Positions 1 to 55,770 of a stretch of 55,770 nt of DNA are shown here, in pieces. The notes beneath the pieces were generated by a model. That model worked only from the letters and a program-made list of their open reading frames with translations. It was not told the DNA's origin and searched no databases. The position numbers were made by a program, and so were the translations under genes. The stretch covers positions 1 through 55,770 of the forward strand of contig CANREP010000012.1 in assembly GCA_947629685.1 (NCBI GenBank), written 5' to 3'. Position 1 is the first letter of the stretch; each line of letters starts with the position of its first letter. This DNA comes from an uncultured Phascolarctobacterium sp. Lineage in GTDB: Bacteria > Bacillota > Negativicutes > Acidaminococcales > Acidaminococcaceae.

Positions 1-38
1 TGTAAAATACAGGGAAGCATCCATGTGCTGAGTCTAAT

Positions 39-176
39 TCATAAAACAATGTGTCCAGAATTCTGGGTACATATCAATAGTCCAAAGGCTTTTACCTTTT
101 CTTCTGACGACCAGTAACTCTTAGTCAGATACCAGACATCTTTAAAAAACTGTTTGGTCAGATTAAATCTGTGCAA
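39..176 (-). pseudogene. N-terminal fragment of a YddA/SbmA-like ABC exporter
   Basis: From a TTG at 176, preceded by a G-rich Shine-Dalgarno six bases away, 45 codons run to a TGA at 39. The segment FFKDVWYLTKSYWSSEEK followed by AFGLL resembles the start of YddA/SbmA-type ABC exporters, which normally begin with 'FW(R)LAKPYW.SEE(R/K)' and continue for about 550 residues with membrane segments and an ATPase. Here similarity fades after about residue 36 and the frame closes. None of the three frames in bases 1-38 clearly resumes the family sequence. I read it as a decayed or truncated gene; an unrelated small ORF is the alternative. It is separated from the RND operon by a terminator and has its own promoter-like region. 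Confidence 0.4.
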
Positions 177-194
177 ACCGTTCCCCCCTCTATT

Positions 195-233
195 TATCGT
201 AATATTATTTATTATACAATATAAATTACGATA
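195..233. promoter_or_regulatory. Inverted repeat flanking a TATAAT box
   Basis: Perfect 9-bp arms, TATCGTAAT (195-203) and ATTACGATA (225-233), enclose a leftward TATAAT box (211-216). A repeat that brackets a -10 element is typical of a repressor operator. It lies just upstream of the ABC-exporter fragment at 39-176. The -35 region is weak. The cognate regulator is not in the window. Confidence 0.4.
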
Positions 234-240
234 TTTGTGT

Positions 241-273
241 AAAAAAAATGCTCTGCAAAAGCAGAGCATTTTT
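241..273. terminator. Intrinsic terminator of the RND operon
   Basis: Stem ATGCTCTGC / GCAGAGCAT with an AAAA loop, flanked by eight A's on one side and a T-run on the other, so it can act in both directions. It sits directly after the stop codon of the RND gene. Confidence 0.9.
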
Positions 274-278
274 ATTGA

Positions 279-3200
279 TTACTGTTCTGACTGTTCAGTT
301 TTTTTCTTCTTGCTGAAAAAACGTTCCACAACTACGAACAGTACTGGAATCAGGAACACGCCCAACAGCGTATTGATAAACATACCGCCAACAACGGCGT
401 TACCCATGGAAACACGGGCGCCTGCGCCGGGGCCGGTAGCAATAGCAAGCGGTACGCAGCCAAGGATGAAGGCGAAAGACGTCATCAAGATAGGACGAAG
501 ACGTACACGAGCCGCTTCAATAGCAGCATGTACAACATCCATGCCGTTTTCCATATTCATCTTAGCGTACTCGACGATAAGTATCGCATTCTTAGCAGCC
601 AGACCAATCAGCGTAATCAGGCCTATCTGCATATATACGTCGTTATTCTGTCCGCGCAGATACTGAGCCAGGAAGCAGCCGAATACCGCGGTAGGAACAG
701 ACATCAATACTGCCAGAGGAATAGTCCAGCTTTCATAAAGCGCAGCCAGACACAGGAATACGAAAATCAGAGAAATAATGAAGATCTGGGTGGAACGACC
801 GCCAGCCTCAACTTCATCGCGGCTCTGGTCAACCCACTCGTAAGTATAAGTAGTAGGCAATACTTCTGCGACAACTTCTTCCAAAGCAGCCATTGCCTGA
901 CCGGTAGAATAACCATCTGCCGGGTCACCGGCAATCTTAAACGCACTGGTGCCGTTGTAACGGGTCATGATGACAGAAGTATTTTCATTCTTAGCTTTTA
1001 CCAAAGTATTCAGCGGTACCATGCCGCCTTCGTTGCTGCGCACAAAGAAGAAGCGCATATCGTCGGCACTGGTACGGTGAGCCGGATCAGCCTGCATAAC
1101 TACTTTCCATACACGGCCGAAACTGTTGATATCATTGATTTCAGTACCGCCGAGGAAAGCCTGCAGCGCCGTAAAGACGCTGGATACCGGCACGTTAAGA
1201 GATTCCGCCTTTTCACGGTCTACCTCAAACTGATAGGTCGGCGTATTGGTATTCAAAGTGGTATAAATCATACCAACTTCAGGACGCTGACGAGCTTTAG
1301 CAAGGAACTCATTAGCACGGCTGCTCATGGTATTAACATCTTCACCGGCCAAGTTCATGATATACATGCTTAAGGTACCAGTATTGGAAGCACCGGGCAG
1401 AGAAGGCGGCTGGAAAGCCATAACGGAAGCGTCCGTTATCTGCGAGCCTTCTTTTAAAATCAAGGGGATAACTTCCTGGATAGTGTTATCACGCTTGTCA
1501 AAATCTTCCATAGCTACTACGGCAAGGCCTGCGCTGGCTTTTTGTGCATTGGACAGGATATCGACGCCGCCTACTGTCAGAACATTTTTAACGCCTGGCA
1601 GCTTTCTCAGCTTGTCATCCAAATCCGCTAAAATCTGCATGGTACGATTAGCAGAAGCACCTTCCGGCAGGGAAACAGAGATAGCGCTCATGCCCTGGTC
1701 TTCGTTAGGTACGAAACCAGTAGGTGTTACCTTAGCCAAGGCAACGATACAGATGACCATGACTACCAGGCAGCACAGAATCAATTTGGATTTACGGATA
1801 CATTTTTCCACATTGGTAACATACCTGCCGAGGGTATTGGTAAACCATCTGTTAAAGCCAACTACCATTTTGCCGATAAAGCCTTTAGGAACATCTTCTT
1901 CGCCCTTTTTCACCAGCAGCAATGCGCACAGTGCCGGAGTAAGGGAAAGCGCGACGATAGCAGAAAGCATCATGGATACAGAAACTGTGATAGCAAACTG
2001 TTTGTACAGTTCGCCGACAGTACCGCCGGTAAAGGCAACAGGGATAAATACCGCACTCAGTACGAAGGCAATAGCCACAACAGGGCCGGATACCTCGTTC
2101 ATTGCACGATAGGTAGCTTCACGCGGCGACATACCGTTATCCTGGATATGATGTTCTACTGCTTCAACAACGACGATGGCGTCATCGACAACAAGGCCGA
2201 TGGCCAGGATCATAGCAAAAGCAGTCAAGGTGTTGATAGTAAAGCCTAAAAGCACGAAAGACGCCAGCGTACCAACCAGGGATACCGGCACAGCCAGCAG
2301 TGGAATCATCGTTGCACGCCAGCTGCCTAAGAAGATAAATACTACAAAAATAACCAGTACCAAAGCTTCAAAGAAAGTATGTGCAACCTTGCTTAAGGAT
2401 TCGGTAATAAACTGGGTATTATCCTGAACAACAATCAGTTCCATATCGCTGGGGAAACGGGTCTGAGCATCTGCAAGTACTTCTCTGATATTGGCTACCG
2501 TTTCCAGAGAGTTGGCATCAGAAGTAAGCGAAACCGGGAAAATAACGGCGTCGCCACCGTTTAACTGGCTGGCAACCAAATCGCTGCGGGCGCCCGGTTT
2601 TATTTCGGCGATATCGCGTAATTTCAGATTATCGCCCTTGCTGGAACGGATAATAACATTACCAAATTCCTCAGGCGTATTCAAACGTCCCTGTGCGCTG
2701 GCCGAATAAGCCTTTTCCTGTTCTTCAGTCGTCGGACGGTTACCGATGGAACCTACCGGCGCCTGGATATTCTGACTTTTAATGGCGCTGGAAACATCAT
2801 CGACAGTTACCCCCAGCTGAGCCATTTTTTCAGGGTTCAGCCAGATACGCATGGAATATTCCGGGCCATATTCGTCAATCCTCGAAACACCCTTAACACG
2901 CTTTACTGCGTCAATAAAGTTAGCGTCGGCATAAGTTCTGAGGAACATAGAGTCATAAGTCTTATTGGGAGAATACAGACCAAAGTACATAATGGTCTCG
3001 GCAGATTCCTTAGAAGTAGTGATACCATAGCTGGTTACCTCACTGGGCATGGAGCTGTTAGCCTGAGATACACGGTTCTGTACTTCTACGGAGCCGATGT
3101 CAGCATTCTTGTCCAGATTGAACTGAACATTAAGTTGGTACTGACCGGAGCTGGTGCTGGTAGAAGTCATATCCAGCATGTTCTCTACGCCCATTACCTT

Positions 3201-3401
3201 CTGCTCGATTGCCTGCGCAACAGATTTTTCTACCGTATCGGCGCTGGCGCCTACATAAGTAGTATCTACAGCAATACGCGGCTTGGTAATCTGCGGATAT
3301 TGCGCAATAGGCAGGCTGAATCCGGCAATGGTACCCAAAAGGGTAATAATGATAGCCAGCACTATTGCAAAGACCGGACGGTCAATAAAAAAACGTGCCA
3401 T
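279..3401 (-). CDS. RND multidrug efflux transporter, HAE1 (AcrB/MexB) family
   Basis: Inner-membrane proton-driven pump, 1040 residues, the usual length of the HAE1 family. The N-terminus (MARFFIDRPVFAIVLAIII) is the classic AcrB first helix. The proton-relay aspartate pair is visible in 'GLVVDDAIVVVEA' (about residue 405), and the second-half counterpart in 'LAAKNAILIVEYAKM'. It lies 13 bp after its adaptor gene, so both are one operon. The outer-membrane channel (TolC/OprM-like) is not in the window. HAE1 pumps export drugs, bile salts or dyes; the substrate cannot be read from sequence. The pump implies an outer membrane. Confidence 0.95.
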   Translation of the reverse strand: MARFFIDRPVFAIVLAIIITLLGTIAGFSLPIAQYPQITKPRIAVDTTYVGASADTVEKSVAQAIEQKVMGVENMLDMTSTSTSSGQYQLNVQFNLDKNADIGSVEVQNRVSQANSSMPSEVTSYGITTSKESAETIMYFGLYSPNKTYDSMFLRTYADANFIDAVKRVKGVSRIDEYGPEYSMRIWLNPEKMAQLGVTVDDVSSAIKSQNIQAPVGSIGNRPTTEEQEKAYSASAQGRLNTPEEFGNVIIRSSKGDNLKLRDIAEIKPGARSDLVASQLNGGDAVIFPVSLTSDANSLETVANIREVLADAQTRFPSDMELIVVQDNTQFITESLSKVAHTFFEALVLVIFVVFIFLGSWRATMIPLLAVPVSLVGTLASFVLLGFTINTLTAFAMILAIGLVVDDAIVVVEAVEHHIQDNGMSPREATYRAMNEVSGPVVAIAFVLSAVFIPVAFTGGTVGELYKQFAITVSVSMMLSAIVALSLTPALCALLLVKKGEEDVPKGFIGKMVVGFNRWFTNTLGRYVTNVEKCIRKSKLILCCLVVMVICIVALAKVTPTGFVPNEDQGMSAISVSLPEGASANRTMQILADLDDKLRKLPGVKNVLTVGGVDILSNAQKASAGLAVVAMEDFDKRDNTIQEVIPLILKEGSQITDASVMAFQPPSLPGASNTGTLSMYIMNLAGEDVNTMSSRANEFLAKARQRPEVGMIYTTLNTNTPTYQFEVDREKAESLNVPVSSVFTALQAFLGGTEINDINSFGRVWKVVMQADPAHRTSADDMRFFFVRSNEGGMVPLNTLVKAKNENTSVIMTRYNGTSAFKIAGDPADGYSTGQAMAALEEVVAEVLPTTYTYEWVDQSRDEVEAGGRSTQIFIISLIFVFLCLAALYESWTIPLAVLMSVPTAVFGCFLAQYLRGQNNDVYMQIGLITLIGLAAKNAILIVEYAKMNMENGMDVVHAAIEAARVRLRPILMTSFAFILGCVPLAIATGPGAGARVSMGNAVVGGMFINTLLGVFLIPVLFVVVERFFSKKKKTEQSEQ

Positions 3402-3414
3402 TTAACCTGCCTCC

Positions 3415-4587
3415 TTATTGCTGTTTATCTTGCGTTTCGGCAGTGTTCAAATCAGCCTCCGTCATAGGTTCTGCAGTAACCTGGCTGCCCTGACGAAGCT
3501 TGCCTGTACCTTCGACAACAATATTTTCACTGCCTTCCAGACCGCTTTCAACCATATACATACGGCCGACGATAGGACCTACAGTGATTTCTTTCATATT
3601 AACCTTGCTGTCATCGCCGATGACATAGACAAATTTCTTATACATCAGTTCAACAACAGCGCGCTGCGGGATAAGCAGAGCATTTTCCCTCACACCGCCG
3701 ATTGCCTGCACATGGGCAAACATACCCGGCAGCAATTTGCGCTGGGGATTGTCAAACAGCGCCCTGATAGTCAAAGTACCGGTATTATCGCTGATGCCGC
3801 GGTTAACTTCGGCAACCTTGCCTTTTAACTCATAAGTGCTGCCGTCGCTGAGAATAATGGACAAATTCTCCAGCGATGCCTGACCGTTATTATCATGAGC
3901 AGACGATAATTTCAGATATTCCGGCTCAGCCACGCTGAACTTAACAAATACCGGATTGGTATTAGAAATAGTTGCAAGTACGGTCTGCCCTGCCGTAGCA
4001 TAGTTACCAACTTCTAAAGCAGTAGTATCGATACGGCCAGTAAAAGGTGCAACTACGCTGGTCTCCTGCATATCTATTTCTGCATTGCGCAGCAGTGCTT
4101 CCATCGCATTAACGGAAGCCTGAGCCTGGTCACGCTGCATAATAGCGTTATCCATAGTCTGCTTGGATACGGCAGACTGTTCATACAATCTTGTATAACG
4201 CTCTGCATCCATGGCAGCATTTGCCAAAGTCGCTTTGGCGTTGGCAAGGTTTGCCTGAGCGTTCAGCATATTGGCCTGATATGTGCGAGGATCAATAGAA
4301 TACAGTACCTGCCCGGCCTGTACGGTTTCACCGCCGTTAAAATACTTGCCGGTGATCTGTCCAGAAACCTGCGATACCAGATTCATTTCCTGCTGAGCTT
4401 CTACAAAGCCAGTATAGTCATATACCATCGGCGTATCACGCTTGATTACCTGCATGGATTTGACCGCAACTGCAGCTGCCTGCGGCTGCTCATTTTTACC
4501 GCACCCCGCTATGCCCATCATCAGCCCGAGAGCCAGCGCTGCCGCAACAGTTTTTTTAGCTTTGCAGGAGCCGATAAAATCAAACAT
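3415..4587 (-). CDS. RND efflux periplasmic adaptor subunit (membrane fusion protein)
   Basis: AcrA/MexA-type adaptor of 390 residues, first gene of the pump operon. A basic start and hydrophobic stretch end in a lipobox (MGIAGCGK, Cys about 29), predicting a lipoprotein anchored in the inner membrane. The order is family-typical: lipoyl/barrel-sandwich half ('VSQVSGQITGKYFNGGETVQAGQ'-like), alpha-hairpin rich in Ala/Gln ('NAQANLANAKATLANAA'), second lipoyl half ('VVAPFTGRIDTTALEVGNY') and beta-barrel/MP domains. A good promoter lies about 80 bp upstream. It bridges the RND pump to an outer-membrane channel. Confidence 0.93.
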   Translation of the reverse strand: MFDFIGSCKAKKTVAAALALGLMMGIAGCGKNEQPQAAAVAVKSMQVIKRDTPMVYDYTGFVEAQQEMNLVSQVSGQITGKYFNGGETVQAGQVLYSIDPRTYQANMLNAQANLANAKATLANAAMDAERYTRLYEQSAVSKQTMDNAIMQRDQAQASVNAMEALLRNAEIDMQETSVVAPFTGRIDTTALEVGNYATAGQTVLATISNTNPVFVKFSVAEPEYLKLSSAHDNNGQASLENLSIILSDGSTYELKGKVAEVNRGISDNTGTLTIRALFDNPQRKLLPGMFAHVQAIGGVRENALLIPQRAVVELMYKKFVYVIGDDSKVNMKEITVGPIVGRMYMVESGLEGSENIVVEGTGKLRQGSQVTAEPMTEADLNTAETQDKQQ

Positions 4588-4668
4588 ACAAAATCCTCCT
4601 CTTTTCTTTTATTTAGAAACGTAACTTCTTTGCAATTAAAGATATTGAGCCAGTTTCAGAATAATAAT

Positions 4669-4697
4669 ATTATAAAATAGGGATATAAGAAAAGCAA
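4669..4697 (-). promoter_or_regulatory. Sigma-70/A promoter of the adaptor-RND operon
   Basis: Leftward: -35 TTGCTT (4692-4697), 17-bp spacer, -10 TATAAT (4669-4674). Transcription would start near 4662, about 75 bp before the adaptor start codon. Confidence 0.6.
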
Positions 4698-4765
4698 ATG
4701 TAATTCAATAAGATTAGCATTATTTTTCGTTTATTTCCTGTTATTATCTACGTTTTTCAGTTTTT

Positions 4766-4783
4766 GCTGACTGGCCAGTCAGC
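4766..4783. promoter_or_regulatory. Perfect 18-bp palindrome, candidate TetR-type operator
   Basis: GCTGACTGG followed by CCAGTCAGC, a perfect dyad without loop and without a T-run downstream in either direction, so not a terminator. TetR-family operators are often of this kind (TGACTGG-CCAGTCA core). It overlaps the stop codon of the gene at 4779-6035 and lies about 70 bp upstream of the -35 box of the efflux operon. No TetR gene is present in the window. Confidence 0.45.
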
Positions 4784-6035
4784 TCAGCCACTTTTTATCT
4801 CGCAAAAATTTATGCAGATTGCCTATCGCATAGCAGGAAACTTCATCCTGTCCGCATATATTGACAATCAGACAAAGTTTTTTATCAGCAAGATACCACT
4901 CCGCCGGCAATTCCTCGGTAAATTCTATCTTATCGTTAGTATTCAGCAAATTCAAAAGCGGCAGCAAGTCAGGATCTTCAGTCCGCAGGATATCCTCCAG
5001 TCGTATTACGCTGCCTGTCTGCGGGTCAAGATTCACCTGGTGATGCACAAAATTGTTTTTGCCGCTGATCAGCTGGATACTCAGCAAATCTTTATCTGCC
5101 CGCAGGACGTTGAAAGCCGTATCAGCTTCGCCGCTGACAAATTTTTCCAGGTACGTCTCATTTTCCTGCCGCAAAATATCATTCACCTTATTCTGCAGCA
5201 GTACATTTTCCTTATATGCTACTAACGGATAGGTGGCCTCTCCTCCGGGAGCTACTATCTTGCACGGCAATACAGTATAACCGTCGCCTTCACACCCTTC
5301 ATTGATTGTATTACCCTTGGCAATATCGCCCGCTACCAGAATGGTAAAGCCGCTGCAATCCCACTTGCTGTCGGCATTCAGCTTCCACACTGCGCCGATA
5401 TCAGCCAGCACTTTTTTATCGGCAGTTATCTTCTGTACGGTCAGGACTTCCTGCTGTCCATCGCCGTCAATATCTCTGGCTGTCAGAGAATTTAATTTTT
5501 CCGCCCGGGCCTGCCTCCTTGCCGGAGTTATTTCCTCCAGCAAGCCGCAATCGACCTGCATGGAACTGCTGCTGCCGTCGCACATCGTCACCTTCAGACA
5601 ATCGCCCTGCAGATGAGCTTGCGCTACCACGCCATAATTATCGGTGCCAGTAAAAATCTCCTTGATTTCTTTGTAATCTCTGAAATCAATAATCCTGTAT
5701 TCTGTAGGTCTCCGCCAGTTACCCTGCGCTACGGACAGCAGCAGCTGGCTGCCTTCACTGCCTACGCTGACCATTTCCAGCATACAGTTATAACCGCCCT
5801 TGACTGTAGGATTATAAGCGGCCTTGATTATACCCTCTTTATTTTTAAACAACAGCAGCAGGTCATCTGCATAACCGCTGGCCAATCTGTCTCCCCACAG
5901 CTCTATCTCCATTGCTGCGCCGCTTATGGGGGCTTCTACCGCTGCCAGCCGTACATTTTCTGCAGCTGCCGTCATACTGATGCAGCAGGACAAAATACAG
6001 GCCGTCAGCAACCGTTTTATTTGATTGCTCTTCAT
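4779..6035 (-). CDS. Secreted protein, FG-GAP-like repeat plus DUF3298/RsiV-like C-terminus
   Basis: 418 residues with a signal peptide ending near AAA (about residue 25), so exported. Around residue 190 'DIDGDGQQEVLTV' matches the calcium-binding FG-GAP/VCBS style loop. The C-terminal 150 residues ('YPLVAYKENVLLQNKVNDIL...', '...LDPQTGSVIRLEDIL') resemble the DUF3298/RsiV domain of extracytoplasmic proteins. I cannot assign a function. It points toward the efflux operon but has its own extended -10 (TATAAT 6071-6076). No terminator was seen after it, so readthrough into the pump operon is possible. Confidence 0.75.
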   Translation of the reverse strand: MKSNQIKRLLTACILSCCISMTAAAENVRLAAVEAPISGAAMEIELWGDRLASGYADDLLLLFKNKEGIIKAAYNPTVKGGYNCMLEMVSVGSEGSQLLLSVAQGNWRRPTEYRIIDFRDYKEIKEIFTGTDNYGVVAQAHLQGDCLKVTMCDGSSSSMQVDCGLLEEITPARRQARAEKLNSLTARDIDGDGQQEVLTVQKITADKKVLADIGAVWKLNADSKWDCSGFTILVAGDIAKGNTINEGCEGDGYTVLPCKIVAPGGEATYPLVAYKENVLLQNKVNDILRQENETYLEKFVSGEADTAFNVLRADKDLLSIQLISGKNNFVHHQVNLDPQTGSVIRLEDILRTEDPDLLPLLNLLNTNDKIEFTEELPAEWYLADKKLCLIVNICGQDEVSCYAIGNLHKFLRDKKWLS

Positions 6036-6237
6036 CTTACTTTCACATCCCTTTAAAGTCGCTTGTTCCCATTATACCATGATAGTCCGCAGCAATATAC
6101 ATAATCTTGTTACAGATGTTATATTTTACATTCCCGTCAAGAATTTTTTTGATTATTTTTCCCGCTTTACTGCAAAGTTAAACTGAATAGTGTAGAATAA
6201 CTTATAAATATTTCAATATCAGAAAGGATCTGTCTTT

Positions 6238-7251
6238 ATGAAAAAACTGCTCGCATCCATCATGCTGCTATGCATGGTCATCGCTGCCGCCGGCTGTTCC
6301 TCCGGCGCCAAGGAAAGCCCTGCCAAAACAACTCCCGTAAGTCTTGGTATGCTGCGTCTTACCAGCAGCGCGCCTCTCTTTATCGCTATAGAAAAAGGCT
6401 ACTTTGCCGAAGAAGGTCTGAAAATCGAGCCTCAATGGTTTGACGCCGCTCATCCTATCGCCGTAGCTACCGCTTCTTCTAAAATAGACGTAGGCGCTAC
6501 CGGCATTACCGCCAGTCTGTTCAATATGGCAGCCAGCGGCCAGAAACTTTCCATTGTGGCGGATAAAGGCCGTGAACAAAAAGGCTTCCCTTCTTCCGCT
6601 CTGCTGGTAACAACCGATAATTACAATCAGGGCGTGACTACCCTGGCTGTGCTACAAGGTAAACGTATCGGCATCACCCAGAAAGGCTCTACTTTCCATT
6701 ATATGCTGGGACGTCTGCTGGAAACCAGCGGTCTTACCTTAGACGACGTACAACTGGTACCTTTAAATAAACTGAGCGCCGTGATGGCCGCGCTGGAAAG
6801 CAAGCAGATTGATGCTGCCATCCTCAATGAGCCCAATATCACCAAAGTAGAAAAAGCAGGTTACGGCAAAACTATCGTCCAGGTAGGCGATGTTATCCCC
6901 TATCAGACTTCCGCTATCTTCTATTCTCCTGAATTCAGCAAAAACGAAAATGCCGGAGTGCGTTTTATGAAAGCTTATACGAAAGCCTGCCATTATTATT
7001 ACGACGCCGTTATCGATAAAAAAGACCCGCAGAAATTTGACGAAGTTATCGGCATCATCGCCAAATATGTCAATGCGCCGGTAGAGGATATCAAGCTCGG
7101 ACTTCCTTACATCGACCGTGACGGTAAGCTGCTGAGCAGTGATATCACTACCCAGATCAGCTGGTATGAGGCTAACGGCCTTTTAAACGGCTCTTTGAAG
7201 ACAGAACAGATAGTCAACAACCAGTTCCTGGACAAGGCACTGGCCAAATAA
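6238..7251 (+). CDS. ABC transporter substrate-binding lipoprotein, NMT1/SsuA/NrtA type
   Basis: 337 residues. The signal peptide has the lipobox AAAGCSSG (Cys about 20), so it is membrane-anchored in the periplasm. The pattern 'SLGMLRLTSSAPLFIAIEKGYFAEEGLKIEPQWF' is the hallmark N-terminus of the NMT1/THI5-like family that binds nitrate, sulfonates, taurine or thiamine precursors; the ligand cannot be told from sequence. An AAAGGA Shine-Dalgarno lies 9 bases upstream of the ATG. First gene of an SBP-ATPase-permease operon, followed by an intercistronic hairpin. Confidence 0.88.
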   Translation: MKKLLASIMLLCMVIAAAGCSSGAKESPAKTTPVSLGMLRLTSSAPLFIAIEKGYFAEEGLKIEPQWFDAAHPIAVATASSKIDVGATGITASLFNMAASGQKLSIVADKGREQKGFPSSALLVTTDNYNQGVTTLAVLQGKRIGITQKGSTFHYMLGRLLETSGLTLDDVQLVPLNKLSAVMAALESKQIDAAILNEPNITKVEKAGYGKTIVQVGDVIPYQTSAIFYSPEFSKNENAGVRFMKAYTKACHYYYDAVIDKKDPQKFDEVIGIIAKYVNAPVEDIKLGLPYIDRDGKLLSSDITTQISWYEANGLLNGSLKTEQIVNNQFLDKALAK

Positions 7252-7253
7252 CT

Positions 7254-7277
7254 GAAGGGCAGAAAATTCTGCCCTTC
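7254..7277 (+). terminator. Intercistronic hairpin (partial terminator)
   Basis: Arms GAAGGGCAGAA and TTCTGCCCTTC with an AA loop, directly after the SBP stop codon, followed only by TTTACTT. The weak U-tract suggests partial termination or 3'-end protection, letting the binding protein be made in excess of the ATPase and permease. Confidence 0.6.
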
Positions 7278-7296
7278 TTTACTTGAGGAGAAAGAT

Positions 7297-8085
7297 ATGC
7301 AATTAGTAATAGACAATATCTGCAAAGATTTTACCAATCGAAAAGGGCAGTCGCTGCCCGTACTCGAAAATATCAGCCTCACTGTCCGGGAACAGGAGTT
7401 CATTGCCATCGTAGGTCCTTCCGGCTGCGGTAAATCCACCCTGCTCAATCTTACGGCAGGCCTGCTGGAGCCTTCTTCCGGTAAAATAAGCTTTACCGAT
7501 GTCCGCCCCGGCTATCAGCCCCATATGAGTATCGTCTTTCAGGAAACCGGTCTTTTTCCCTGGCGCAGCGTTTATGACAACGTGGCTTTCGGACTGGAAG
7601 CAAAAAACGTACCGGCAGACGAAAAAAAGCAGCGCGTACAAAAATATATAGAACTGGTAGGACTTAAAGGCTTTGAAAGCGCCTACCCCCATCAGTTAAG
7701 CGGCGGTATGCGTCAAAGAGCAGGTATTGCCCGGGCAATGTCTATTGAGCCGGACCTGCTGCTGATGGACGAGCCGTTCTCAGCCCTGGATGCCCAGACG
7801 CGCACGATTATGCAGGAAGAACTGGTTACTTTATGGGAAAAAACGCGTCTGACTACCCTGTATGTCACCCATAATATCCAGGAAGCCGTTATGCTGGCCG
7901 ACCGTATCGTCCTACTTTCCCGCCGTCCCGGCAGGATCAGCCAGATCATCACTGTCGATGTACCAAGGGCTGAACGCAGCCTGCCGCAGCACACGGAAGC
8001 TATCGCAGGCTTTACCCGCACTATCTGGGAGCATATCAGCAAAGACGCGCGGGCTGCTCTGATGGAGGTGGAAAATAATGAATGA
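7297..8085 (+). CDS. ABC transporter ATP-binding protein, SsuB/TauB/NrtD type
   Basis: 262 residues, cytoplasmic ATPase of the importer. Walker A GPSGCGKST (about residue 43), Q-loop in 'VFQETGLFPW', signature 'LSGGMRQRAGIARA', Walker B 'LLLMDEPFSALD' and switch histidine 'YVTHNIQEA' are all intact. The 'QETGLFPWR' Q-loop context is typical of the nitrate/sulfonate/taurine subfamily. SD GAGGAG is upstream of the ATG. The 3' end overlaps the permease start by 8 bp, indicating coupling. Confidence 0.93.
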   Translation: MQLVIDNICKDFTNRKGQSLPVLENISLTVREQEFIAIVGPSGCGKSTLLNLTAGLLEPSSGKISFTDVRPGYQPHMSIVFQETGLFPWRSVYDNVAFGLEAKNVPADEKKQRVQKYIELVGLKGFESAYPHQLSGGMRQRAGIARAMSIEPDLLLMDEPFSALDAQTRTIMQEELVTLWEKTRLTTLYVTHNIQEAVMLADRIVLLSRRPGRISQIITVDVPRAERSLPQHTEAIAGFTRTIWEHISKDARAALMEVENNE

Positions 8086-8866
8086 ATTTATCGTTACTAA
8101 CAGGATGAAATACTGGCAGAAGACTTATCCGCACTGGTACTCCCTGTGCTTCGTCTTCCTGCTTCTGTGCCTGTGGGAAGCAATCTGCCGCGCCGGCATA
8201 GTTTCTTCCCTCTTTCTGCCCGCGCCTACGCAGATCCTCAGCGCATTATTTACGATGACAGCCAGCGGCGAAATAGCCGTCAGTCTGGCAGCCAGTCTGG
8301 TACGCATCGCTCTCGGCTTTGTTATCGGCGCCCTGCTCGGTCTTGCCGCAGGACTCATTACCGGCACCTCCGCCCTGGCTGACCGCCTATGTTCCCCTGT
8401 TGTCAACGCTCTTTATCCTATTCCTAAAATTGCCCTGCTGCCCTTATTTATCCTCTGGCTCGGCATCGGCGAACTTTCCAAAATCACCATTATCGCCACC
8501 GGCGTCTTTTTCCCTGTGGCCATGAATACTTTTGCCGGCGTCAGGAATGTCGACCCGCTGCTGCTGAAAGTTGCTGCCAGCTTCAACGCCAGCCGCTGGC
8601 TGACCATGAAAGCTATCATCCTGCCTAACGCCCTGCCCATGATTTTTACGGGGCTGCGGCTGGCAGCTGGTACCTCGCTGCTGCTGCTTGTCGCTGCGGA
8701 AATGATTGCCGCCCAGACCGGCATCGGCGCACTCATCCTGCATTACGGCGATTTGATGATTACTGACCGCTTAATGGCAGGCGTCATCATTCTGTCGCTC
8801 TTAGGCGTCATATTCAACTTTATTTTATTGTGGTGTGAAAAGAAAGCCGTTCCCTGGAAAAATTAA
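8078..8866 (+). CDS. ABC transporter permease, SsuC/TauC/NrtB type
   Basis: 262 residues with about six hydrophobic segments and a BPD_transp_1 signature: the EAA-like loop 'LKVAASFNASRWLTMKAIILPNALPMIFTGLR' contacts the ATPase. 'LYPIPKIALLPLFILWLGIGELSKI' is diagnostic of the sulfonate/nitrate/taurine permease family. Translation overlaps the ATPase gene. The last gene of the operon, it is followed by a strong terminator. Confidence 0.92.
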   Translation: MNEFIVTNRMKYWQKTYPHWYSLCFVFLLLCLWEAICRAGIVSSLFLPAPTQILSALFTMTASGEIAVSLAASLVRIALGFVIGALLGLAAGLITGTSALADRLCSPVVNALYPIPKIALLPLFILWLGIGELSKITIIATGVFFPVAMNTFAGVRNVDPLLLKVAASFNASRWLTMKAIILPNALPMIFTGLRLAAGTSLLLLVAAEMIAAQTGIGALILHYGDLMITDRLMAGVIILSLLGVIFNFILLWCEKKAVPWKN

Positions 8867-8888
8867 ACTTAAACAAAATATTTAAAAT

Positions 8889-8920
8889 AAAAACAGCAGC
8901 CAAAAGGCTGCTGTTTTTAT
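8889..8920. terminator. Bidirectional terminator between convergent operons
   Basis: Stem AAAACAGCAGCC / GGCTGCTGTTTT with loop AAAA, A-run before and T-run after. Serves the permease (rightward) and the NRAMP gene (leftward). Confidence 0.9.
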
Positions 8921-8921
8921 T

Positions 8922-10187
8922 TTAAAATACTGCCAGCCCGAAAGCCTCTAAAAGCAGCATAATATTCAATACAATCACGATAGCGCCAATAATTCCCAAG
9001 GTTATCTTCAGCCTGGTACTGTTGGCATATTTGCCCATGACCTTTTGCGAAGAAGTAAGATAAATCAGCAGGCCGATAGTCCAAGGCAGCTGTACGCTTA
9101 ACGCCATCTGGGAATAAATAAGCCCTGTAAACGGGTCCTCTACAAAAAGAATTATCAGTACCGCCAGCCAATAAGTCAACAGTACGCCGTGCCAGGAATG
9201 ATAATCGCGGATATCATAGCTTTCCCGAAAGATGCCGGCATAAATACTGCCGCCGGCCATACCGGCGGTAACAGTGGATGCAATGCCCGCGAAAAGCAGC
9301 GCTACAGCAAAAATTATAGCCGCACTGCTGCCCAGCAGCGGTTTCAGCATCTCCGTCGCCTGACCCAGGTCATCTACCTGTACGCCGTTAGCAAAAAATA
9401 CCGCTGCAGCCATAAGAATCATAGCGCTGTTGATAGCCCATCCGATACCCATGGAGAGGATAGTATCCAAAAATTCAAATTTCAGCTGTTTTTGAATAAC
9501 AGCCTCATTTTCCAGATTCCACTGCCTGCTTTGGATAACCTCCGAATGCAGGAACAAATTATGGGGCATAACTACTGCTCCCAACACGCTCATAATGACC
9601 AGCAGCGACCCTTGCGGAACAGCCGGCGTTACCCAGCCTGCCGCCGCGGCTCCCCAGTCTAAAGGTACCAGGATGATTTCTACCAGGAACGATAACCCTA
9701 TTAAGGAAACAAAACCGATAATCAGATTTTCCATCTTCCGATAGGAATTTGAACGCAGCAGCCAGGAGCATAATGCTGCCATCAGGATACTGCCCAGCCA
9801 TAACGGCAGATGAAAAAGTAAATTCAACGCAATAGCGCCGCCAAGAATCTCTGCCATAGCCGTCGCTACAGCAGCCAGTACGCCTGAAAGCAGCAGCGGA
9901 CGGGACAACCATTGCGGCAGATATTCCGTAGCCGCTTCCGACAGGCACAGGCCCGTCGCTATACCAAGATGGGCCGCATTGTGCTGTAAAACTATCAGCA
10001 TAATAGTCGACAAAGTCACCATCCACAGCAGCACATATCCGTATTCCGCACCAGCTGCTAAATTGGACGCCCAGTTGCCGGGATCGATAAAGCCGACGGT
10101 AATCAAAAGTCCCGGTCCCAGATACCGCAGCAGTTCCCGTGCTTTTTCACTGGTTGTATGCTTTTTTTCGTAATCGTGCAGATTCAT
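8922..10187 (-). CDS. mntH: NRAMP-family Mn2+/Fe2+ transporter (MntH-like)
   Basis: About 421 residues, around 11 membrane helices. The metal-binding helix 1 motif 'GFIDPGNWASNLAAGAEYGY' (Asp-Pro-Gly-Asn) and helix 6 motif 'VVMPHNLFLHS' are both intact, so this is a true proton-coupled divalent metal importer rather than an NRMT-like Mg or Al variant. Mn2+ is most likely, Fe2+ possible. I chose the ATG at 10187, which has SD GAGGT 6 bases upstream, over a TTG two codons earlier. It begins 2 bp after the acetyltransferase stop codon and is presumably cotranscribed with it. Confidence 0.9.
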   Translation of the reverse strand: MNLHDYEKKHTTSEKARELLRYLGPGLLITVGFIDPGNWASNLAAGAEYGYVLLWMVTLSTIMLIVLQHNAAHLGIATGLCLSEAATEYLPQWLSRPLLLSGVLAAVATAMAEILGGAIALNLLFHLPLWLGSILMAALCSWLLRSNSYRKMENLIIGFVSLIGLSFLVEIILVPLDWGAAAAGWVTPAVPQGSLLVIMSVLGAVVMPHNLFLHSEVIQSRQWNLENEAVIQKQLKFEFLDTILSMGIGWAINSAMILMAAAVFFANGVQVDDLGQATEMLKPLLGSSAAIIFAVALLFAGIASTVTAGMAGGSIYAGIFRESYDIRDYHSWHGVLLTYWLAVLIILFVEDPFTGLIYSQMALSVQLPWTIGLLIYLTSSQKVMGKYANSTRLKITLGIIGAIVIVLNIMLLLEAFGLAVF

Positions 10188-10189
10188 GT

Positions 10190-10774
10190 TCAAACCTCAT
10201 TAAAAGCTTTCACAACTGCCGCTACCTCATCCGGCGCAAGCTCTGTAAACTTTACCGGCGGCGTGGGGCTGCCGCTGTAACAGCCTACACACTTTTCCAT
10301 CCAGACTACATCTTGCCACTCATCCAATTTAAACCCCGCTTTATGGAAAGTACCGACCATCTTATACCCGTTTTTAGCATGAAAACTGATACTTGCCGTA
10401 TTGGTAGCCGTAATGCAGGCATAAAGATTGATAATCCCCTGCCGCTGCAACAGTTTTTCCATAGCTGCATACAGTTGAGCACCGATTCCGGCGCCGCGTA
10501 CAGCAGCCGACAGGTAGACCGTTACTTCCACATCCCACTGATAAGCAGCTCTTTCCAGATAACGGTGCGCGTAGGCATATCCTTCTATCTTCCCTTCCCG
10601 TTCATAGACCAGGTAAGGATATTCTGCCGCAATACTTTTTATTCTTTCTGCAAATTCTGCCGCAGACGGCACTTCATATTCGAATGATATGGCCGTATCC
10701 GTAATAAAAGGCTGGTAAACCCGCAATATATCAGCCGCGTCTTCCGGCCGGGCCAACCTTAAGTTTTCCTTCAT
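10190..10774 (-). CDS. GNAT N-acetyltransferase, phosphinothricin acetyltransferase-like
   Basis: 194 residues. The ATG at 10774 has a strong SD (AAGGAGG, 6-7 bases); an upstream in-frame ATG has none. 'VYQPFITDTAISFEYEVPSAAEFAERI' and 'EGYAYAHRYLERAAYQWDVEVTVYL' are typical of the Pat/Bar/YncA group, followed by the acetyl-CoA loop 'RGAGIGAQLYAAMEK' and a 'ACITATNTASISFHAKNGY' C-terminus. Family members acetylate amino acid-like compounds such as phosphinothricin or methionine sulfoximine; the natural substrate is unknown. A terminator ends only a few bases before its SD, so its promoter is unclear. Confidence 0.85.
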   Translation of the reverse strand: MKENLRLARPEDAADILRVYQPFITDTAISFEYEVPSAAEFAERIKSIAAEYPYLVYEREGKIEGYAYAHRYLERAAYQWDVEVTVYLSAAVRGAGIGAQLYAAMEKLLQRQGIINLYACITATNTASISFHAKNGYKMVGTFHKAGFKLDEWQDVVWMEKCVGCYSGSPTPPVKFTELAPDEVAAVVKAFNEV

Positions 10775-10790
10775 AAAATACCTCCTTATC

Positions 10791-10820
10791 AAAAACGGCC
10801 GCCCTGCGGCAGCCGTTTTT
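10791..10820. terminator. Terminator between DUF4127 gene and GNAT gene
   Basis: Outer arms AAAAACGGC / GCCGTTTTT with a GC-rich inner stem; T-runs on both strands. It ends the leftward DUF4127 transcript and abuts the Shine-Dalgarno of the next gene. Confidence 0.8.
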
Positions 10821-10823
10821 CTA

Positions 10824-12398
10824 CTATTTTTCCGCTACATAAACCTCAAACATCCTCTGCCAGGGCAGGGTAAAGCGATAATGCTGTACAGCATCGCCCA
10901 GCAGCGGCGCAGCCAGCTCGGTAATATCGCTTGTAATGCGTTTTTCCGCTTCCTTGGTCTGTTCTGCATCAAGCCCGCTGTTAGGCCAATGATTAGGCCA
11001 GATCAGTTCCTGATAGACGCGCATCCTGACATTAGCCTGATAAGCCCAGTCATCCAGGTATCTGATATTGAGCAGTTCATCTTTAGCACCAGGTTTATAC
11101 ATATCCGTCAAGAGACCCTGCGCCAACGCAAAGCCTAAAGAGTTGCCGGCAGTATTCCAGCCGCTGTATGCAGCCAGACGATATGCATCTCCCTGCTCAA
11201 ACAGCGTACTTACCAGCGCGTTATCGGCACCGTTACCGTATTTAATATCGGCTACAGCAAGATTTCTGCCCTCATCCAGCAGGCGGTGCAGCTTCCCGGC
11301 AAACTTTTCTGTTTCCGGCGTCAGCGTATAATTATTAGCGGCATTAGACGCTTCCAGCGTGATTCCGTCACGGGGAGTATTCAAAGCCAGCGTCAGTTGC
11401 GCTTCTTTATCCTGTGCCACAGGGATAGCCCCTGCCGCATAGATATGGTGCTTGACGCTGACAGCGACAGTATCATCCTCATAAGACGGAATAGTCCTGC
11501 CGCCTGCGCCGGGAGCATATACTGCATTGACAAAAGGCAGACGATACTGCAGCCTGGTAGACGCCCGGCTCAAAAGCAGCATTCCCAACTGGTCAGCGCC
11601 GGCAAAAAAGCGGATGCGTTCTTTAGGCAGCTCATTGACCAGGATATCAAGATCCCTGGCTTCTCTGTGCGCCTGCGAATAAGTAGCCGTATCGTCACGT
11701 CCCACCAGCATATAATCAAAATCGCCGCTTTCCACACCGTGCATCAAGAGCTCAGTAGCCTTGATATTATTATGACGGCGGCTGTACATATCTTCCAAAA
11801 TATCCTTAGGAATGGACAACCGCAGTTCGGCCAGTTCTCTTACTTCCTTCCGTCCGATCTCCTTGGCCTCCAGCTTGTCCTCAAGCGCTCCCAGACGGAA
11901 AAGCTTGCTACCCCACTGCTCATAATACTCCGGCTCCACCGGCGCGCCGCTTTGCTTAGGAGAACGCATGATAGTAGTAAAGACGTAAACAAGTTTGTTG
12001 CCGTAGTTTTTTTTCAGATCCAGCAGCATCTGCGCACGTTCCTTGATTACCTCCGGCGGTATTTCGTGCGTCCTTGAAGCCACCAAGCCCCCATATAAAA
12101 GAGCGTCGGAAGAAGCTATGACAGCCAGCGATTCCGGCATATTTTCATTCAGCCAGGCAAACATCTTTTCAGGATCGCCGCTGCGGTCGGCAGAAGCAAT
12201 ATACTCTCTTGGCGGCACCTTTACATCCCAACCGGCTTCACGCATAGTCTGGACGCTATAATCCAGACATACCGGCCTGTTATCCATAGGTATATATAAA
12301 ATGGTGCCTTTTTCTGCCGCTGCTGCCGGCAGGCTGTAAAACATAGCTGCCATCAAAAACATCAGCAATAATCTTTTCACCTTCATCACTTCTTTCAT
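10824..12398 (-). CDS. DUF4127 family exported protein
   Basis: 524 residues. A signal peptide (MKVKRLLLMFLMAAMFYSLP) ends at AAAAE. The family hallmarks are present: 'LYIPMDNRPVCLDYSVQTM' near the N-terminus, 'ASSDALLYGGLVASR', 'RSPKQSGAPVEPEYY', 'YMLVGRDDTATYSQAHRE' and 'GADQLGMLLLSRA'. DUF4127 has no established activity as far as I know. The start is uncertain: the ATG at 12386 fits the signal peptide equally well, and neither has a strong SD. It is flanked by terminators on both sides, so monocistronic. Confidence 0.85.
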   Translation of the reverse strand: MKEVMKVKRLLLMFLMAAMFYSLPAAAAEKGTILYIPMDNRPVCLDYSVQTMREAGWDVKVPPREYIASADRSGDPEKMFAWLNENMPESLAVIASSDALLYGGLVASRTHEIPPEVIKERAQMLLDLKKNYGNKLVYVFTTIMRSPKQSGAPVEPEYYEQWGSKLFRLGALEDKLEAKEIGRKEVRELAELRLSIPKDILEDMYSRRHNNIKATELLMHGVESGDFDYMLVGRDDTATYSQAHREARDLDILVNELPKERIRFFAGADQLGMLLLSRASTRLQYRLPFVNAVYAPGAGGRTIPSYEDDTVAVSVKHHIYAAGAIPVAQDKEAQLTLALNTPRDGITLEASNAANNYTLTPETEKFAGKLHRLLDEGRNLAVADIKYGNGADNALVSTLFEQGDAYRLAAYSGWNTAGNSLGFALAQGLLTDMYKPGAKDELLNIRYLDDWAYQANVRMRVYQELIWPNHWPNSGLDAEQTKEAEKRITSDITELAAPLLGDAVQHYRFTLPWQRMFEVYVAEK

Positions 12399-12406
12399 CA
12401 GGAAAT

Positions 12407-12441
12407 AAAAAAACTCTGGCTGTATAATTCTACAGCCAGAG
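12407..12441 (-). terminator. Terminator of the amino-acid ABC operon
   Basis: Arms CTCTGGCTGTA / TACAGCCAGAG around a 6-base loop, followed leftward by seven T's. Lies 15 bp after the ATPase stop codon. Confidence 0.9.
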
Positions 12442-12456
12442 CATATTATCCTGCTA

Positions 12457-13200
12457 TCAATTTTGAAAACGTTTCAGGAAGTCTTTGGTACGCTGATTCT
12501 GCGGTTTATTGAATAATTCGTCAGGCGGGGCATCCTCTGCTACTACGCCCTGGTCGATAAAGATGACCCTGCTGGATACATCGCGGGCAAAAGCCATCTC
12601 GTGAGTTACGATAACCATGGTAAGCCCTTCCTGGGCCAGCTCACGCATAACGTGCAGCACCTCGCCTACCATTTCAGGGTCCAGCGCGGAAGTAGGCTCG
12701 TCCATGAGCAGTACCTCTGGTTCCAGCGCCAGCGCCCTGGCAATAGCCACACGCTGCTTCTGACCGCCGGAAAGCTGATGAGGTTTTGCATTGACATAGC
12801 TGTCCATACCAACATGCTTGAGATATTTGATTGCCGTTGCCTTGGCAGCTTCCTTATTTTTTCCCAGCACCTTGATTTGACCTACAGTACAGTTTTCCAG
12901 CACCGTCATATTATTGAATAAATTAAAAGACTGAAAAACCATACCTACCTTGGTACGAAACAGCGTCAGCTTCTTAAAAGCATCCTTCAGGCTCTGCCCG
13001 CGGTACAAAATCTCACCGCCGCTGGGCTGCTCCAGATGGTTGATGCAGCGGATCAGCGTTGATTTACCGCTGCCGGAAGGCCCGATGATGCAGACCACAT
13101 CGCCGCGGTAGACGTCAAAACTGATACCCTTGAGGATTTCTCTTTCGCCGAAGCTTTTTTTCAAATCTCTTACCGATACTAAAAGTTCCCTATTTTCCAT
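12457..13200 (-). CDS. Polar amino-acid ABC transporter ATP-binding protein (GlnQ/HisP type)
   Basis: 247 residues, the usual length. Walker [10 protein letters not shown] (about residue 40), Q-loop '[16 protein letters not shown]', signature '[15 protein letters not shown]', Walker B '[20 protein letters not shown]', switch '[14 protein letters not shown]'. The 'TSALDPE(M/L)VGEVL' and 'THEM.FAR' strings are specific to the polar amino-acid (PAAT) subfamily. It starts 3 bp after the permease stop codon. Confidence 0.95.
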
Positions 13201-13203
13201 AGC

Positions 13204-13998
13204 TTAATACCGCCCTTTCTGTTTTTTCGTAGGCAGCGGTACATGTCCGCAAGGATCCATCATGGGGTCATATTCCACCAGCTGGTAATCCTTCGGGCCG
13301 TCCATCTTGCTTTCCACCCAGCGCAGCAGCCTGGAAGCGGTAAAAGTCATAATAAAATAAATTACGCAGGTAATAAAGAAGATTTCAAAATACTTATAAT
13401 AAACGCCTGCCGCCGACTTGGAGGCAAAATACAGCTCCGTTACAGAAATAACATTCAGCACGGAAGTATCCTTGATATTGATAATCAGATTGTTGCCCAG
13501 CTGCGGCATAACATTGCGCAGGGCTTGGGGCAGGATAACGCAACGCATGGTCTGGAAATGGTCCATACCAATAGCGACAGCAGCTTCTTTCTGACCAATA
13601 TCGACGGATTCGATACCGCCGCGGACAGTTTCCGCCATATAAGCGCCGGTATTGATAGAAACAACCAGGAAACCGGCAAACATCGGTGACATATCAATAT
13701 TAAACACGCTCATAGCGCCATAATAGACTACCATTGCCTGCACGATCATAGGCGTTCCGCGGAATATTTCCACATAGGCGTCCAGCAGCCACTGCAGCGC
13801 TTTTACAACAGATTTTTTTACCTGACCGTCATTTTCATCTAAAGGGATTGTTTGGATAATACCCACTACCAGACCAATCAGACAGCCTATAAAGGTACCA
13901 ACTATAGCCAGTAACAAAGTTACTACAGCACCTTTTATTAAAACAGTTCCATACTGATCCAGTAAAAATGCTACCCAACCAAAAAATGTTTCCGGCAT
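13204..13998 (-). CDS. Polar amino-acid ABC transporter permease (GlnP/HisM type)
   Basis: About 264 residues with several hydrophobic segments and the EAA loop 'EAAVAIGMDHFQTMRCVILPQALRNVMP'. 'VEIFRGTPMIVQAMVVYYG' is diagnostic of the PAAT permeases. The ATG at 13998 has a plausible upstream SD (GGTGG); GTG codons at 14010 and 14007 are alternative starts with poorer spacing. Only one permease gene is present, so it probably forms a homodimer. The hydrophilic insert at about residues 50-65 is somewhat longer than I would expect. Confidence 0.92.
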   Translation of the reverse strand: MPETFFGWVAFLLDQYGTVLIKGAVVTLLLAIVGTFIGCLIGLVVGIIQTIPLDENDGQVKKSVVKALQWLLDAYVEIFRGTPMIVQAMVVYYGAMSVFNIDMSPMFAGFLVVSINTGAYMAETVRGGIESVDIGQKEAAVAIGMDHFQTMRCVILPQALRNVMPQLGNNLIINIKDTSVLNVISVTELYFASKSAAGVYYKYFEIFFITCVIYFIMTFTASRLLRWVESKMDGPKDYQLVEYDPMMDPCGHVPLPTKKQKGRY

Positions 13999-14039
13999 AG
14001 GAGGCACCACCTTCTTTTAATCTTTTTAATAATACAATA

Positions 14040-14062
14040 AGGGCGGCACTACCTGCCGCCCT
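14040..14062 (-). terminator. Intercistronic hairpin after the amino-acid SBP gene
   Basis: Arms AGGGCGGCA / TGCCGCCCT with a 5-base loop, followed leftward by TATTGTATT, an imperfect T-tract. Probably a partial terminator that raises binding-protein expression relative to permease and ATPase, mirroring the hairpin at 7254-7277. Confidence 0.6.
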
Positions 14063-14077
14063 AAAAATTACAGGCTC

Positions 14078-14932
14078 TTATTTTACCAAAGGTTGTTTTT
14101 TGATAGCTTCATCCATAATCTTGTTGAAGTCAGCTTCGGTCATACCGCCGAGTACTTTGTTCATAGCGTCAACCAGTTCTTTGTTGCCTTTTTTAACAGC
14201 AATACCGATTTCAACGTCTTCTCTGGAAGTCTTGAAGCCTTTGCCTTCCGGGAAAGTAACCATAGCCAATTCAGGGTTTGCATATGCAGCAGCTTTAGCA
14301 GTCGGGATATCGGTAACGATAAGGTTGCATTTGCCGGATTTCAAAGCAACTACCATGCCGGGAACAGTATCAATTGCCGGCAGTTTGGTAACTTCGGGCA
14401 CTTGGTCGATTTGGTCATACCAGATAGTGTTCAGCTGAGAAGTTGCTACAGAACCTTTCAGGTCTGCCACACTCTTAGCCTGGGCTTGCGGAGAATCTTT
14501 TCTAACCAGGGCAACTACATTTGCATAGTAGTAAGGTTTGGTGAAATCGACGGTTTCTTTACGTTTGGAGGTAATGGACATACCTGCGATTGCAGCGTCA
14601 ATCTTGCCGCTTACTACTGCCGGAGCCAGTCCGTCCCATTCGATTTTATGAATTTGCAGTTCAGCGCCCATGGAATCAGCCAATTTTTTAGCAATGATTA
14701 CGTCGTAACCATAAGCATATTCGCTGGAGCCTTCAATTTTAACAGCGCCGCCTTCAGCGGAAGTCTGAGACCAGTTATAAGGTGCGTAAGCACATTCCAT
14801 GCCAACCTTCAGTACTTTTTTGCCGTCAGCTTTTTTACCGCTGTCGCCGCAGCCTGCAGTAACAGCCAGGGCAGCAATCATAGCGCCGCATACGGCAGCT
14901 TTCAAGAATTTTTTCAAGTTCATCAACAACAC
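14078..14932 (-). CDS. Polar amino-acid ABC transporter substrate-binding lipoprotein
   Basis: 284 residues. Lipobox 'ALAVTAGCGDSG' (Cys about 28). SBP family 3 features: 'LKVGMECAYAPYNWSQ', 'GYDVIIAKKLADSMGAELQIHKIEWDGLAPAVVSGKIDAAIAGMSIT' and 'RKETVDFTKPYYYANVVALV'. Periplasmic receptor for a polar amino acid; the ligand (Arg/Lys, Gln or Cys type) is unresolved. A GTG at 14932 (SD GAAGG, 6 bases) or an ATG at 14923 could be the start. First gene of the operon. Confidence 0.93.
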   Translation of the reverse strand: MLLMNLKKFLKAAVCGAMIAALAVTAGCGDSGKKADGKKVLKVGMECAYAPYNWSQTSAEGGAVKIEGSSEYAYGYDVIIAKKLADSMGAELQIHKIEWDGLAPAVVSGKIDAAIAGMSITSKRKETVDFTKPYYYANVVALVRKDSPQAQAKSVADLKGSVATSQLNTIWYDQIDQVPEVTKLPAIDTVPGMVVALKSGKCNLIVTDIPTAKAAAYANPELAMVTFPEGKGFKTSREDVEIGIAVKKGNKELVDAMNKVLGGMTEADFNKIMDEAIKKQPLVK

Positions 14933-14945
14933 GCCTTTCCTTCTT

Positions 14946-15104
14946 TTACTGTAATGATTTTCCTGCTGTCAGCCTGAAAGTAATACTTCTGCCGCGCAGT
15001 CTCCGGGGATTTTTACCAGAATATTTATTGCGTAATACTTCAAAAGCACCAACAATAGTTAACAGCATGATATAAGCATCATTTTTACCGATACTTTGTA
15101 ACAT
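14946..15104 (-). CDS. Possible 52-residue small protein upstream of the amino-acid SBP gene
   Basis: A 52-codon frame starts at an ATG at 15104 and ends at a TAA at 14946, ending 13 bases before the SBP start. Its product has a hydrophobic stretch ('YIMLLTIVGAFEVL') followed by a basic segment ('NPRRLRGR'). No good Shine-Dalgarno precedes the ATG at 15104 or the internal one at 15068, and the first ATG lies inside the TATAGT promoter-like box, so this may be chance. The rest of the 385-bp gap (14933-15317) holds only that AT-rich promoter-like region and the guaB terminator. Confidence 0.2.
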   Translation of the reverse strand: MLQSIGKNDAYIMLLTIVGAFEVLRNKYSGKNPRRLRGRSITFRLTAGKSLQ

Positions 15105-15250
15105 TTTACTATAAAATAATATTCATTACAACAAAAATATTTCATAGATTTTAGCCAAAGAAAATATGTTAATTTTGAAACATATTTATATGAGCTTTCT
15201 CTCTGTATTTACATATAAGTTCCCGAAAACCTAAATTAAGCATCTTCAAG

Positions 15251-15281
15251 CAAAAGCACCCATACATACAGTATGGGTGCT
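15251..15281 (-). terminator. Terminator of the purine operon after guaB
   Basis: Arms AGCACCCATAC / GTATGGGTGCT with a 5-base loop, followed leftward by TTTTGCTT. It lies about 40 bp after the guaB stop codon. Confidence 0.75.
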
Positions 15282-15317
15282 CTGCAGAGGCCAAAATCAC
15301 TTTAAACCTGACGAGGT

Positions 15318-16829
15318 TTATTTTACGTAGTTATTGCTGGTATTATCCTTCAGGATAACGTCGTGTGCGCCGCCTTCCACGATAGAGGTTGCAGAAACAA
15401 GCGTCAGTTTTGCTTTTTCCTGCAGTTCGGGGATATTCAGTGCGCCGCAGTTGCACATGGTAGAACGTACTTTATTCAAAGTAAGAGTAACGTTATCTTT
15501 CAGCGGACCTGCATACGGAACGTAGGAGTCAACGCCTTCTTCAAAGGAAAGCTTTGCTGCCCCGCCCATATCATAACGCTGCCAGTTACGTGCACGATTG
15601 GAACCTTCGCCCCAATATTCTTTCATGTAGTTGCCGTTGATGTTAACCTTATTGGTCGGGCTTTCATCAAAGCGGGCAAAATAACGGCCCAGCATTAAAA
15701 AGTCTGCGCCCATAGCCAGCGCTAAGGTCATATGATAATCGTAAACGATACCGCCGTCAGAGCAGATAGGCACATAAACGCCGGTTTCTTTGTAGTATTC
15801 GTCACGTGCTTTGGCAACTTCAATCAGAGCGGTAGCCTGGCCGCGGCCGATACCTTTTTGTTCGCGGGTAATGCAGATAGAGCCGCCGCCGATACCTACT
15901 TTAACAAAATCAGCGCCTGCTTCTGCCAGGAAGCGGAAACCTTCGGCATCAACTACGTTACCTGCGCCTACTTTGACGCTGTCGCCGTAATGCTCACGAA
16001 TCCAGTCGAGAGTAATTTTCTGCCATGCGCTGTAACCTTCTGAGGAGTCGATGCACAGTACGTCTACACCTGCATCAATCAGAGCCGGAACACGTTCCGC
16101 ATAGTCGCGGGTGTTGATGCCAGCGCCGACAACATGGCGTTTTTTGCTGTCCAAAAGTTCCAGCGGATATTCTTTATGGGAAGCATAGTCTTTACGGAAT
16201 ACCATGTACAGCAGACGGCCTTCATCGTCCAGAATCGGCAGGGTATTCAGCTTGTGATCCCAGATGATGTCGTTGGCTTCCTGCAGGGTAGTGTCCTTGC
16301 CGGCAACAATCATCTGATCAATCGGGGTCATAAATTCTTTGACCTTGGTATCAAGGCTCATACGGCTCACGCGGTAGTCGCGGCTGGTAACGATACCTTC
16401 CAGCTTGCCGTTGACGGTACCGTCGGACGTAACCGCAACGGTGGAATGGCCGGTACGGTCTTTCAAAGCAATGATATCAGCCAGGGTGCTGTCAGGACGT
16501 ATATTAGAATCGCTGCTGACAAAGCCTGCGCGATGGCTTTTTACACGGGCAACCATAGCAGCTTCATCCTGAATGGACTGAGAGCCGTAAATAAAGGAAA
16601 TGCCGCCTTCTTTAGAAAGAGCAATAGCCAGCTTTTCGCCGGATACAGACTGCATGATAGCGGAAACCAGCGGAATGTTCATGGTGATAGCCGGGGTTTC
16701 GCCTTTTTTGAATTTTACCAACGGAGTACGCAGGTCAACATTGGTCGGAATGCATTTTTCAGAAGAGTAACCGGGAACCAGAAGATACTCACTAAAAGTA
16801 TGAGCCGGTTCATCATAATAAAAAGCCAT
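15318..16829 (-). CDS. guaB: IMP dehydrogenase, Tritrichomonas-foetus-like form
   Basis: Oxidises IMP to XMP with NAD+, the committed step to GMP. 503 residues: a TIM barrel interrupted by two CBS domains (about 100-220). The catalytic loop '[19 protein letters not shown]' places the nucleophile at Cys319. The flap '[16 protein letters not shown]' puts the Arg-Tyr pair at 418-419 and is followed by '[13 protein letters not shown]'. Length, Cys319 and Arg418/Tyr419 coincide exactly with what I recall of the T. foetus enzyme, and long stretches look near-identical, unlike the shorter E. coli/Bacillus form (about 488). It follows purD by 39 bp as the last gene of the purine operon, linking IMP synthesis to GMP. 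Confidence 0.95.
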
Positions 16830-16868
16830 CGTTCATCATCCTTTTCTCAAATTTATATTTTATATATT

Positions 16869-18146
16869 TTATCTTTTTAAAGCTCGCCATGCAATATCTT
16901 TTCTGTAAAAAGCGCCGTCAAATTTAATATTTTCCACTGCTTCATAAGCACGGTCACGGGCTGCACGAATATTATCGTCTACGGCAGTAACGCCCAAAAC
17001 ACGTCCGCCTGCAGTAACGATATTGCCATTGACATTTTTGGTGCCGGCATGGAAAACAACAGTATTTTCTTTATTTCCAGCCGCAGACAGTCCACTAATG
17101 GGCTTGCCAGTCTCATAGCTTCCCGGATAACCGCCGGAAGCCATAACCACGCAGACAGCAGCTTTATCAGACCAGGAAACATCAGCCTGCTCCAGCGTTC
17201 CCGTAGCGCAGGCCAGCATGATATCTGCCAGATCGCTTTCCAACAGCGGCAGCACTACCTGGGTTTCCGGGTCGCCGAAACGGCAGTTGAATTCCACGAC
17301 TTTGATAACGTCGTCTTTAATCATCAGTCCAGCATACAGGCAGCCCTGATAAGGCGTACCCTCTTTAGCCATAGCCGCTACTACAGGTTTCAGGATTCTT
17401 TCCGTAGCTTTCAGACGCAGGATATCGGTCATGACCGGTGCCGGAGCATAAGTGCCCATACCGCCGGTATTTGGTCCTTTATCATTGTCATAGATACGTT
17501 TATGATCCTGGGCGGCCAGCATCGGGACAACCGTCTTGCCATCTGTAAAAGCCAGCAGTGAAGCTTCCTCGCCCTCCATATATTCTTCCAGTACGATGCA
17601 GGAACCGGCGCTGCCGAATTTATGGTCGCCCATCATCTCTTCAATAGCTTCCAGCGCTTCTGCTTCGGTCATAGCTACGACTACGCCTTTGCCAGCAGCC
17701 AGTCCGTCCGCCTTAACTACGATAGGAGCGCCTTTTTCTTTGACATAAGCCTTAGCAGTTTCCATATCCTCGCAAATTTTAAAAAATGCGGTAGGAATAT
17801 TGTATTTTGCCATCAATTCTTTGGAAAAAGCCTTGCTGCCTTCCAGCCGCGCCGCCGCTTTAGAAGGTCCAAATACCGGCAAACCGCGGCGTTTGAACAC
17901 GTCTGCAATACCTGCAACCAAAGTAGCCTCAGGGCCTACGACAGTCAGGTCGATACTTTCTTCTTCGGCATAATCGGCAACTTTTTCCAAATCGTCCAGT
18001 TTAAGATCGATGCAGCTGCATTTCTTTATCAGGCCGATACCGGGATTTCCCGGCGCGGCAAATATCTTTTCTACTTTATCACTTTGAGCCAGCTTCCAGG
18101 CCAGGGCGTGTTCCCTGCCGCCGCCGCCAATAAGTAAGATTCTCAT
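16869..18146 (-). CDS. purD: Phosphoribosylamine-glycine ligase (GAR synthetase)
   Basis: Second step of purine synthesis: ATP-dependent ligation of glycine to phosphoribosylamine. 425 residues, standard length. N-terminal 'MRILLIGGGGREHALAWKL', ATP-grasp region with 'APIVVKADGLAAGKGVVVA' and 'EEYMEGEEASLLAFTDG', then 'AQDHKRIYDNDKGPNTGGMGTYAP' and 'VEFNCRFGDPETQVVLP' are all intact. SD GAAAGG is upstream. It starts 16 bp after the PurH cyclohydrolase gene. Confidence 0.97.
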   Translation of the reverse strand: MRILLIGGGGREHALAWKLAQSDKVEKIFAAPGNPGIGLIKKCSCIDLKLDDLEKVADYAEEESIDLTVVGPEATLVAGIADVFKRRGLPVFGPSKAAARLEGSKAFSKELMAKYNIPTAFFKICEDMETAKAYVKEKGAPIVVKADGLAAGKGVVVAMTEAEALEAIEEMMGDHKFGSAGSCIVLEEYMEGEEASLLAFTDGKTVVPMLAAQDHKRIYDNDKGPNTGGMGTYAPAPVMTDILRLKATERILKPVVAAMAKEGTPYQGCLYAGLMIKDDVIKVVEFNCRFGDPETQVVLPLLESDLADIMLACATGTLEQADVSWSDKAAVCVVMASGGYPGSYETGKPISGLSAAGNKENTVVFHAGTKNVNGNIVTAGGRVLGVTAVDDNIRAARDRAYEAVENIKFDGAFYRKDIAWRALKR

Positions 18147-18162
18147 GCTTTTCCAGCCTTTC

Positions 18163-18756
18163 TTATTCAGCCAAAGATTTTTTCAGATATTCACTGATCA
18201 TCGCGTCATATTCAGCTGTATGAGTAAACGCTTCCAATGCCAGTTCCTTACGGGTTACAGCGTCGATATCGCCGGTTTCCTTAAGCATTTTCATCAGACC
18301 TTCATAACGGCTGGGATAAGTAACAATGACAACATCTTTAAAATTCTTAGCGGAAGCACGTACCATAGCCGGGCCGCCGATATCGATGTTTTCGATGGCT
18401 TCAGCTTCGGTAACGCCTGGTTTAGCAATGGTCTCACGGAAAGGATAGAGGTTTACTACTACCAGGTCGATAGGCGTTATACCATGTTCAGCCAGTGCAG
18501 CCATATGCTCAGGATTGCTGCGTACAGCAAGAATTGCGCCGTGAATCTTCGGATTCAGGGTCTTGACGCGACCGTCCATGATTTCAGGAAAGCCTGTTAC
18601 ATCGCTGACATAGGTTACCGGGATACCTGCCTCCTTGATAGCTTTCATAGTACCGCCGGTAGAAATTATTTCTACACCGTTTTCATGCAGAAAACGTGCC
18701 AGTTCCACAATGCCCGTTTTATCAGAAACACTCAGTAAAGCTCTTTTTATCTTCAT
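18163..18756 (-). CDS. purH: IMP cyclohydrolase, stand-alone N-terminal half of PurH
   Basis: 197 residues covering only the MGS-like IMP cyclohydrolase domain of PurH ('[19 protein letters not shown]', '[10 protein letters not shown]', '[20 protein letters not shown]', 'NLYPFRETI', '[21 protein letters not shown]'). Ordinary PurH is about 510 residues and carries a C-terminal AICAR formyltransferase. Here the stop falls right at the domain boundary and purD follows immediately with its own SD, so this is a genuinely split gene and not a frameshift. It should catalyse FAICAR to IMP. The formyltransferase half must be encoded elsewhere; it is not in this window. Confidence 0.92.
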
Positions 18757-18769
18757 TTATAGCACCTCT

Positions 18770-19381
18770 TCAGTCCACTACTTTTACGCGGCGTCCGTTT
18801 ACCTGCAGTCTGTTTTCCGACCACAGTTTAAGCGCCTCGGGCATAGCCTTATGCTCCTGCTCCAATATTCTGGCAGCCAAAGTCTCTTCCGTATCGTCAT
18901 CCAGCACAGGTACGGCCTTTTGCAGGATAATAGGCCCGCTGTCCGTACCTTCGTCGACAAAATGCACGGTACAGCCGGAAATCTTGACGCCATAATCCAC
19001 TGCCTGTCCCTGTGCATCCAGCCCCGGAAAACTTGGCAGCAGCGCCGGATGGATATTGATAATTTTATGCTGCCATTTGTTGACAAAATTGCCGCTCAAA
19101 ATTCTCATAAAACCTGCCAGCACTACCAGCTCGCATCCGGCAGCAGTCAGCGCCGCATGAATCTTGTCTTCAAATTCTTCCTTGGAAGCACATTCCTTAC
19201 GGGCTACCACGACTGTCGGAATATCCGCCTTTGCCGCACGCTGCAGTGCCAGCGCCTCAGCCTTATCGCTGATGACTGTCGCTATTTCCAGCTGCAGGTA
19301 ACCGTCGGCAATACGATCCATAATTGCCTGCAGGTTACTGCCGCGCCCGCTTACCAGTACGCCAATCTTACGTTTATTCAC
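18770..19381 (-). CDS. purN: Phosphoribosylglycinamide formyltransferase
   Basis: Transfers formyl from 10-formyl-THF to GAR, third step of purine synthesis. 203 residues. '[18 protein letters not shown]' at the start, the catalytic '[13 protein letters not shown]' with its histidine, and '[21 protein letters not shown]' with the catalytic aspartate are intact. The start overlaps the 3' end of purM by 8 bp, indicating translational coupling. Confidence 0.96.
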
Positions 19382-20435
19382 CGAACACTCCGCCTTTCAT
19401 GACGGTCTGGCGGCTGCCCGGAACTACGCTGCCAAGTTCGTAATAAACTTCGCCGGCCGCACGCAGATGTTCGCGCACAGCGTCAGCTTCTCCGCTGCTT
19501 ACTACCAGCACCATGCCTACGCCCATATTAAAGGTACGGTACATTTCTTTCCAGGGTACATTGCCCCATTCCTGCAGTTTTTTGAAAACAACAGGAACTT
19601 CCCAAGCGTCAGCATTGATCAATGCATCACAGTTTTCCGGCAGGATACGGGGAATATTATCATAAAAACCGCCTCCGGTAATGTGCACCATGCCGTGCAG
19701 GTCGAATTTTTCGATCAAAGGCAGGCAGGTTTTAGGATACAATCTGGTAGGAGTCAGCAATTTTTCTCCCAAAGTACAGCCAAACTCTTCTATCATGGTA
19801 TCCATGGTAAAGCCCATAGCCTCAAAGCAGATCTTGCGTACCAGGGAGTAACCGTTAGAATGTACGCCGCTGGACGGTAAACCTAAAAGTACGTCGCCAG
19901 GCTGTACCTTATCGCCTGTAATCATCTTGCTTCGCTCAACTACGCCTACGCAAAAACCAGCAATATCGTATTCATTCTTTGCATAGAAGCCGGCCATCTC
20001 AGCAGTTTCGCCGCCAATCAAAGCGCAGCCGGACTCCTTGCAGGCATTGGCAACGCCTTTGACGATATTGGCAACTTTCTGAGAATCGACTTTGTCAACG
20101 GCAATGTAGTCCAAGAAGAACAGCGGCTCAGCGCCCTGTACCAGGATATCGTTGACACACATGGCAACGGCGTCCTGACCGATTGTATCATGTTTATCAG
20201 ACATAAACGCCAGTTTCAGCTTAGTACCCACGCCGTCGGTACCGGATACCAGTACCGGTTCTTTATATTTGCCAGTATTTAAGGCAAACAGGCCGCCGAA
20301 GCCGCCCAAATCGCCAATGACCTCCGGGCGGTAGGTAGCGCGTACACTGTCTTTCATCAATTCAACTGCCTTATTGCCGGCGTCAATATCTACACCGGCA
20401 TCAGCATAGGTAAACTGTTTCTTTTCTTCGCTCAT
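19374..20435 (-). CDS. purM: Phosphoribosylformylglycinamidine cyclo-ligase (AIR synthetase)
   Basis: ATP-dependent closure of FGAM to AIR, fifth step. 353 residues. Family marks: '[19 protein letters not shown]', '[15 protein letters not shown]', '[20 protein letters not shown]', '[11 protein letters not shown]', '[16 protein letters not shown]' and '[16 protein letters not shown]'. It lies 12 bp after purF and overlaps purN at its 3' end. Confidence 0.97.
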
Positions 20436-20447
20436 GACTGCCTCCTG

Positions 20448-21878
20448 TTATTCCACTACATTTTTAGGTTCACGGCTGATTACTTCATCAGCGCCGTCGG
20501 GATATTTAGCATTAAAGCAAGCGCAGCATAATCCGTCCGGCTCGATAGCGCTGATTGCGCGTTTCATACCTTCCATGGAAATATAATGCAGACTGTCAGC
20601 GCCGATGTATTCACAAATTTCAGCTTCGCTGCAGCGTGCTGCGATCAGTTCCTTACGTTCGGAAGTATCAATACCATAGTAACAGGAATCGGTTACCGGC
20701 GGAGAAGTAATGCACACATGAACTTCTCTTGCTCCTGCCTCTTTCAGAAGTTTAACTATTTTACCACTGGTAGTACCACGTACAATAGAGTCGTCTACCA
20801 TTACTATTGACTTGCCTTTTACTACGCAGCGTACCGGATTTAATTTTAAGCGGACTGCATTCTGTCTCTGTTTCTGGGTCGGCTGGATAAAAGTACGTCC
20901 GACATAACGATTCTTGGTCAAGCCTTCCATGAAGGGAATGCCTGCTTCCAGCGCATAACCTACTGCGGCGGGAGTGCCGGAGTCAGGTGCGGAAATAACG
21001 ATATCGGGATGGATATCTTTGGTTTCCTTTGCCAGTTCACGCCCCATCTGGATACGGGCGCCATAGACGTCCTGCTTGTCGATAATACTGTCGTTACGGG
21101 CAAAATATACATATTCAAAAATACAGTGAGCTGTATGCTGCGGCATTTTTTCCGGCCACATGATGCTTCTGGGCACCTGGGTAGCGCTGTCGATAACCAG
21201 CATTTCGCCTGATTTCACGTCACGGATCATTTCCGCGCCTACGAGGTCAAACGCGCAGGATTCAGAAGCTACGCACCAGCCTTCGCTCATCCTGCCAAGG
21301 CACAGCGGACGGAAGCCATAGGGATCGCGTACTGCGATGATTTTGTCATCGGTCATAATCAGGATAGCATAAGCGCCCTGGATCTGATTAACGGCTTCTG
21401 CCACACGTTCTTCGATAGTCGGTTTACGGCTGCGGGCCAGCAGGCTCAATACTACTTCCGTATCGACGGTAGTCTGGAACACTACGCCGTCTTTAGCCAG
21501 CTGCTCACGCAGCTGACCGGCATTAGTCAGGTTACCGTTGTGGCTCAGCGCCAGATTGCCTCCGTCAAAATAAACTTTAAGCGGCTGGGTGTTATAAGCC
21601 ATGCTGGCGCCGGTCGTAGAATAACGTACATGACCGATAGCCATATGGCCTTTCAGTTCGGAAACACCGTCTTTGAAAACGTCAGCCACCAGGCCCATGC
21701 CTTTTTTTACCTGCATATGCTTACCGTCGGCAACAACGATACCCGTACTTTCCTGCCCGCGATGCTGCAGAGCGTAAAGCCCCCAATAGGTATTTAAAGC
21801 AACATCCTCAGTATGACTGTAGATACCGAACACACCGCACTCTTCATGCAGCTTGTCATCTTGTAAAAATCTTTCCAC
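20448..21878 (-). CDS. purF: Amidophosphoribosyltransferase with propeptide and Fe-S cysteines
   Basis: First committed step of purine synthesis: PRPP plus glutamine to phosphoribosylamine. I place the start at a GTG (21878) with SD AAAGGAGAG; an upstream frame overlaps purE and lacks an SD. This gives a 13-residue propeptide (ERFLQDDKLHEE) before the nucleophile Cys in CGVFGI, as in the Bacillus-type enzyme that is processed autocatalytically. Fe-S ligand candidates are Cys in 'HCIFEYVYFARNDS', 'DSCYYGID' and the pair 'GLCCACFNAKYPDG'. PRPP loop: 'IVMVDDSIVRGTTSGKIV'. About 476 residues. Confidence 0.96.
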   Translation of the reverse strand: MERFLQDDKLHEECGVFGIYSHTEDVALNTYWGLYALQHRGQESTGIVVADGKHMQVKKGMGLVADVFKDGVSELKGHMAIGHVRYSTTGASMAYNTQPLKVYFDGGNLALSHNGNLTNAGQLREQLAKDGVVFQTTVDTEVVLSLLARSRKPTIEERVAEAVNQIQGAYAILIMTDDKIIAVRDPYGFRPLCLGRMSEGWCVASESCAFDLVGAEMIRDVKSGEMLVIDSATQVPRSIMWPEKMPQHTAHCIFEYVYFARNDSIIDKQDVYGARIQMGRELAKETKDIHPDIVISAPDSGTPAAVGYALEAGIPFMEGLTKNRYVGRTFIQPTQKQRQNAVRLKLNPVRCVVKGKSIVMVDDSIVRGTTSGKIVKLLKEAGAREVHVCITSPPVTDSCYYGIDTSERKELIAARCSEAEICEYIGADSLHYISMEGMKRAISAIEPDGLCCACFNAKYPDGADEVISREPKNVVE

Positions 21879-21894
21879 AGTAACTCTCCTTTGC

Positions 21895-22392
21895 CTATTT
21901 ACTTTCAGCACGAAGCTTAGCCAGTTTTTCGCCTTTAGCTTTTACTTCTTCCTGCATCTTTACTCTGTTGTCAGCCAGTTTTTCCACCAGCTCAGGATAC
22001 TTCACTGCCAGGATCTGTACGGCGAACAGAGCCGCGTTCTTAGCTCCGTTGATAGCCATGGTGGCAACGGGGATGCCGGAAGGCATCTGTACGAAACTCA
22101 GCAGCGCGTCCATACCATTCAGCGGTGTAGCGTTGATGGGGATACCGATAACCGGCACGGTAGTATAAGCTGCGATAACGCCGCCCAGATGAGCGGCTGC
22201 GCCGGCAGCAGCAATAATTACCTCCACGCCGCGGCTGCGCGCACCGGCTGCAAATTCATGCACCACGTCCGGGGTACGGTGAGCAGAAGCAACGACTACT
22301 TCTACCTCTACGCCGAATTCCTTCAGCGTTTTTTCCGCCGGTTCTAAAATGGGCCAGTCAGAATTGCTGCCCATGATAATTGCTACTTTCAT
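21895..22392 (-). CDS. purE: N5-carboxyaminoimidazole ribonucleotide mutase
   Basis: Converts N5-CAIR to CAIR. 165 residues from the ATG at 22392 (SD GGGAGGT, 9 bases upstream); a longer frame starting at 22440 runs through the leader terminator and is rejected. '[21 protein letters not shown]', '[11 protein letters not shown]', '[24 protein letters not shown]' and '[16 protein letters not shown]' are typical of class I PurE (mutase), which usually works with PurK; purK is not in this window. First gene of the seven-gene purine operon. Confidence 0.96.
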
Positions 22393-22424
22393 TTTCAATA
22401 TACCTCCCTTGACTGCCTGCGTGT

Positions 22425-22489
22425 AAAAAACAAAGCCCAAGTAAATTTATTAACTTGCAGAACAGTAAATAAAAATCTATCTCGGGCTT
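22425..22489 (-). terminator. Leader terminator/attenuator upstream of purE
   Basis: On the leftward transcript, AAGCCCGAG pairs with CTTGGGCTT (one G-U) across about 39 bases that themselves fold (TTTATT-TAC with GT-TAATAAA), followed by TTTGTTTTTT. It lies between the purE promoter and the purE SD, so full-length operon mRNA must read through it. The transcript upstream of it is only about 30 bases, too short for a purine riboswitch, and I see no such consensus. Confidence 0.7.
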
Positions 22490-22524
22490 GGAATATCATT
22501 TGAATAATAATCTGATACACTTTA

Positions 22525-22553
22525 ATTTTACCAATAGCCAGCTGCGGTGTCAA
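22525..22553 (-). promoter_or_regulatory. Promoter of the purine operon
   Basis: Leftward -35 TTGACA (22548-22553), 17-bp spacer, -10 TAAAAT (22525-22530). Start near 22518, about 125 bases before purE. Confidence 0.8.
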
Positions 22554-22603
22554 ATAAATTGTGAACTTTTTAACACTTTTGCTAAAAAATGTTCGGATAC
22601 TTA

Positions 22604-22641
22604 TAAAAAAAGAAAAGCCCGCCTGCCGTGCAGACAGGCGG
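22604..22641 (-). terminator. Terminator of clpB
   Basis: Arms CCGCCTG / CAGGCGG around a 9-base loop, followed leftward by TTTTCTTTTTTT. It directly follows the clpB stop codon. Confidence 0.88.
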
Positions 22642-22648
22642 ACAAATT

Positions 22649-25189
22649 TTATTTTACCCTGATATCGATGTTGTCGCCATCGAGAACTACTTCTACCGCA
22701 TCGCCATTTTTGATTTCGCCGCTTACGATCTTGCGTCCCAGCACATTTTCTACCGTGTGGACAATCAGCCGTTTCAGCGGTCTTGCGCCAAAAGCAGGAT
22801 CAAAGCCGGCTTCTGCCAGATGCTGCACTGCCGCATCGGTAGCAGTAAGCTTGATTTCCAGCTGTTTGCTGAGGCGTTCGGACAGCTCGCCGAGTACCAG
22901 TTTGACAATATCTTTGATCTGCTCTGCCTGCAGCGGCTTGAAGACAACGATATCGTCTACCCTGTTCAAAAATTCCGGGCGGAAGAAATTCATCAGCATT
23001 TTCTGAATCTCTTCTCTTGCTATGCTGCCCTGCTGCTTCATAATCTCGCTGCTGCCAAGGTTGCTGGTCATGATAATCAAAGTATTTTTAAAGTCTACGC
23101 TGCGTCCCTGACCGTCAGTCAGACGACCGTCGTCCAATACCTGCAGCAGTACATTAAATACGTCGGCATGAGCTTTTTCAATCTCATCCAGCAGGATGAC
23201 GCTGTAAGGATGACGGCGTACTGCCTCAGTCAGCTGACCGCCCTCGTCATAGCCTACATAGCCGGGAGGCGCGCCAATCAGACGGGAAACAGTATGTTTC
23301 TCCATATATTCGCTCATATCGATACGCACCATATTGCGTTCATCGTCGAAGAGTACCTCAGCCAGCGTCTTTGCCAGCTCCGTCTTACCTACGCCGGTAG
23401 GCCCGAGGAAGATAAAGGAACCGATAGGACGGTTCGGGTCTTTGATACCGGCACGGGCACGGATAACAGCTTCGCTGACAGCCTTGACCGCTTCATCCTG
23501 ACCTACAACTCTCTGATGGAGGATTTCTTCCAAGTGTACCAGCTTGTCACGCTCACCGCTGCCCAGTCTGGATACAGGGATACCTGTCCAGGTGCTGACA
23601 ACTTTAGCAATATCTTCTTCATCAACTTCTTCTTTCAGCAGGACGTTTTCATTGCCTTCCTTATCCTTTACGGAAAGGGCAGCCAGCTCTTTCTGTAATG
23701 CAGGCAGGCGTCCATATTTCAGTTCAGCCAGTTTATTCAGGTCATAGCTGTGTTCAGCCTGTTCCATTTCCTGTTTAACGGCGTCGATTTCTTTTTTTAC
23801 TTCACGCACACGGGCAATAGCAGCCTTTTCGGCATCCCAGCGTTTTACCAGTTCGTCGTTTTCCTTACGCAGTTTTGCCAGTTCCTCCTCGATTTTTGCC
23901 TGGCGTTCTTTGGACTGTTCATCATCTTCCTTGCTCAAAGCCTGCGCTTCAATTTCCAGCTGCAGGATGCGGCGTTTACTTTCGTCAAGCTCCGTAGGCA
24001 GCGAATCAATCTCGGTACGCAGGCGCGCAGCCGCTTCATCTACCAGGTCGATAGCCTTATCCGGCAGGAATCTGTCATTGATGTAACGATTGGACAGCAC
24101 TGCCGCAGCAACCAGGGCTGCGTCTTTAATACGCACGCCGTGATGTACTTCATAACGTTCTCTTAACACACGCAGGATAGAGATGGTATCTTCCACACCC
24201 GGCTGTTTTACCAGTACCGGCTGGAAACGACGTTCCAGAGCGCTGTCTTTTTCAATATACTTACGGTATTCATTCAAAGTGGTAGCGCCAATGCAGCGCA
24301 GTTCGCCTCTTGCCAGCATGGGTTTCAGGATATTACCTGCGTCCATAGCGCCTTCTGCCGCGCCTGCGCCTACAACGGTGTGCAGCTCGTCAATGAACAT
24401 GATAATCTGTCCGGCACTGTCAGAAACAGCTTTCAGAACTTTCTTCAGACGTTCTTCAAATTCGCCGCGGAATTTAGCGCCTGCTACCAATGCTGCCAGA
24501 TCAAGGGCATACAAGGTCTTATTTTTCAGGCTTTCCGGCACGTCTCCTGCTACGATGCAGCGTGCCAGCCCTTCAACGATAGCAGTCTTGCCAACGCCGG
24601 GCTCGCCGATAAGCACCGGGTTATTTTTCTTACGGCGGGAAAGAATTTCTACTACGCGGCGTATTTCTTCGTCACGGCCGATAACCGGGTCCAGTTTGCC
24701 TTCCTTGGCTTTGGCAGTCAGATCCTGACCGTATTTTTCCAAAGTTTTCTTGGTTTCTTCGTCGGCCGCGCTGTTTTGATACTGCATATAAGCAGCTTCT
24801 GCTTTTTTGCGGTCGATGCCGTATTTCTTAAACAGAGCCACTACGTCGCTGTCGCCGTCGCTGATAATAGTAGCTACCAGCTGGCCGATAGTTATTTCGC
24901 CTTCGCCCTGACGCAGCATCGCCATTACACGGGCAAAGCCTGTTCCCATCATCAGCTGACGGTCCTGTCCTTTAACGCCGGGAATCTTACTTACCAGGGC
25001 TTTAGCATCTCTGGTGAAATCATCTGCATTGACTTTTAATCCCTGCAGCAAAAATTTAAAAAAGCCGTCGCTGCCGCATAAAGCTGCAAGCACATGGGCA
25101 GTAGTAAGTTCCTGGTGATAATTCATAACGGCCTGCTGCTGAGCGGCCTCTAAAATAGATTTTACTTCTTCACTGTAGCGTTCTTCCAT
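22649..25189 (-). CDS. clpB: ClpB ATP-dependent disaggregase
   Basis: Hexameric AAA+ chaperone that resolubilises protein aggregates with DnaK. 846 residues (E. coli 857). Order: Clp-N domain (1-145), first AAA+ with Walker A GEPGVGKT and '[14 protein letters not shown]', coiled-coil M-domain (about 400-520, rich in Glu/Lys), second AAA+ with '[18 protein letters not shown]', '[30 protein letters not shown]', sensor 'IIMTSNLGS', and 'GARPLKRLI'. The M-domain separates ClpB from ClpA/ClpX; no ClpP-docking IGF loop was noted. SD AGGAGGTG lies 8 bases upstream. Monocistronic, with a strong promoter and a hairpin at the mRNA 5' end. Confidence 0.97.
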
Positions 25190-25255
25190 TATCGCTACAC
25201 CTCCTCTATCAATAGGTATGCATTAAAATAAATCAGATTTATCTTGTTTAGCTTT

Positions 25256-25289
25256 ACTTACGGATACCCCTTAACAGGCTTCCGTAAGT
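25256..25289 (-). promoter_or_regulatory. Hairpin/inverted repeat at the 5' end of the clpB transcript
   Basis: Perfect 9-bp arms ACTTACGGA / TCCGTAAGT separated by 16 bases containing a further short complementarity (GCCT/AGG). It begins at the predicted transcription start, so it could be an operator (heat-shock repressor) or a 5' mRNA-stabilising hairpin. It is neither CIRCE nor a canonical CtsR site. Confidence 0.5.
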
Positions 25290-25292
25290 TTT

Positions 25293-25320
25293 ATTATAAC
25301 AGCAAAAGTCAAAAAGTCAA
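25293..25320 (-). promoter_or_regulatory. Promoter of clpB with duplicated TTGACTTT
   Basis: Leftward -35 TTGACT (25315-25320), 16-bp spacer, -10 TATAAT (25293-25298). The TTTGACTT element is repeated in tandem with an 8-bp period across the -35 region. CtsR heptads are TTTGACC-like with a 10-bp period, so this is similar but not a match. Confidence 0.7.
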
Positions 25321-25360
25321 ACATTTTTTATTTGATTTTTTCGACTTTTCTCATCTTCCA

Positions 25361-25389
25361 TTGACAACCTTTAACAAGTGTGCAAAAAT
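25361..25389 (+). promoter_or_regulatory. Candidate promoter of lrgAB
   Basis: -35 TTGACA (25361-25366), 17-bp spacer, weak -10 AAAAAT (25384-25389). The perfect -35 with a poor -10 would fit activator control, as the LytSR system does for lrgAB in other Firmicutes; no such regulator gene is nearby. Confidence 0.4.
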
Positions 25390-25440
25390 GTAGCTATTCT
25401 TTTTCTTTTGTATTATTTTATTTAAAAGAGGGGTTTCATT

Positions 25441-25815
25441 ATGTCATCACAATCATTATTGCACGGTTTGGCAATTCTGCTTTTCCTGCAGTGGATAAGC
25501 ACGCTTATCATCTCATTTTTGCAGATACCTTTCCCGCCAGCGCTGCTGGGAATGTTGCTTTTAGCTTTGCTGCTGGCCACCGGCGTCATCCGCATCGCTA
25601 CTATTGAAGATATATGCAGCCTGCTCATTGAAAAAATGGGAATGCTGTTTTTACCAGCCGGCGTAAGTATGCTGCTTTATCTGGATGTCATCAAGGCGGA
25701 ATTCTCTGCAATCGCCCTGACTATCATCGTCAGCAGCTTTGCCGTCTTGCTGTCCACAGCCTTATTTTTAGAAATAGTCCTCAAAAGGCAGGCTAAAAAA
25801 GGAGGTAAGCAGTAA
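25441..25815 (+). CDS. lrgA: CidA/LrgA family holin-like protein
   Basis: 124 residues with four hydrophobic segments. 'FLQIPFPPALLGMLLLALLLATGVI' and 'FLPAGVSMLLYLDVI' are the LrgA/CidA signature. These small inner-membrane proteins act with LrgB/CidB in controlled lysis or in pyruvate/overflow metabolite transport. SD GAGGGG is upstream of the ATG. It overlaps lrgB by one base (TAATG). Confidence 0.9.
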   Translation: MSSQSLLHGLAILLFLQWISTLIISFLQIPFPPALLGMLLLALLLATGVIRIATIEDICSLLIEKMGMLFLPAGVSMLLYLDVIKAEFSAIALTIIVSSFAVLLSTALFLEIVLKRQAKKGGKQ

Positions 25816-26528
25816 TGTTTCCTGAGCTTTTATTAAATTCACCGCTGTTCGGTATCGGTTTGACCATTATCGTCTATTGCATCTGCGAAATCATCGTAGA
25901 ACGGCTGGAACTGGATATCATACCGCCCTTCGTCCTGGCCTGCCCCATCATCATCGGCCTCCTGCTGCTGAATCCACAGATAAAATACGAACAATATGCA
26001 GCCGGCGGCAACTTCATCAATTTCATGCTGGGACCTGCAACTATCGCTTTGGCATTGCCGCTCATCCGCAACCGCAAAATTATCAAACGCCATGCAGGCA
26101 TCATGCTCGGCGGCATTACCATTGCCACTCTTACGGCCATTATTTCTATCTACGTCTGCGGCAGGCTTTTCGGCACCAGCGAACAGGTGCTTTTATCCCT
26201 GCTGCCCAAGTCCGTTACTACGCCTATCGCCATCGAGATTTCCCATACTATCGGCGGCATTCCTCCGCTGACAGCTGCGGCAGTTATCTTTACCGGCATG
26301 TTGGGAGCAACCTTCAATCATAAGATTCTCAGTTTGTTCGGCATCAAGAACGACCTGGCCGCCGGACTTGCTGTCGGCGCCTCCAGCCACGGCCTCGGTA
26401 CCAGCGTCTGTGCCAGCGTCAGCCCGGTACAGCTTGCCATCGGCGGCGTAGCAATCGCTCTGACCGGCATCGCTACTTCCATCCTGGCTCCTTTATTATT
26501 ACCGCTGCTGAAAAGTATTTTAGGCTGA
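25815..26528 (+). CDS. lrgB: LrgB/CidB family membrane protein
   Basis: 237 residues, multi-pass. 'LNPQIKYEQYAAGGNFINFMLGPATIALALPL', 'SLLPKSVTTPIAIEISHTIGGIPPLTAAAVIFTG' and 'GASSHGLGTSVCASVSPVQLAIGGVAIALTGI' are the conserved LrgB motifs. Partner of the preceding LrgA. SD AGGAGG lies in the 3' end of lrgA. Followed by a strong terminator. Confidence 0.92.
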   Translation: MFPELLLNSPLFGIGLTIIVYCICEIIVERLELDIIPPFVLACPIIIGLLLLNPQIKYEQYAAGGNFINFMLGPATIALALPLIRNRKIIKRHAGIMLGGITIATLTAIISIYVCGRLFGTSEQVLLSLLPKSVTTPIAIEISHTIGGIPPLTAAAVIFTGMLGATFNHKILSLFGIKNDLAAGLAVGASSHGLGTSVCASVSPVQLAIGGVAIALTGIATSILAPLLLPLLKSILG

Positions 26529-26553
26529 TAAACCCATACATTTGAAATTAAAG

Positions 26554-26591
26554 AAAAAGGAAGATGAACGATATCGTTCATCTTCCTTTTT
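26554..26591. terminator. Bidirectional terminator, perfect 19-bp arms
   Basis: A 38-bp perfect palindrome (arm AAAAAGGAAGATGAACGAT) between the convergent lrgB and the gene at 26602. A- and T-runs at its ends make it a terminator on both strands. Confidence 0.92.
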
Positions 26592-26601
26592 GTTTTACCT
26601 G

Positions 26602-26862
26602 TTATAAATGCTGGATTGCTCCGCGCAGCTCCGTAAAGATTACCGCCGCCTTATCTGCAGGATAGACCTGACAGGGCAACGCCTTTAAATCCTCTGGCCG
26701 CCAGCCTTTCTTTTCGGCAGCCAGCTGAGCCACTGCCTGCTCAAGGCTTTCGGCAAGCACGATGGCAATAGCGTCAAGATAGAATTCACTGTTAACACAG
26801 GGTTCCTCAATCATACTATGACTGTGATAAGTCTTATTATGCCGCCAAACATATACATTCAT
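26602..26862 (-). CDS. Small protein of unknown function downstream of metH
   Basis: 86 residues from the ATG at 26862 (upstream GGGGGTG may serve as SD). It begins NVYVWRHNKTYHSHSMIEEP and contains an alpha-helical, Ala/Glu-rich middle ('DAIAIVLAESLEQAVAQLAAEKKGW'). No signal peptide or membrane segment. The His-rich N-terminus could bind metal, but that is speculation. It lies 25 bp after metH, before a terminator, so it is the last gene of the metF-metH operon. I do not recognise the family. Confidence 0.7.
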   Translation of the reverse strand: MNVYVWRHNKTYHSHSMIEEPCVNSEFYLDAIAIVLAESLEQAVAQLAAEKKGWRPEDLKALPCQVYPADKAAVIFTELRGAIQHL

Positions 26863-26887
26863 ACCGCAGCACCCCCACACTTAAAGT

Positions 26888-29248
26888 TTACCGGGCAAAA
26901 ATCCTGTTGGCATAGTTTACCGCGCTGACAGCGTTGGGAGCATAACCGTCTGCACCGATAGCCGCCGCATATTCTTCCGTCAGCACTGCGCCGCCTACCA
27001 GTATCTTACACGCGGAAGTCTGACGCAGTTCGCGGATGGTTGCTTCCATAGCGCTGACTGTAGTCGTCATCAGCGCCGACAATCCTACCAGTTTAGCCTT
27101 ATATTCTACGGCAGCCCGCACGATCTGTTCCGGCGGAACGTCCTTGCCCAGATCGATGACCCGGTAGCCGTAATTTTCCAGCAATACCTTAACGATATTC
27201 TTGCCGATATCATGGATGTCGCCCTGTACTGTTGCTATGATGATTACTTCGCCGTCGCTGCCGCCGCTTCCTCCTACCGCTTCCCGAATAACTTCAAAAG
27301 CAGACTTGGCCGCATCGGCGCTCATTAAAAGCTGCGGCAGAAACATGGTTTTTTTTTCGAAACCGTCGCCTACAAAATCCAGCGCCGGTATCATATATTT
27401 ATTGATAACATCTAAAGGAGCTTCTGTTTTCAACGCTTCTTGCGCCGCACGGGCACTTTCTCCTGCCAGGCCACGGACAATAGCGTCATACAGATTCATT
27501 TCACTCAGTACGAAAGCTGCCGTCTTAGGTGCGGAAGCATATTTTTCCACGTATTCTTTACAACCGGCGTCAAGCCCGCTTAACGCCCTGTACCCGTGAT
27601 AAACATCCATCATGACCTTGCTTTGCGGATTGATGATGCCGCAGGACAGTCCAGCCTGCAGTGCCATAGCGAAAAAGGCTCCGTTTACGGCGTCACGTCC
27701 GGGCAGGCCAAAAGAAATATTGGAAACGCCCATGACAGTAAGAACATCTCTTCTGCGCATTTCCCCAATGATTGCCAGCGCTGCCTTGGCATTATCACTG
27801 CCGGTACTGATAGTAAGCGCCAGCGGATCGACGATGATATTTTTAGAATCAATACCATAATCAGCAGCCTTGCCGATTATTTTTTCCGCCACGGCAATAC
27901 GTTCTGCCGCGGTTGCTCCGATACCGTCGTCATCCAAAGTCAGCGCTACCAGCACCGCGCCGTATTTTTTAGCCAGCGGCAGTACTTTTTCCAGGCTTTC
28001 CGCCTTGCCGCTGACAGAATTTAAAAGCGGCCTGCCATTATAGAGACGCAGCGCTTTTTCCATAGCGGCATAGTTGGAAGTATCTATCTGCAAGGGCGTA
28101 TCGGTAACAGCCTGTAAAGCCAGTACAGCTTTGGCAGCCATTGCCGGCTCGTCTACTCCGGCTGCCCCCACATTGACATCCAGAATATGTGCTCCGGCGC
28201 TGACCTGTTCCAACCCCAAGCGGCAAACATAATCTAAATCTCCCTGCTGCAGTGCTTCCTTTAAACGCGGCTTGCCGGTAGGATTGATTCTTTCCCCGAT
28301 GATGACCGGGTCGCGTCCGATTTCTACCACCTTGCCATAAGAAGAAACGGCAGTAAGCTTGCACTGCCTGCCGCCTCCGGCAGGCAGTGCTTGACATTTA
28401 GCCGTCATAGCCTCGATATGCTGCGGCGTAGTTCCGCAGCAGCCGCCAGCAATACTCGCGCCCTGGCTCACCAGCTCATACATCAGGCTGGCAAACTCTT
28501 CCGGTCCCACGTCAAAACAGGTCTTGCCGTCACGTTCTACCGGCAGCCCGGCATTGGGATTGAAAACAAGAGGCAGACTGGTATAAGACCTTAACTTGGG
28601 CAGTATTTTCAGCATCTGAGCCGGGCCCAGCCCGCAGTTGCAGCCAATGGCATCCGCCTCCAGGCCTTCCAGCATCAGGGCTGCCGCTGCCGCATCGCCG
28701 CCGGTCAGCAGTTTGCCGTTTTCGTCGAAAGTCATTGTTACTATGACCGGCAAATCACTGTTTTCCTTAGCTGCCAAAAGCGCCGCCTTGGCTTCATAGG
28801 TGTCGCTCATAGTCTCAATCAGGATCAGATCCGCGCCTGCTTTACAGCCGCTGCGCACTATCTCAGCATAAATATTTACCGCTTCCTCAAACGGAAGGTC
28901 TCCATAAGGAGCAAGCAGCTTGCCTGTAGGGCCTAAATCCAAGGCTACGAAAGCTTTCTCTCTGCCGGCACAGGCTGCTTTAGCAAGCTTTACAGCCTCC
29001 TGGATCACAGCTTCTGTTTTTACATCTGTCCCGGCAAACTTCAGCCTGTTGGCGCCGAAGGTATTAGTCTTGATAATATTAGCGCCTGCTGCAAGATAGG
29101 CTTCATGCACTTTCCTGATAACGTCGCCATGACTGAAATTCCACAGCTCGGGCAATTCTCCGGGCTGCAGCCCTTGCGCCTGCAGCATGGTACCCATAGC
29201 GCCGTCAAAAAATAATAATTCTTTTCCCAGTAAATTTTTGAATTCCAT
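26888..29248 (-). CDS. metH: Cobalamin-dependent methionine synthase lacking the reactivation domain
   Basis: 786 residues. Domains: homocysteine S-methyltransferase (about 1-290, 'FFDGAMGTMLQAQGL', zinc cysteines in 'GCNCGLGP' and 'GGCCGTTPQHI'), pterin/methyl-THF binding (about 305-560, 'IIGERINPTGKP', 'LDVNVGAAGVDE'), B12 cap and B12 domain (about 570-786) with the cobalt-ligand histidine in 'VQGDIHDIGKNIVKVLL' and 'LVGLSALMTTT'. E. coli MetH (1227) has an additional AdoMet reactivation domain; this protein ends before it. The adjacent gene at 29251 supplies that domain. Transfers methyl from methyl-THF to homocysteine. Confidence 0.95.
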   Translation of the reverse strand: MEFKNLLGKELLFFDGAMGTMLQAQGLQPGELPELWNFSHGDVIRKVHEAYLAAGANIIKTNTFGANRLKFAGTDVKTEAVIQEAVKLAKAACAGREKAFVALDLGPTGKLLAPYGDLPFEEAVNIYAEIVRSGCKAGADLILIETMSDTYEAKAALLAAKENSDLPVIVTMTFDENGKLLTGGDAAAAALMLEGLEADAIGCNCGLGPAQMLKILPKLRSYTSLPLVFNPNAGLPVERDGKTCFDVGPEEFASLMYELVSQGASIAGGCCGTTPQHIEAMTAKCQALPAGGGRQCKLTAVSSYGKVVEIGRDPVIIGERINPTGKPRLKEALQQGDLDYVCRLGLEQVSAGAHILDVNVGAAGVDEPAMAAKAVLALQAVTDTPLQIDTSNYAAMEKALRLYNGRPLLNSVSGKAESLEKVLPLAKKYGAVLVALTLDDDGIGATAAERIAVAEKIIGKAADYGIDSKNIIVDPLALTISTGSDNAKAALAIIGEMRRRDVLTVMGVSNISFGLPGRDAVNGAFFAMALQAGLSCGIINPQSKVMMDVYHGYRALSGLDAGCKEYVEKYASAPKTAAFVLSEMNLYDAIVRGLAGESARAAQEALKTEAPLDVINKYMIPALDFVGDGFEKKTMFLPQLLMSADAAKSAFEVIREAVGGSGGSDGEVIIIATVQGDIHDIGKNIVKVLLENYGYRVIDLGKDVPPEQIVRAAVEYKAKLVGLSALMTTTVSAMEATIRELRQTSACKILVGGAVLTEEYAAAIGADGYAPNAVSAVNYANRIFAR

Positions 29249-29250
29249 CT

Positions 29251-29874
29251 CTATTCCTCTCTGAACGGGCAGTTAATATTACCGCAGTTCATACATTTAT
29301 TCCAGGCGCATACGGCGTCGGCTGCCAGACCTATAACAGCCGTAACTGATTTAGTCGGCGCCATCATCATACCGTCCGTCAGCGTCAGGCCGATTTTTCT
29401 GCCGCAGTCCAGCATACCAAAAAGCTTTTGTTGCTCTTCCAGCGCCCAATCGCCATAACCGGGCGAAAAACGCGGCCGCTGCGCCAAGCCGCCTGTTTCA
29501 GCACGGCTCTGCACTTCATCACAGTAGCTTTCAATCAGCGCCGCCGCTACAGCCTGCGCCGCCGCGCCTTCCGCTACGCTGGTCAGCGCCAGCCGCCGCA
29601 CGGCGATATCCACCCTGCTGCCCAGAGTAGCCGCCAAAAGCAGCACCTGGCTGCAGCCCTGCAGATGCCGCGCCAAATCTTTGGACTGCAGTGTCACGCC
29701 GCCGTCCAGCTCCACACCCGTCTCAGTAACTCGGCAGCTGCTGCGTTTCAGGATATGACGAGCCTGTACTTCATTGCGCAGCTTCAGATATACGGTGTCG
29801 GCCAATACTCCAGCCGCTGCATCATCTTTTTCTGCCCCCATATAACGCAGGGCTTCCGCACGGTTATATTTCAT
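29251..29874 (-). CDS. Stand-alone methionine synthase reactivation (AdoMet) domain protein
   Basis: 207 residues. 'RPRFSPGYGDWALEEQQKLF' carries the R-x-x-P-G-Y AdoMet-binding motif of the MetH activation domain (E. coli RPAPGY). It is followed by 'KIGLTLTDGMMMAPTKSVTAVIG', typical of the family, and a C-terminal Cys cluster C-x2-C-x4-C ('CMNCGNINCPFR') found in the stand-alone versions. Expected to re-methylate oxidised cob(II)alamin on MetH using AdoMet and an electron donor. Starts within the metF stop codon (ATGA) and ends 2 bp before metH, so stoichiometric expression is likely. Confidence 0.85.
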   Translation of the reverse strand: MKYNRAEALRYMGAEKDDAAAGVLADTVYLKLRNEVQARHILKRSSCRVTETGVELDGGVTLQSKDLARHLQGCSQVLLLAATLGSRVDIAVRRLALTSVAEGAAAQAVAAALIESYCDEVQSRAETGGLAQRPRFSPGYGDWALEEQQKLFGMLDCGRKIGLTLTDGMMMAPTKSVTAVIGLAADAVCAWNKCMNCGNINCPFREE

Positions 29875-30725
29875 TTCGTTATCTCCGAAAGATTATACAT
29901 AATGCCGCCGATAATTTCCGGCTTATTCATAGTATAAATATGGACATTAGTAAACCCATTAGCCAAAAGGTCTATAATCTGACCAGTAGCATAAGCAATA
30001 CCCGCCTGTTTCAGCGCCTCAGGTTTGTCGGCAAATTTTTCTACAATCGCTCTGAACTGCGGCGGCAGCTTAGTGTCGCTGAGCTGGCAGATACGCGTTA
30101 TCTGCTTGGCATTGGTCACAGGCATGATACCTGGTACCACAGGCACATTGATACCCGCCGACAGCAGACGGAACATATAATTATACAGCACATTATTATC
30201 AAAAATCATTTGGGTGACAAGGAAGTCTACACCGGCATCAATCTTATATTTAGTGTTTTCTATATCCTTATCTAAAGCGCCAGCTTCAGGATGGCCTTCA
30301 GGATAAGCGGCCCCGCCTACGCAGAAATCTCCCTGCCGCTTGATAAAGGCTGCCAAATCGCTGGCATGACTGAACTCGCCCACCTCGCTGCCCTGAGGCA
30401 AGTCTCCCCGCAGCGCCAGGATATTTTCAATGCCGCCGCGCTGCAGCTCCTGCAGCACGCTCATAATCCTGTCCGCATCAGACTGGACGCAGGTCAAATG
30501 CGCCAGAGCCGGGATACCGTTGGCCTGCACAGCCCGTGCCACTGCTGCCGTATGTCCTACTGTAGAACCGCCGGCTCCATAGGTAACGCTCATGTAAGCC
30601 GGATGCACGTCAGCTATCTTATTTACTATTTCCAACGCATTCTGCAGCTCCGTGCCCTGCTTAGGCGGAAACAGTTCACAGGAAATACAGATTTTTTCAC
30701 TCTTCAATAAATCAACAATCTTCAT
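29871..30725 (-). CDS. metF: 5,10-methylenetetrahydrofolate reductase
   Basis: FAD enzyme making 5-methyl-THF for MetH. 284 residues. 'SCELFPPKQGTELQNALEIV', 'YMSVTYGAGGS', 'HLTCVQSD', 'NILALRGDLPQG' and 'FLVTQMIFDNNVLYNYM' are the family motifs. First gene of the operon; SD GAGGGA sits 5 bases upstream of the ATG and a consensus-spaced promoter precedes it. The 4-bp overlap with the reactivation gene suggests translational coupling. Confidence 0.96.
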   Translation of the reverse strand: MKIVDLLKSEKICISCELFPPKQGTELQNALEIVNKIADVHPAYMSVTYGAGGSTVGHTAAVARAVQANGIPALAHLTCVQSDADRIMSVLQELQRGGIENILALRGDLPQGSEVGEFSHASDLAAFIKRQGDFCVGGAAYPEGHPEAGALDKDIENTKYKIDAGVDFLVTQMIFDNNVLYNYMFRLLSAGINVPVVPGIMPVTNAKQITRICQLSDTKLPPQFRAIVEKFADKPEALKQAGIAYATGQIIDLLANGFTNVHIYTMNKPEIIGGIMYNLSEITK

Positions 30726-30758
30726 TTTATTCCCTCATTATTTTGAACATTTCTGATT

Positions 30759-30787
30759 ATTTTATAAAAAATGTTTAGTAAACGCAA
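30759..30787 (-). promoter_or_regulatory. Promoter of the metF-metH operon
   Basis: Leftward -35 TTGCGT (30782-30787), 17-bp spacer, -10 TAAAAT (30759-30764). An inverted repeat TTATCA-N7-TGATAA (30794-30812) lies 7 bp upstream of the -35. No SAM, cobalamin or T-box riboswitch was seen in the short leader. Confidence 0.6.
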
Positions 30788-30837
30788 ATAAAATTATCAA
30801 AATATCTGATAAATGTTCACGGCTGATAAGAATGTTA

Positions 30838-30870
30838 CAAAAATAAAACGCCCGCCAATGGACGGACGTT
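30838..30870 (-). terminator. Terminator after tRNA-Ser
   Basis: AACGTCCGTC pairs with GGCGGGCGTT (two G-U) around a 4-base loop, followed leftward by TTTATTTTT. Confidence 0.8.
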
Positions 30871-30880
30871 AATTTTTTAC

Positions 30881-30971
30881 TGGCGGAGACGGTGGGATTC
30901 GAACCCACGTGCCGCGCAAACGGCAAACTGATTTCGAGTCAGCCTCGTTATGACCACTTCGATACGTCTCC
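30881..30971 (-). tRNA. tRNA-Ser (CGA anticodon)
   Basis: Complete class II tRNA, 91 bases with an encoded CCA. Acceptor GGAGACG, anticodon loop CTCGAAA (anticodon CGA, codon UCG), long variable arm, T-arm GTGGGTTCGAATCCCAC. It has its own promoter in the 3' end of tadA and its own terminator. Confidence 0.95.
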
Positions 30972-30992
30972 TTATGATATTGTAACATTTTT

Positions 30993-31020
30993 ATTATACA
31001 GGATTCTCTTCATTTTGCAA
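30993..31020 (-). promoter_or_regulatory. Promoter of tRNA-Ser
   Basis: Leftward -35 TTGCAA (31015-31020), 16-bp spacer, -10 TATAAT (30993-30998), mostly inside the tadA 3' end. Start would be about 15 bases before the tRNA. Confidence 0.6.
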
Positions 31021-31521
31021 AGATGCAGAATACAATAATTCCTGCTGTTTCTTTTTGGCTGCTTTGTTCTCCTGCCGCCGTCTGCGGAAAAAATCCCGCA
31101 TTACTGACGCACATTCTTCCTCACAGATACCGCCGATAACTTCTACCTGATGATTAAGATTATCATTAGTAAGGATATTAAAGATGGATTCGACACCGCC
31201 GGCCTTGACATCCGGGCAGCCGTAAACCACGCGGTCAATCCGGCTGTTGACGATAGCGCCGCTGCACATAGGACACGGCTCTACCGTCACATAAAGCGTA
31301 CAGCCGCTCAGACGCCAGCGTCCTAAACGGGCGCAGCCTTGCCTGATAGCCAAAATTTCCGCATGAGCCGTCGCGTCCGGCAGCATTTCCCGCTGATTAT
31401 ATGCCGCAGCGATAACTTCGCCGCCGCATACCAGCACTGCCCCTATCGGTATTTCTCCCAGTTCGGCTGCTTTTTTTGCCTGCACTAAAGCCAGCTGCAT
31501 ATAATCGTGCTCGTTCCTCAT
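30994..31521 (-). CDS. tadA: tRNA-specific adenosine deaminase
   Basis: Converts A34 to inosine in tRNA-Arg(ACG). 175 residues from the ATG at 31521 (SD GGAGG); the frame extends upstream inside the ABC-F gene but without an SD. The zinc site is intact: 'ATAHAEILAIRQGC' (His, catalytic Glu) and 'VEPCPMCSGAIVNSRI'. The C-terminus has 'FFRRRRQENK', typical of TadA. Overlaps the upstream ABC-F stop codon by 4 bp (ATGA). Confidence 0.93.
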   Translation of the reverse strand: MRNEHDYMQLALVQAKKAAELGEIPIGAVLVCGGEVIAAAYNQREMLPDATAHAEILAIRQGCARLGRWRLSGCTLYVTVEPCPMCSGAIVNSRIDRVVYGCPDVKAGGVESIFNILTNDNLNHQVEVIGGICEEECASVMRDFFRRRRQENKAAKKKQQELLYSASLQNEENPV

Positions 31522-33443
31522 GCTTCCTCCGCAGCCTCCATCAGCTGTTCCCATTTTTCCATAAGCTCAGCTATTTTCTGTTCATACTCCTCATGCTCCG
31601 CTGCCATTGCCGCGCTGTGTGCAGGATCTTCATGGTTAGCAGGATCTGCCATCTGCGCTTCCAGCAGTTTCATCATGGTTTCCTGCTCACGAATGCTCAG
31701 TTCTACCTTTGGCAGCAATCTGACAGCTTCTTCCGGGCTGTACCGTTGTTTTTTATCTGCAGCTTTGTTTGTCTGCAGCTGCGGCCGTACATCAGCGTCC
31801 TTCTTTACATTGACCTGCACCGCAACTGCTTCGGCTTCTGCTGCAGCAGTCTGCGCTTTCTGTTTTTCTGCCAGATAAAAATCGTAATTACCTTTATAAT
31901 CTTTCAGCTGGCCTTCTTCTATTTCCCAGATCCTGTCCGCCACCTCGTTAATAAAATAACGGTCATGACTGACCACCAGTACCGTACCGTCAAAAGCCGT
32001 CAGCGCCGCTTCTACTGCTTCTCTGGCCATTATGTCAAGATGGTTGGTCGGTTCGTCCAGCACCAGACAGTTAGCTCCGTCCAGCACCAGTTTTAACAGC
32101 ACCAGTCTGGCCTTCTGCCCGCCGCTCAAAGTTCCGATCTCTTTGAAAACATCGTCGCCATGAAACAGCATACCGCCCAACAGCGAGCGGGTGCGTTCTT
32201 CCGTAAAACCATATTCTATAACAAAATTTTCCAGCAGCGTCTGTTTGGGAGAAAGTCTTTCATAACTTTGAGAAAAATAACCAATCTGTACCCGGTTACC
32301 AATCTTGGCTTTTCCCTTTAACGGCTGCACTTCACCCAGGATAGTTTTTAAAAGCGTCGTCTTGCCGGTGCCGTTAGCACCCAGCAGCGCTGCTTTCTCA
32401 CCGCGGCGCAGCGTAAGATTGATGCCTTGGGCCAGCACCTTATCGCCATAACCGATGGTAAGGTCTTCCATAATCAGGACGCGGTCGGCACATTCCGTCG
32501 CCGGCGGCAGACGCAACTCAAACTCTTCGTTCCTCACAGGCGCATCCAGGCGTTCCAGTCTGTTCAGCTGCGACTGACGGCCGCGAGCCATCTTGCTCTT
32601 AATACCGGCCTTAAAACGGCGGATATAGGCCTCCGTGCGGGCAATATAATCCTGCTGAGCCGCATAGGCAGCTTCCAGCGTCGCTGTCTGAATGGCTTTC
32701 TGCTCCAGATAACGGGAATAATTACCTTTGAAAGACTGCAGCCTGCCGCCTTCCATTTCCAGGATACGCACTGCCACATTATCAAGAAAGGCACGGTCGT
32801 GGCTGACTACGAGCAGCCCGCCTTTAAACTCGTGCAGATAAGTTTCCAGCCACTGGGTCATGACTATATCCAGATGATTGGTAGGTTCGTCCAAAATCAA
32901 AAAATCAGGATTACGTACTAATGCCGCTGCCAGCATGAGACGGGTCTTCTGTCCGCCGCTTAGCGTAGCGGCATCCTGCTCCCACCAGCTTTCCGTATAG
33001 CCAAGGCCGATCAGCACTCTTTTAATCCTGTTTTCATAATGATATCCGTCCAGATATTCATATCGCTTGGTAACACGGGCATAATCTTCCATCAACGCTT
33101 CTAAAGCGTCGCCGCCCGCATCGCTTACCCCAGCTTCCAGTCGCTGCATATCTTCCCGCAAATGCAATATCTCCGGGCAGCTTTGCAGCATAAAGCTCCA
33201 AATAGTACCTTTAATATCCGTAAACCCTTGCTGCACATAACCTACGCTTATCCCCTGTTCAAAGCGGATACTGCCGCTGTCTATATAAGCAGGATCCAGC
33301 AGACAGCGCAGCAGCGTCGTCTTGCCGCTGCCGTTGACGCCTACCAGCCCTATATGTTCGCCCTTATCCACCATGAAGCTGACGTCTTTGAATACGTCAT
33401 GTACGCCAAAGCTTTTGGCAATCTTATCAACTACAAGCTGCAT
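31518..33443 (-). CDS. ABC-F family ATP-binding protein
   Basis: 641 residues, soluble, two ABC domains in tandem: Walker A GVNGSGKTT (about 40) and GANGTGKTT (about 355), signatures 'LSGGQKTRLMLAAAL' and 'LSGGQKARLVLLKLV', both followed by 'LDEPTNHLDI'. Between them is the basic interdomain linker typical of ABC-F ('YIRRFKAGIKSKMARGRQSQL'), and at the C-terminus a coiled coil after a low-complexity Ala/Lys stretch. ABC-F proteins act on the ribosome (EttA, Uup, YdiF, antibiotic protection); which subgroup is not clear, but the length and C-terminal coiled coil suit the Uup/YdiF groups. No membrane segments. Confidence 0.93.
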   Translation of the reverse strand: MQLVVDKIAKSFGVHDVFKDVSFMVDKGEHIGLVGVNGSGKTTLLRCLLDPAYIDSGSIRFEQGISVGYVQQGFTDIKGTIWSFMLQSCPEILHLREDMQRLEAGVSDAGGDALEALMEDYARVTKRYEYLDGYHYENRIKRVLIGLGYTESWWEQDAATLSGGQKTRLMLAAALVRNPDFLILDEPTNHLDIVMTQWLETYLHEFKGGLLVVSHDRAFLDNVAVRILEMEGGRLQSFKGNYSRYLEQKAIQTATLEAAYAAQQDYIARTEAYIRRFKAGIKSKMARGRQSQLNRLERLDAPVRNEEFELRLPPATECADRVLIMEDLTIGYGDKVLAQGINLTLRRGEKAALLGANGTGKTTLLKTILGEVQPLKGKAKIGNRVQIGYFSQSYERLSPKQTLLENFVIEYGFTEERTRSLLGGMLFHGDDVFKEIGTLSGGQKARLVLLKLVLDGANCLVLDEPTNHLDIMAREAVEAALTAFDGTVLVVSHDRYFINEVADRIWEIEEGQLKDYKGNYDFYLAEKQKAQTAAAEAEAVAVQVNVKKDADVRPQLQTNKAADKKQRYSPEEAVRLLPKVELSIREQETMMKLLEAQMADPANHEDPAHSAAMAAEHEEYEQKIAELMEKWEQLMEAAEEA

Positions 33444-33507
33444 ATTTCTTCCCTCTGCAAAATTTATTTCTAAAACAGTATTGTAGCAAAATTTTTCTGT
33501 AAAAGCA

Positions 33508-33535
33508 AAAGACTGCCTGCAAGCAGACAGTCTTT
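33508..33535 (-). terminator. Terminator after galE
   Basis: AAAGACTG-C-CTGC / GCAG-A-CAGTCTTT hairpin with one mismatch and AA loop, followed leftward by TTTTGCTTTT. It ends the pgm-galU-galE operon. Confidence 0.8.
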
Positions 33536-33540
33536 ATCTT

Positions 33541-34530
33541 TTAACCTTCGTACCCATGCGGATGCTGTTTATGCCACTTCCAGGCAGTAGCAATCACCTC
33601 TTCCACGCTGCTGTGCTCCGGCTGCCAGCCCAATTCTTCCCTGATTTTAGCCGAAGACGCTATCAGCACCGCCGGATCGCCGGCACGACGCGCTTCTTCA
33701 ACCACGGTAAAATCGACGCCGGTAACTTTTTTAGCGCTGTCGATAATCTGCCGTACACTGAAACCGTTTTCGCTGCCCAGATTATAAACCCTGCTCGCAC
33801 CGCCCTTGAGCAGATGCTGCAGCGCCAATACGTGCGCTTTAGCCAGATCGCAGACATGGATATAATCGCGCACGCAGGTACCGTCGGCAGTAGGATAGTC
33901 GGTGCCGAACACCGCAACCTGACGGCGCACTCCCTGCGCCGTCTTCAACACCAGCGGAATCAGATGACTTTCAGGATTATGATCCTCGCCGATATTGCCG
34001 GAAAGCGAAGCTCCAGCAGCATTAAAATAACGCAATGCCACATATTTCATCTCATAAGCCATATCATAATCGGCTAACATATTTTCGATCATCAGCTTGC
34101 TGCGTCCGTAAACATTAGTCGGCGATAATTTGCTGTCCTCGCAGATAGGCACCTGCTCAGGCTCGCCGTATACTGCTGCTGTCGAAGAAAATACCAGCCT
34201 GTCCACACCGGCTCCGCGCATTGCTTCCAAAAGATGCAGCGTGCCTTCCACATTATTAAAATAATATTTAGCCGGATTTTCCATGGACTCGCCCACCAAG
34301 CTGCTGGCAGCAAAGTGCATCACTGCGTCAATGGAAAACTGCTCCATGATATGGCGCGCAAAAGCCACGTCATGGATATCTCCTTCTACCAACTGGACAT
34401 CTTCCGGCACAGCAGCCGCATGTCCTGTGGAAAGATTATCATAAACAATAGGCGTAAAGCCGCTTTTTTTCAGTTCTTCCACTACGTGGGAGCCGATATA
34501 GCCGGCGCCGCCTGTAACAAGTATATTCAT
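33541..34530 (-). CDS. galE: UDP-glucose 4-epimerase
   Basis: Interconverts UDP-glucose and UDP-galactose. 329 residues. Rossmann motif 'VTGGAGYIGSHVVEEL' at the N-terminus, catalytic 'FSSTAAVYGEPE' Ser/Thr and 'NVYGRSKLMIENML' Tyr-x3-Lys, substrate loop 'LRYFNAAGAS'. Third gene of an operon that makes hexose-1-phosphate, UDP-glucose and UDP-galactose, presumably for surface polysaccharide or LPS. Confidence 0.96.
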   Translation of the reverse strand: MNILVTGGAGYIGSHVVEELKKSGFTPIVYDNLSTGHAAAVPEDVQLVEGDIHDVAFARHIMEQFSIDAVMHFAASSLVGESMENPAKYYFNNVEGTLHLLEAMRGAGVDRLVFSSTAAVYGEPEQVPICEDSKLSPTNVYGRSKLMIENMLADYDMAYEMKYVALRYFNAAGASLSGNIGEDHNPESHLIPLVLKTAQGVRRQVAVFGTDYPTADGTCVRDYIHVCDLAKAHVLALQHLLKGGASRVYNLGSENGFSVRQIIDSAKKVTGVDFTVVEEARRAGDPAVLIASSAKIREELGWQPEHSSVEEVIATAWKWHKQHPHGYEG

Positions 34531-34550
34531 CTTAACGCCTCTTTATCAGA

Positions 34551-35435
34551 TTATTTACTGCTTTCCCTGCTTACGATTTCCTGCAGATAAGCAAGAAATT
34601 TATCGCGCAGGTCGTCACGTTTTAGAGCCATCTCAACCGTTGCTTCCAAAAATCCTTGCTTATCGCCCACATCGTAACGACGCCCTTCAAAATTATAAGC
34701 GTACATAGGCTGTTCTTTAGCAAGCACTTTCAGCGCGTCTGTCAGCTGGATCTCATTGCCGCGTCCGGGAGCCGTGTGCTCTAAGATCGGAAATATTTCT
34801 GGATTGATGACATAACGACCCAGTACGGCCAGCCGCGACGGCGCTTCTTCTGCTTTCGGTTTTTCCACCATATCCTGTACCGTGAAAGTACACTTTTCAC
34901 CAGTCGGCTGAGATGCCACGATACCATAAGCAGATACTTTATCCTGCGGTACTTCCTGCACCCCCAGCACGCTGGCGCCGGTACGTTCATAAACATCTAT
35001 CAGCTGCTTCAGCGCCGGCACCCTGCTGTCCACCACGTCGTCGCCTAAAAGCACGGCAAAAGGCTCGTCACCGATAAACTGCTGCGCGCATAAAATAGCG
35101 TGTCCCAGGCCGCGCGGCTCTTTCTGACGGATGTAATGGATACGGATATCAGAAATCTTCTTCACCATTGCCAGTTCCTGCTCCTTATGAGCAGCTTCCA
35201 GATTAAGCTCCAGCTCGATACTGCGGTCAAAATGGTCTTCAATCGCGCGTTTACTGCGCCCGGTAATGATCAGGATATCTTCAATGCCGGAAGCAAGCGC
35301 TTCTTCAATAATATACTGTATGGTAGGTTTATCAACTATGGGCAGCATTTCTTTAGGCGTAGCCTTAGTTGCCGGTAAAAAACGTGTTCCCAGCCCCGCT
35401 GCCGGAATAACTGCCTTACGAACTTTTTTAATCAT
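34551..35435 (-). CDS. galU: UTP-glucose-1-phosphate uridylyltransferase
   Basis: Makes UDP-glucose from UTP and glucose-1-phosphate. 294 residues. 'KAVIPAAGLGTRFLPATKATPKEMLPI' is the nucleotide-binding signature; 'FAVLLGDDVVDS' holds the metal site and 'VQDMVEKPKAEEAPS' the substrate lysine. The SD (AAGGAG) is 13 bases from the ATG, longer than usual, which may lower translation. Between pgm and galE in the same operon. Confidence 0.95.
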   Translation of the reverse strand: MIKKVRKAVIPAAGLGTRFLPATKATPKEMLPIVDKPTIQYIIEEALASGIEDILIITGRSKRAIEDHFDRSIELELNLEAAHKEQELAMVKKISDIRIHYIRQKEPRGLGHAILCAQQFIGDEPFAVLLGDDVVDSRVPALKQLIDVYERTGASVLGVQEVPQDKVSAYGIVASQPTGEKCTFTVQDMVEKPKAEEAPSRLAVLGRYVINPEIFPILEHTAPGRGNEIQLTDALKVLAKEQPMYAYNFEGRRYDVGDKQGFLEATVEMALKRDDLRDKFLAYLQEIVSRESSK

Positions 35436-35459
35436 TTAGACATCAAAACTCCTTAAATT

Positions 35460-36830
35460 TTATGCTTCTTCGCCGCCGATAACAGCAAGTATTTCTGCTG
35501 TTTTTTCAGCCAGCAGCTTTTTGTCGCCCTTGGTTTCCACATTCAGACGCATTACCGGCTCCGTATTGGACGTCCTTACATTAAAGCGCCAGTTCTCATA
35601 ATCTACGCTGAGCCCGTCCATATGATCCTGCCGCCCGTCAGCATATCTGCGTCCCAATTCTGCCAAAATTTCCGGCGCGTTGTCTACCTTTCTGTTAATC
35701 TCGCCGCTGCAGGGGAAAAGTTCCATTCTTTCTTTCACCAGCTCCGAAAGCTTTTTGCCGCTGCGGCACATCAGCTCTGTTACCAAAAGCCAGGGAATCA
35801 TCCCGCTGTCGCAATAAGAAAAATCGCGGAAATAATGGTGGGCAGACATCTCTCCGCCGTACAGTACGCCATTAGCGCGCATACATTCCTTCATAAAGGC
35901 ATGGCCGCTCTTACAGCGTACCGGTATGCCGCCGTCACGCTGCAAAATAGCTTCCGTATTCCAGGTCAGCCGCGGATCGTACATAATCTTGGCCCCCGGC
36001 TCTTTTTTGAGGAAGGATTCGGCCAACAGGCCTACGATATAGTAACCCTCGATGAATTCAGCGTTTTCATCGAACAAAAAGCACCTGTCAAAATCTCCGT
36101 CCCAGGCAATGCCGAGGTCGGCTTTTTCTCTGCGTACCACTGCCGCCGTCGCTTCACGGTTAGGCAGCAGCAGCGGATTGGGGACCCCGTTGGGAAAATT
36201 ACCGTCAGGCGTTTCGTTAATAGTAATAAACTCAAAAGGCAGCTGCTTGGCCAATTCCCGCAAAACAGGACCAGCGCCGCCGTTACCGGGATTAGCAACG
36301 ATTTTCAGCGGTTTCAGCCCCTCTTTGTCCACATAAGTCAATAAGTGCTCGATATAAGCAGGCATAATATCGACTTTTTCCACTGTCCCCATGTTTTTTC
36401 CAGCTACCAAACAGTGCGCAAAATTAGCTGCCGCAGCCATGGAGCCTATTTCCTTGAGGCCGGTATCGCCGGATACGGGGCGCGCGCCCTTACGCACCAG
36501 CTTCATCCCGTTATATTCCTTAGGATTATGGCTGGCTGTTACCATGATGCCGCCGTCAGCATCAAGATGGGCCGTGGCAAAATAAATCATCTCCGTACCG
36601 CACTGCCCGATATCAAGTACTTTAGTACCGCCATGACGCAGGCCTTCGGTCAAAGCGTCTACCAGACTGCGTCCGCTGAGCCGGATATCATGTCCTACTA
36701 CTACTGTTTCTGCCGCAAACATGGCAGAAAAAATACGGCCCACCCTGTAAGCCAGTTCTTCATTGACTTCATCTGGATATACGCCGCGCACATCATAGGC
36801 CTTAAAAGCTTTATTTGTTATCTCCATCAT
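35460..36830 (-). CDS. Phosphomannomutase/phosphoglucomutase
   Basis: 456 residues; start at the ATG 36830 with SD AGGGAG 7 bases upstream rather than the upstream ATG at 36848. Alpha-D-phosphohexomutase domains in order: 'KAYDVRGVYPDEVNEE', catalytic phosphoserine loop 'GGIMVTASHNPKEYNGMK', metal loop 'GIAWDGDFDRCFLFDE', sugar loop 'GGEMSAHHYFRD' and phosphate loop 'RTSNTEPVMRLNVE'. AlgC/ManB-like; mutases of this group accept both mannose and glucose phosphates. First gene of the operon, so it likely feeds glucose-1-phosphate to GalU. Confidence 0.93.
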   Translation of the reverse strand: MMEITNKAFKAYDVRGVYPDEVNEELAYRVGRIFSAMFAAETVVVGHDIRLSGRSLVDALTEGLRHGGTKVLDIGQCGTEMIYFATAHLDADGGIMVTASHNPKEYNGMKLVRKGARPVSGDTGLKEIGSMAAAANFAHCLVAGKNMGTVEKVDIMPAYIEHLLTYVDKEGLKPLKIVANPGNGGAGPVLRELAKQLPFEFITINETPDGNFPNGVPNPLLLPNREATAAVVRREKADLGIAWDGDFDRCFLFDENAEFIEGYYIVGLLAESFLKKEPGAKIMYDPRLTWNTEAILQRDGGIPVRCKSGHAFMKECMRANGVLYGGEMSAHHYFRDFSYCDSGMIPWLLVTELMCRSGKKLSELVKERMELFPCSGEINRKVDNAPEILAELGRRYADGRQDHMDGLSVDYENWRFNVRTSNTEPVMRLNVETKGDKKLLAEKTAEILAVIGGEEA

Positions 36831-36865
36831 TTCAACGCTCCCTTGCATACTGAAATAAGCTGCCG

Positions 36866-36880
36866 ATTAAACTGTTTAAT
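36866..36880. promoter_or_regulatory. 15-bp palindrome upstream of the mutase operon
   Basis: ATTAAAC-T-GTTTAAT, perfect around a central base, about 40 bp upstream of the mutase start codon. Possible operator; the local promoter boxes are not clear. Confidence 0.25.
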
Positions 36881-36903
36881 AAATTATTATTCGCGCAGAA
36901 ACA

Positions 36904-36938
36904 GAAAAATCCTGCCTGCGCAAACGCACCGGCAGGAT
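36904..36938 (-). terminator. Terminator of the ptuAB operon
   Basis: ATCCTGCC / GGCAGGAT with inner TGCG/CGCA, followed leftward by TTTTTCTGTTT. It lies a few bases after the ptuB stop codon. Confidence 0.9.
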
Positions 36939-36942
36939 CATA

Positions 36943-37722
36943 TCAAACTTTATAATCTACTGTGGCCAACGCTCTTTCCGCAGCTTCTCCCAAATACCAG
37001 CGGACTACGGTAAAAAATGGTACCGTCCTGCCCACAGCATCCGGCAGCAGCAGCGTCTCCGCCAAAAGCTGCAGCACTTCGTCCAGCTCGCCGCCATTTT
37101 CTATATGCTGGGAAATCTCGTCTTCCAGCGACTGGATGACTACTTTACGCATCCGCATCAGCCGCGGCGCGTTGAGATTAAGCTCCTTGATAGTGTTACG
37201 CGCCTTTTTACGCAAATCTTCCGGGCAGCTTTCTTCATCCACATACATCCTGCCGGTATGCTCGGCATAGCGGAATAATCTGTGCCGGGCCGGTATCCGG
37301 CTTGGGTTAAGAATGCGCTTGGTAATTTCCTTACCGCCTTTAGGCACGTCACAACTGCGGTCTTTCTTGTAATTGGAAAAACGCCACTGAGGATTGGGAA
37401 CATCCGGCTGACTGCCGCCATGACAGACGCCCAGCAGATTTTTCCAATCTAAGTGGTAATTATGCCTTTCTTCATTCGTCCCTGCTTTAGGATAAAAATG
37501 TTCGACGCGGAAATCGTCCACTTCATTTTCATTTTCAGCAAACTTGATACCTATTTCGCAGTAAGCACACAAACCGTGCTGGTCTTCTAAAATTGCCCGC
37601 TTCACTTCCCGGTAACCTTTTCGGCAACGGCGGCGGAAATGCTCCCATATTTCGTCCGGGTACTGCTGGCGATACGCTTTCAGCAGCTCCGGCTCCTCCA
37701 ACCGTTTATAAATGCGCTTCAT
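36943..37722 (-). CDS. ptuB: PtuB-like HNH endonuclease (Septu anti-phage system)
   Basis: 259 residues of the TIGR02646/PtuB group of HNH proteins. Zinc and catalytic positions: CAYC (Cys52, Cys55), the Glu-His pair in 'FRVEHFYPKAG' (74-75), the invariant 'HNYHLDWKNLLGVCHGG' (Cys100-His101), then 'RFSNYKKDRSCDVPKGGK' and 'ILNPSR'. In Septu, and in the effector arm of retron Ec78-type systems, PtuB is the nuclease paired with the ATPase PtuA and is thought to cleave nucleic acid after phage sensing. It overlaps ptuA by 4 bp (ATGA), so the two are coupled. No reverse transcriptase or retron ncRNA is nearby. Confidence 0.87.
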   Translation of the reverse strand: MKRIYKRLEEPELLKAYRQQYPDEIWEHFRRRCRKGYREVKRAILEDQHGLCAYCEIGIKFAENENEVDDFRVEHFYPKAGTNEERHNYHLDWKNLLGVCHGGSQPDVPNPQWRFSNYKKDRSCDVPKGGKEITKRILNPSRIPARHRLFRYAEHTGRMYVDEESCPEDLRKKARNTIKELNLNAPRLMRMRKVVIQSLEDEISQHIENGGELDEVLQLLAETLLLPDAVGRTVPFFTVVRWYLGEAAERALATVDYKV

Positions 37723-39068
37723 CGTCTGTTTCTCCTGAATTGCCGCATCCTGATGTCCATATCGGCGCGTATCAGGGCAGGCTCATGTCCTCTGGCCCAG
37801 TCGTCAAGCCGTTTACGCAGCCTTACGGCCTCCTCGCAGTCCCACTGATCATGGCTGACAAGATCGAGATATCTTTTCAGGTCTTTGACGATGGGCAGCG
37901 CCTGCGGACGTGTATCCACATTCTGGATATCTTTAAGCAGCTGATAACTTTCCGCACCCAAGGAGAACTCCGGCTGATATACGCCTTCAAAATGCTTGTT
38001 CCATTTCAATATACGGATACATTCTGCCGGCACGGTACTCAGTACCTGCGGGCTGTGCGTCGTCACGATGAACTGCACCTTGGGAAAGGCTTTCTGCAGA
38101 TCATATAAAACTGTCTGCTGCCAGGAAGGATGCAGATGCATATCTACTTCGTCAATGAGGACGACGCCGGGCGTATCTACTACTGCACGGCAGCCCAGGT
38201 CAGGATTGAGCCTTACCATACGGTAAGCCAGGTCAGCAGCCATACTGATGATGCTGCGCGCGCCGTCGCTTAATGCTTCCAGCGTCAGCTCGCCTAAATC
38301 AGGGTGACAGATGACGAACTCCTGCAAAGCAAAGCTGTAGTCAATATTATTCCAGCCCATGCCCTGTAAGCAGGTAGTCACCGCCTGGCGCACTGCTCTG
38401 AGCACCATTTCGTAAGGATTTTCCTTCTGCTCGCCTGTTTCCTTGATATAACGGGCAAATTCCGCCGCGCTGAGCACCGCATATTTGAACCAGTGCCCAA
38501 AAGTATTATAAGAAGACGACGGCTCCAGGCATTCCTCATAACCCACGTATCTTTCTAATTCGATGATCTTACTTTTGCCGAATAACCTGCTGTCATTCCA
38601 CATTCTGGAGGTACCGTAATAGGCCAGTACCGGCAAAACTACCTTTTCATCCTCACTGCTGTTGACCATATTCCACAGCTTCCGCCCATAATCTGACAAC
38701 TGCTTGGCATGGATAGAAGTAGTACGCCCGCGGCTGGAATTCAGTTCCCGCCGCCAGCTGATATCTTCTCCTTCTGCTACCTCGCCTGTCACTTGTATCT
38801 CTACGGGATATTTGCTCTTCATGCGCAGTACCCGCAGCGCCTCCTGACAGCCGGCATCCTTGATCTTGCGGACATCTTTTTCCGTCATATTGCGTCCTCG
38901 GATACTGAACGCATTAAGGTAAGGAGCCATGGAGATAGCCAGCGAGTCTAAGATGGCCGTTTTGCCTTTGCCGTTTTCACCTACGATGACAGTCATATTT
39001 TTATGGAAATCTATTTCTAAATCATCATAACACCGGAAATTTTGTAAATGCAATTTACTGACACGCAT
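37719..39068 (-). CDS. ptuA: PtuA-like AAA/ABC-class ATPase (Septu anti-phage system)
   Basis: 449 residues, SMC/RecF-like ATPase. N-terminal 'LHLQNFRCYDDLEIDF', Walker A GENGKGKT (30-37), signature-like 'LSDGARSII' (266-274), Walker B 'VVLIDEVDMHLHPSWQQ' (catalytic Glu 307) and switch 'VTTHSPQVLSTV' (His338). This is the AAA_21/OLD-like arrangement of PtuA, without a TOPRIM nuclease domain, so catalysis on DNA would come from PtuB. SD GGAGG upstream of the ATG; the -10 TATAAT is at 39101-39106. No mobile-element genes flank the pair; it sits between a sugar mutase operon and a DUF401 gene. Confidence 0.87.
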   Translation of the reverse strand: MRVSKLHLQNFRCYDDLEIDFHKNMTVIVGENGKGKTAILDSLAISMAPYLNAFSIRGRNMTEKDVRKIKDAGCQEALRVLRMKSKYPVEIQVTGEVAEGEDISWRRELNSSRGRTTSIHAKQLSDYGRKLWNMVNSSEDEKVVLPVLAYYGTSRMWNDSRLFGKSKIIELERYVGYEECLEPSSSYNTFGHWFKYAVLSAAEFARYIKETGEQKENPYEMVLRAVRQAVTTCLQGMGWNNIDYSFALQEFVICHPDLGELTLEALSDGARSIISMAADLAYRMVRLNPDLGCRAVVDTPGVVLIDEVDMHLHPSWQQTVLYDLQKAFPKVQFIVTTHSPQVLSTVPAECIRILKWNKHFEGVYQPEFSLGAESYQLLKDIQNVDTRPQALPIVKDLKRYLDLVSHDQWDCEEAVRLRKRLDDWARGHEPALIRADMDIRMRQFRRNRR

Positions 39069-39100
39069 ATAATTCCCTCCGTTTATGTTTATATATTTAC

Positions 39101-39129
39101 ATTATACCTCTAAAAAGAGTTCCGTAGAA
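39101..39129 (-). promoter_or_regulatory. Candidate promoter of ptuAB
   Basis: Leftward -10 TATAAT (39101-39106), weak -35 TTCTAC (39124-39129) at 17 bp. The spacer contains an inverted repeat CTCT-AAAA-AGAG (39108-39119), a possible repressor site. A second TATAAT (39171-39176) faces right toward the DUF401 gene. Confidence 0.45.
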
Positions 39130-39227
39130 ACTATTTACCGGCAAAAATTTTCTTTTCCAGCCAAATAGTGTATAATAAAAAAACATTTTGAAAATTTTTT
39201 GTAATTATTTTAAAGGAGTCCTGCGTT

Positions 39228-40445
39228 ATGAATATCTTCCTGCTGCTGATTATCAGCATGTCCATCATCCTCATACTGCTGCGCCGCCACATCCCCATCG
39301 GTCCGTGTATGCTGGCAGGCGGCCTTTTCATCTGGCTGATGAAAAGCGCCCAGCTGTCATTTTTAGGACTGGCTATGGTAGAAACTGTGACTATGAGCCG
39401 TACCTATGATATTATTTTCGCGCTGTATTTCGTTATGTGCCTGGAAATCGAGCTGCGTACCAGCGGCGCTCTGTCCGGCATGGTCAAAGCCTTGCAGCGC
39501 ATTTTCTCGAGCGCGAAATTCACTCTGGCTATTATGCCCGCCTTTCTCGGCCTGCTGCCCTCCTTGGGCGGGGCACGTTTTTCCGCGCCTATCGTAGATG
39601 AGGCCAGCCATGATTTTTCCCTTACCCAGGAGCACAAGGCCGCCATCAACTTCTGGTTCCGCCACATTTTTGAATACTCCAGCCCTATCATTCCCGGTAT
39701 GATTATGGCCTGCAGCATCGCCGGCGTCGCTTTCAGTGATTTTCTCATCCATCTCAGCTGGCTGACGCTGCTTTCCTTTGCCGCAGGCTGGCTCGTACTA
39801 ATCAGTCCTATCAAAAATACAGCGGCAAAACTTTCCCAGCCGGAAGCAGCAGAATACCGTAAGAATCTTTTCGATATGTATCTTTCTCTGTCGCCGGTCA
39901 TTCTGACCTTCCTCTTGGTTGTTTTTCTGGATCTTAACGCTTCACTGGCTATGGGACTGGTAACAGTCGGCATGTTCTTTGTCCTGCAGCACACCCAGCG
40001 TTTCGTCAACGGCAGAGAAGTAGTCTTCGGCGCCTGCGACTGGAAGATGTTCCTCAATGTTCTCTGCATCCTTTACTTTATCCAGATTCTTACCGTTACC
40101 AATGTACTGGATGAAATCGTTATCGCTTTTCAGTCCTCGCCGCTGCCGGTACCCGTAATTATCGCGGCTGTTTCTTTTATTATCGGCGTACTGACAGGTA
40201 TGTCCCAGGGCCACGTAGCCATCGTTATGCCCATCGTAGCAGCTATGGGCACCGGCGATCTGAATCTGGCCGGCGTAGCTATGGCTTTCGGCGTAGCCGG
40301 ACAAATGCTTACTCCTACCCATATGTGCCTTGTCGTTACCCTGGATTATTTTAAAGCAAATTTTTTCAAAACTTTGCAGCCCATTTTATTGATTGAAGTC
40401 ATCGTGCTGACCGTCTTCAGTATCTATACCTATTTTACCTGGTAA
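39228..40445 (+). CDS. DUF401 family integral membrane protein
   Basis: 405 residues, around ten hydrophobic segments. Matches the DUF401/TIGR00529 pattern: 'AIMPAFLGLLPSLGGARFSAPIVDEAS' and 'FWFRHIFEYSSPIIPG' in the middle, and 'GVLTGMSQGHVAIVMPIVA' late. The overall shape is that of a carboxylate or ion transporter-like permease (IT superfamily), but no substrate is known to me. SD AAAGGAG upstream of the ATG. Divergent from ptuA. Confidence 0.85.
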   Translation: MNIFLLLIISMSIILILLRRHIPIGPCMLAGGLFIWLMKSAQLSFLGLAMVETVTMSRTYDIIFALYFVMCLEIELRTSGALSGMVKALQRIFSSAKFTLAIMPAFLGLLPSLGGARFSAPIVDEASHDFSLTQEHKAAINFWFRHIFEYSSPIIPGMIMACSIAGVAFSDFLIHLSWLTLLSFAAGWLVLISPIKNTAAKLSQPEAAEYRKNLFDMYLSLSPVILTFLLVVFLDLNASLAMGLVTVGMFFVLQHTQRFVNGREVVFGACDWKMFLNVLCILYFIQILTVTNVLDEIVIAFQSSPLPVPVIIAAVSFIIGVLTGMSQGHVAIVMPIVAAMGTGDLNLAGVAMAFGVAGQMLTPTHMCLVVTLDYFKANFFKTLQPILLIEVIVLTVFSIYTYFTW

Positions 40446-40447
40446 AC

Positions 40448-40496
40448 AAAAAACAAGCCCTGCATCGGTAACAGCCGGTACAGGGCTTGTTTTTTA
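40448..40496. terminator. Bidirectional terminator, DUF401 / ybjQ
   Basis: AAACAAGCCCTG / CAGGGCTTGTTT with an 18-base apical region, T-runs on both strands; it overlaps the last bases of the ybjQ-like gene. Confidence 0.88.
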
Positions 40497-40814
40497 TCTT
40501 ACTACTACGGCAGTACCAGATACGCTGACCATCAGCATTCCGTTTTCCTTGCCCAGGACTTCATAATCAACGTCCACGCCGATAACGGCGTTAGCACCCA
40601 TCCTGGCAGCACGTCTGCACATCTCTTCCAACGCCTTTTCTCTTGCTTCCTGCAACTCATTTTCATAAGTGCCGCTGCGTCCGCCTAAAATATCAGTAAT
40701 GCCGGAAAACATATCTTTGATAAAGTTAACGCCCGATACTACCTCCCCAAAAACGATTCCCTTATATTCTGCAATCTCTTTGCCCACTACAACAGGCGTA
40801 GTTGTAACTAACAT
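40494..40814 (-). CDS. YbjQ/UPF0145 family protein
   Basis: 106 residues, 'heavy-metal-binding domain' fold. Conserved '[25 protein letters not shown]', '[31 protein letters not shown]' and 'VSGTAVVV'. The family forms pentameric rings; the metal-binding role is inferred from structure only and the function is unknown. SD AGGAGGTG is 6 bases upstream. Monocistronic. Confidence 0.9.
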
Positions 40815-40941
40815 TATGGCACCTCCTGCAATCTGTTTACTGTACTATTTCGCTCTCTGCCAGCAACTTCCTGCCGCTCGCAGAATTTATCCTCAGGACG
40901 GTCGTTTTATCCCGCAGATAATTTTCAACGATGGAGAAAAT

Positions 40942-40969
40942 AAAAAAACTCAAGATAAAAATCTTGAGT
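40942..40969 (-). terminator. Terminator after the tRNA-Leu pair
   Basis: ACTCAAGAT / ATCTTGAGT with a 4-base loop, followed leftward by seven T's. Confidence 0.88.
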
Positions 40970-40980
40970 CATAAATTCGT

Positions 40981-41066
40981 TGGTGCGGTCGGTGGGATTT
41001 GAACCCACACGGGGTCTCCCCCACTACCCCCTCAAAGTAGCGTGTCTGCCGTTCCACCACGACCGC
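40981..41066 (-). tRNA. tRNA-Leu (GAG anticodon)
   Basis: 86 bases, class II, CCA encoded. Acceptor GCGGTCG / CGACCGC, anticodon loop TTGAGGG (anticodon GAG, codons CUU/CUC), long variable arm, T-arm GTGGGTTCAAATCCCAC. Second gene of a two-tRNA unit. Confidence 0.94.
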
Positions 41067-41085
41067 ATTTGGAGATAAAAAAAAA

Positions 41086-41171
41086 TGGTGCGGTAGAGAG
41101 GATTTGAACCTCCACGGGGTTGCCCCCACTAGCTCCTGAGGCTAGCGCGTCTGCCGTTCCGCCACTACCGC
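41086..41171 (-). tRNA. tRNA-Leu (CAG anticodon)
   Basis: 86 bases, class II, CCA encoded. Acceptor GCGGTAG, anticodon loop CTCAGGA (anticodon CAG, codon CUG), T-loop GGTTCAAATCC. Nineteen bases separate it from the second tRNA-Leu; both are read from the promoter at 41205-41233. Confidence 0.95.
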
Positions 41172-41204
41172 ATTTCTTATTCAGTTGTCATCAGCAACAA
41201 TGTT

Positions 41205-41233
41205 ATAATACCATACATGTATAAAGGTGTCAA
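41205..41233 (-). promoter_or_regulatory. Promoter of the tRNA-Leu pair
   Basis: Leftward -35 TTGACA (41228-41233), 17-bp spacer, -10 TATTAT (41205-41210), about 30 bp before the first tRNA. Near-consensus, as expected for stable RNA. Confidence 0.85.
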
Positions 41234-41250
41234 CACTTTTTTTGAAAAAA

Positions 41251-41883
41251 TCATCTTTTTTCTATCCGGTCTTTATAAAGCAGATAATAACGGTCGCGGT
41301 CATGTAAAACCTTTACCACATACTCTTTGGTGTCAGGATAGGGTATCGCATCCAAATCGGTAAAATCATAATCCCAGCCATTTTCTTCCATCCAGGCCTT
41401 AGTCTGGCCACGCCCGGCATTATAGGCAATCATAATCAAAGCCAGATTGCGCCGGAATTCATGTTCCAGTTCGCCTACATACCAGCAGCCCATGCGGATA
41501 TTTTTCCTTGTCTGATAAAGATCCGTATCCTGATAATCCTCTAATCCCATCTGCTCGGCAATCCAGCGCCCCGTTTCAGGCATAATCTGCATCAGTCCCA
41601 CAGCTCCCGCTGCCGAGACAGCTTTGGGATTAAAACCGCTTTCATTCTTAATGATGGCCGCAATCAGAAAAGGGTCAATCTTATTTTTATTGCTGTATTC
41701 CAAAATATCCTGTTGATACGGCAACATATAAACAAAACGCATTTGGACGGCGTCGCTGTTCCACAGCCGCCAGCCGCCGTAACCCGTAAACAGCAGCGCC
41801 AGACAGGCAAGGATATAGATATATTTTTTGATTGCAGCGTCTTTGCTCCTGCCTTTTCTTTTTCTACCTGCCAAAATCTTCAC
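41251..41883 (-). CDS. Membrane-anchored lytic transglycosylase (Slt-type catalytic domain)
   Basis: 210 residues. Basic N-terminus, one membrane helix (YIYILACLALLFTGYGGWRLW), then an SLT domain: catalytic Glu in 'AAIIKNESGFNPKAVSAAGAVGLMQIMPETGRW', and 'YDFTDLDAIPYPDTKEYVVKVL' late. Cleaves the glycan strands of peptidoglycan, probably in the periplasm. The start is weak: GTG at 41883, overlapping coaE by 20 bp, or TTG at 41874 with SD AGGTG. Last gene of the polA-mutM-coaE operon, a neighbourhood seen in other Firmicutes. Confidence 0.9.
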   Translation of the reverse strand: MKILAGRKRKGRSKDAAIKKYIYILACLALLFTGYGGWRLWNSDAVQMRFVYMLPYQQDILEYSNKNKIDPFLIAAIIKNESGFNPKAVSAAGAVGLMQIMPETGRWIAEQMGLEDYQDTDLYQTRKNIRMGCWYVGELEHEFRRNLALIMIAYNAGRGQTKAWMEENGWDYDFTDLDAIPYPDTKEYVVKVLHDRDRYYLLYKDRIEKR

Positions 41884-42472
41884 CTAAAATTTTCTTCACT
41901 TCTTGGCGTACTGCCGCCAGCGTGTCCTGGAGCTCGCCGCTGTTGTCAAAAACTACTCCGGCATACGCTTTCTTATCTTCCAGGGGCATCTGCGCCGCAA
42001 TCCGGCGCTTCACATCGGCTTCGGCCATACCGCTGCGCAGCATAGCCCGTCTGATCTGCTCCTGGACGCTTACTGCAACCAGCCAGACTACGTCTACTTT
42101 CTTATGCCAGCCGCATTCTATCAACAGCGGCACATCGAGAACTGCAGCAGGACAGCCCTGCTTACGGCATTCCTGCAAAAAATTCTCTGCCTGCGCCAGT
42201 ACAATCTGATGAACGATTGCTTCCAGCTGCCGCAAAGCCTGCGCATCCCGGAAGACCAGCGCCGCTACTTTTTCTCTGTCCAAATCCCCTGTTGCCGTCA
42301 GATATTCGCTGCCAAAAGTCTGACGCACCATTGCCAATCCTTCACTGCCGGCGGCTACTGCCTGCCTGCTGGCCTCGTCAGCGTCGAATACCGGCAGGCC
42401 CAGCTTACGCAGCTCAGCCGCAACAGTACTTTTCCCGGACGCGATACCGCCCGTCAAACCTATCACTATCAT
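41864..42472 (-). CDS. coaE: Dephospho-CoA kinase
   Basis: Final step of CoA synthesis. 202 residues from the ATG at 42472 (SD AGGAG, 7 bases); the longer frame reaches back into mutM without a start signal. P-loop 'VIGLTGGIASGKSTVAAEL', 'FDADEASRQAV' and 'VLDVPLLIECGW' are diagnostic. It starts 10 bp after the mutM stop codon. Confidence 0.95.
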   Translation of the reverse strand: MIVIGLTGGIASGKSTVAAELRKLGLPVFDADEASRQAVAAGSEGLAMVRQTFGSEYLTATGDLDREKVAALVFRDAQALRQLEAIVHQIVLAQAENFLQECRKQGCPAAVLDVPLLIECGWHKKVDVVWLVAVSVQEQIRRAMLRSGMAEADVKRRIAAQMPLEDKKAYAGVVFDNSGELQDTLAAVRQEVKKILGEDFGR

Positions 42473-42482
42473 AAAAAAACTC

Positions 42483-43304
42483 CTATTTCTGGCAGAATTC
42501 GCAATAAGTAGTGCCTCTGCCGCCGACCTTAGCCGTTGCCAACGGCCTGCCGCAGCTCTTACAAGGCTTGCCCCCGCGGCCGTATACCAGCAGGTATTTC
42601 TGATTTTCGCCGCTTTTGCCTTCTCCGTCTTTATAATCGCGGAAAGTTGTACCACGGTTTTTAATACCCTGCGCTATAACAGTATTCACAGCCCGGCATA
42701 AAGCATCTATCTCTTCTGCCGACAGCGAACCAGCCGCCCTCATCGGGTTGATGCCTGCCAGCGCCAAACATTCATCGGCATAAATATTACCCAATCCGGC
42801 AATCACAGTCTGATCAAGGATAAAGCTCTTTATCGCCCTGCGGCTGCCTGCTGCCAGCGGCTGCAGGTAAGCAGGCGTAAAATCGCCGCTTAACGGTTCG
42901 GGACCCAAAGTTTCGTACCCCTCGATATAGTAATCTCCGTCAGTAACCAGATACAGCGTGCCAAAGGTACGGATATCGGTAAACCACATGATAACGCCGT
43001 CACTAAGAGTAAATTTTATCTTGGCATAAGGCGGCTCTGGCTTATCGCTGCTTTGGGCGATAAGGGCGCCGGTCATGCGCAGATGCACAATCAGCCGGCT
43101 GCCGCTGTCAGTATGCAGCACCAGATACTTGCCTCTGCGCCCGACTTCCGTAATAGTCCTGCCTGTAAGCCTGCCAGCAAATTCTTCTGCCGACGGAAAT
43201 TTAATCAGTCTCGGCAGCCTTACCTCTACTGCCGTAATCTTTTTCCCTGTAATATGCGGAGCCAATGTCTTGCGGACCTGTTCCACTTCCGGCATTTCCG
43301 GCAT
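42483..43304 (-). CDS. mutM: Formamidopyrimidine-DNA glycosylase
   Basis: Base-excision repair of 8-oxoguanine. 273 residues. The N-terminus MPEMPEVEQV gives the catalytic Pro2-Glu3 after Met removal. 'HLRMTGAL' carries the wedge region, 'IYADECLALAGINPMR' the helix-two-turn-helix, and the C-terminal zinc finger has four Cys ('CKSCGRPL' and 'YCEFCQK'). It follows polA by 18 bp, consistent with a repair operon. Confidence 0.96.
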   Translation of the reverse strand: MPEMPEVEQVRKTLAPHITGKKITAVEVRLPRLIKFPSAEEFAGRLTGRTITEVGRRGKYLVLHTDSGSRLIVHLRMTGALIAQSSDKPEPPYAKIKFTLSDGVIMWFTDIRTFGTLYLVTDGDYYIEGYETLGPEPLSGDFTPAYLQPLAAGSRRAIKSFILDQTVIAGLGNIYADECLALAGINPMRAAGSLSAEEIDALCRAVNTVIAQGIKNRGTTFRDYKDGEGKSGENQKYLLVYGRGGKPCKSCGRPLATAKVGGRGTTYCEFCQK

Positions 43305-43322
43305 TTATCTCACTTCCGTTTC

Positions 43323-45911
43323 TTATTTAGTCTGCGCCCAATTTCTGCCGAACTTGACGTCGGCAGCCAGCGGGATATCCAGCTGCACAGCATCCTCCAT
43401 AGCCTGCCGTACCAAAAGCGCCGCTGCCTCCTTTTCAGCCTCCGGCACTTCTAATACCAGTTCGTCATGCACCTGCAGCAGAATACGCGTCTTCATTCCC
43501 TGTTTTTGCAGCTCTGCTGCTACTTTGATCATGGCCAGCTTCATAATATCTGCCGCCGTGCCCTGGATAGGCATATTGATAGCGGTGCGTTCGGCAAAAC
43601 TGCGCAGATTGAAATTGCCGTTTCTTATATCAGGCAGATAACGGCGCCGTCCCATCAAAGTAGCAACATACCCCTGGGTACGCGCAGTCTGCACAATATT
43701 ATCCATATAGGCTTTAACACCGGTATAACGGGCAAAATAACTGCTGATATAACCAGCGGCTTCTTTACGAGTGATACCCAACTGTTTAGCCAGGCCAAAA
43801 TCACTGATGCCGTATACTATGCCGAAGTTTACTGCTTTGGCTCTGGTACGCATCTGCGCCGTAACTTCCTCCAAAGGCAGCCCAAAAACTTCTGCCGCCG
43901 TGCGGGCATGTACATCCTGTCCATGCCGGAAAGATTCCAGAAGCAGGCTGTCTTGTGCAATGCAGGCCAGTATCCGCAGCTCTACCTGAGAATAATCGCA
44001 GCTCATCAGGTAGTCGTATCCTTCTCCGGGCACAAAAATCTCCCTGATCTGCTTGCCTTCCTCAGTCCGGGTGGGTATATTCTGCAAATTAGGATCGGTG
44101 CTGGATAATCTTCCTGTCACCGTAACCGTCTGCTGGAAATGGGTATGGATACGGCCGGTGACCGGGTTAACCAACGGTCTTAACCCATCCAGATAGGTAG
44201 ACTGAAGCTTAGCCAGTTTCCTGTGCTCCAATATAGTACTGATAACAGGGTGCCTGCCTTCCAGTTCTTCCAGTACTTTGACATCAGTAGAATATCCTGT
44301 CTTAGTCTTCTTAATGACAGGCAGCTGCAATTTTTCAAACAGCACCACGCCCAGCTGTTTAGGAGATTTCAGATTGAAATCTTCTCCTGCCTGTACTTTA
44401 GCCTGTTTCTCCAGCTTCTCTATCCGAAAATTCATATCTTCGGACAGCTGTTCCAACATCTCCATATCAGGCCTGATGCCGGTATATTCCATCTCTGCCA
44501 GCACGGGCGCCAGCGGCAGCTCCAAAGATGTATACAGTTCCAGCTGCTGATGTTCCTTGAGCCTGTCCTCCAAAAGTTCTGCCAGCAGAGCAATAGCCTC
44601 GCTGGAATTTTCATATTCCTGTCCCAGATATCTTACTGCCAGTGCCTCTATTTCGTAAGAACTATGTCCCGGCTCATCCAGATAAGCAGCCAGGGCCACG
44701 TCACCGACGATACCGCGGGGAACGATGCCAAGGCAACGGCAAATCTTATACACTTCTTTACTGTTGCAGGTAATTTTTTCCTGCTTCTCATCCTGCAGCC
44801 AGTTATAAAACAGCTGCCAACAGCCGCTTTGTTCTTCTATCACATAAACTTTACCGTCATGGAATATTTCCGCACTGGTAAAATATATCTCCGGCAGCAT
44901 CCCGCTGCCCGTTACAGAAAAACTGGCTTTGCATCCCTGCAGTTTGGCAAAAAGTTTCTCCGCCTCCTGCGGCTGCTGCAGCAGGCAGCGTTCAGCCTGG
45001 CTTCCCACAATCTCGCCGAAAATGGTAAAATCTGTTTCATTGCCGTTCAAGACGGCAGCAAAACGCTCATACATATTTCTGAATTCCAGATCCTGCATGA
45101 TACTGCGGGCTTCCTCGTGCATACCGCCCAAAGCATATTCCGCCATATCAAGACTGACAGGCACATCAGTAAAAATTGTCGCCAGCTTTTTAGACAGCAG
45201 CGCTTGCTCCTGATTTTCACTGAGCTTGGTCTTGAGAGATTTACCGCTGATATTTTCTATATTAGCCAGTACTTCTTCAACGCTGCCGTATTCTTTAATC
45301 AGCTTTAAAGCCGTCTTAGGACCGACACCGGGCACGCCGGGTATATTGTCGGAAGTATCTCCCATCAGCCCTTTCAGCTCGATAAGCTGAGCAGGCTTCA
45401 GCCCCTCATAATCGGCGGCAAAAACTGCTTCGTCAAAAACCTTGATATCGCTGATGCCTTTTTTAGTATAAAAAACCTTAGTACGTTTATCCAGCAGCTG
45501 CAGTTCATCCCTGTCGCCGGTTACGATGATGACTTCCACATCCTGAGGCGCATGGACGGCAAAAGTACCGATAATGTCGTCAGCTTCGTAGTTGTCCATT
45601 TCCAATACCCGGATATTCATTGCCTCCAGCACTTTAGCTGCCAGTGGAAACTGTTCAGACAGCTCGCTGGGAGTTGGTTTACGCTGGCCTTTATAGTCGG
45701 CGAATATTTCCGTGCGGAAAGTTTTGCGCGACTTATCAAAAGCCACTGCCATATATTTAGGCTGCACATCTTCCAGGAGCCGCAGCAGCATATTACATAA
45801 ACCATACACCGCGCCTGTATGCACGCCTTGCTTGTTCATCAGCGGCGGCAAGGCAAAAAAAGCCCTATGAATCAGGCTGCTGCCATCTATCACCAAAAAT
45901 TTATCTGCCAT
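43323..45911 (-). CDS. polA: DNA polymerase I, 3'-5' exonuclease domain apparently inactive
   Basis: 862 residues. 5' nuclease domain (about 1-290) with 'VTGDRDELQLLD' and 'GLMGDTSDNIPGVPGVGPKTA'. Polymerase domain with motif A 'SCDYSQVELRILA', motif B 'RTRAKAVNFGIVYGIS' and motif C 'LLQVHDELVLEVPE', all intact. The middle domain (about 300-470) lacks the D-x-E exonuclease motif near 'KASFSVTGSG', as in Bacillus and Thermus enzymes, so proofreading is probably absent. Acts in gap filling and Okazaki-fragment processing. A TATAAT box is about 50 bp upstream. Confidence 0.96.
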   Translation of the reverse strand: MADKFLVIDGSSLIHRAFFALPPLMNKQGVHTGAVYGLCNMLLRLLEDVQPKYMAVAFDKSRKTFRTEIFADYKGQRKPTPSELSEQFPLAAKVLEAMNIRVLEMDNYEADDIIGTFAVHAPQDVEVIIVTGDRDELQLLDKRTKVFYTKKGISDIKVFDEAVFAADYEGLKPAQLIELKGLMGDTSDNIPGVPGVGPKTALKLIKEYGSVEEVLANIENISGKSLKTKLSENQEQALLSKKLATIFTDVPVSLDMAEYALGGMHEEARSIMQDLEFRNMYERFAAVLNGNETDFTIFGEIVGSQAERCLLQQPQEAEKLFAKLQGCKASFSVTGSGMLPEIYFTSAEIFHDGKVYVIEEQSGCWQLFYNWLQDEKQEKITCNSKEVYKICRCLGIVPRGIVGDVALAAYLDEPGHSSYEIEALAVRYLGQEYENSSEAIALLAELLEDRLKEHQQLELYTSLELPLAPVLAEMEYTGIRPDMEMLEQLSEDMNFRIEKLEKQAKVQAGEDFNLKSPKQLGVVLFEKLQLPVIKKTKTGYSTDVKVLEELEGRHPVISTILEHRKLAKLQSTYLDGLRPLVNPVTGRIHTHFQQTVTVTGRLSSTDPNLQNIPTRTEEGKQIREIFVPGEGYDYLMSCDYSQVELRILACIAQDSLLLESFRHGQDVHARTAAEVFGLPLEEVTAQMRTRAKAVNFGIVYGISDFGLAKQLGITRKEAAGYISSYFARYTGVKAYMDNIVQTARTQGYVATLMGRRRYLPDIRNGNFNLRSFAERTAINMPIQGTAADIMKLAMIKVAAELQKQGMKTRILLQVHDELVLEVPEAEKEAAALLVRQAMEDAVQLDIPLAADVKFGRNWAQTK

Positions 45912-46009
45912 GTTCTCTCCTTATCGTCACATATCTGAAAATGATATTATTTTTTTATTATATCATATAAATACAGTTTCATTTGCAGGCATGGCTAAAA
46001 TTTACCAAT

Positions 46010-46042
46010 AAAAAAGAATGTACGGACTCAGCCGTACATTCT
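46010..46042 (-). terminator. Terminator of the gene at 46052
   Basis: AGAATGTACGG / CCGTACATTCT with a 6-base loop, followed leftward by TTTTTTATT. Confidence 0.9.
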
Positions 46043-46051
46043 GGAAAAAGC

Positions 46052-46474
46052 TTATTTCTGTTCTTCTGCAGCGCCTTCTTTAGGAGGTAAAGCCAGCGCG
46101 AATTTAGCCAGCAGGGGCTTTTCGTTTTCTACTTTGAACATGAAGACAAACTGTGCTTCCGGCACCAGCGCAAAGCTGCTCTGATATCTCAGTACATCCA
46201 CATCCTTGCCTTTTTCAACCAGGAACAGCTGTTTTTCATTTAATTTGCCGAAATTTTTATCCAGTTGTTCTCTGAAATTATTGAAAGTTTCTTCATTGAA
46301 ATCTTTCTTCATGTCTTCCGTCATCATCGAAGTGATGGCAGTATATTTAGTAGCAGACAAAAATTTATTGATAATCGTCTCTTCGGCATCCAACACCTTG
46401 CCGTTGCTGGCGCTGCAGACAGCGCTGAAAGCAAGCATGAATACCATGGTAAGCATAAGCACAATTTTCTTCAT
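46052..46474 (-). CDS. Small exported protein, DUF3887-like
   Basis: 140 residues; signal peptide MKKIVLMLTMVFMLAFSAVCSA. The mature part ('NKFLSATKYTAITSMMTEDMKKDFNEETFNNFREQLDKNFG') has the alpha-beta character of DUF3887/NTF2-like secreted proteins, which is a weak resemblance. SD GGAGG is 7 bases before the ATG. Monocistronic with its own terminator, divergent from the ABC operon. No function can be assigned. Confidence 0.7.
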   Translation of the reverse strand: MKKIVLMLTMVFMLAFSAVCSASNGKVLDAEETIINKFLSATKYTAITSMMTEDMKKDFNEETFNNFREQLDKNFGKLNEKQLFLVEKGKDVDVLRYQSSFALVPEAQFVFMFKVENEKPLLAKFALALPPKEGAAEEQK

Positions 46475-46621
46475 AATAAATCCTCCCTGAATGCAATTAA
46501 AGATTTTTCATAATTATAAACTTTTTATTCCAATTAAGCAATATCATCAGCCTCCTTCTTACATAAATATCACAATTGTAGCCAAAATGTAAGCATCTGT
46601 TCAAACATCTGCCGGATATGG

Positions 46622-46627
46622 TATAAT
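46622..46627 (+). promoter_or_regulatory. Extended -10 promoter of the ABC importer operon
   Basis: TGG-TATAAT extended -10 (hexamer 46622-46627) with a poor -35 (TTCAAA at 16 bp). Transcription would start near 46634, giving a leader of about 137 bases before the first gene. Confidence 0.6.
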
Positions 46628-46633
46628 GATAAA

Positions 46634-46754
46634 AACTGCAAGAGCAGCTTGCCACCGCAGAAGCGGTATCTAAAAACATTTGTATGACGTATTTATGCCA
46701 GGCTATGAAGGCCAGTCATCCCTGCACGGGATGCCGGTTTTTCATGGCTTTTTT
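46634..46754 (+). ncRNA. Structured leader RNA with terminator (candidate riboswitch/attenuator)
   Basis: Two adjacent hairpins: GCAAG-AGCAG-CTTGC (46638-46652) and ACCGC-AGAA-GCGGT (46654-46667), one base apart. After a linker comes a long terminator: GCTATGAA (46702-46709) pairs with TTCATGGC (46741-46748) around an inner stem CATCCC-TGCAC-GGGATG, followed by six T's (46749-46754). The SD of the first gene is 10 bases further on. The order promoter, folded RNA, terminator, SD is that of a transcription-control riboswitch. I could not match it to a known class. Confidence 0.55.
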
Positions 46755-46770
46755 CATGTCAGGAGGAGCA

Positions 46771-47715
46771 ATGAAAAAATTTCTTTTGCGGCAGTGCCTT
46801 GCCGTACTCCCCATTTTGCTTGGCGTTACCCTTATTACTTTCTTCCTGTTGCAGCTTGCCGCGGAAGATGCTGCAGATATGCTGTACCGTCAGTACGGAG
46901 CCGTCTCCGAAGCAGTCAAAGCTCAGACGCGTGCCCAGCTGGGACTTGACCGTCCGCTGTATGTGCAGTATTTTTCCTGGCTGCTGCATTTACTGAGCGG
47001 CAATGCCGGCTATTCTTATATTTCCGGGCTTCCGGTAAGCAGCATTTTTTGGGAACGTCTCCCAACCACCCTGTTTTTGGCAGCAGCATCGCTGCTTGCT
47101 GCTCTCTGCATATCTTTGCCGGCAGGATTTTACTGTGCCTTACGGCATAATAAAAAGGCTGACTACCTGCTGCAGCTGTTTTCTTTTGGCGGCAGCTCCA
47201 TGCCAGGCTTTTTACTGGCGCTGCTGCTTATCTACTTTTTTTCTGTACGGCTGCAGGCTGCCGCCGTTCTCAGTTCTTCCGGCAGCTTGACCGCTTTTGT
47301 CCTGCCGGTCATTACTCTGACCGTGCCTATAGCAGCTAAGTACACCCGCTATATCCGCGGAGAAGTACTGCGGGAATTACAGCAGCCTTATGTTTATGGC
47401 GCATTGCTGCGCGGTATACCAAAAAATATCATCCTCAAACAGTATGTACTGCACGCCATCAGCCTGAATATGCTGACGGTAACTGCGATGTCGGCCGGCT
47501 CCTTGTTGGGCGGCACAGCTATTATCGAAAGCATCTTTATGCTGGATGGCATCGGCAGGCTGACTGTCGAAGCCATCGTCATGAAAGACTATCCAGTACT
47601 GCAGGCCTGCGTCATCTGGAGTACGCTTATCTTTATTCTGGTAAATTTAGCGGCAGAACTGCTATGCAGCCGGCTCGATCCCAGAAATAGTATTTTCTCA
47701 CAGGAGCGCTTATGA
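46771..47715 (+). CDS. ABC importer permease, NikB/DppB type
   Basis: 314 residues from the ATG at 46771 (SD AGGAGG, 4 bases); the frame is open further upstream, but that runs through the leader terminator. Typical DppB/NikB start 'MKKFLLRQCLAVLPILLGVTLITFFLLQL', 'RAQLGLDRPLYVQYFSWL', EAA-loop 'YVYGALLRGIPKNIILKQYVLHAISLNML' and 'GGTAIIESIFMLDGIGRLTVEAI'. First of five cotranscribed genes of a peptide/nickel-type importer. Confidence 0.92.
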   Translation: MKKFLLRQCLAVLPILLGVTLITFFLLQLAAEDAADMLYRQYGAVSEAVKAQTRAQLGLDRPLYVQYFSWLLHLLSGNAGYSYISGLPVSSIFWERLPTTLFLAAASLLAALCISLPAGFYCALRHNKKADYLLQLFSFGGSSMPGFLLALLLIYFFSVRLQAAAVLSSSGSLTAFVLPVITLTVPIAAKYTRYIRGEVLRELQQPYVYGALLRGIPKNIILKQYVLHAISLNMLTVTAMSAGSLLGGTAIIESIFMLDGIGRLTVEAIVMKDYPVLQACVIWSTLIFILVNLAAELLCSRLDPRNSIFSQERL

Positions 47716-48551
47716 TTTCTCAAAAAACAACCTTTCTGCGCGCTATCTTGCCCGTACTTTTGCTGCTGGCGCTCAGTGCTGCAGGCACCTGGGCCGCGCC
47801 TCACGATCCTTTTCACCAGCAGCTGCAGCAAGCTTTATTACCACCGGGTGATGAGTATATTTGCGGTACCGACAGATACGGACGCTGCGTTTTCTGCCGC
47901 GTCCTGGCCGGTGCTCCCCTTTCCGTCCTGACCGCCCTTTCGCTTACGATAGCAGCATCGCTCATCGGTACGACGGCAGGCATATACGGCGGGTATTATC
48001 ACGGCAGTGTTGCCGATAAATTTTTATTACATCTCACAAACATCGTGCTGGCATTTCCTGGTATGATGCTGGCGCTGGCCATCGCAGGCATAGCTGGCGG
48101 CGGTATGCTTACTGCTGCTGCCGCCCTGCTCTGTTCCTCCTGGGCACCTTACGCACGCCTGGCCCGCCGCCAGGTCATCACAATCAGGCACGCCCCCTAT
48201 ATAGAAGCGGCCAGGCTCTGCGGCTGCACCGACACGGAAATACTTTTCCGTTATCTTCTGCCCATTGCCGTCAAGCCCGTTCTCATCATGGCTGCTGCCA
48301 ATATCGGCACTATGCTGCTTGCTCTGGCCGGGCTTTCTTTCCTCGGTTTGGGCGCCCAGCCTCCCGCAGCGGAATGGGGGTCAATGATCAGCAGCAGCCG
48401 CAGCCTGCTCCAGGTAGCGCCCTGGACAGTATTCACCCCCGGCTGCGCCCTGTTTATCGCCGTCTGCTGCTTTAATTTCTCCGGCAATGCCCTGCATGAT
48501 TTACTGGAGCCGGAGCATAATAATTTTCTTAAGGAGCGCACTTATGATTAA
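47712..48551 (+). CDS. ABC importer permease, NikC/DppC type
   Basis: 279 residues, overlapping the first permease by 4 bp. 'HDPFHQQLQQALLPPGDEYICGTDRYGRCVFCRVLAGAPLS' is the DppC/NikC periplasmic segment (usually GTD..GRD..SR); the EAA loop 'EAARLCGCTDTEILFRYLLPIAVKPVLI' and 'GLSFLGLGAQPPAAEWGSMI' follow. Several extra Cys residues in 'GRCVFCR' are unusual for the family. Confidence 0.92.
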   Translation: MISQKTTFLRAILPVLLLLALSAAGTWAAPHDPFHQQLQQALLPPGDEYICGTDRYGRCVFCRVLAGAPLSVLTALSLTIAASLIGTTAGIYGGYYHGSVADKFLLHLTNIVLAFPGMMLALAIAGIAGGGMLTAAAALLCSSWAPYARLARRQVITIRHAPYIEAARLCGCTDTEILFRYLLPIAVKPVLIMAAANIGTMLLALAGLSFLGLGAQPPAAEWGSMISSSRSLLQVAPWTVFTPGCALFIAVCCFNFSGNALHDLLEPEHNNFLKERTYD

Positions 48552-50064
48552 AATACTTTATCCACTCCTTGCCGCCCTCCTGCTGCTCAGCGGCTGCGGC
48601 GGCAAGCAGACTGACGACAAAGCCTGCTTCCGTTACGGAACTACTGCTTACGGCACTTCCCTGGACAATGCCGGTATTGACCCGCACCAAAGTTATCAGG
48701 GCTGGTCAGCTATCCGCTATGGCGTAGGCGAAACCCTGTTCCGCCTTAACGAGCAGTCCCAGCCTCAGCCCTGGCTGGCGCAAAAATATGAATATATAGA
48801 CGACAGGACCTGTAAAATAACTTTACGCGATAACGTTACTTTCAGCAGCGGACGTAAAATGACTGCAGCCGCAGCAAAAGAATGTCTAGAACAACTTATT
48901 GCGGTGCATAGCAGGGCCGCAGCCGATTTAAAAATACGTTCTATCGCTGCTGCCGGCCAGGAACTCACCATCCAGACAACAGAGCCGCTGCCAGCGCTCA
49001 TCAATTATCTTTGCGACCCTTACGCCTGCATCATGGATATGCAGAGCAAAACTGCAAACAGCAACCTACTTGCCGGTACAGGTCCTTTTATTGCCCAGCG
49101 TGTCACTGCGCAGGAAATTTACCTGCAGCGCAATCCTCATTATTGGGCAGGCCCTGTCCAGACAGAAGCCGTCCTCGTCAAAGGTATCCCTGACGGCGAT
49201 ACCCTTGCCATGGCGCTGCAAAGCGGAGAACTGGACGCTGCCCAGGGATTGCCTTACGCCAGTCTGAGACTTTTCCGCAACAATCCGGCCTTTAAGCTCA
49301 GCAGTACAGAAACATCCCGCGTTTTTCAGGCAGCCTTGAACTTTTCCTCTCCCGTACTGCAAGATCCCCGCATCCGTGCAGTAATAGCCCTTGCCGTAGA
49401 TAAGCAGGCCTTTGCCGCAACTTTGCTGGAAGGTAACGGAACGCCTGCCGCTGGTCCATTCCCGGGCAATCTGCCTTACGGCACATCCTGGCGATCTTCC
49501 TATGATACGGATACTGCCCGTAACTTACTTGCGGCGGCTGGCTGGCAGGATACTGACGGCGACGGTTATGTAGATAAAGGCGGCAAGCCGCTGACTCTGC
49601 GCTGGCTGACTTATCCCGCCCGCCAGGAACTGCCGCTGCTGGCAGAAGCGGCCCACGATTATTTAAAAAATATCGGCATCAAAGCCGAAGTAAATATAAC
49701 CGACAACTGTGCCGTTTTTTTACAAAACGGGCAATGGGATATTTATGCCAAATCCTTTGTCAGCGCACCTACCGGCGACCCGGAGTATTATTTCACAACC
49801 CATATACCGTCGTCTTCTGCCTATAACGTAGGACATTACCATAATCCGCAGGCCGAACAGCTTCTGCAGAACCTGCGCGGCACAGCTGATACCAGTCAAC
49901 GCGCGCAAATAGCGCGCCAGCTGTCGCAACTTATAACCGATGATAATGCTTATATCTATTACGCCCATTTAAAGATGACCCTGGTTATGAAAAACAATGT
50001 GCGCGGCTTTAGCGCCCATCCTTCAGATTATTACGAAATAACTGCCGCTTTGGCCAAGGAATGA
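48544..50064 (+). CDS. ABC importer substrate-binding lipoprotein, NikA/OppA type (SBP family 5)
   Basis: 506 residues from the ATG at 48544 (SD AAGGAG, 7 bases; overlaps the upstream gene by 8 bp). Lipobox 'LLLLSGCGGK'. 'IDPHQSYQGWSAIRYGVGETLFRLNEQSQPQPWLAQKYEY' and 'DNVTFSSGRKMTAAAAKECLEQL' are SBP family 5 features closest to nickel/metallophore receptors such as NikA/CntA; peptide binding is the alternative. It sits third in the operon rather than first, another nik-like feature. Periplasmic receptor. Confidence 0.85.
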   Translation: MIKILYPLLAALLLLSGCGGKQTDDKACFRYGTTAYGTSLDNAGIDPHQSYQGWSAIRYGVGETLFRLNEQSQPQPWLAQKYEYIDDRTCKITLRDNVTFSSGRKMTAAAAKECLEQLIAVHSRAAADLKIRSIAAAGQELTIQTTEPLPALINYLCDPYACIMDMQSKTANSNLLAGTGPFIAQRVTAQEIYLQRNPHYWAGPVQTEAVLVKGIPDGDTLAMALQSGELDAAQGLPYASLRLFRNNPAFKLSSTETSRVFQAALNFSSPVLQDPRIRAVIALAVDKQAFAATLLEGNGTPAAGPFPGNLPYGTSWRSSYDTDTARNLLAAAGWQDTDGDGYVDKGGKPLTLRWLTYPARQELPLLAEAAHDYLKNIGIKAEVNITDNCAVFLQNGQWDIYAKSFVSAPTGDPEYYFTTHIPSSSAYNVGHYHNPQAEQLLQNLRGTADTSQRAQIARQLSQLITDDNAYIYYAHLKMTLVMKNNVRGFSAHPSDYYEITAALAKE

Positions 50065-50066
50065 AT

Positions 50067-50840
50067 ATGTCAGCTTTCAAACTCACCCTCAATAATGTAT
50101 CTGTCGCTTACGGAAAATGCCCGATATTACATGATATCAGCTTTTCTCTCACTTCCGGGCAGGTTATCGGCCTGCTGGGCAACAGCGGCAGCGGCAAAAC
50201 TACCCTGCTAAATACGCTTGCCGGCCTATTGCCGCAAGCAGCGGCAGCCAGCGGCAGTATTTACTGGAACAGCTGCCAGCTGCTGCATAATCCTCAGCAG
50301 GCAAAATTACGCGGCAAAAAGATTGCCATGCTGCCCCAACATACCGGGTCATCTCTTTTTCCCTTACAGACAATCCGAGAGCATTTTTATTTAACGCTGC
50401 AGGCTTTCGGCTCCCATGAAAAAGAACTGGTAGTAAAAAAAGCTTCCGAACTACTTGCTGCCCTGCATTTTGACCAACCTGCAGCTATCTTAGACAGCTA
50501 TCCTTTCCAGCTTTCCGGCGGGATGCAGCAGCGTGTCTGCCTGGCTCTCTGCCTGCTGCTGGAGCCGCAGCTGCTGCTGGCAGACGAACCTACCTCCGGT
50601 TTAGACGTCATGGCACAAAACGAACTACTGCAGCAGCTGCAGGCACTACGCAAATGCAGTGACAGCGCTATGCTTATTACTTCTCATAATCCAGGCTTCC
50701 TCTGCCGTATAGCCGACCATATCATCGTCATGCATCAGGGACGCATCATCGAAACTGCCCCACCTGACCAGTTATACCAGCATCCTAAGACTGACTATAC
50801 CCGTCAGCTGCTGGCAGCAGTACCACGCAGTTCTGTTTAA
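50067..50840 (+). CDS. ABC importer ATPase, NikD/OppD type
   Basis: 257 residues from the ATG at 50067 (AAGGA, 6 bases upstream); the ATG at 50061 abuts the SD. Walker A GNSGSGKTT, signature 'LSGGMQQRVCLALCL', Walker B 'LLLADEPTSGLDVMAQNELL', switch 'MLITSHNPGFLCRIAD'. The short C-terminus without the OppD Cys cluster fits NikD-like proteins better than OppD. 'LPQHTGSSLFPLQTI' is the Q-loop. Confidence 0.9.
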   Translation: MSAFKLTLNNVSVAYGKCPILHDISFSLTSGQVIGLLGNSGSGKTTLLNTLAGLLPQAAAASGSIYWNSCQLLHNPQQAKLRGKKIAMLPQHTGSSLFPLQTIREHFYLTLQAFGSHEKELVVKKASELLAALHFDQPAAILDSYPFQLSGGMQQRVCLALCLLLEPQLLLADEPTSGLDVMAQNELLQQLQALRKCSDSAMLITSHNPGFLCRIADHIIVMHQGRIIETAPPDQLYQHPKTDYTRQLLAAVPRSSV

Positions 50841-50849
50841 GGAGAAACC

Positions 50850-51611
50850 ATGTTTTTACAAGTCAGCCATCTGAATAAATCTTATCCCGATACGGTCGGC
50901 ACCTTGACTGCCGTTAACGATGTCAGTTTCACCCTTGCTGTAGGCGAAATCGTCGGCCTGCTGGGCAGCAGCGGCAGCGGCAAAACCACCCTGGGACGGC
51001 TGCTGACAGGCCTTACCGCCAGCGACAGCGGCAGTATCTCGCTGGATGGTCAAATCATCAGCTTTGACAGTCAGAAAGCACGGCGTAGTTATTACCGTCA
51101 GGTACAATACATCTTTCAGGAGCCTGCCGCCTCTTTCCATCCGATGCATACTATCGGCAAGGCCATCATGGAGCCTTTGCTGCACAACGGTTATAGCCAC
51201 GCTCAAGCCCAAAAACGAGTGAATGAACTGCTGCAGCAGATTGGTCTGCCGGCAGAATATGCCGACAGATATATTTATCAGATCAGCGGCGGTGAAGCTC
51301 AGCGGATAGCCATTGCCAGAGCCATCAGTATCCGCCCGCGTCTTTTAATCTGCGATGAGATAACAAGCTCACTGGATACGCTGACGCAGCAGAAAATCAT
51401 CAGTTTATTACTGTCTCTCCACAAGCAATACGGCACTGCGCTGCTTTTTATTACCCATGATATTTTTCTGGCTGCTGCGTTCTGCCGCCGGCTGCTGATT
51501 CTGTCTAAAGGCCGGCTGGTAGAAGCAGGTAATACCCAGACCATTTTGCACGCGCCGCAGCATCCGGCTACACAGCAGCTGCTGGAAGCAGCGCGTAATC
51601 TTACTATCTGA
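50850..51611 (+). CDS. ABC importer ATPase, NikE/OppF type
   Basis: 253 residues; SD AAGGAG, 9 bp after the previous gene. Walker A GSSGSGKTT, Q-loop 'YIFQEPAASFHPMHTIGKAIMEPL', signature 'ISGGEAQRIAIARAISI', Walker B 'LLICDEITSSLDTLTQQKI', switch 'LLFITHDIFLAAAFCRR'. The Walker B 'DEITSSLD' replaces the common DEPTSALD, which is tolerated in NikE-like proteins. Last gene of the importer operon; no terminator follows directly. Confidence 0.9.
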   Translation: MFLQVSHLNKSYPDTVGTLTAVNDVSFTLAVGEIVGLLGSSGSGKTTLGRLLTGLTASDSGSISLDGQIISFDSQKARRSYYRQVQYIFQEPAASFHPMHTIGKAIMEPLLHNGYSHAQAQKRVNELLQQIGLPAEYADRYIYQISGGEAQRIAIARAISIRPRLLICDEITSSLDTLTQQKIISLLLSLHKQYGTALLFITHDIFLAAAFCRRLLILSKGRLVEAGNTQTILHAPQHPATQQLLEAARNLTI

Positions 51612-51626
51612 AACAGGGCCTTATAT

Positions 51627-51860
51627 GTGACCTTCATTTACCTGCAAACTGTCACGTCAATACGCATACTAAATAATATCAGCTGCTGGCATAAACGAAC
51701 AGCAGATTTTGCTAAACTGCGTCTGCGTGAACTGCGCAGTCCTGAAGCGTAGCTTGGGCGGCAGGAAATCTGCCGTCAGCTGCCTGCTATTTATGACAGC
51801 AAAGATGAATTTTCTATTTCCATTCTCACCTTCTTCTGCCTGAAAGCCTGCAAAGGTTGA
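51627..51860 (+). pseudogene. Possible decayed gene with an in-frame TAG
   Basis: In the same frame as, and just after, the NikE-like gene, 41 codons from a GTG (51627) reach TAG (51750-51752), then 35 further sense codons reach TGA (51858). The two halves join into a protein-like string ('KRTADFAKLRLRELRSPEA' then 'LGRQEICRQLPAIYDSKDEF'). Changing TAG to Trp would give one frame. I do not recognise the family. The remainder of this 311-bp gap is the promoter of the next gene. Confidence 0.25.
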
Positions 51861-51869
51861 CGGCTTTTC

Positions 51870-51898
51870 TTGACCAGTCTCGCTGCCGCACTTATAAT
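51870..51898 (+). promoter_or_regulatory. Promoter of the DUF3842 gene
   Basis: -35 TTGACC (51870-51875), 17-bp spacer, -10 TATAAT (51893-51898). Start near 51905, about 19 bases before the ATG. Confidence 0.75.
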
Positions 51899-51923
51899 GA
51901 AAGTATCAGCGAGGTGAAAATTT

Positions 51924-52337
51924 ATGCTTATCCTGGTTTTAGACGGCCAGGGCGGCGGTATCGGCCGTACCCTGGTAGAAATACTGGTCAAGGCCTATCC
52001 GCAGCATGAGATAGCGGCTGTCGGCACTAATTCTGCTGCTACGGCCAATATGCTCAAGGGAGGGCCTGCTTTTGCCGCTACAGGCGAAAATGCTGCTATC
52101 TTTAACTGTTCCCGAGCAGATATCATCATCGGGCCTACCGGCATCGTCATGGCCAACGCCATGCATGGGGAGATTAGTCCGCAGATTGCGGCAGCCGTTA
52201 CTTCCAGCCGGGCAGAAATCATCCTTATCCCCATGAATCATTGCCGCGCCCATATCGCAGGCGTAGAAGATAAAAAGGTTTCCGCCTATCTGCAAGAAGC
52301 ACTGCAGCTGCTGAACGAAATGTTACAGACAAAATAA
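51924..52337 (+). CDS. DUF3842 family protein
   Basis: 137 residues. A Rossmann-like N-terminus 'LILVLDGQGGGIGRTLVEILV', then 'AVGTNSAATANMLKGG', 'ADIIIGPTGIVMANAMHGEI' and 'IILIPMNHCRAHIAGVEDK' match the DUF3842 pattern. The GQGGGIG loop suggests nucleotide binding, and 'MNHCRAHI' offers Cys/His ligands, but no function is established. SD GAGGTG is 7 bases upstream. It follows the nickel/peptide-type ABC operon in the same direction with its own promoter, so a shared role in metal handling is possible but unproven. Confidence 0.85.
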   Translation: MLILVLDGQGGGIGRTLVEILVKAYPQHEIAAVGTNSAATANMLKGGPAFAATGENAAIFNCSRADIIIGPTGIVMANAMHGEISPQIAAAVTSSRAEIILIPMNHCRAHIAGVEDKKVSAYLQEALQLLNEMLQTK

Positions 52338-52391
52338 AAAATCCGTATTTTACCGCAGGAATCTTCCTCAGTAAAATACGGATTTATTTTT
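52333..52391. terminator. Bidirectional terminator, DUF3842 / dapL
   Basis: 15-bp arms AAATCCGTATTTTAC / GTAAAATACGGATTT with an inner AGGAA/TTCCT stem, A- and T-runs outside. Between convergent genes. Confidence 0.92.
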
Positions 52392-52404
52392 ATATTTTTA
52401 ACTC

Positions 52405-53601
52405 TTACAGACCGTTAACGATTCTTTCCATGGCTTCAATAGTATTTTCACGGCTGCCAAAAGCAGTCAGACGGAAATATCCTTCACCCATCTTGCCGAA
52501 ACCTGCGCCGGGAGTACCTACTACAGCCAGTTTTTCCAGCAGGAAATCAAAGAATTCCCAGGAGCTCATGCCGTTGGGACATTGCAGCCAGATATACGGA
52601 GAATGCACACCGCCGTAGAATTTGATACCTTTCTTAGTAAAGCCTTCCATCATAATGCGGGCATTTTCCTGATAGTAGGCAATATTTTCACGGCACTGTT
52701 TCTGTCCTTCTTCACTGAAAACAGCTTCTGCACCACGTTGGATAATATAAGGAACACCGTTAAACTTGGTAGTCTGACGGCGCAGCCACATTTTATTCAG
52801 TTCCATCTCGGTGCCTCCGGCAGTCTTGCGTACCAGCGCATGAGGCACTACGGTATAACCGCAGCGGGTACCGGTAAAACCTGCTGTCTTAGATAAAGAA
52901 CAAAGCTCAATAGCGCATTTTTTAGCATCTTCAATAACAAAAATGCTGCGCGGAATAGCAGGATCAGTTACAAATGCTTCATAAGCCGCATCATACAGGA
53001 TTACAGCATCATTTTTCAGTGCATAAGCAACCCATTCTTCTAACTGTTCTTTAGTATAAGCAGCGCCGGTAGGATTGTTGGGAGAACACAGATAAATAAC
53101 GTCTGCCTTGACGCTGTCATCCGGCATCGGCAGGAAATTATTTTCCGGCTTGCCTTCCATATAGATAATATTGCGGCCGCACATTACATTGGTATCCAGA
53201 TATACGGGATATACCGGGTCAGGAATCAGGATAGTATTAGCATTGCTGAAAATATCAGTAATATTGCCGCAGTCGCTTTTAGCGCCGTCGCTGATGAAGA
53301 TTTCATCGCTTTCCAGCTCTACGCCAAAAGAAGCATAGTATTTAACCAGCGCGTTATGCAGGAAATCATAACCCTGTTCCGGGCCATAGCCGCGGAAGGT
53401 TTCCTTGCTGCCCATTTCACGGACTGCTTTTTCCATCGCTTCCACCACACATGGCGCCAACGGCAAAGTTACATCACCAATACCGAGACGGATGATTTTT
53501 TTCTCAGGATGTGCCTGTGCATAAGCGCTTACCTTGTGCGCAATATCCGCAAATAAATAACTTTCTTTTAAATTACAATAATTCTCGTTTACAAAAGCCA
53601 T
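52405..53601 (-). CDS. dapL: LL-diaminopimelate aminotransferase
   Basis: PLP enzyme converting tetrahydrodipicolinate directly to LL-DAP, bypassing the acylated route of lysine synthesis. 398 residues. 'IIRLGIGDVTLPLAP', 'FRGYGPEQGYDFLHNAL', 'ISDGAKSDCGNI', 'IPDPVYPVYLDTNVM', 'CSPNNPTGAAYTKEQL' and the PLP lysine in 'SLSKTAGFTGTRCGYT' are diagnostic of DapL rather than generic aspartate aminotransferases. It begins 33 bp after dapF, its next-step partner; SD GGGGG. Confidence 0.95.
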   Translation of the reverse strand: MAFVNENYCNLKESYLFADIAHKVSAYAQAHPEKKIIRLGIGDVTLPLAPCVVEAMEKAVREMGSKETFRGYGPEQGYDFLHNALVKYYASFGVELESDEIFISDGAKSDCGNITDIFSNANTILIPDPVYPVYLDTNVMCGRNIIYMEGKPENNFLPMPDDSVKADVIYLCSPNNPTGAAYTKEQLEEWVAYALKNDAVILYDAAYEAFVTDPAIPRSIFVIEDAKKCAIELCSLSKTAGFTGTRCGYTVVPHALVRKTAGGTEMELNKMWLRRQTTKFNGVPYIIQRGAEAVFSEEGQKQCRENIAYYQENARIMMEGFTKKGIKFYGGVHSPYIWLQCPNGMSSWEFFDFLLEKLAVVGTPGAGFGKMGEGYFRLTAFGSRENTIEAMERIVNGL

Positions 53602-53634
53602 GTATTAACCCCCATAAAATAAAATAGAAAAAAT

Positions 53635-54519
53635 TTATTTATTGATTACCTCATCAGGTACTTCAATAACACCTTCAAAAGCGGTAACTGCCGGTCCCTG
53701 CAGGATAACATGATCATCTTTGCCATAAGTAACCTTCAAAGTACCGCCTTTAGCAATAACAGTGATTTCTTCACCTTTTTTGCCTGCATTGCCTAAAAGC
53801 ACACAAGCTACGCCAACGGCGCTGGCGCCAGTACCACAGGCCCAGGTCTCGCCGCTGCCGCGTTCCCAGACGCGGAATTTTACGGTATTTTTATCAATTA
53901 CCTGAACAAATTCAGTATTTACGCCTTCAGGGAACAGTTTATGATGCTCAAACTGCGGCCCCAGTTTTTCTAAATCAAGGCTGTCCACATCTTCAACGAA
54001 AGTGACAAAATGCGGATTGCCCATGGAAATAGCCGTACCGTTATACACTACTTTTTCTTCCCCGTAGTTGTCGCTGAGTACAAGGCCCTGATCCACAAAC
54101 ATAAAATGATCGCTGATCATAGGTATATCAGTACATTTGAAAATAGGCTTGCCCATGTCGACTTTCGCCTCTACTACTTTACCGTCCTCAACAAGCATAT
54201 CTATGGTCTTGATTCCAGCCAGCGTCTCCAGCGTGATAGTGGTTTTATCTGTCAGACCTTTATCATAAACAAATTTGGCTACGCAGCGCACGCCGTTGCC
54301 GCACATTTTGCCTTCAGAAGCGTCTGCATTAAACATACGCATCTTGAAATCAGCGACATCGGAACGGCAAATCATAATCAAACCATCGCTGCCGATGCCG
54401 AAACGTCTGTGGCTTACATATTCGGAAATAGCTCCGGGGTTGGGTAACTCTTCTTTAGTACAATCTACATAAACATAATCATTACCGGCACCATGCATTT
54501 TGGTAAACTCTATTCTCAT
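53635..54519 (-). CDS. dapF: Diaminopimelate epimerase
   Basis: Epimerises LL-DAP to meso-DAP for peptidoglycan and lysine. 294 residues. Both catalytic cysteines are present: 'EGKMCGNGVRCVAKF' (about 75) and 'SGETWACGTGASAVG' (about 230). N-terminus 'FTKMHGAGNDYVYVD' is standard. SD AAGGAGG. First gene of a dapF-dapL pair, a common arrangement in organisms using the DapL route. Confidence 0.97.
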   Translation of the reverse strand: MRIEFTKMHGAGNDYVYVDCTKEELPNPGAISEYVSHRRFGIGSDGLIMICRSDVADFKMRMFNADASEGKMCGNGVRCVAKFVYDKGLTDKTTITLETLAGIKTIDMLVEDGKVVEAKVDMGKPIFKCTDIPMISDHFMFVDQGLVLSDNYGEEKVVYNGTAISMGNPHFVTFVEDVDSLDLEKLGPQFEHHKLFPEGVNTEFVQVIDKNTVKFRVWERGSGETWACGTGASAVGVACVLLGNAGKKGEEITVIAKGGTLKVTYGKDDHVILQGPAVTAFEGVIEVPDEVINK

Positions 54520-54556
54520 AGCCCAGCCTCCTTAACAGTCATAAAGTTATTATAAC

Positions 54557-54603
54557 AAAAAAACGCCTGTTTGACATCAATAAATCTATTTATTGTTCAG
54601 GCG
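54557..54603 (-). terminator. Terminator between the PNPOx-like gene and dapF
   Basis: CGCCTG / CAGGCG with an inner AATAAA/TTTATT stem, followed leftward by seven T's and then a TATAAT box (54548-54553 region) that probably serves dapF. Confidence 0.75.
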
Positions 54604-54649
54604 CGGCAGTTTCTAAAAATATTCTCTCCGATACGTGCCGCCACAGTTA

Positions 54650-55042
54650 TTACAGCTCTTCACAACCGCCGGCAGTATACGCAACTGTATGCATATCTTT
54701 GATACAGAAAACTGCCAGCACTTCATTATCGGCAGATTTAAAAATATTTACCAGTGCCGGACATTCCTGCAGCATTCTTTCCTTTACAGCCAAATCGCTA
54801 ATTTCTTCAGCAACGCCTGTAATCCGCAGCCAATCCAGCGTGCCAGCCTTGGTGGCAGCTATTTGCACATTTTTCTCAGCTTTCAGTTGCTGATACACAG
54901 CTTTAAAATTTGCCGTAGCGATATACAGCTCGCCATTATATTCCATGACAGCGCCAAAAGGACGCACAGCAGGCATTCCGTCTTTCACGGTTGCCACATA
55001 GAAAACGCCATATTCTTTTAAAAGTTCAAAAGCCTTACTCAT
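54650..55042 (-). CDS. Pyridoxamine 5'-phosphate oxidase-like flavin-binding protein
   Basis: 130 residues from the ATG at 55042 (SD GAGGTG, 6 bases), preferred over a GTG three codons earlier. The split-barrel fold is recognisable: 'LLKEYGVFYVATVKDGMPAVRPFGAVMEYNGELYIATANFKAVYQQLKAEKNVQIAA', then 'WLRITGVAEEI'. Members bind FMN or F420/heme and are mostly uncharacterised; this is not the biosynthetic PdxH, which is longer. Likely cytoplasmic redox protein. Confidence 0.85.
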   Translation of the reverse strand: MSKAFELLKEYGVFYVATVKDGMPAVRPFGAVMEYNGELYIATANFKAVYQQLKAEKNVQIAATKAGTLDWLRITGVAEEISDLAVKERMLQECPALVNIFKSADNEVLAVFCIKDMHTVAYTAGGCEEL

Positions 55043-55132
55043 TTTACACACCTCACATTTAGTTTAATCTGTAAAAGCTTCTCTATCATTTTACCAGCAT
55101 CTACTTAAATTTTATACCTTTTCCCAGTAAAA

Positions 55133-55618
55133 TCAATAAATAGTCTTATCATTTTTTAAAGCAAATTTTTGAAAAGTAACTTGAGCGGCGCTATGCTCAC
55201 AAGGCTGTAAAGTAAGCACCTTCTCGTTATTGCAGCCGCTTCTGATAAAATCATAAATAAAGTCGTCTCTAAAACCGATAGCAGCAGCATCTTCTGCCGT
55301 ATTACCATAATATACAGTCTTAATATTAGCCCAGATAACAGCCGCAAGACACATGGGACAGGGATAACAGGACGTATAAAGTTCGCATCCGCTCAAATCA
55401 AAAGTCCCCAATGCCTGACAGGCCGCACGGATAGTCTGGATTTCCGCATGACAGGTAGGATCGTTATTCTTTAGTACTTCATTGTGACCTGCCGCTATAA
55501 TAACGCCGTCTTTGACAATTACTGCTCCAAAAGGGCCTCCTGCATTAGTAATGATATTACTTTCAGCCTCTCTGATAGCAGCCTGCATAAATTCTTTGAC
55601 ATCTACTACTTTTTTCAT
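55133..55618 (-). CDS. guaD: Guanine deaminase-like nucleoside/base deaminase
   Basis: 161 residues of the cytidine/deoxycytidylate deaminase fold. Zinc site 'PTCHAEIQTIRAAC' (His, Glu) and 'SCYPCPMCLAAVIWANI'. 'GGPFGAVIVKDGVIIAAGHNEV' and especially 'GNTAEDAAAIGFRDDFIYDFI' resemble Bacillus GuaD (156 residues), which deaminates guanine to xanthine. A different purine/pyrimidine base deaminase is the alternative. SD AGGTG. It is read from a promoter whose -35 lies in the rRNA terminator tail. Confidence 0.8.
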   Translation of the reverse strand: MKKVVDVKEFMQAAIREAESNIITNAGGPFGAVIVKDGVIIAAGHNEVLKNNDPTCHAEIQTIRAACQALGTFDLSGCELYTSCYPCPMCLAAVIWANIKTVYYGNTAEDAAAIGFRDDFIYDFIRSGCNNEKVLTLQPCEHSAAQVTFQKFALKNDKTIY

Positions 55619-55647
55619 ATTTTCACCTGCAACCTTAAGATAATATC

Positions 55648-55675
55648 ATTTTAACACATTATTATCCAAAAACAA
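55648..55675 (-). promoter_or_regulatory. Candidate promoter of guaD
   Basis: Leftward -35 TTGTTT (55670-55675), 16-bp spacer, -10 TAAAAT (55648-55653). It overlaps the T-tract of the upstream terminator. Confidence 0.5.
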
Positions 55676-55714
55676 AAGAAGAGCACTTACAGAGTAAGTG
55701 CTCTTCTTTTTCTC
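55674..55714 (-). terminator. Terminator downstream of 5S rRNA
   Basis: 16-bp arms AAAGAAGAGCACTTAC / GTAAGTGCTCTTCTTT with a 3-base loop and T-runs, immediately after the 5S rRNA 3' end. Confidence 0.9.
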
Positions 55715-55715
55715 C

Positions 55716-55770
55716 AACCGGCAGCTTTCTATCCTCCCAGGCCGCTTCCAGCCAAGTACTTTCGACGTTT
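55716..55770 (-). rRNA. rrf: 5S rRNA, 3' end (partial, runs off the window)
   Basis: Read leftward, the last bases give GTACTTGGCTGGAAGCGGCC, then a TGGGAGGATAG segment and GCTGCCGG, the 3' half of a Firmicutes 5S rRNA (helices IV/V and the closing strand of helix I). It is followed by a strong terminator. An rRNA operon therefore most likely lies to the right of the window, transcribed leftward. Confidence 0.8.

Follow-up and report, generated by a model that had tools for sequence, protein, structure and literature searches.

We propose that the leader preceding the nik operon in the window (the whole analysed stretch of 55,770 nucleotides, contig C12 in the 1.78 Mb genome of an uncultured Phascolarctobacterium sp.) belongs to an undescribed family of attenuation leaders that serves nickel supply and is read by a nickel-responsive trans-acting factor, a reading to which we assign a probability of roughly 0.6. 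By computation the family has covarying small hairpins and a covarying conserved box, an alternative hairpin whose overlap with the terminator excludes the latter, no counterpart in Rfam, and a nickel/cobalt gene context in two bacterial classes. Terminators paired with a hairpin that excludes them are a known kind of element; what appears to be new is the family itself, together with its loop signature and nickel regulon.

The nik operon and its leader

The operon runs in the order nikB, nikC, substrate-binding protein, nikD, nikE (Table 1). The binding protein matches Opp5A_nikA (E = 1e-104, under the family cut-off) and its nearest solved relatives are the nickel-binding protein 3t66 (E = 5e-62), SaNikA 4ofj (E = 8e-50) and also E. 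coli NikA. The genome has a second, paralogous nik operon with a cobalamin riboswitch upstream (L208:2414-2542, contig C14); because of this riboswitch we regard that operon as probably a cobalt system, and the operon of the window as probably a nickel system. The cobalamin riboswitch resembles the present element in controlling related transporters, including this paralogous operon, but it is a large aptamer for which Rfam has a separate model, and it is absent from the window leader. The gap between nikE and the DUF3842 gene (51620-51900) holds many short inverted repeats (CTGC/GCAG-like) without an Rfam match.

Table 1. Features of the leader and of the genes that follow it in the window.
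Feature	Position	Strand	Basis or remark
Predicted promoter	46600-46627	+	-35-like TTCAAA (46600-46605), 16 nt, TG-extended TATAAT (46622-46627); 10 of 12 consensus matches
Hairpin H1 (P1-type), CUGC[AAGA]GCAG	46636-46647	+	pairing and covariation
Hairpin H2, ACCGC[AGAA]GCGGU	46654-46667	+	pairing and covariation
Variable linker	46668-46700	+	sequence and length unconserved
Conserved box / alternative hairpin P2, GGCU[AUGAA]GGCC	46701-46713	+	overlaps 5' arm of terminator and excludes it
Intrinsic terminator	46701-46754	+	GGCUAUGAA (46701-46709) with UUCAUGGCU (46741-46749); stem 46701-46749 with inner stem CAUCCC/GGGAUG; six U's at 46749-46754
Shine-Dalgarno-like GGAGGAG	46762-46768	+	sequence
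nikB-like permease, predicted first regulated gene	46771-47715	+	ATG at 46771; NCBIfam Opp2B / NikB, PF00528
nikC-like permease	47712-48551	+	family match
Nickel-type substrate-binding lipoprotein	48487-50064	+	ORF as listed; real start probably internal
nikD- and nikE-like ATPases	50061-51611 (50061-50840, 50850-51611)	+	family match
DUF3842 gene	51924-52337	+	PF12953, E = 1e-45; own promoter possible

Reading the sequence from 46600 to 46780 directly, we find all the parts named in the preliminary description: a TG-extended -10 box, two 5' hairpins, a terminator and a Shine-Dalgarno sequence. The promoter would place the transcript start at about 46634 and H1 consequently at the extreme 5' end of the RNA, with the tandem hairpins spanning 46636-46667; TATAAT-like boxes are seen at a similar distance 5' of H1 in L003, L062 and L076-L078. 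A short ORF (M-I-K-T-A-R-...) begins at 46626 and overlaps the -10 box. The fold of 46622-46771 is moderately better than that of shuffled sequences (z -1.92). Since such a single-sequence fold is only mildly unusual, comparison with relatives is required, and the real support for the structure is comparative.

Covariation of the small hairpins

Leaders of homologous genes in Acidaminococcaceae show the same order of promoter, H1, H2, variable linker and terminator; the nearest named relative (L032, an uncultured Phascolarctobacterium) has a NikB that is 73% identical. Across 20 leaders H1 is paired in 95.8% of cells. All six pairs show changes on both sides (42 cells in total), and the covariation score is 0.924 against 0.340 for shuffled alignments, a value that none of 500 shuffles reaches. 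For H2 the figures are 88.9% paired and 27 cells changed on both sides, again reached by 0 of 500 shuffles. The compensatory changes that the preliminary description had looked to for support of its two small hairpins are thus seen in both. Its register for the first hairpin, GCAAG/CTTGC (46638-46642 with 46648-46652), did not survive: this pairing is missing from the sister species (L003) and the covariation favours the register in Table 1.

These palindromes might also be taken for DNA operators of a repressor such as NikR, whose regulon likewise comprises nickel uptake genes, and H1 at the transcript start does occupy a typical operator place. NikR, however, is a DNA-binding repressor, the stems seen here vary freely in sequence with pairing kept, conservation is seen in the loops, and the terminator that the box overlaps lies well downstream; we consider the probability of this explanation practically negligible.

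Conserved box and terminator

Conservation also extends to the 5' arm of the terminator (RGCYAUGAAGGCY), of which the first 13 bases can fold on themselves as hairpin P2, with four pairs and the loop AUGAA (box consensus NNCY-AUGAA-GGNN). This conservation exceeds what a terminator needs. Over 31 distinct boxes P2 is paired in 88.7% of cells, 16 cells are changed on both sides and 0 of 500 shuffles compare; coupled changes include A-U in place of G-C at pair 2, and G-C or U-A in place of A-U at pair 1. The terminator arms covary as well, with 97.5% of cells paired and two-sided changes in 13. Overall, H1, H2, P2 and the terminator each exceed all 500 shuffles in both paired cells and covariation score, shuffles which leave the relatedness among the leaders in place.

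Bases 46701-46709 are common to P2 and the terminator, which makes the two mutually exclusive. The box forms the 5' arm of the terminator in all leaders, and one or more upstream hairpins are present in most. A terminator and a mutually exclusive hairpin, both conserved, define a transcription attenuator, and the attenuator layout suggested earlier is thus supported; the terminator then described is borne out too, but that its 5' arm GGCUAUGAAGGCC is able to form a competing hairpin by itself had been overlooked.

The computed energies are highly unequal: -24.8 kcal/mol for the terminator segment against -3.6 kcal/mol for the P2 box alone, and enforcing P2 in the whole window leader costs 7.7 kcal/mol. 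Because P2 is much weaker than the terminator, the default state would be off unless a factor stabilises P2. For L195 and L197, on the other hand, the calculation gives almost no cost of P2, because the 3' arm is able to pair elsewhere.

The modest z-score alone would suit a plain terminator with decorative hairpins, that is, partial constitutive termination without any regulation. Given that AUGAAGG is conserved beyond the needs of a terminator, that P2 covaries, that control matches are nearly absent and that the association with genes is strong (see below), we regard this as highly improbable.

Distribution of the family

A plain MAFFT alignment (A1) misaligned the hairpins, and N-padded hand alignments (A2, A5) were used instead; several of the alignments are hand-made and the genomes covered are a sample. 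A covariance model built from seven hand-aligned leaders recovered more members in several genera of Acidaminococcaceae, where the leaders precede nik operons, stand-alone nickel-type binding proteins and SAM-dependent methyltransferases. Conservation with covariation upstream of homologous operons, proposed earlier as a check, is therefore found. A pattern of box plus terminator yielded 35 matches against 2 in a backward control (380 Negativicutes genomes), and a stricter pattern 24 against 0 (398 genomes of the phylum), every match of the latter lying outside Negativicutes. The family is widespread, and in many Negativicutes and Clostridia it apparently controls nickel-uptake genes. We judged matches L085, L086, L091, L100-L102, L181 and L182 and the opposite-strand matches L079/L080:1418 to be due to chance, as is a 25-nt direct-repeat match at L055.

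The upstream hairpins have a characteristic loop repertoire. In many of the matched leaders they repeat the loop of P2, as in ACACC[AUGAA]GGUGU, CAGCACC[AUGAA]GGUGCUG and GUAUC[AUGAA]GGUAC. Of 50 non-redundant leaders, 8 have an upstream hairpin with an AUGAA loop (0.07 in shuffles), 18 one with an NGAA loop (0.34) and 11 one with an ANGA loop (0.5); GNRA and UUCG, which are common loops in general, are seen once and not at all, respectively. The H1 and H2 loops of the window clade (AAGA, AGAA) are unlike the AUGAA loops that P1 has in Clostridia. Because the clearest set of Clostridial P1 hairpins was chosen for pairing, its statistics are biased towards the structure. A clear P1 was not found in L084, L111, L184 and L194, and P2 has only two to three pairs in L160 and L175-L177. 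Hairpin spacing ranges from about 6 nt (L201/L202) to about 60 nt (Clostridia). From H2 to P2 the linker measures 23-42 nt in the Acidaminococcaceae relatives; in L094 (G080:C37) it has grown from 23 nt to about 95 nt by an internal tandem duplication, with TCATAATAATAAA repeated.

Gene context

The great majority of genes downstream of or beside the element are connected with nickel/cobalt: CbiM (five from the phylum search and one from genome G021), ECF S-components, NikB, nickel-binding proteins, CobN, a FecCD-type permease, FmdE and CooT, and further a TM1266-like protein and [FeFe] hydrogenase. MinD-family ATPases behind the element might be CooC (NCBIfam names the MinD family only). An obvious nickel gene was not found near one locus only (L198), and L096/L105, which precede lactate-dehydrogenase- and SDR-like genes, are exceptions by gene type. 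The metal context supposed at the outset is thereby supported for the uptake genes and made more precise, namely nickel/cobalt.

In several genomes a DUF3842-FmdE-CooT cluster lies immediately 5' of the element and cbiM or nikB. DUF3842 recurs beside or behind the element in both Negativicutes and Clostridia (in the window and at L111, L114, L120, L172-L174 and L212-L215), which suggests a role connected with nickel. A structure prediction made for DUF3842 without alignment gave no usable model (pLDDT 44), and its best PDB sequence matches are at chance level. The CooT family PF10133 was once labelled as predicted RNA-binding. Each CooT dimer binds a single nickel by way of Cys2 (PMC6006190), and this cysteine is conserved in the CooT-like neighbours of the element; FmdE genes are reported mostly to adjoin metal transporters (PMC2954224).

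Several neighbourhoods have peculiarities of their own. L213:1260-2084, L212:7663-8499 and L214:683-1486 encode fusions of CooT and DUF4198 with a GHHHHH stretch, and these fusions adjoin DUF3842 (and FmdE in L212 and L213) directly 5' of the element and cbiM/nikB. L104, L106 and L107 share an unusual ECF-type uptake cluster (a protein combining an extracytoplasmic part with an S-component-like C-terminus, a beta-propeller protein, EcfA/EcfT, TonB/ExbB and a TonB receptor), of which the L107 copy carries the element. Two distant genomes (L108:318-716, L193) have behind the element a small membrane-like protein that starts with MACFLV and has no match in Pfam. Moco riboswitches occur a few kb from element-bearing operons (two in tandem at L216:9189-9607, and L213:9822-9941).

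Comparison with known systems and proposed mechanism

Rfam 15 (including NiCo, cobalamin, Moco and ykkC) gives no match at gathering threshold for the leader of the window, nor for 16 more leader loci, and a permissive search returned chance-level matches only (Bp1_684, at half its cut-off and on the opposite strand, and mir-135). The covariance search thus agrees with the earlier impression that the leader does not fit the NiCo, cobalamin, Mn, c-di-GMP, fluoride or ykkC consensus. A full-text search of the literature outside subscription papers returned no description of it either. The NiCo riboswitch (czcD), a four-stem junction RNA found mainly before efflux genes, is likewise a leader RNA over Ni/Co-related genes; it differs in that our element stands before uptake genes and has no Rfam match.

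A metal riboswitch, in which the tandem hairpins bind Ni2+, Co2+ or a metal complex directly and binding favours the terminator, would agree with the nickel/cobalt genes and with a first hairpin located directly at the transcript start. It would also have a precedent in layout: guanidine-II (mini-ykkC) consists of two small loop-docking hairpins in tandem, with conserved loops and a variable linker before the expression platform. The paired ACGR loops of guanidine-II, however, are absent here (of 50 leaders, two such tetraloops occur in none and one in a single leader), its genes are other ones and Rfam reports no match. Moreover, hairpin spacing varies tenfold or so, the linker is unconserved and similar loops recur as isolated hairpins. 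Switching off with metal would in addition require P2 to win by default, which is at odds with a P2 far weaker than the terminator when it has no partner. We therefore consider a riboswitch unlikely.

A protein-read alternative is offered by ANTAR response regulators, where the reader would be the regulator of a HisKA_2 and REC-ANTAR pair with a diverged loop specificity. Their targets (eut, nasF and amiE leaders) carry two small hairpins. The second one overlaps the terminator (PMC3369931), more exactly its 5' arm, and protein bound to this hairpin prevents termination; the logic is the same as that of tandem hairpins whose last member overlaps the terminator. The genome of the window has one ANTAR protein, encoded beside a sensor kinase gene (L065, C22:28484-31645, a HisKA_2-like kinase and ANTAR regulator pair beside groES/groEL). 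The element-bearing Acidaminococcaceae have ANTAR proteins, as do 13 of 14 genomes in another set of element-bearing Negativicutes; all element-bearing Negativicutes genomes tested have the gene, except G058 (87% complete), where it was not found. Yet ANTAR is common, too, among members of the family in which no element was detected (46 of 59 genomes carry it). Hairpins with an A1/G4 hexaloop and a stem of at least 4 bp are not enriched (12 of 50 leaders against 9.9 in shuffles), the loops seen instead being NGAA, AUGAA and ANGA, with AUGAA in P2. The linker is longer and more variable than the 5-12 nt of eut linkers, where adding 20 nt abolishes EutV antitermination, and the regulon is one of nickel. 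As the hexaloops are unenriched and the linker rule is broken, the element is ANTAR-like in logic without qualifying as an ANTAR target, and ANTAR as its reader seems quite improbable.

What speaks for antitermination by a bound protein rather than for a riboswitch is the combination of repeated hairpins with related loops, their variable spacing and the weakness of P2. A nickel-responsive RNA-binding protein is accordingly the best-supported reading, in which we infer a protein as reader, nickel as signal and expression at low metal. The nascent RNA would form one or more P1-type hairpins with NGAA, AUGAA or ANGA loops (here H1 and H2), followed by P2, the last hairpin, whose 5' half and loop double as terminator arm. 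With no factor bound, the stronger terminator would win and the operon would be off. The factor would most likely be a protein that binds RNA at the repeated hairpins and whose activity depends on nickel (or Ni/Co) status; it would hold P2 when the metal is scarce, and RNA polymerase would then read into the uptake genes. CooT, FmdE and DUF3842 are candidate factors by gene neighbourhood only.

Conclusions

In its widest form, the proposal is that Bacillota share a widespread antitermination system for nickel limitation, in which a previously unrecognised nickel-sensing protein (with the three candidates above) reads the NGAA/AUGAA hairpins and switches on nickel-uptake and nickel-sparing genes; we advance this tentatively, at slightly less than even odds. 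One RNA element before CbiM, NikBCADE, TonB/ECF uptake systems, FmdE and [FeFe] hydrogenase would provide a regulon that has been missing. It would also give an annotation handle on DUF3842, the MACFLV protein, the methyltransferases, FmdE and the CooT-DUF4198 fusion. Since [NiFe] hydrogenases and CO dehydrogenases need nickel, the way in which these anaerobes sense it matters, and it becomes a directly testable question.
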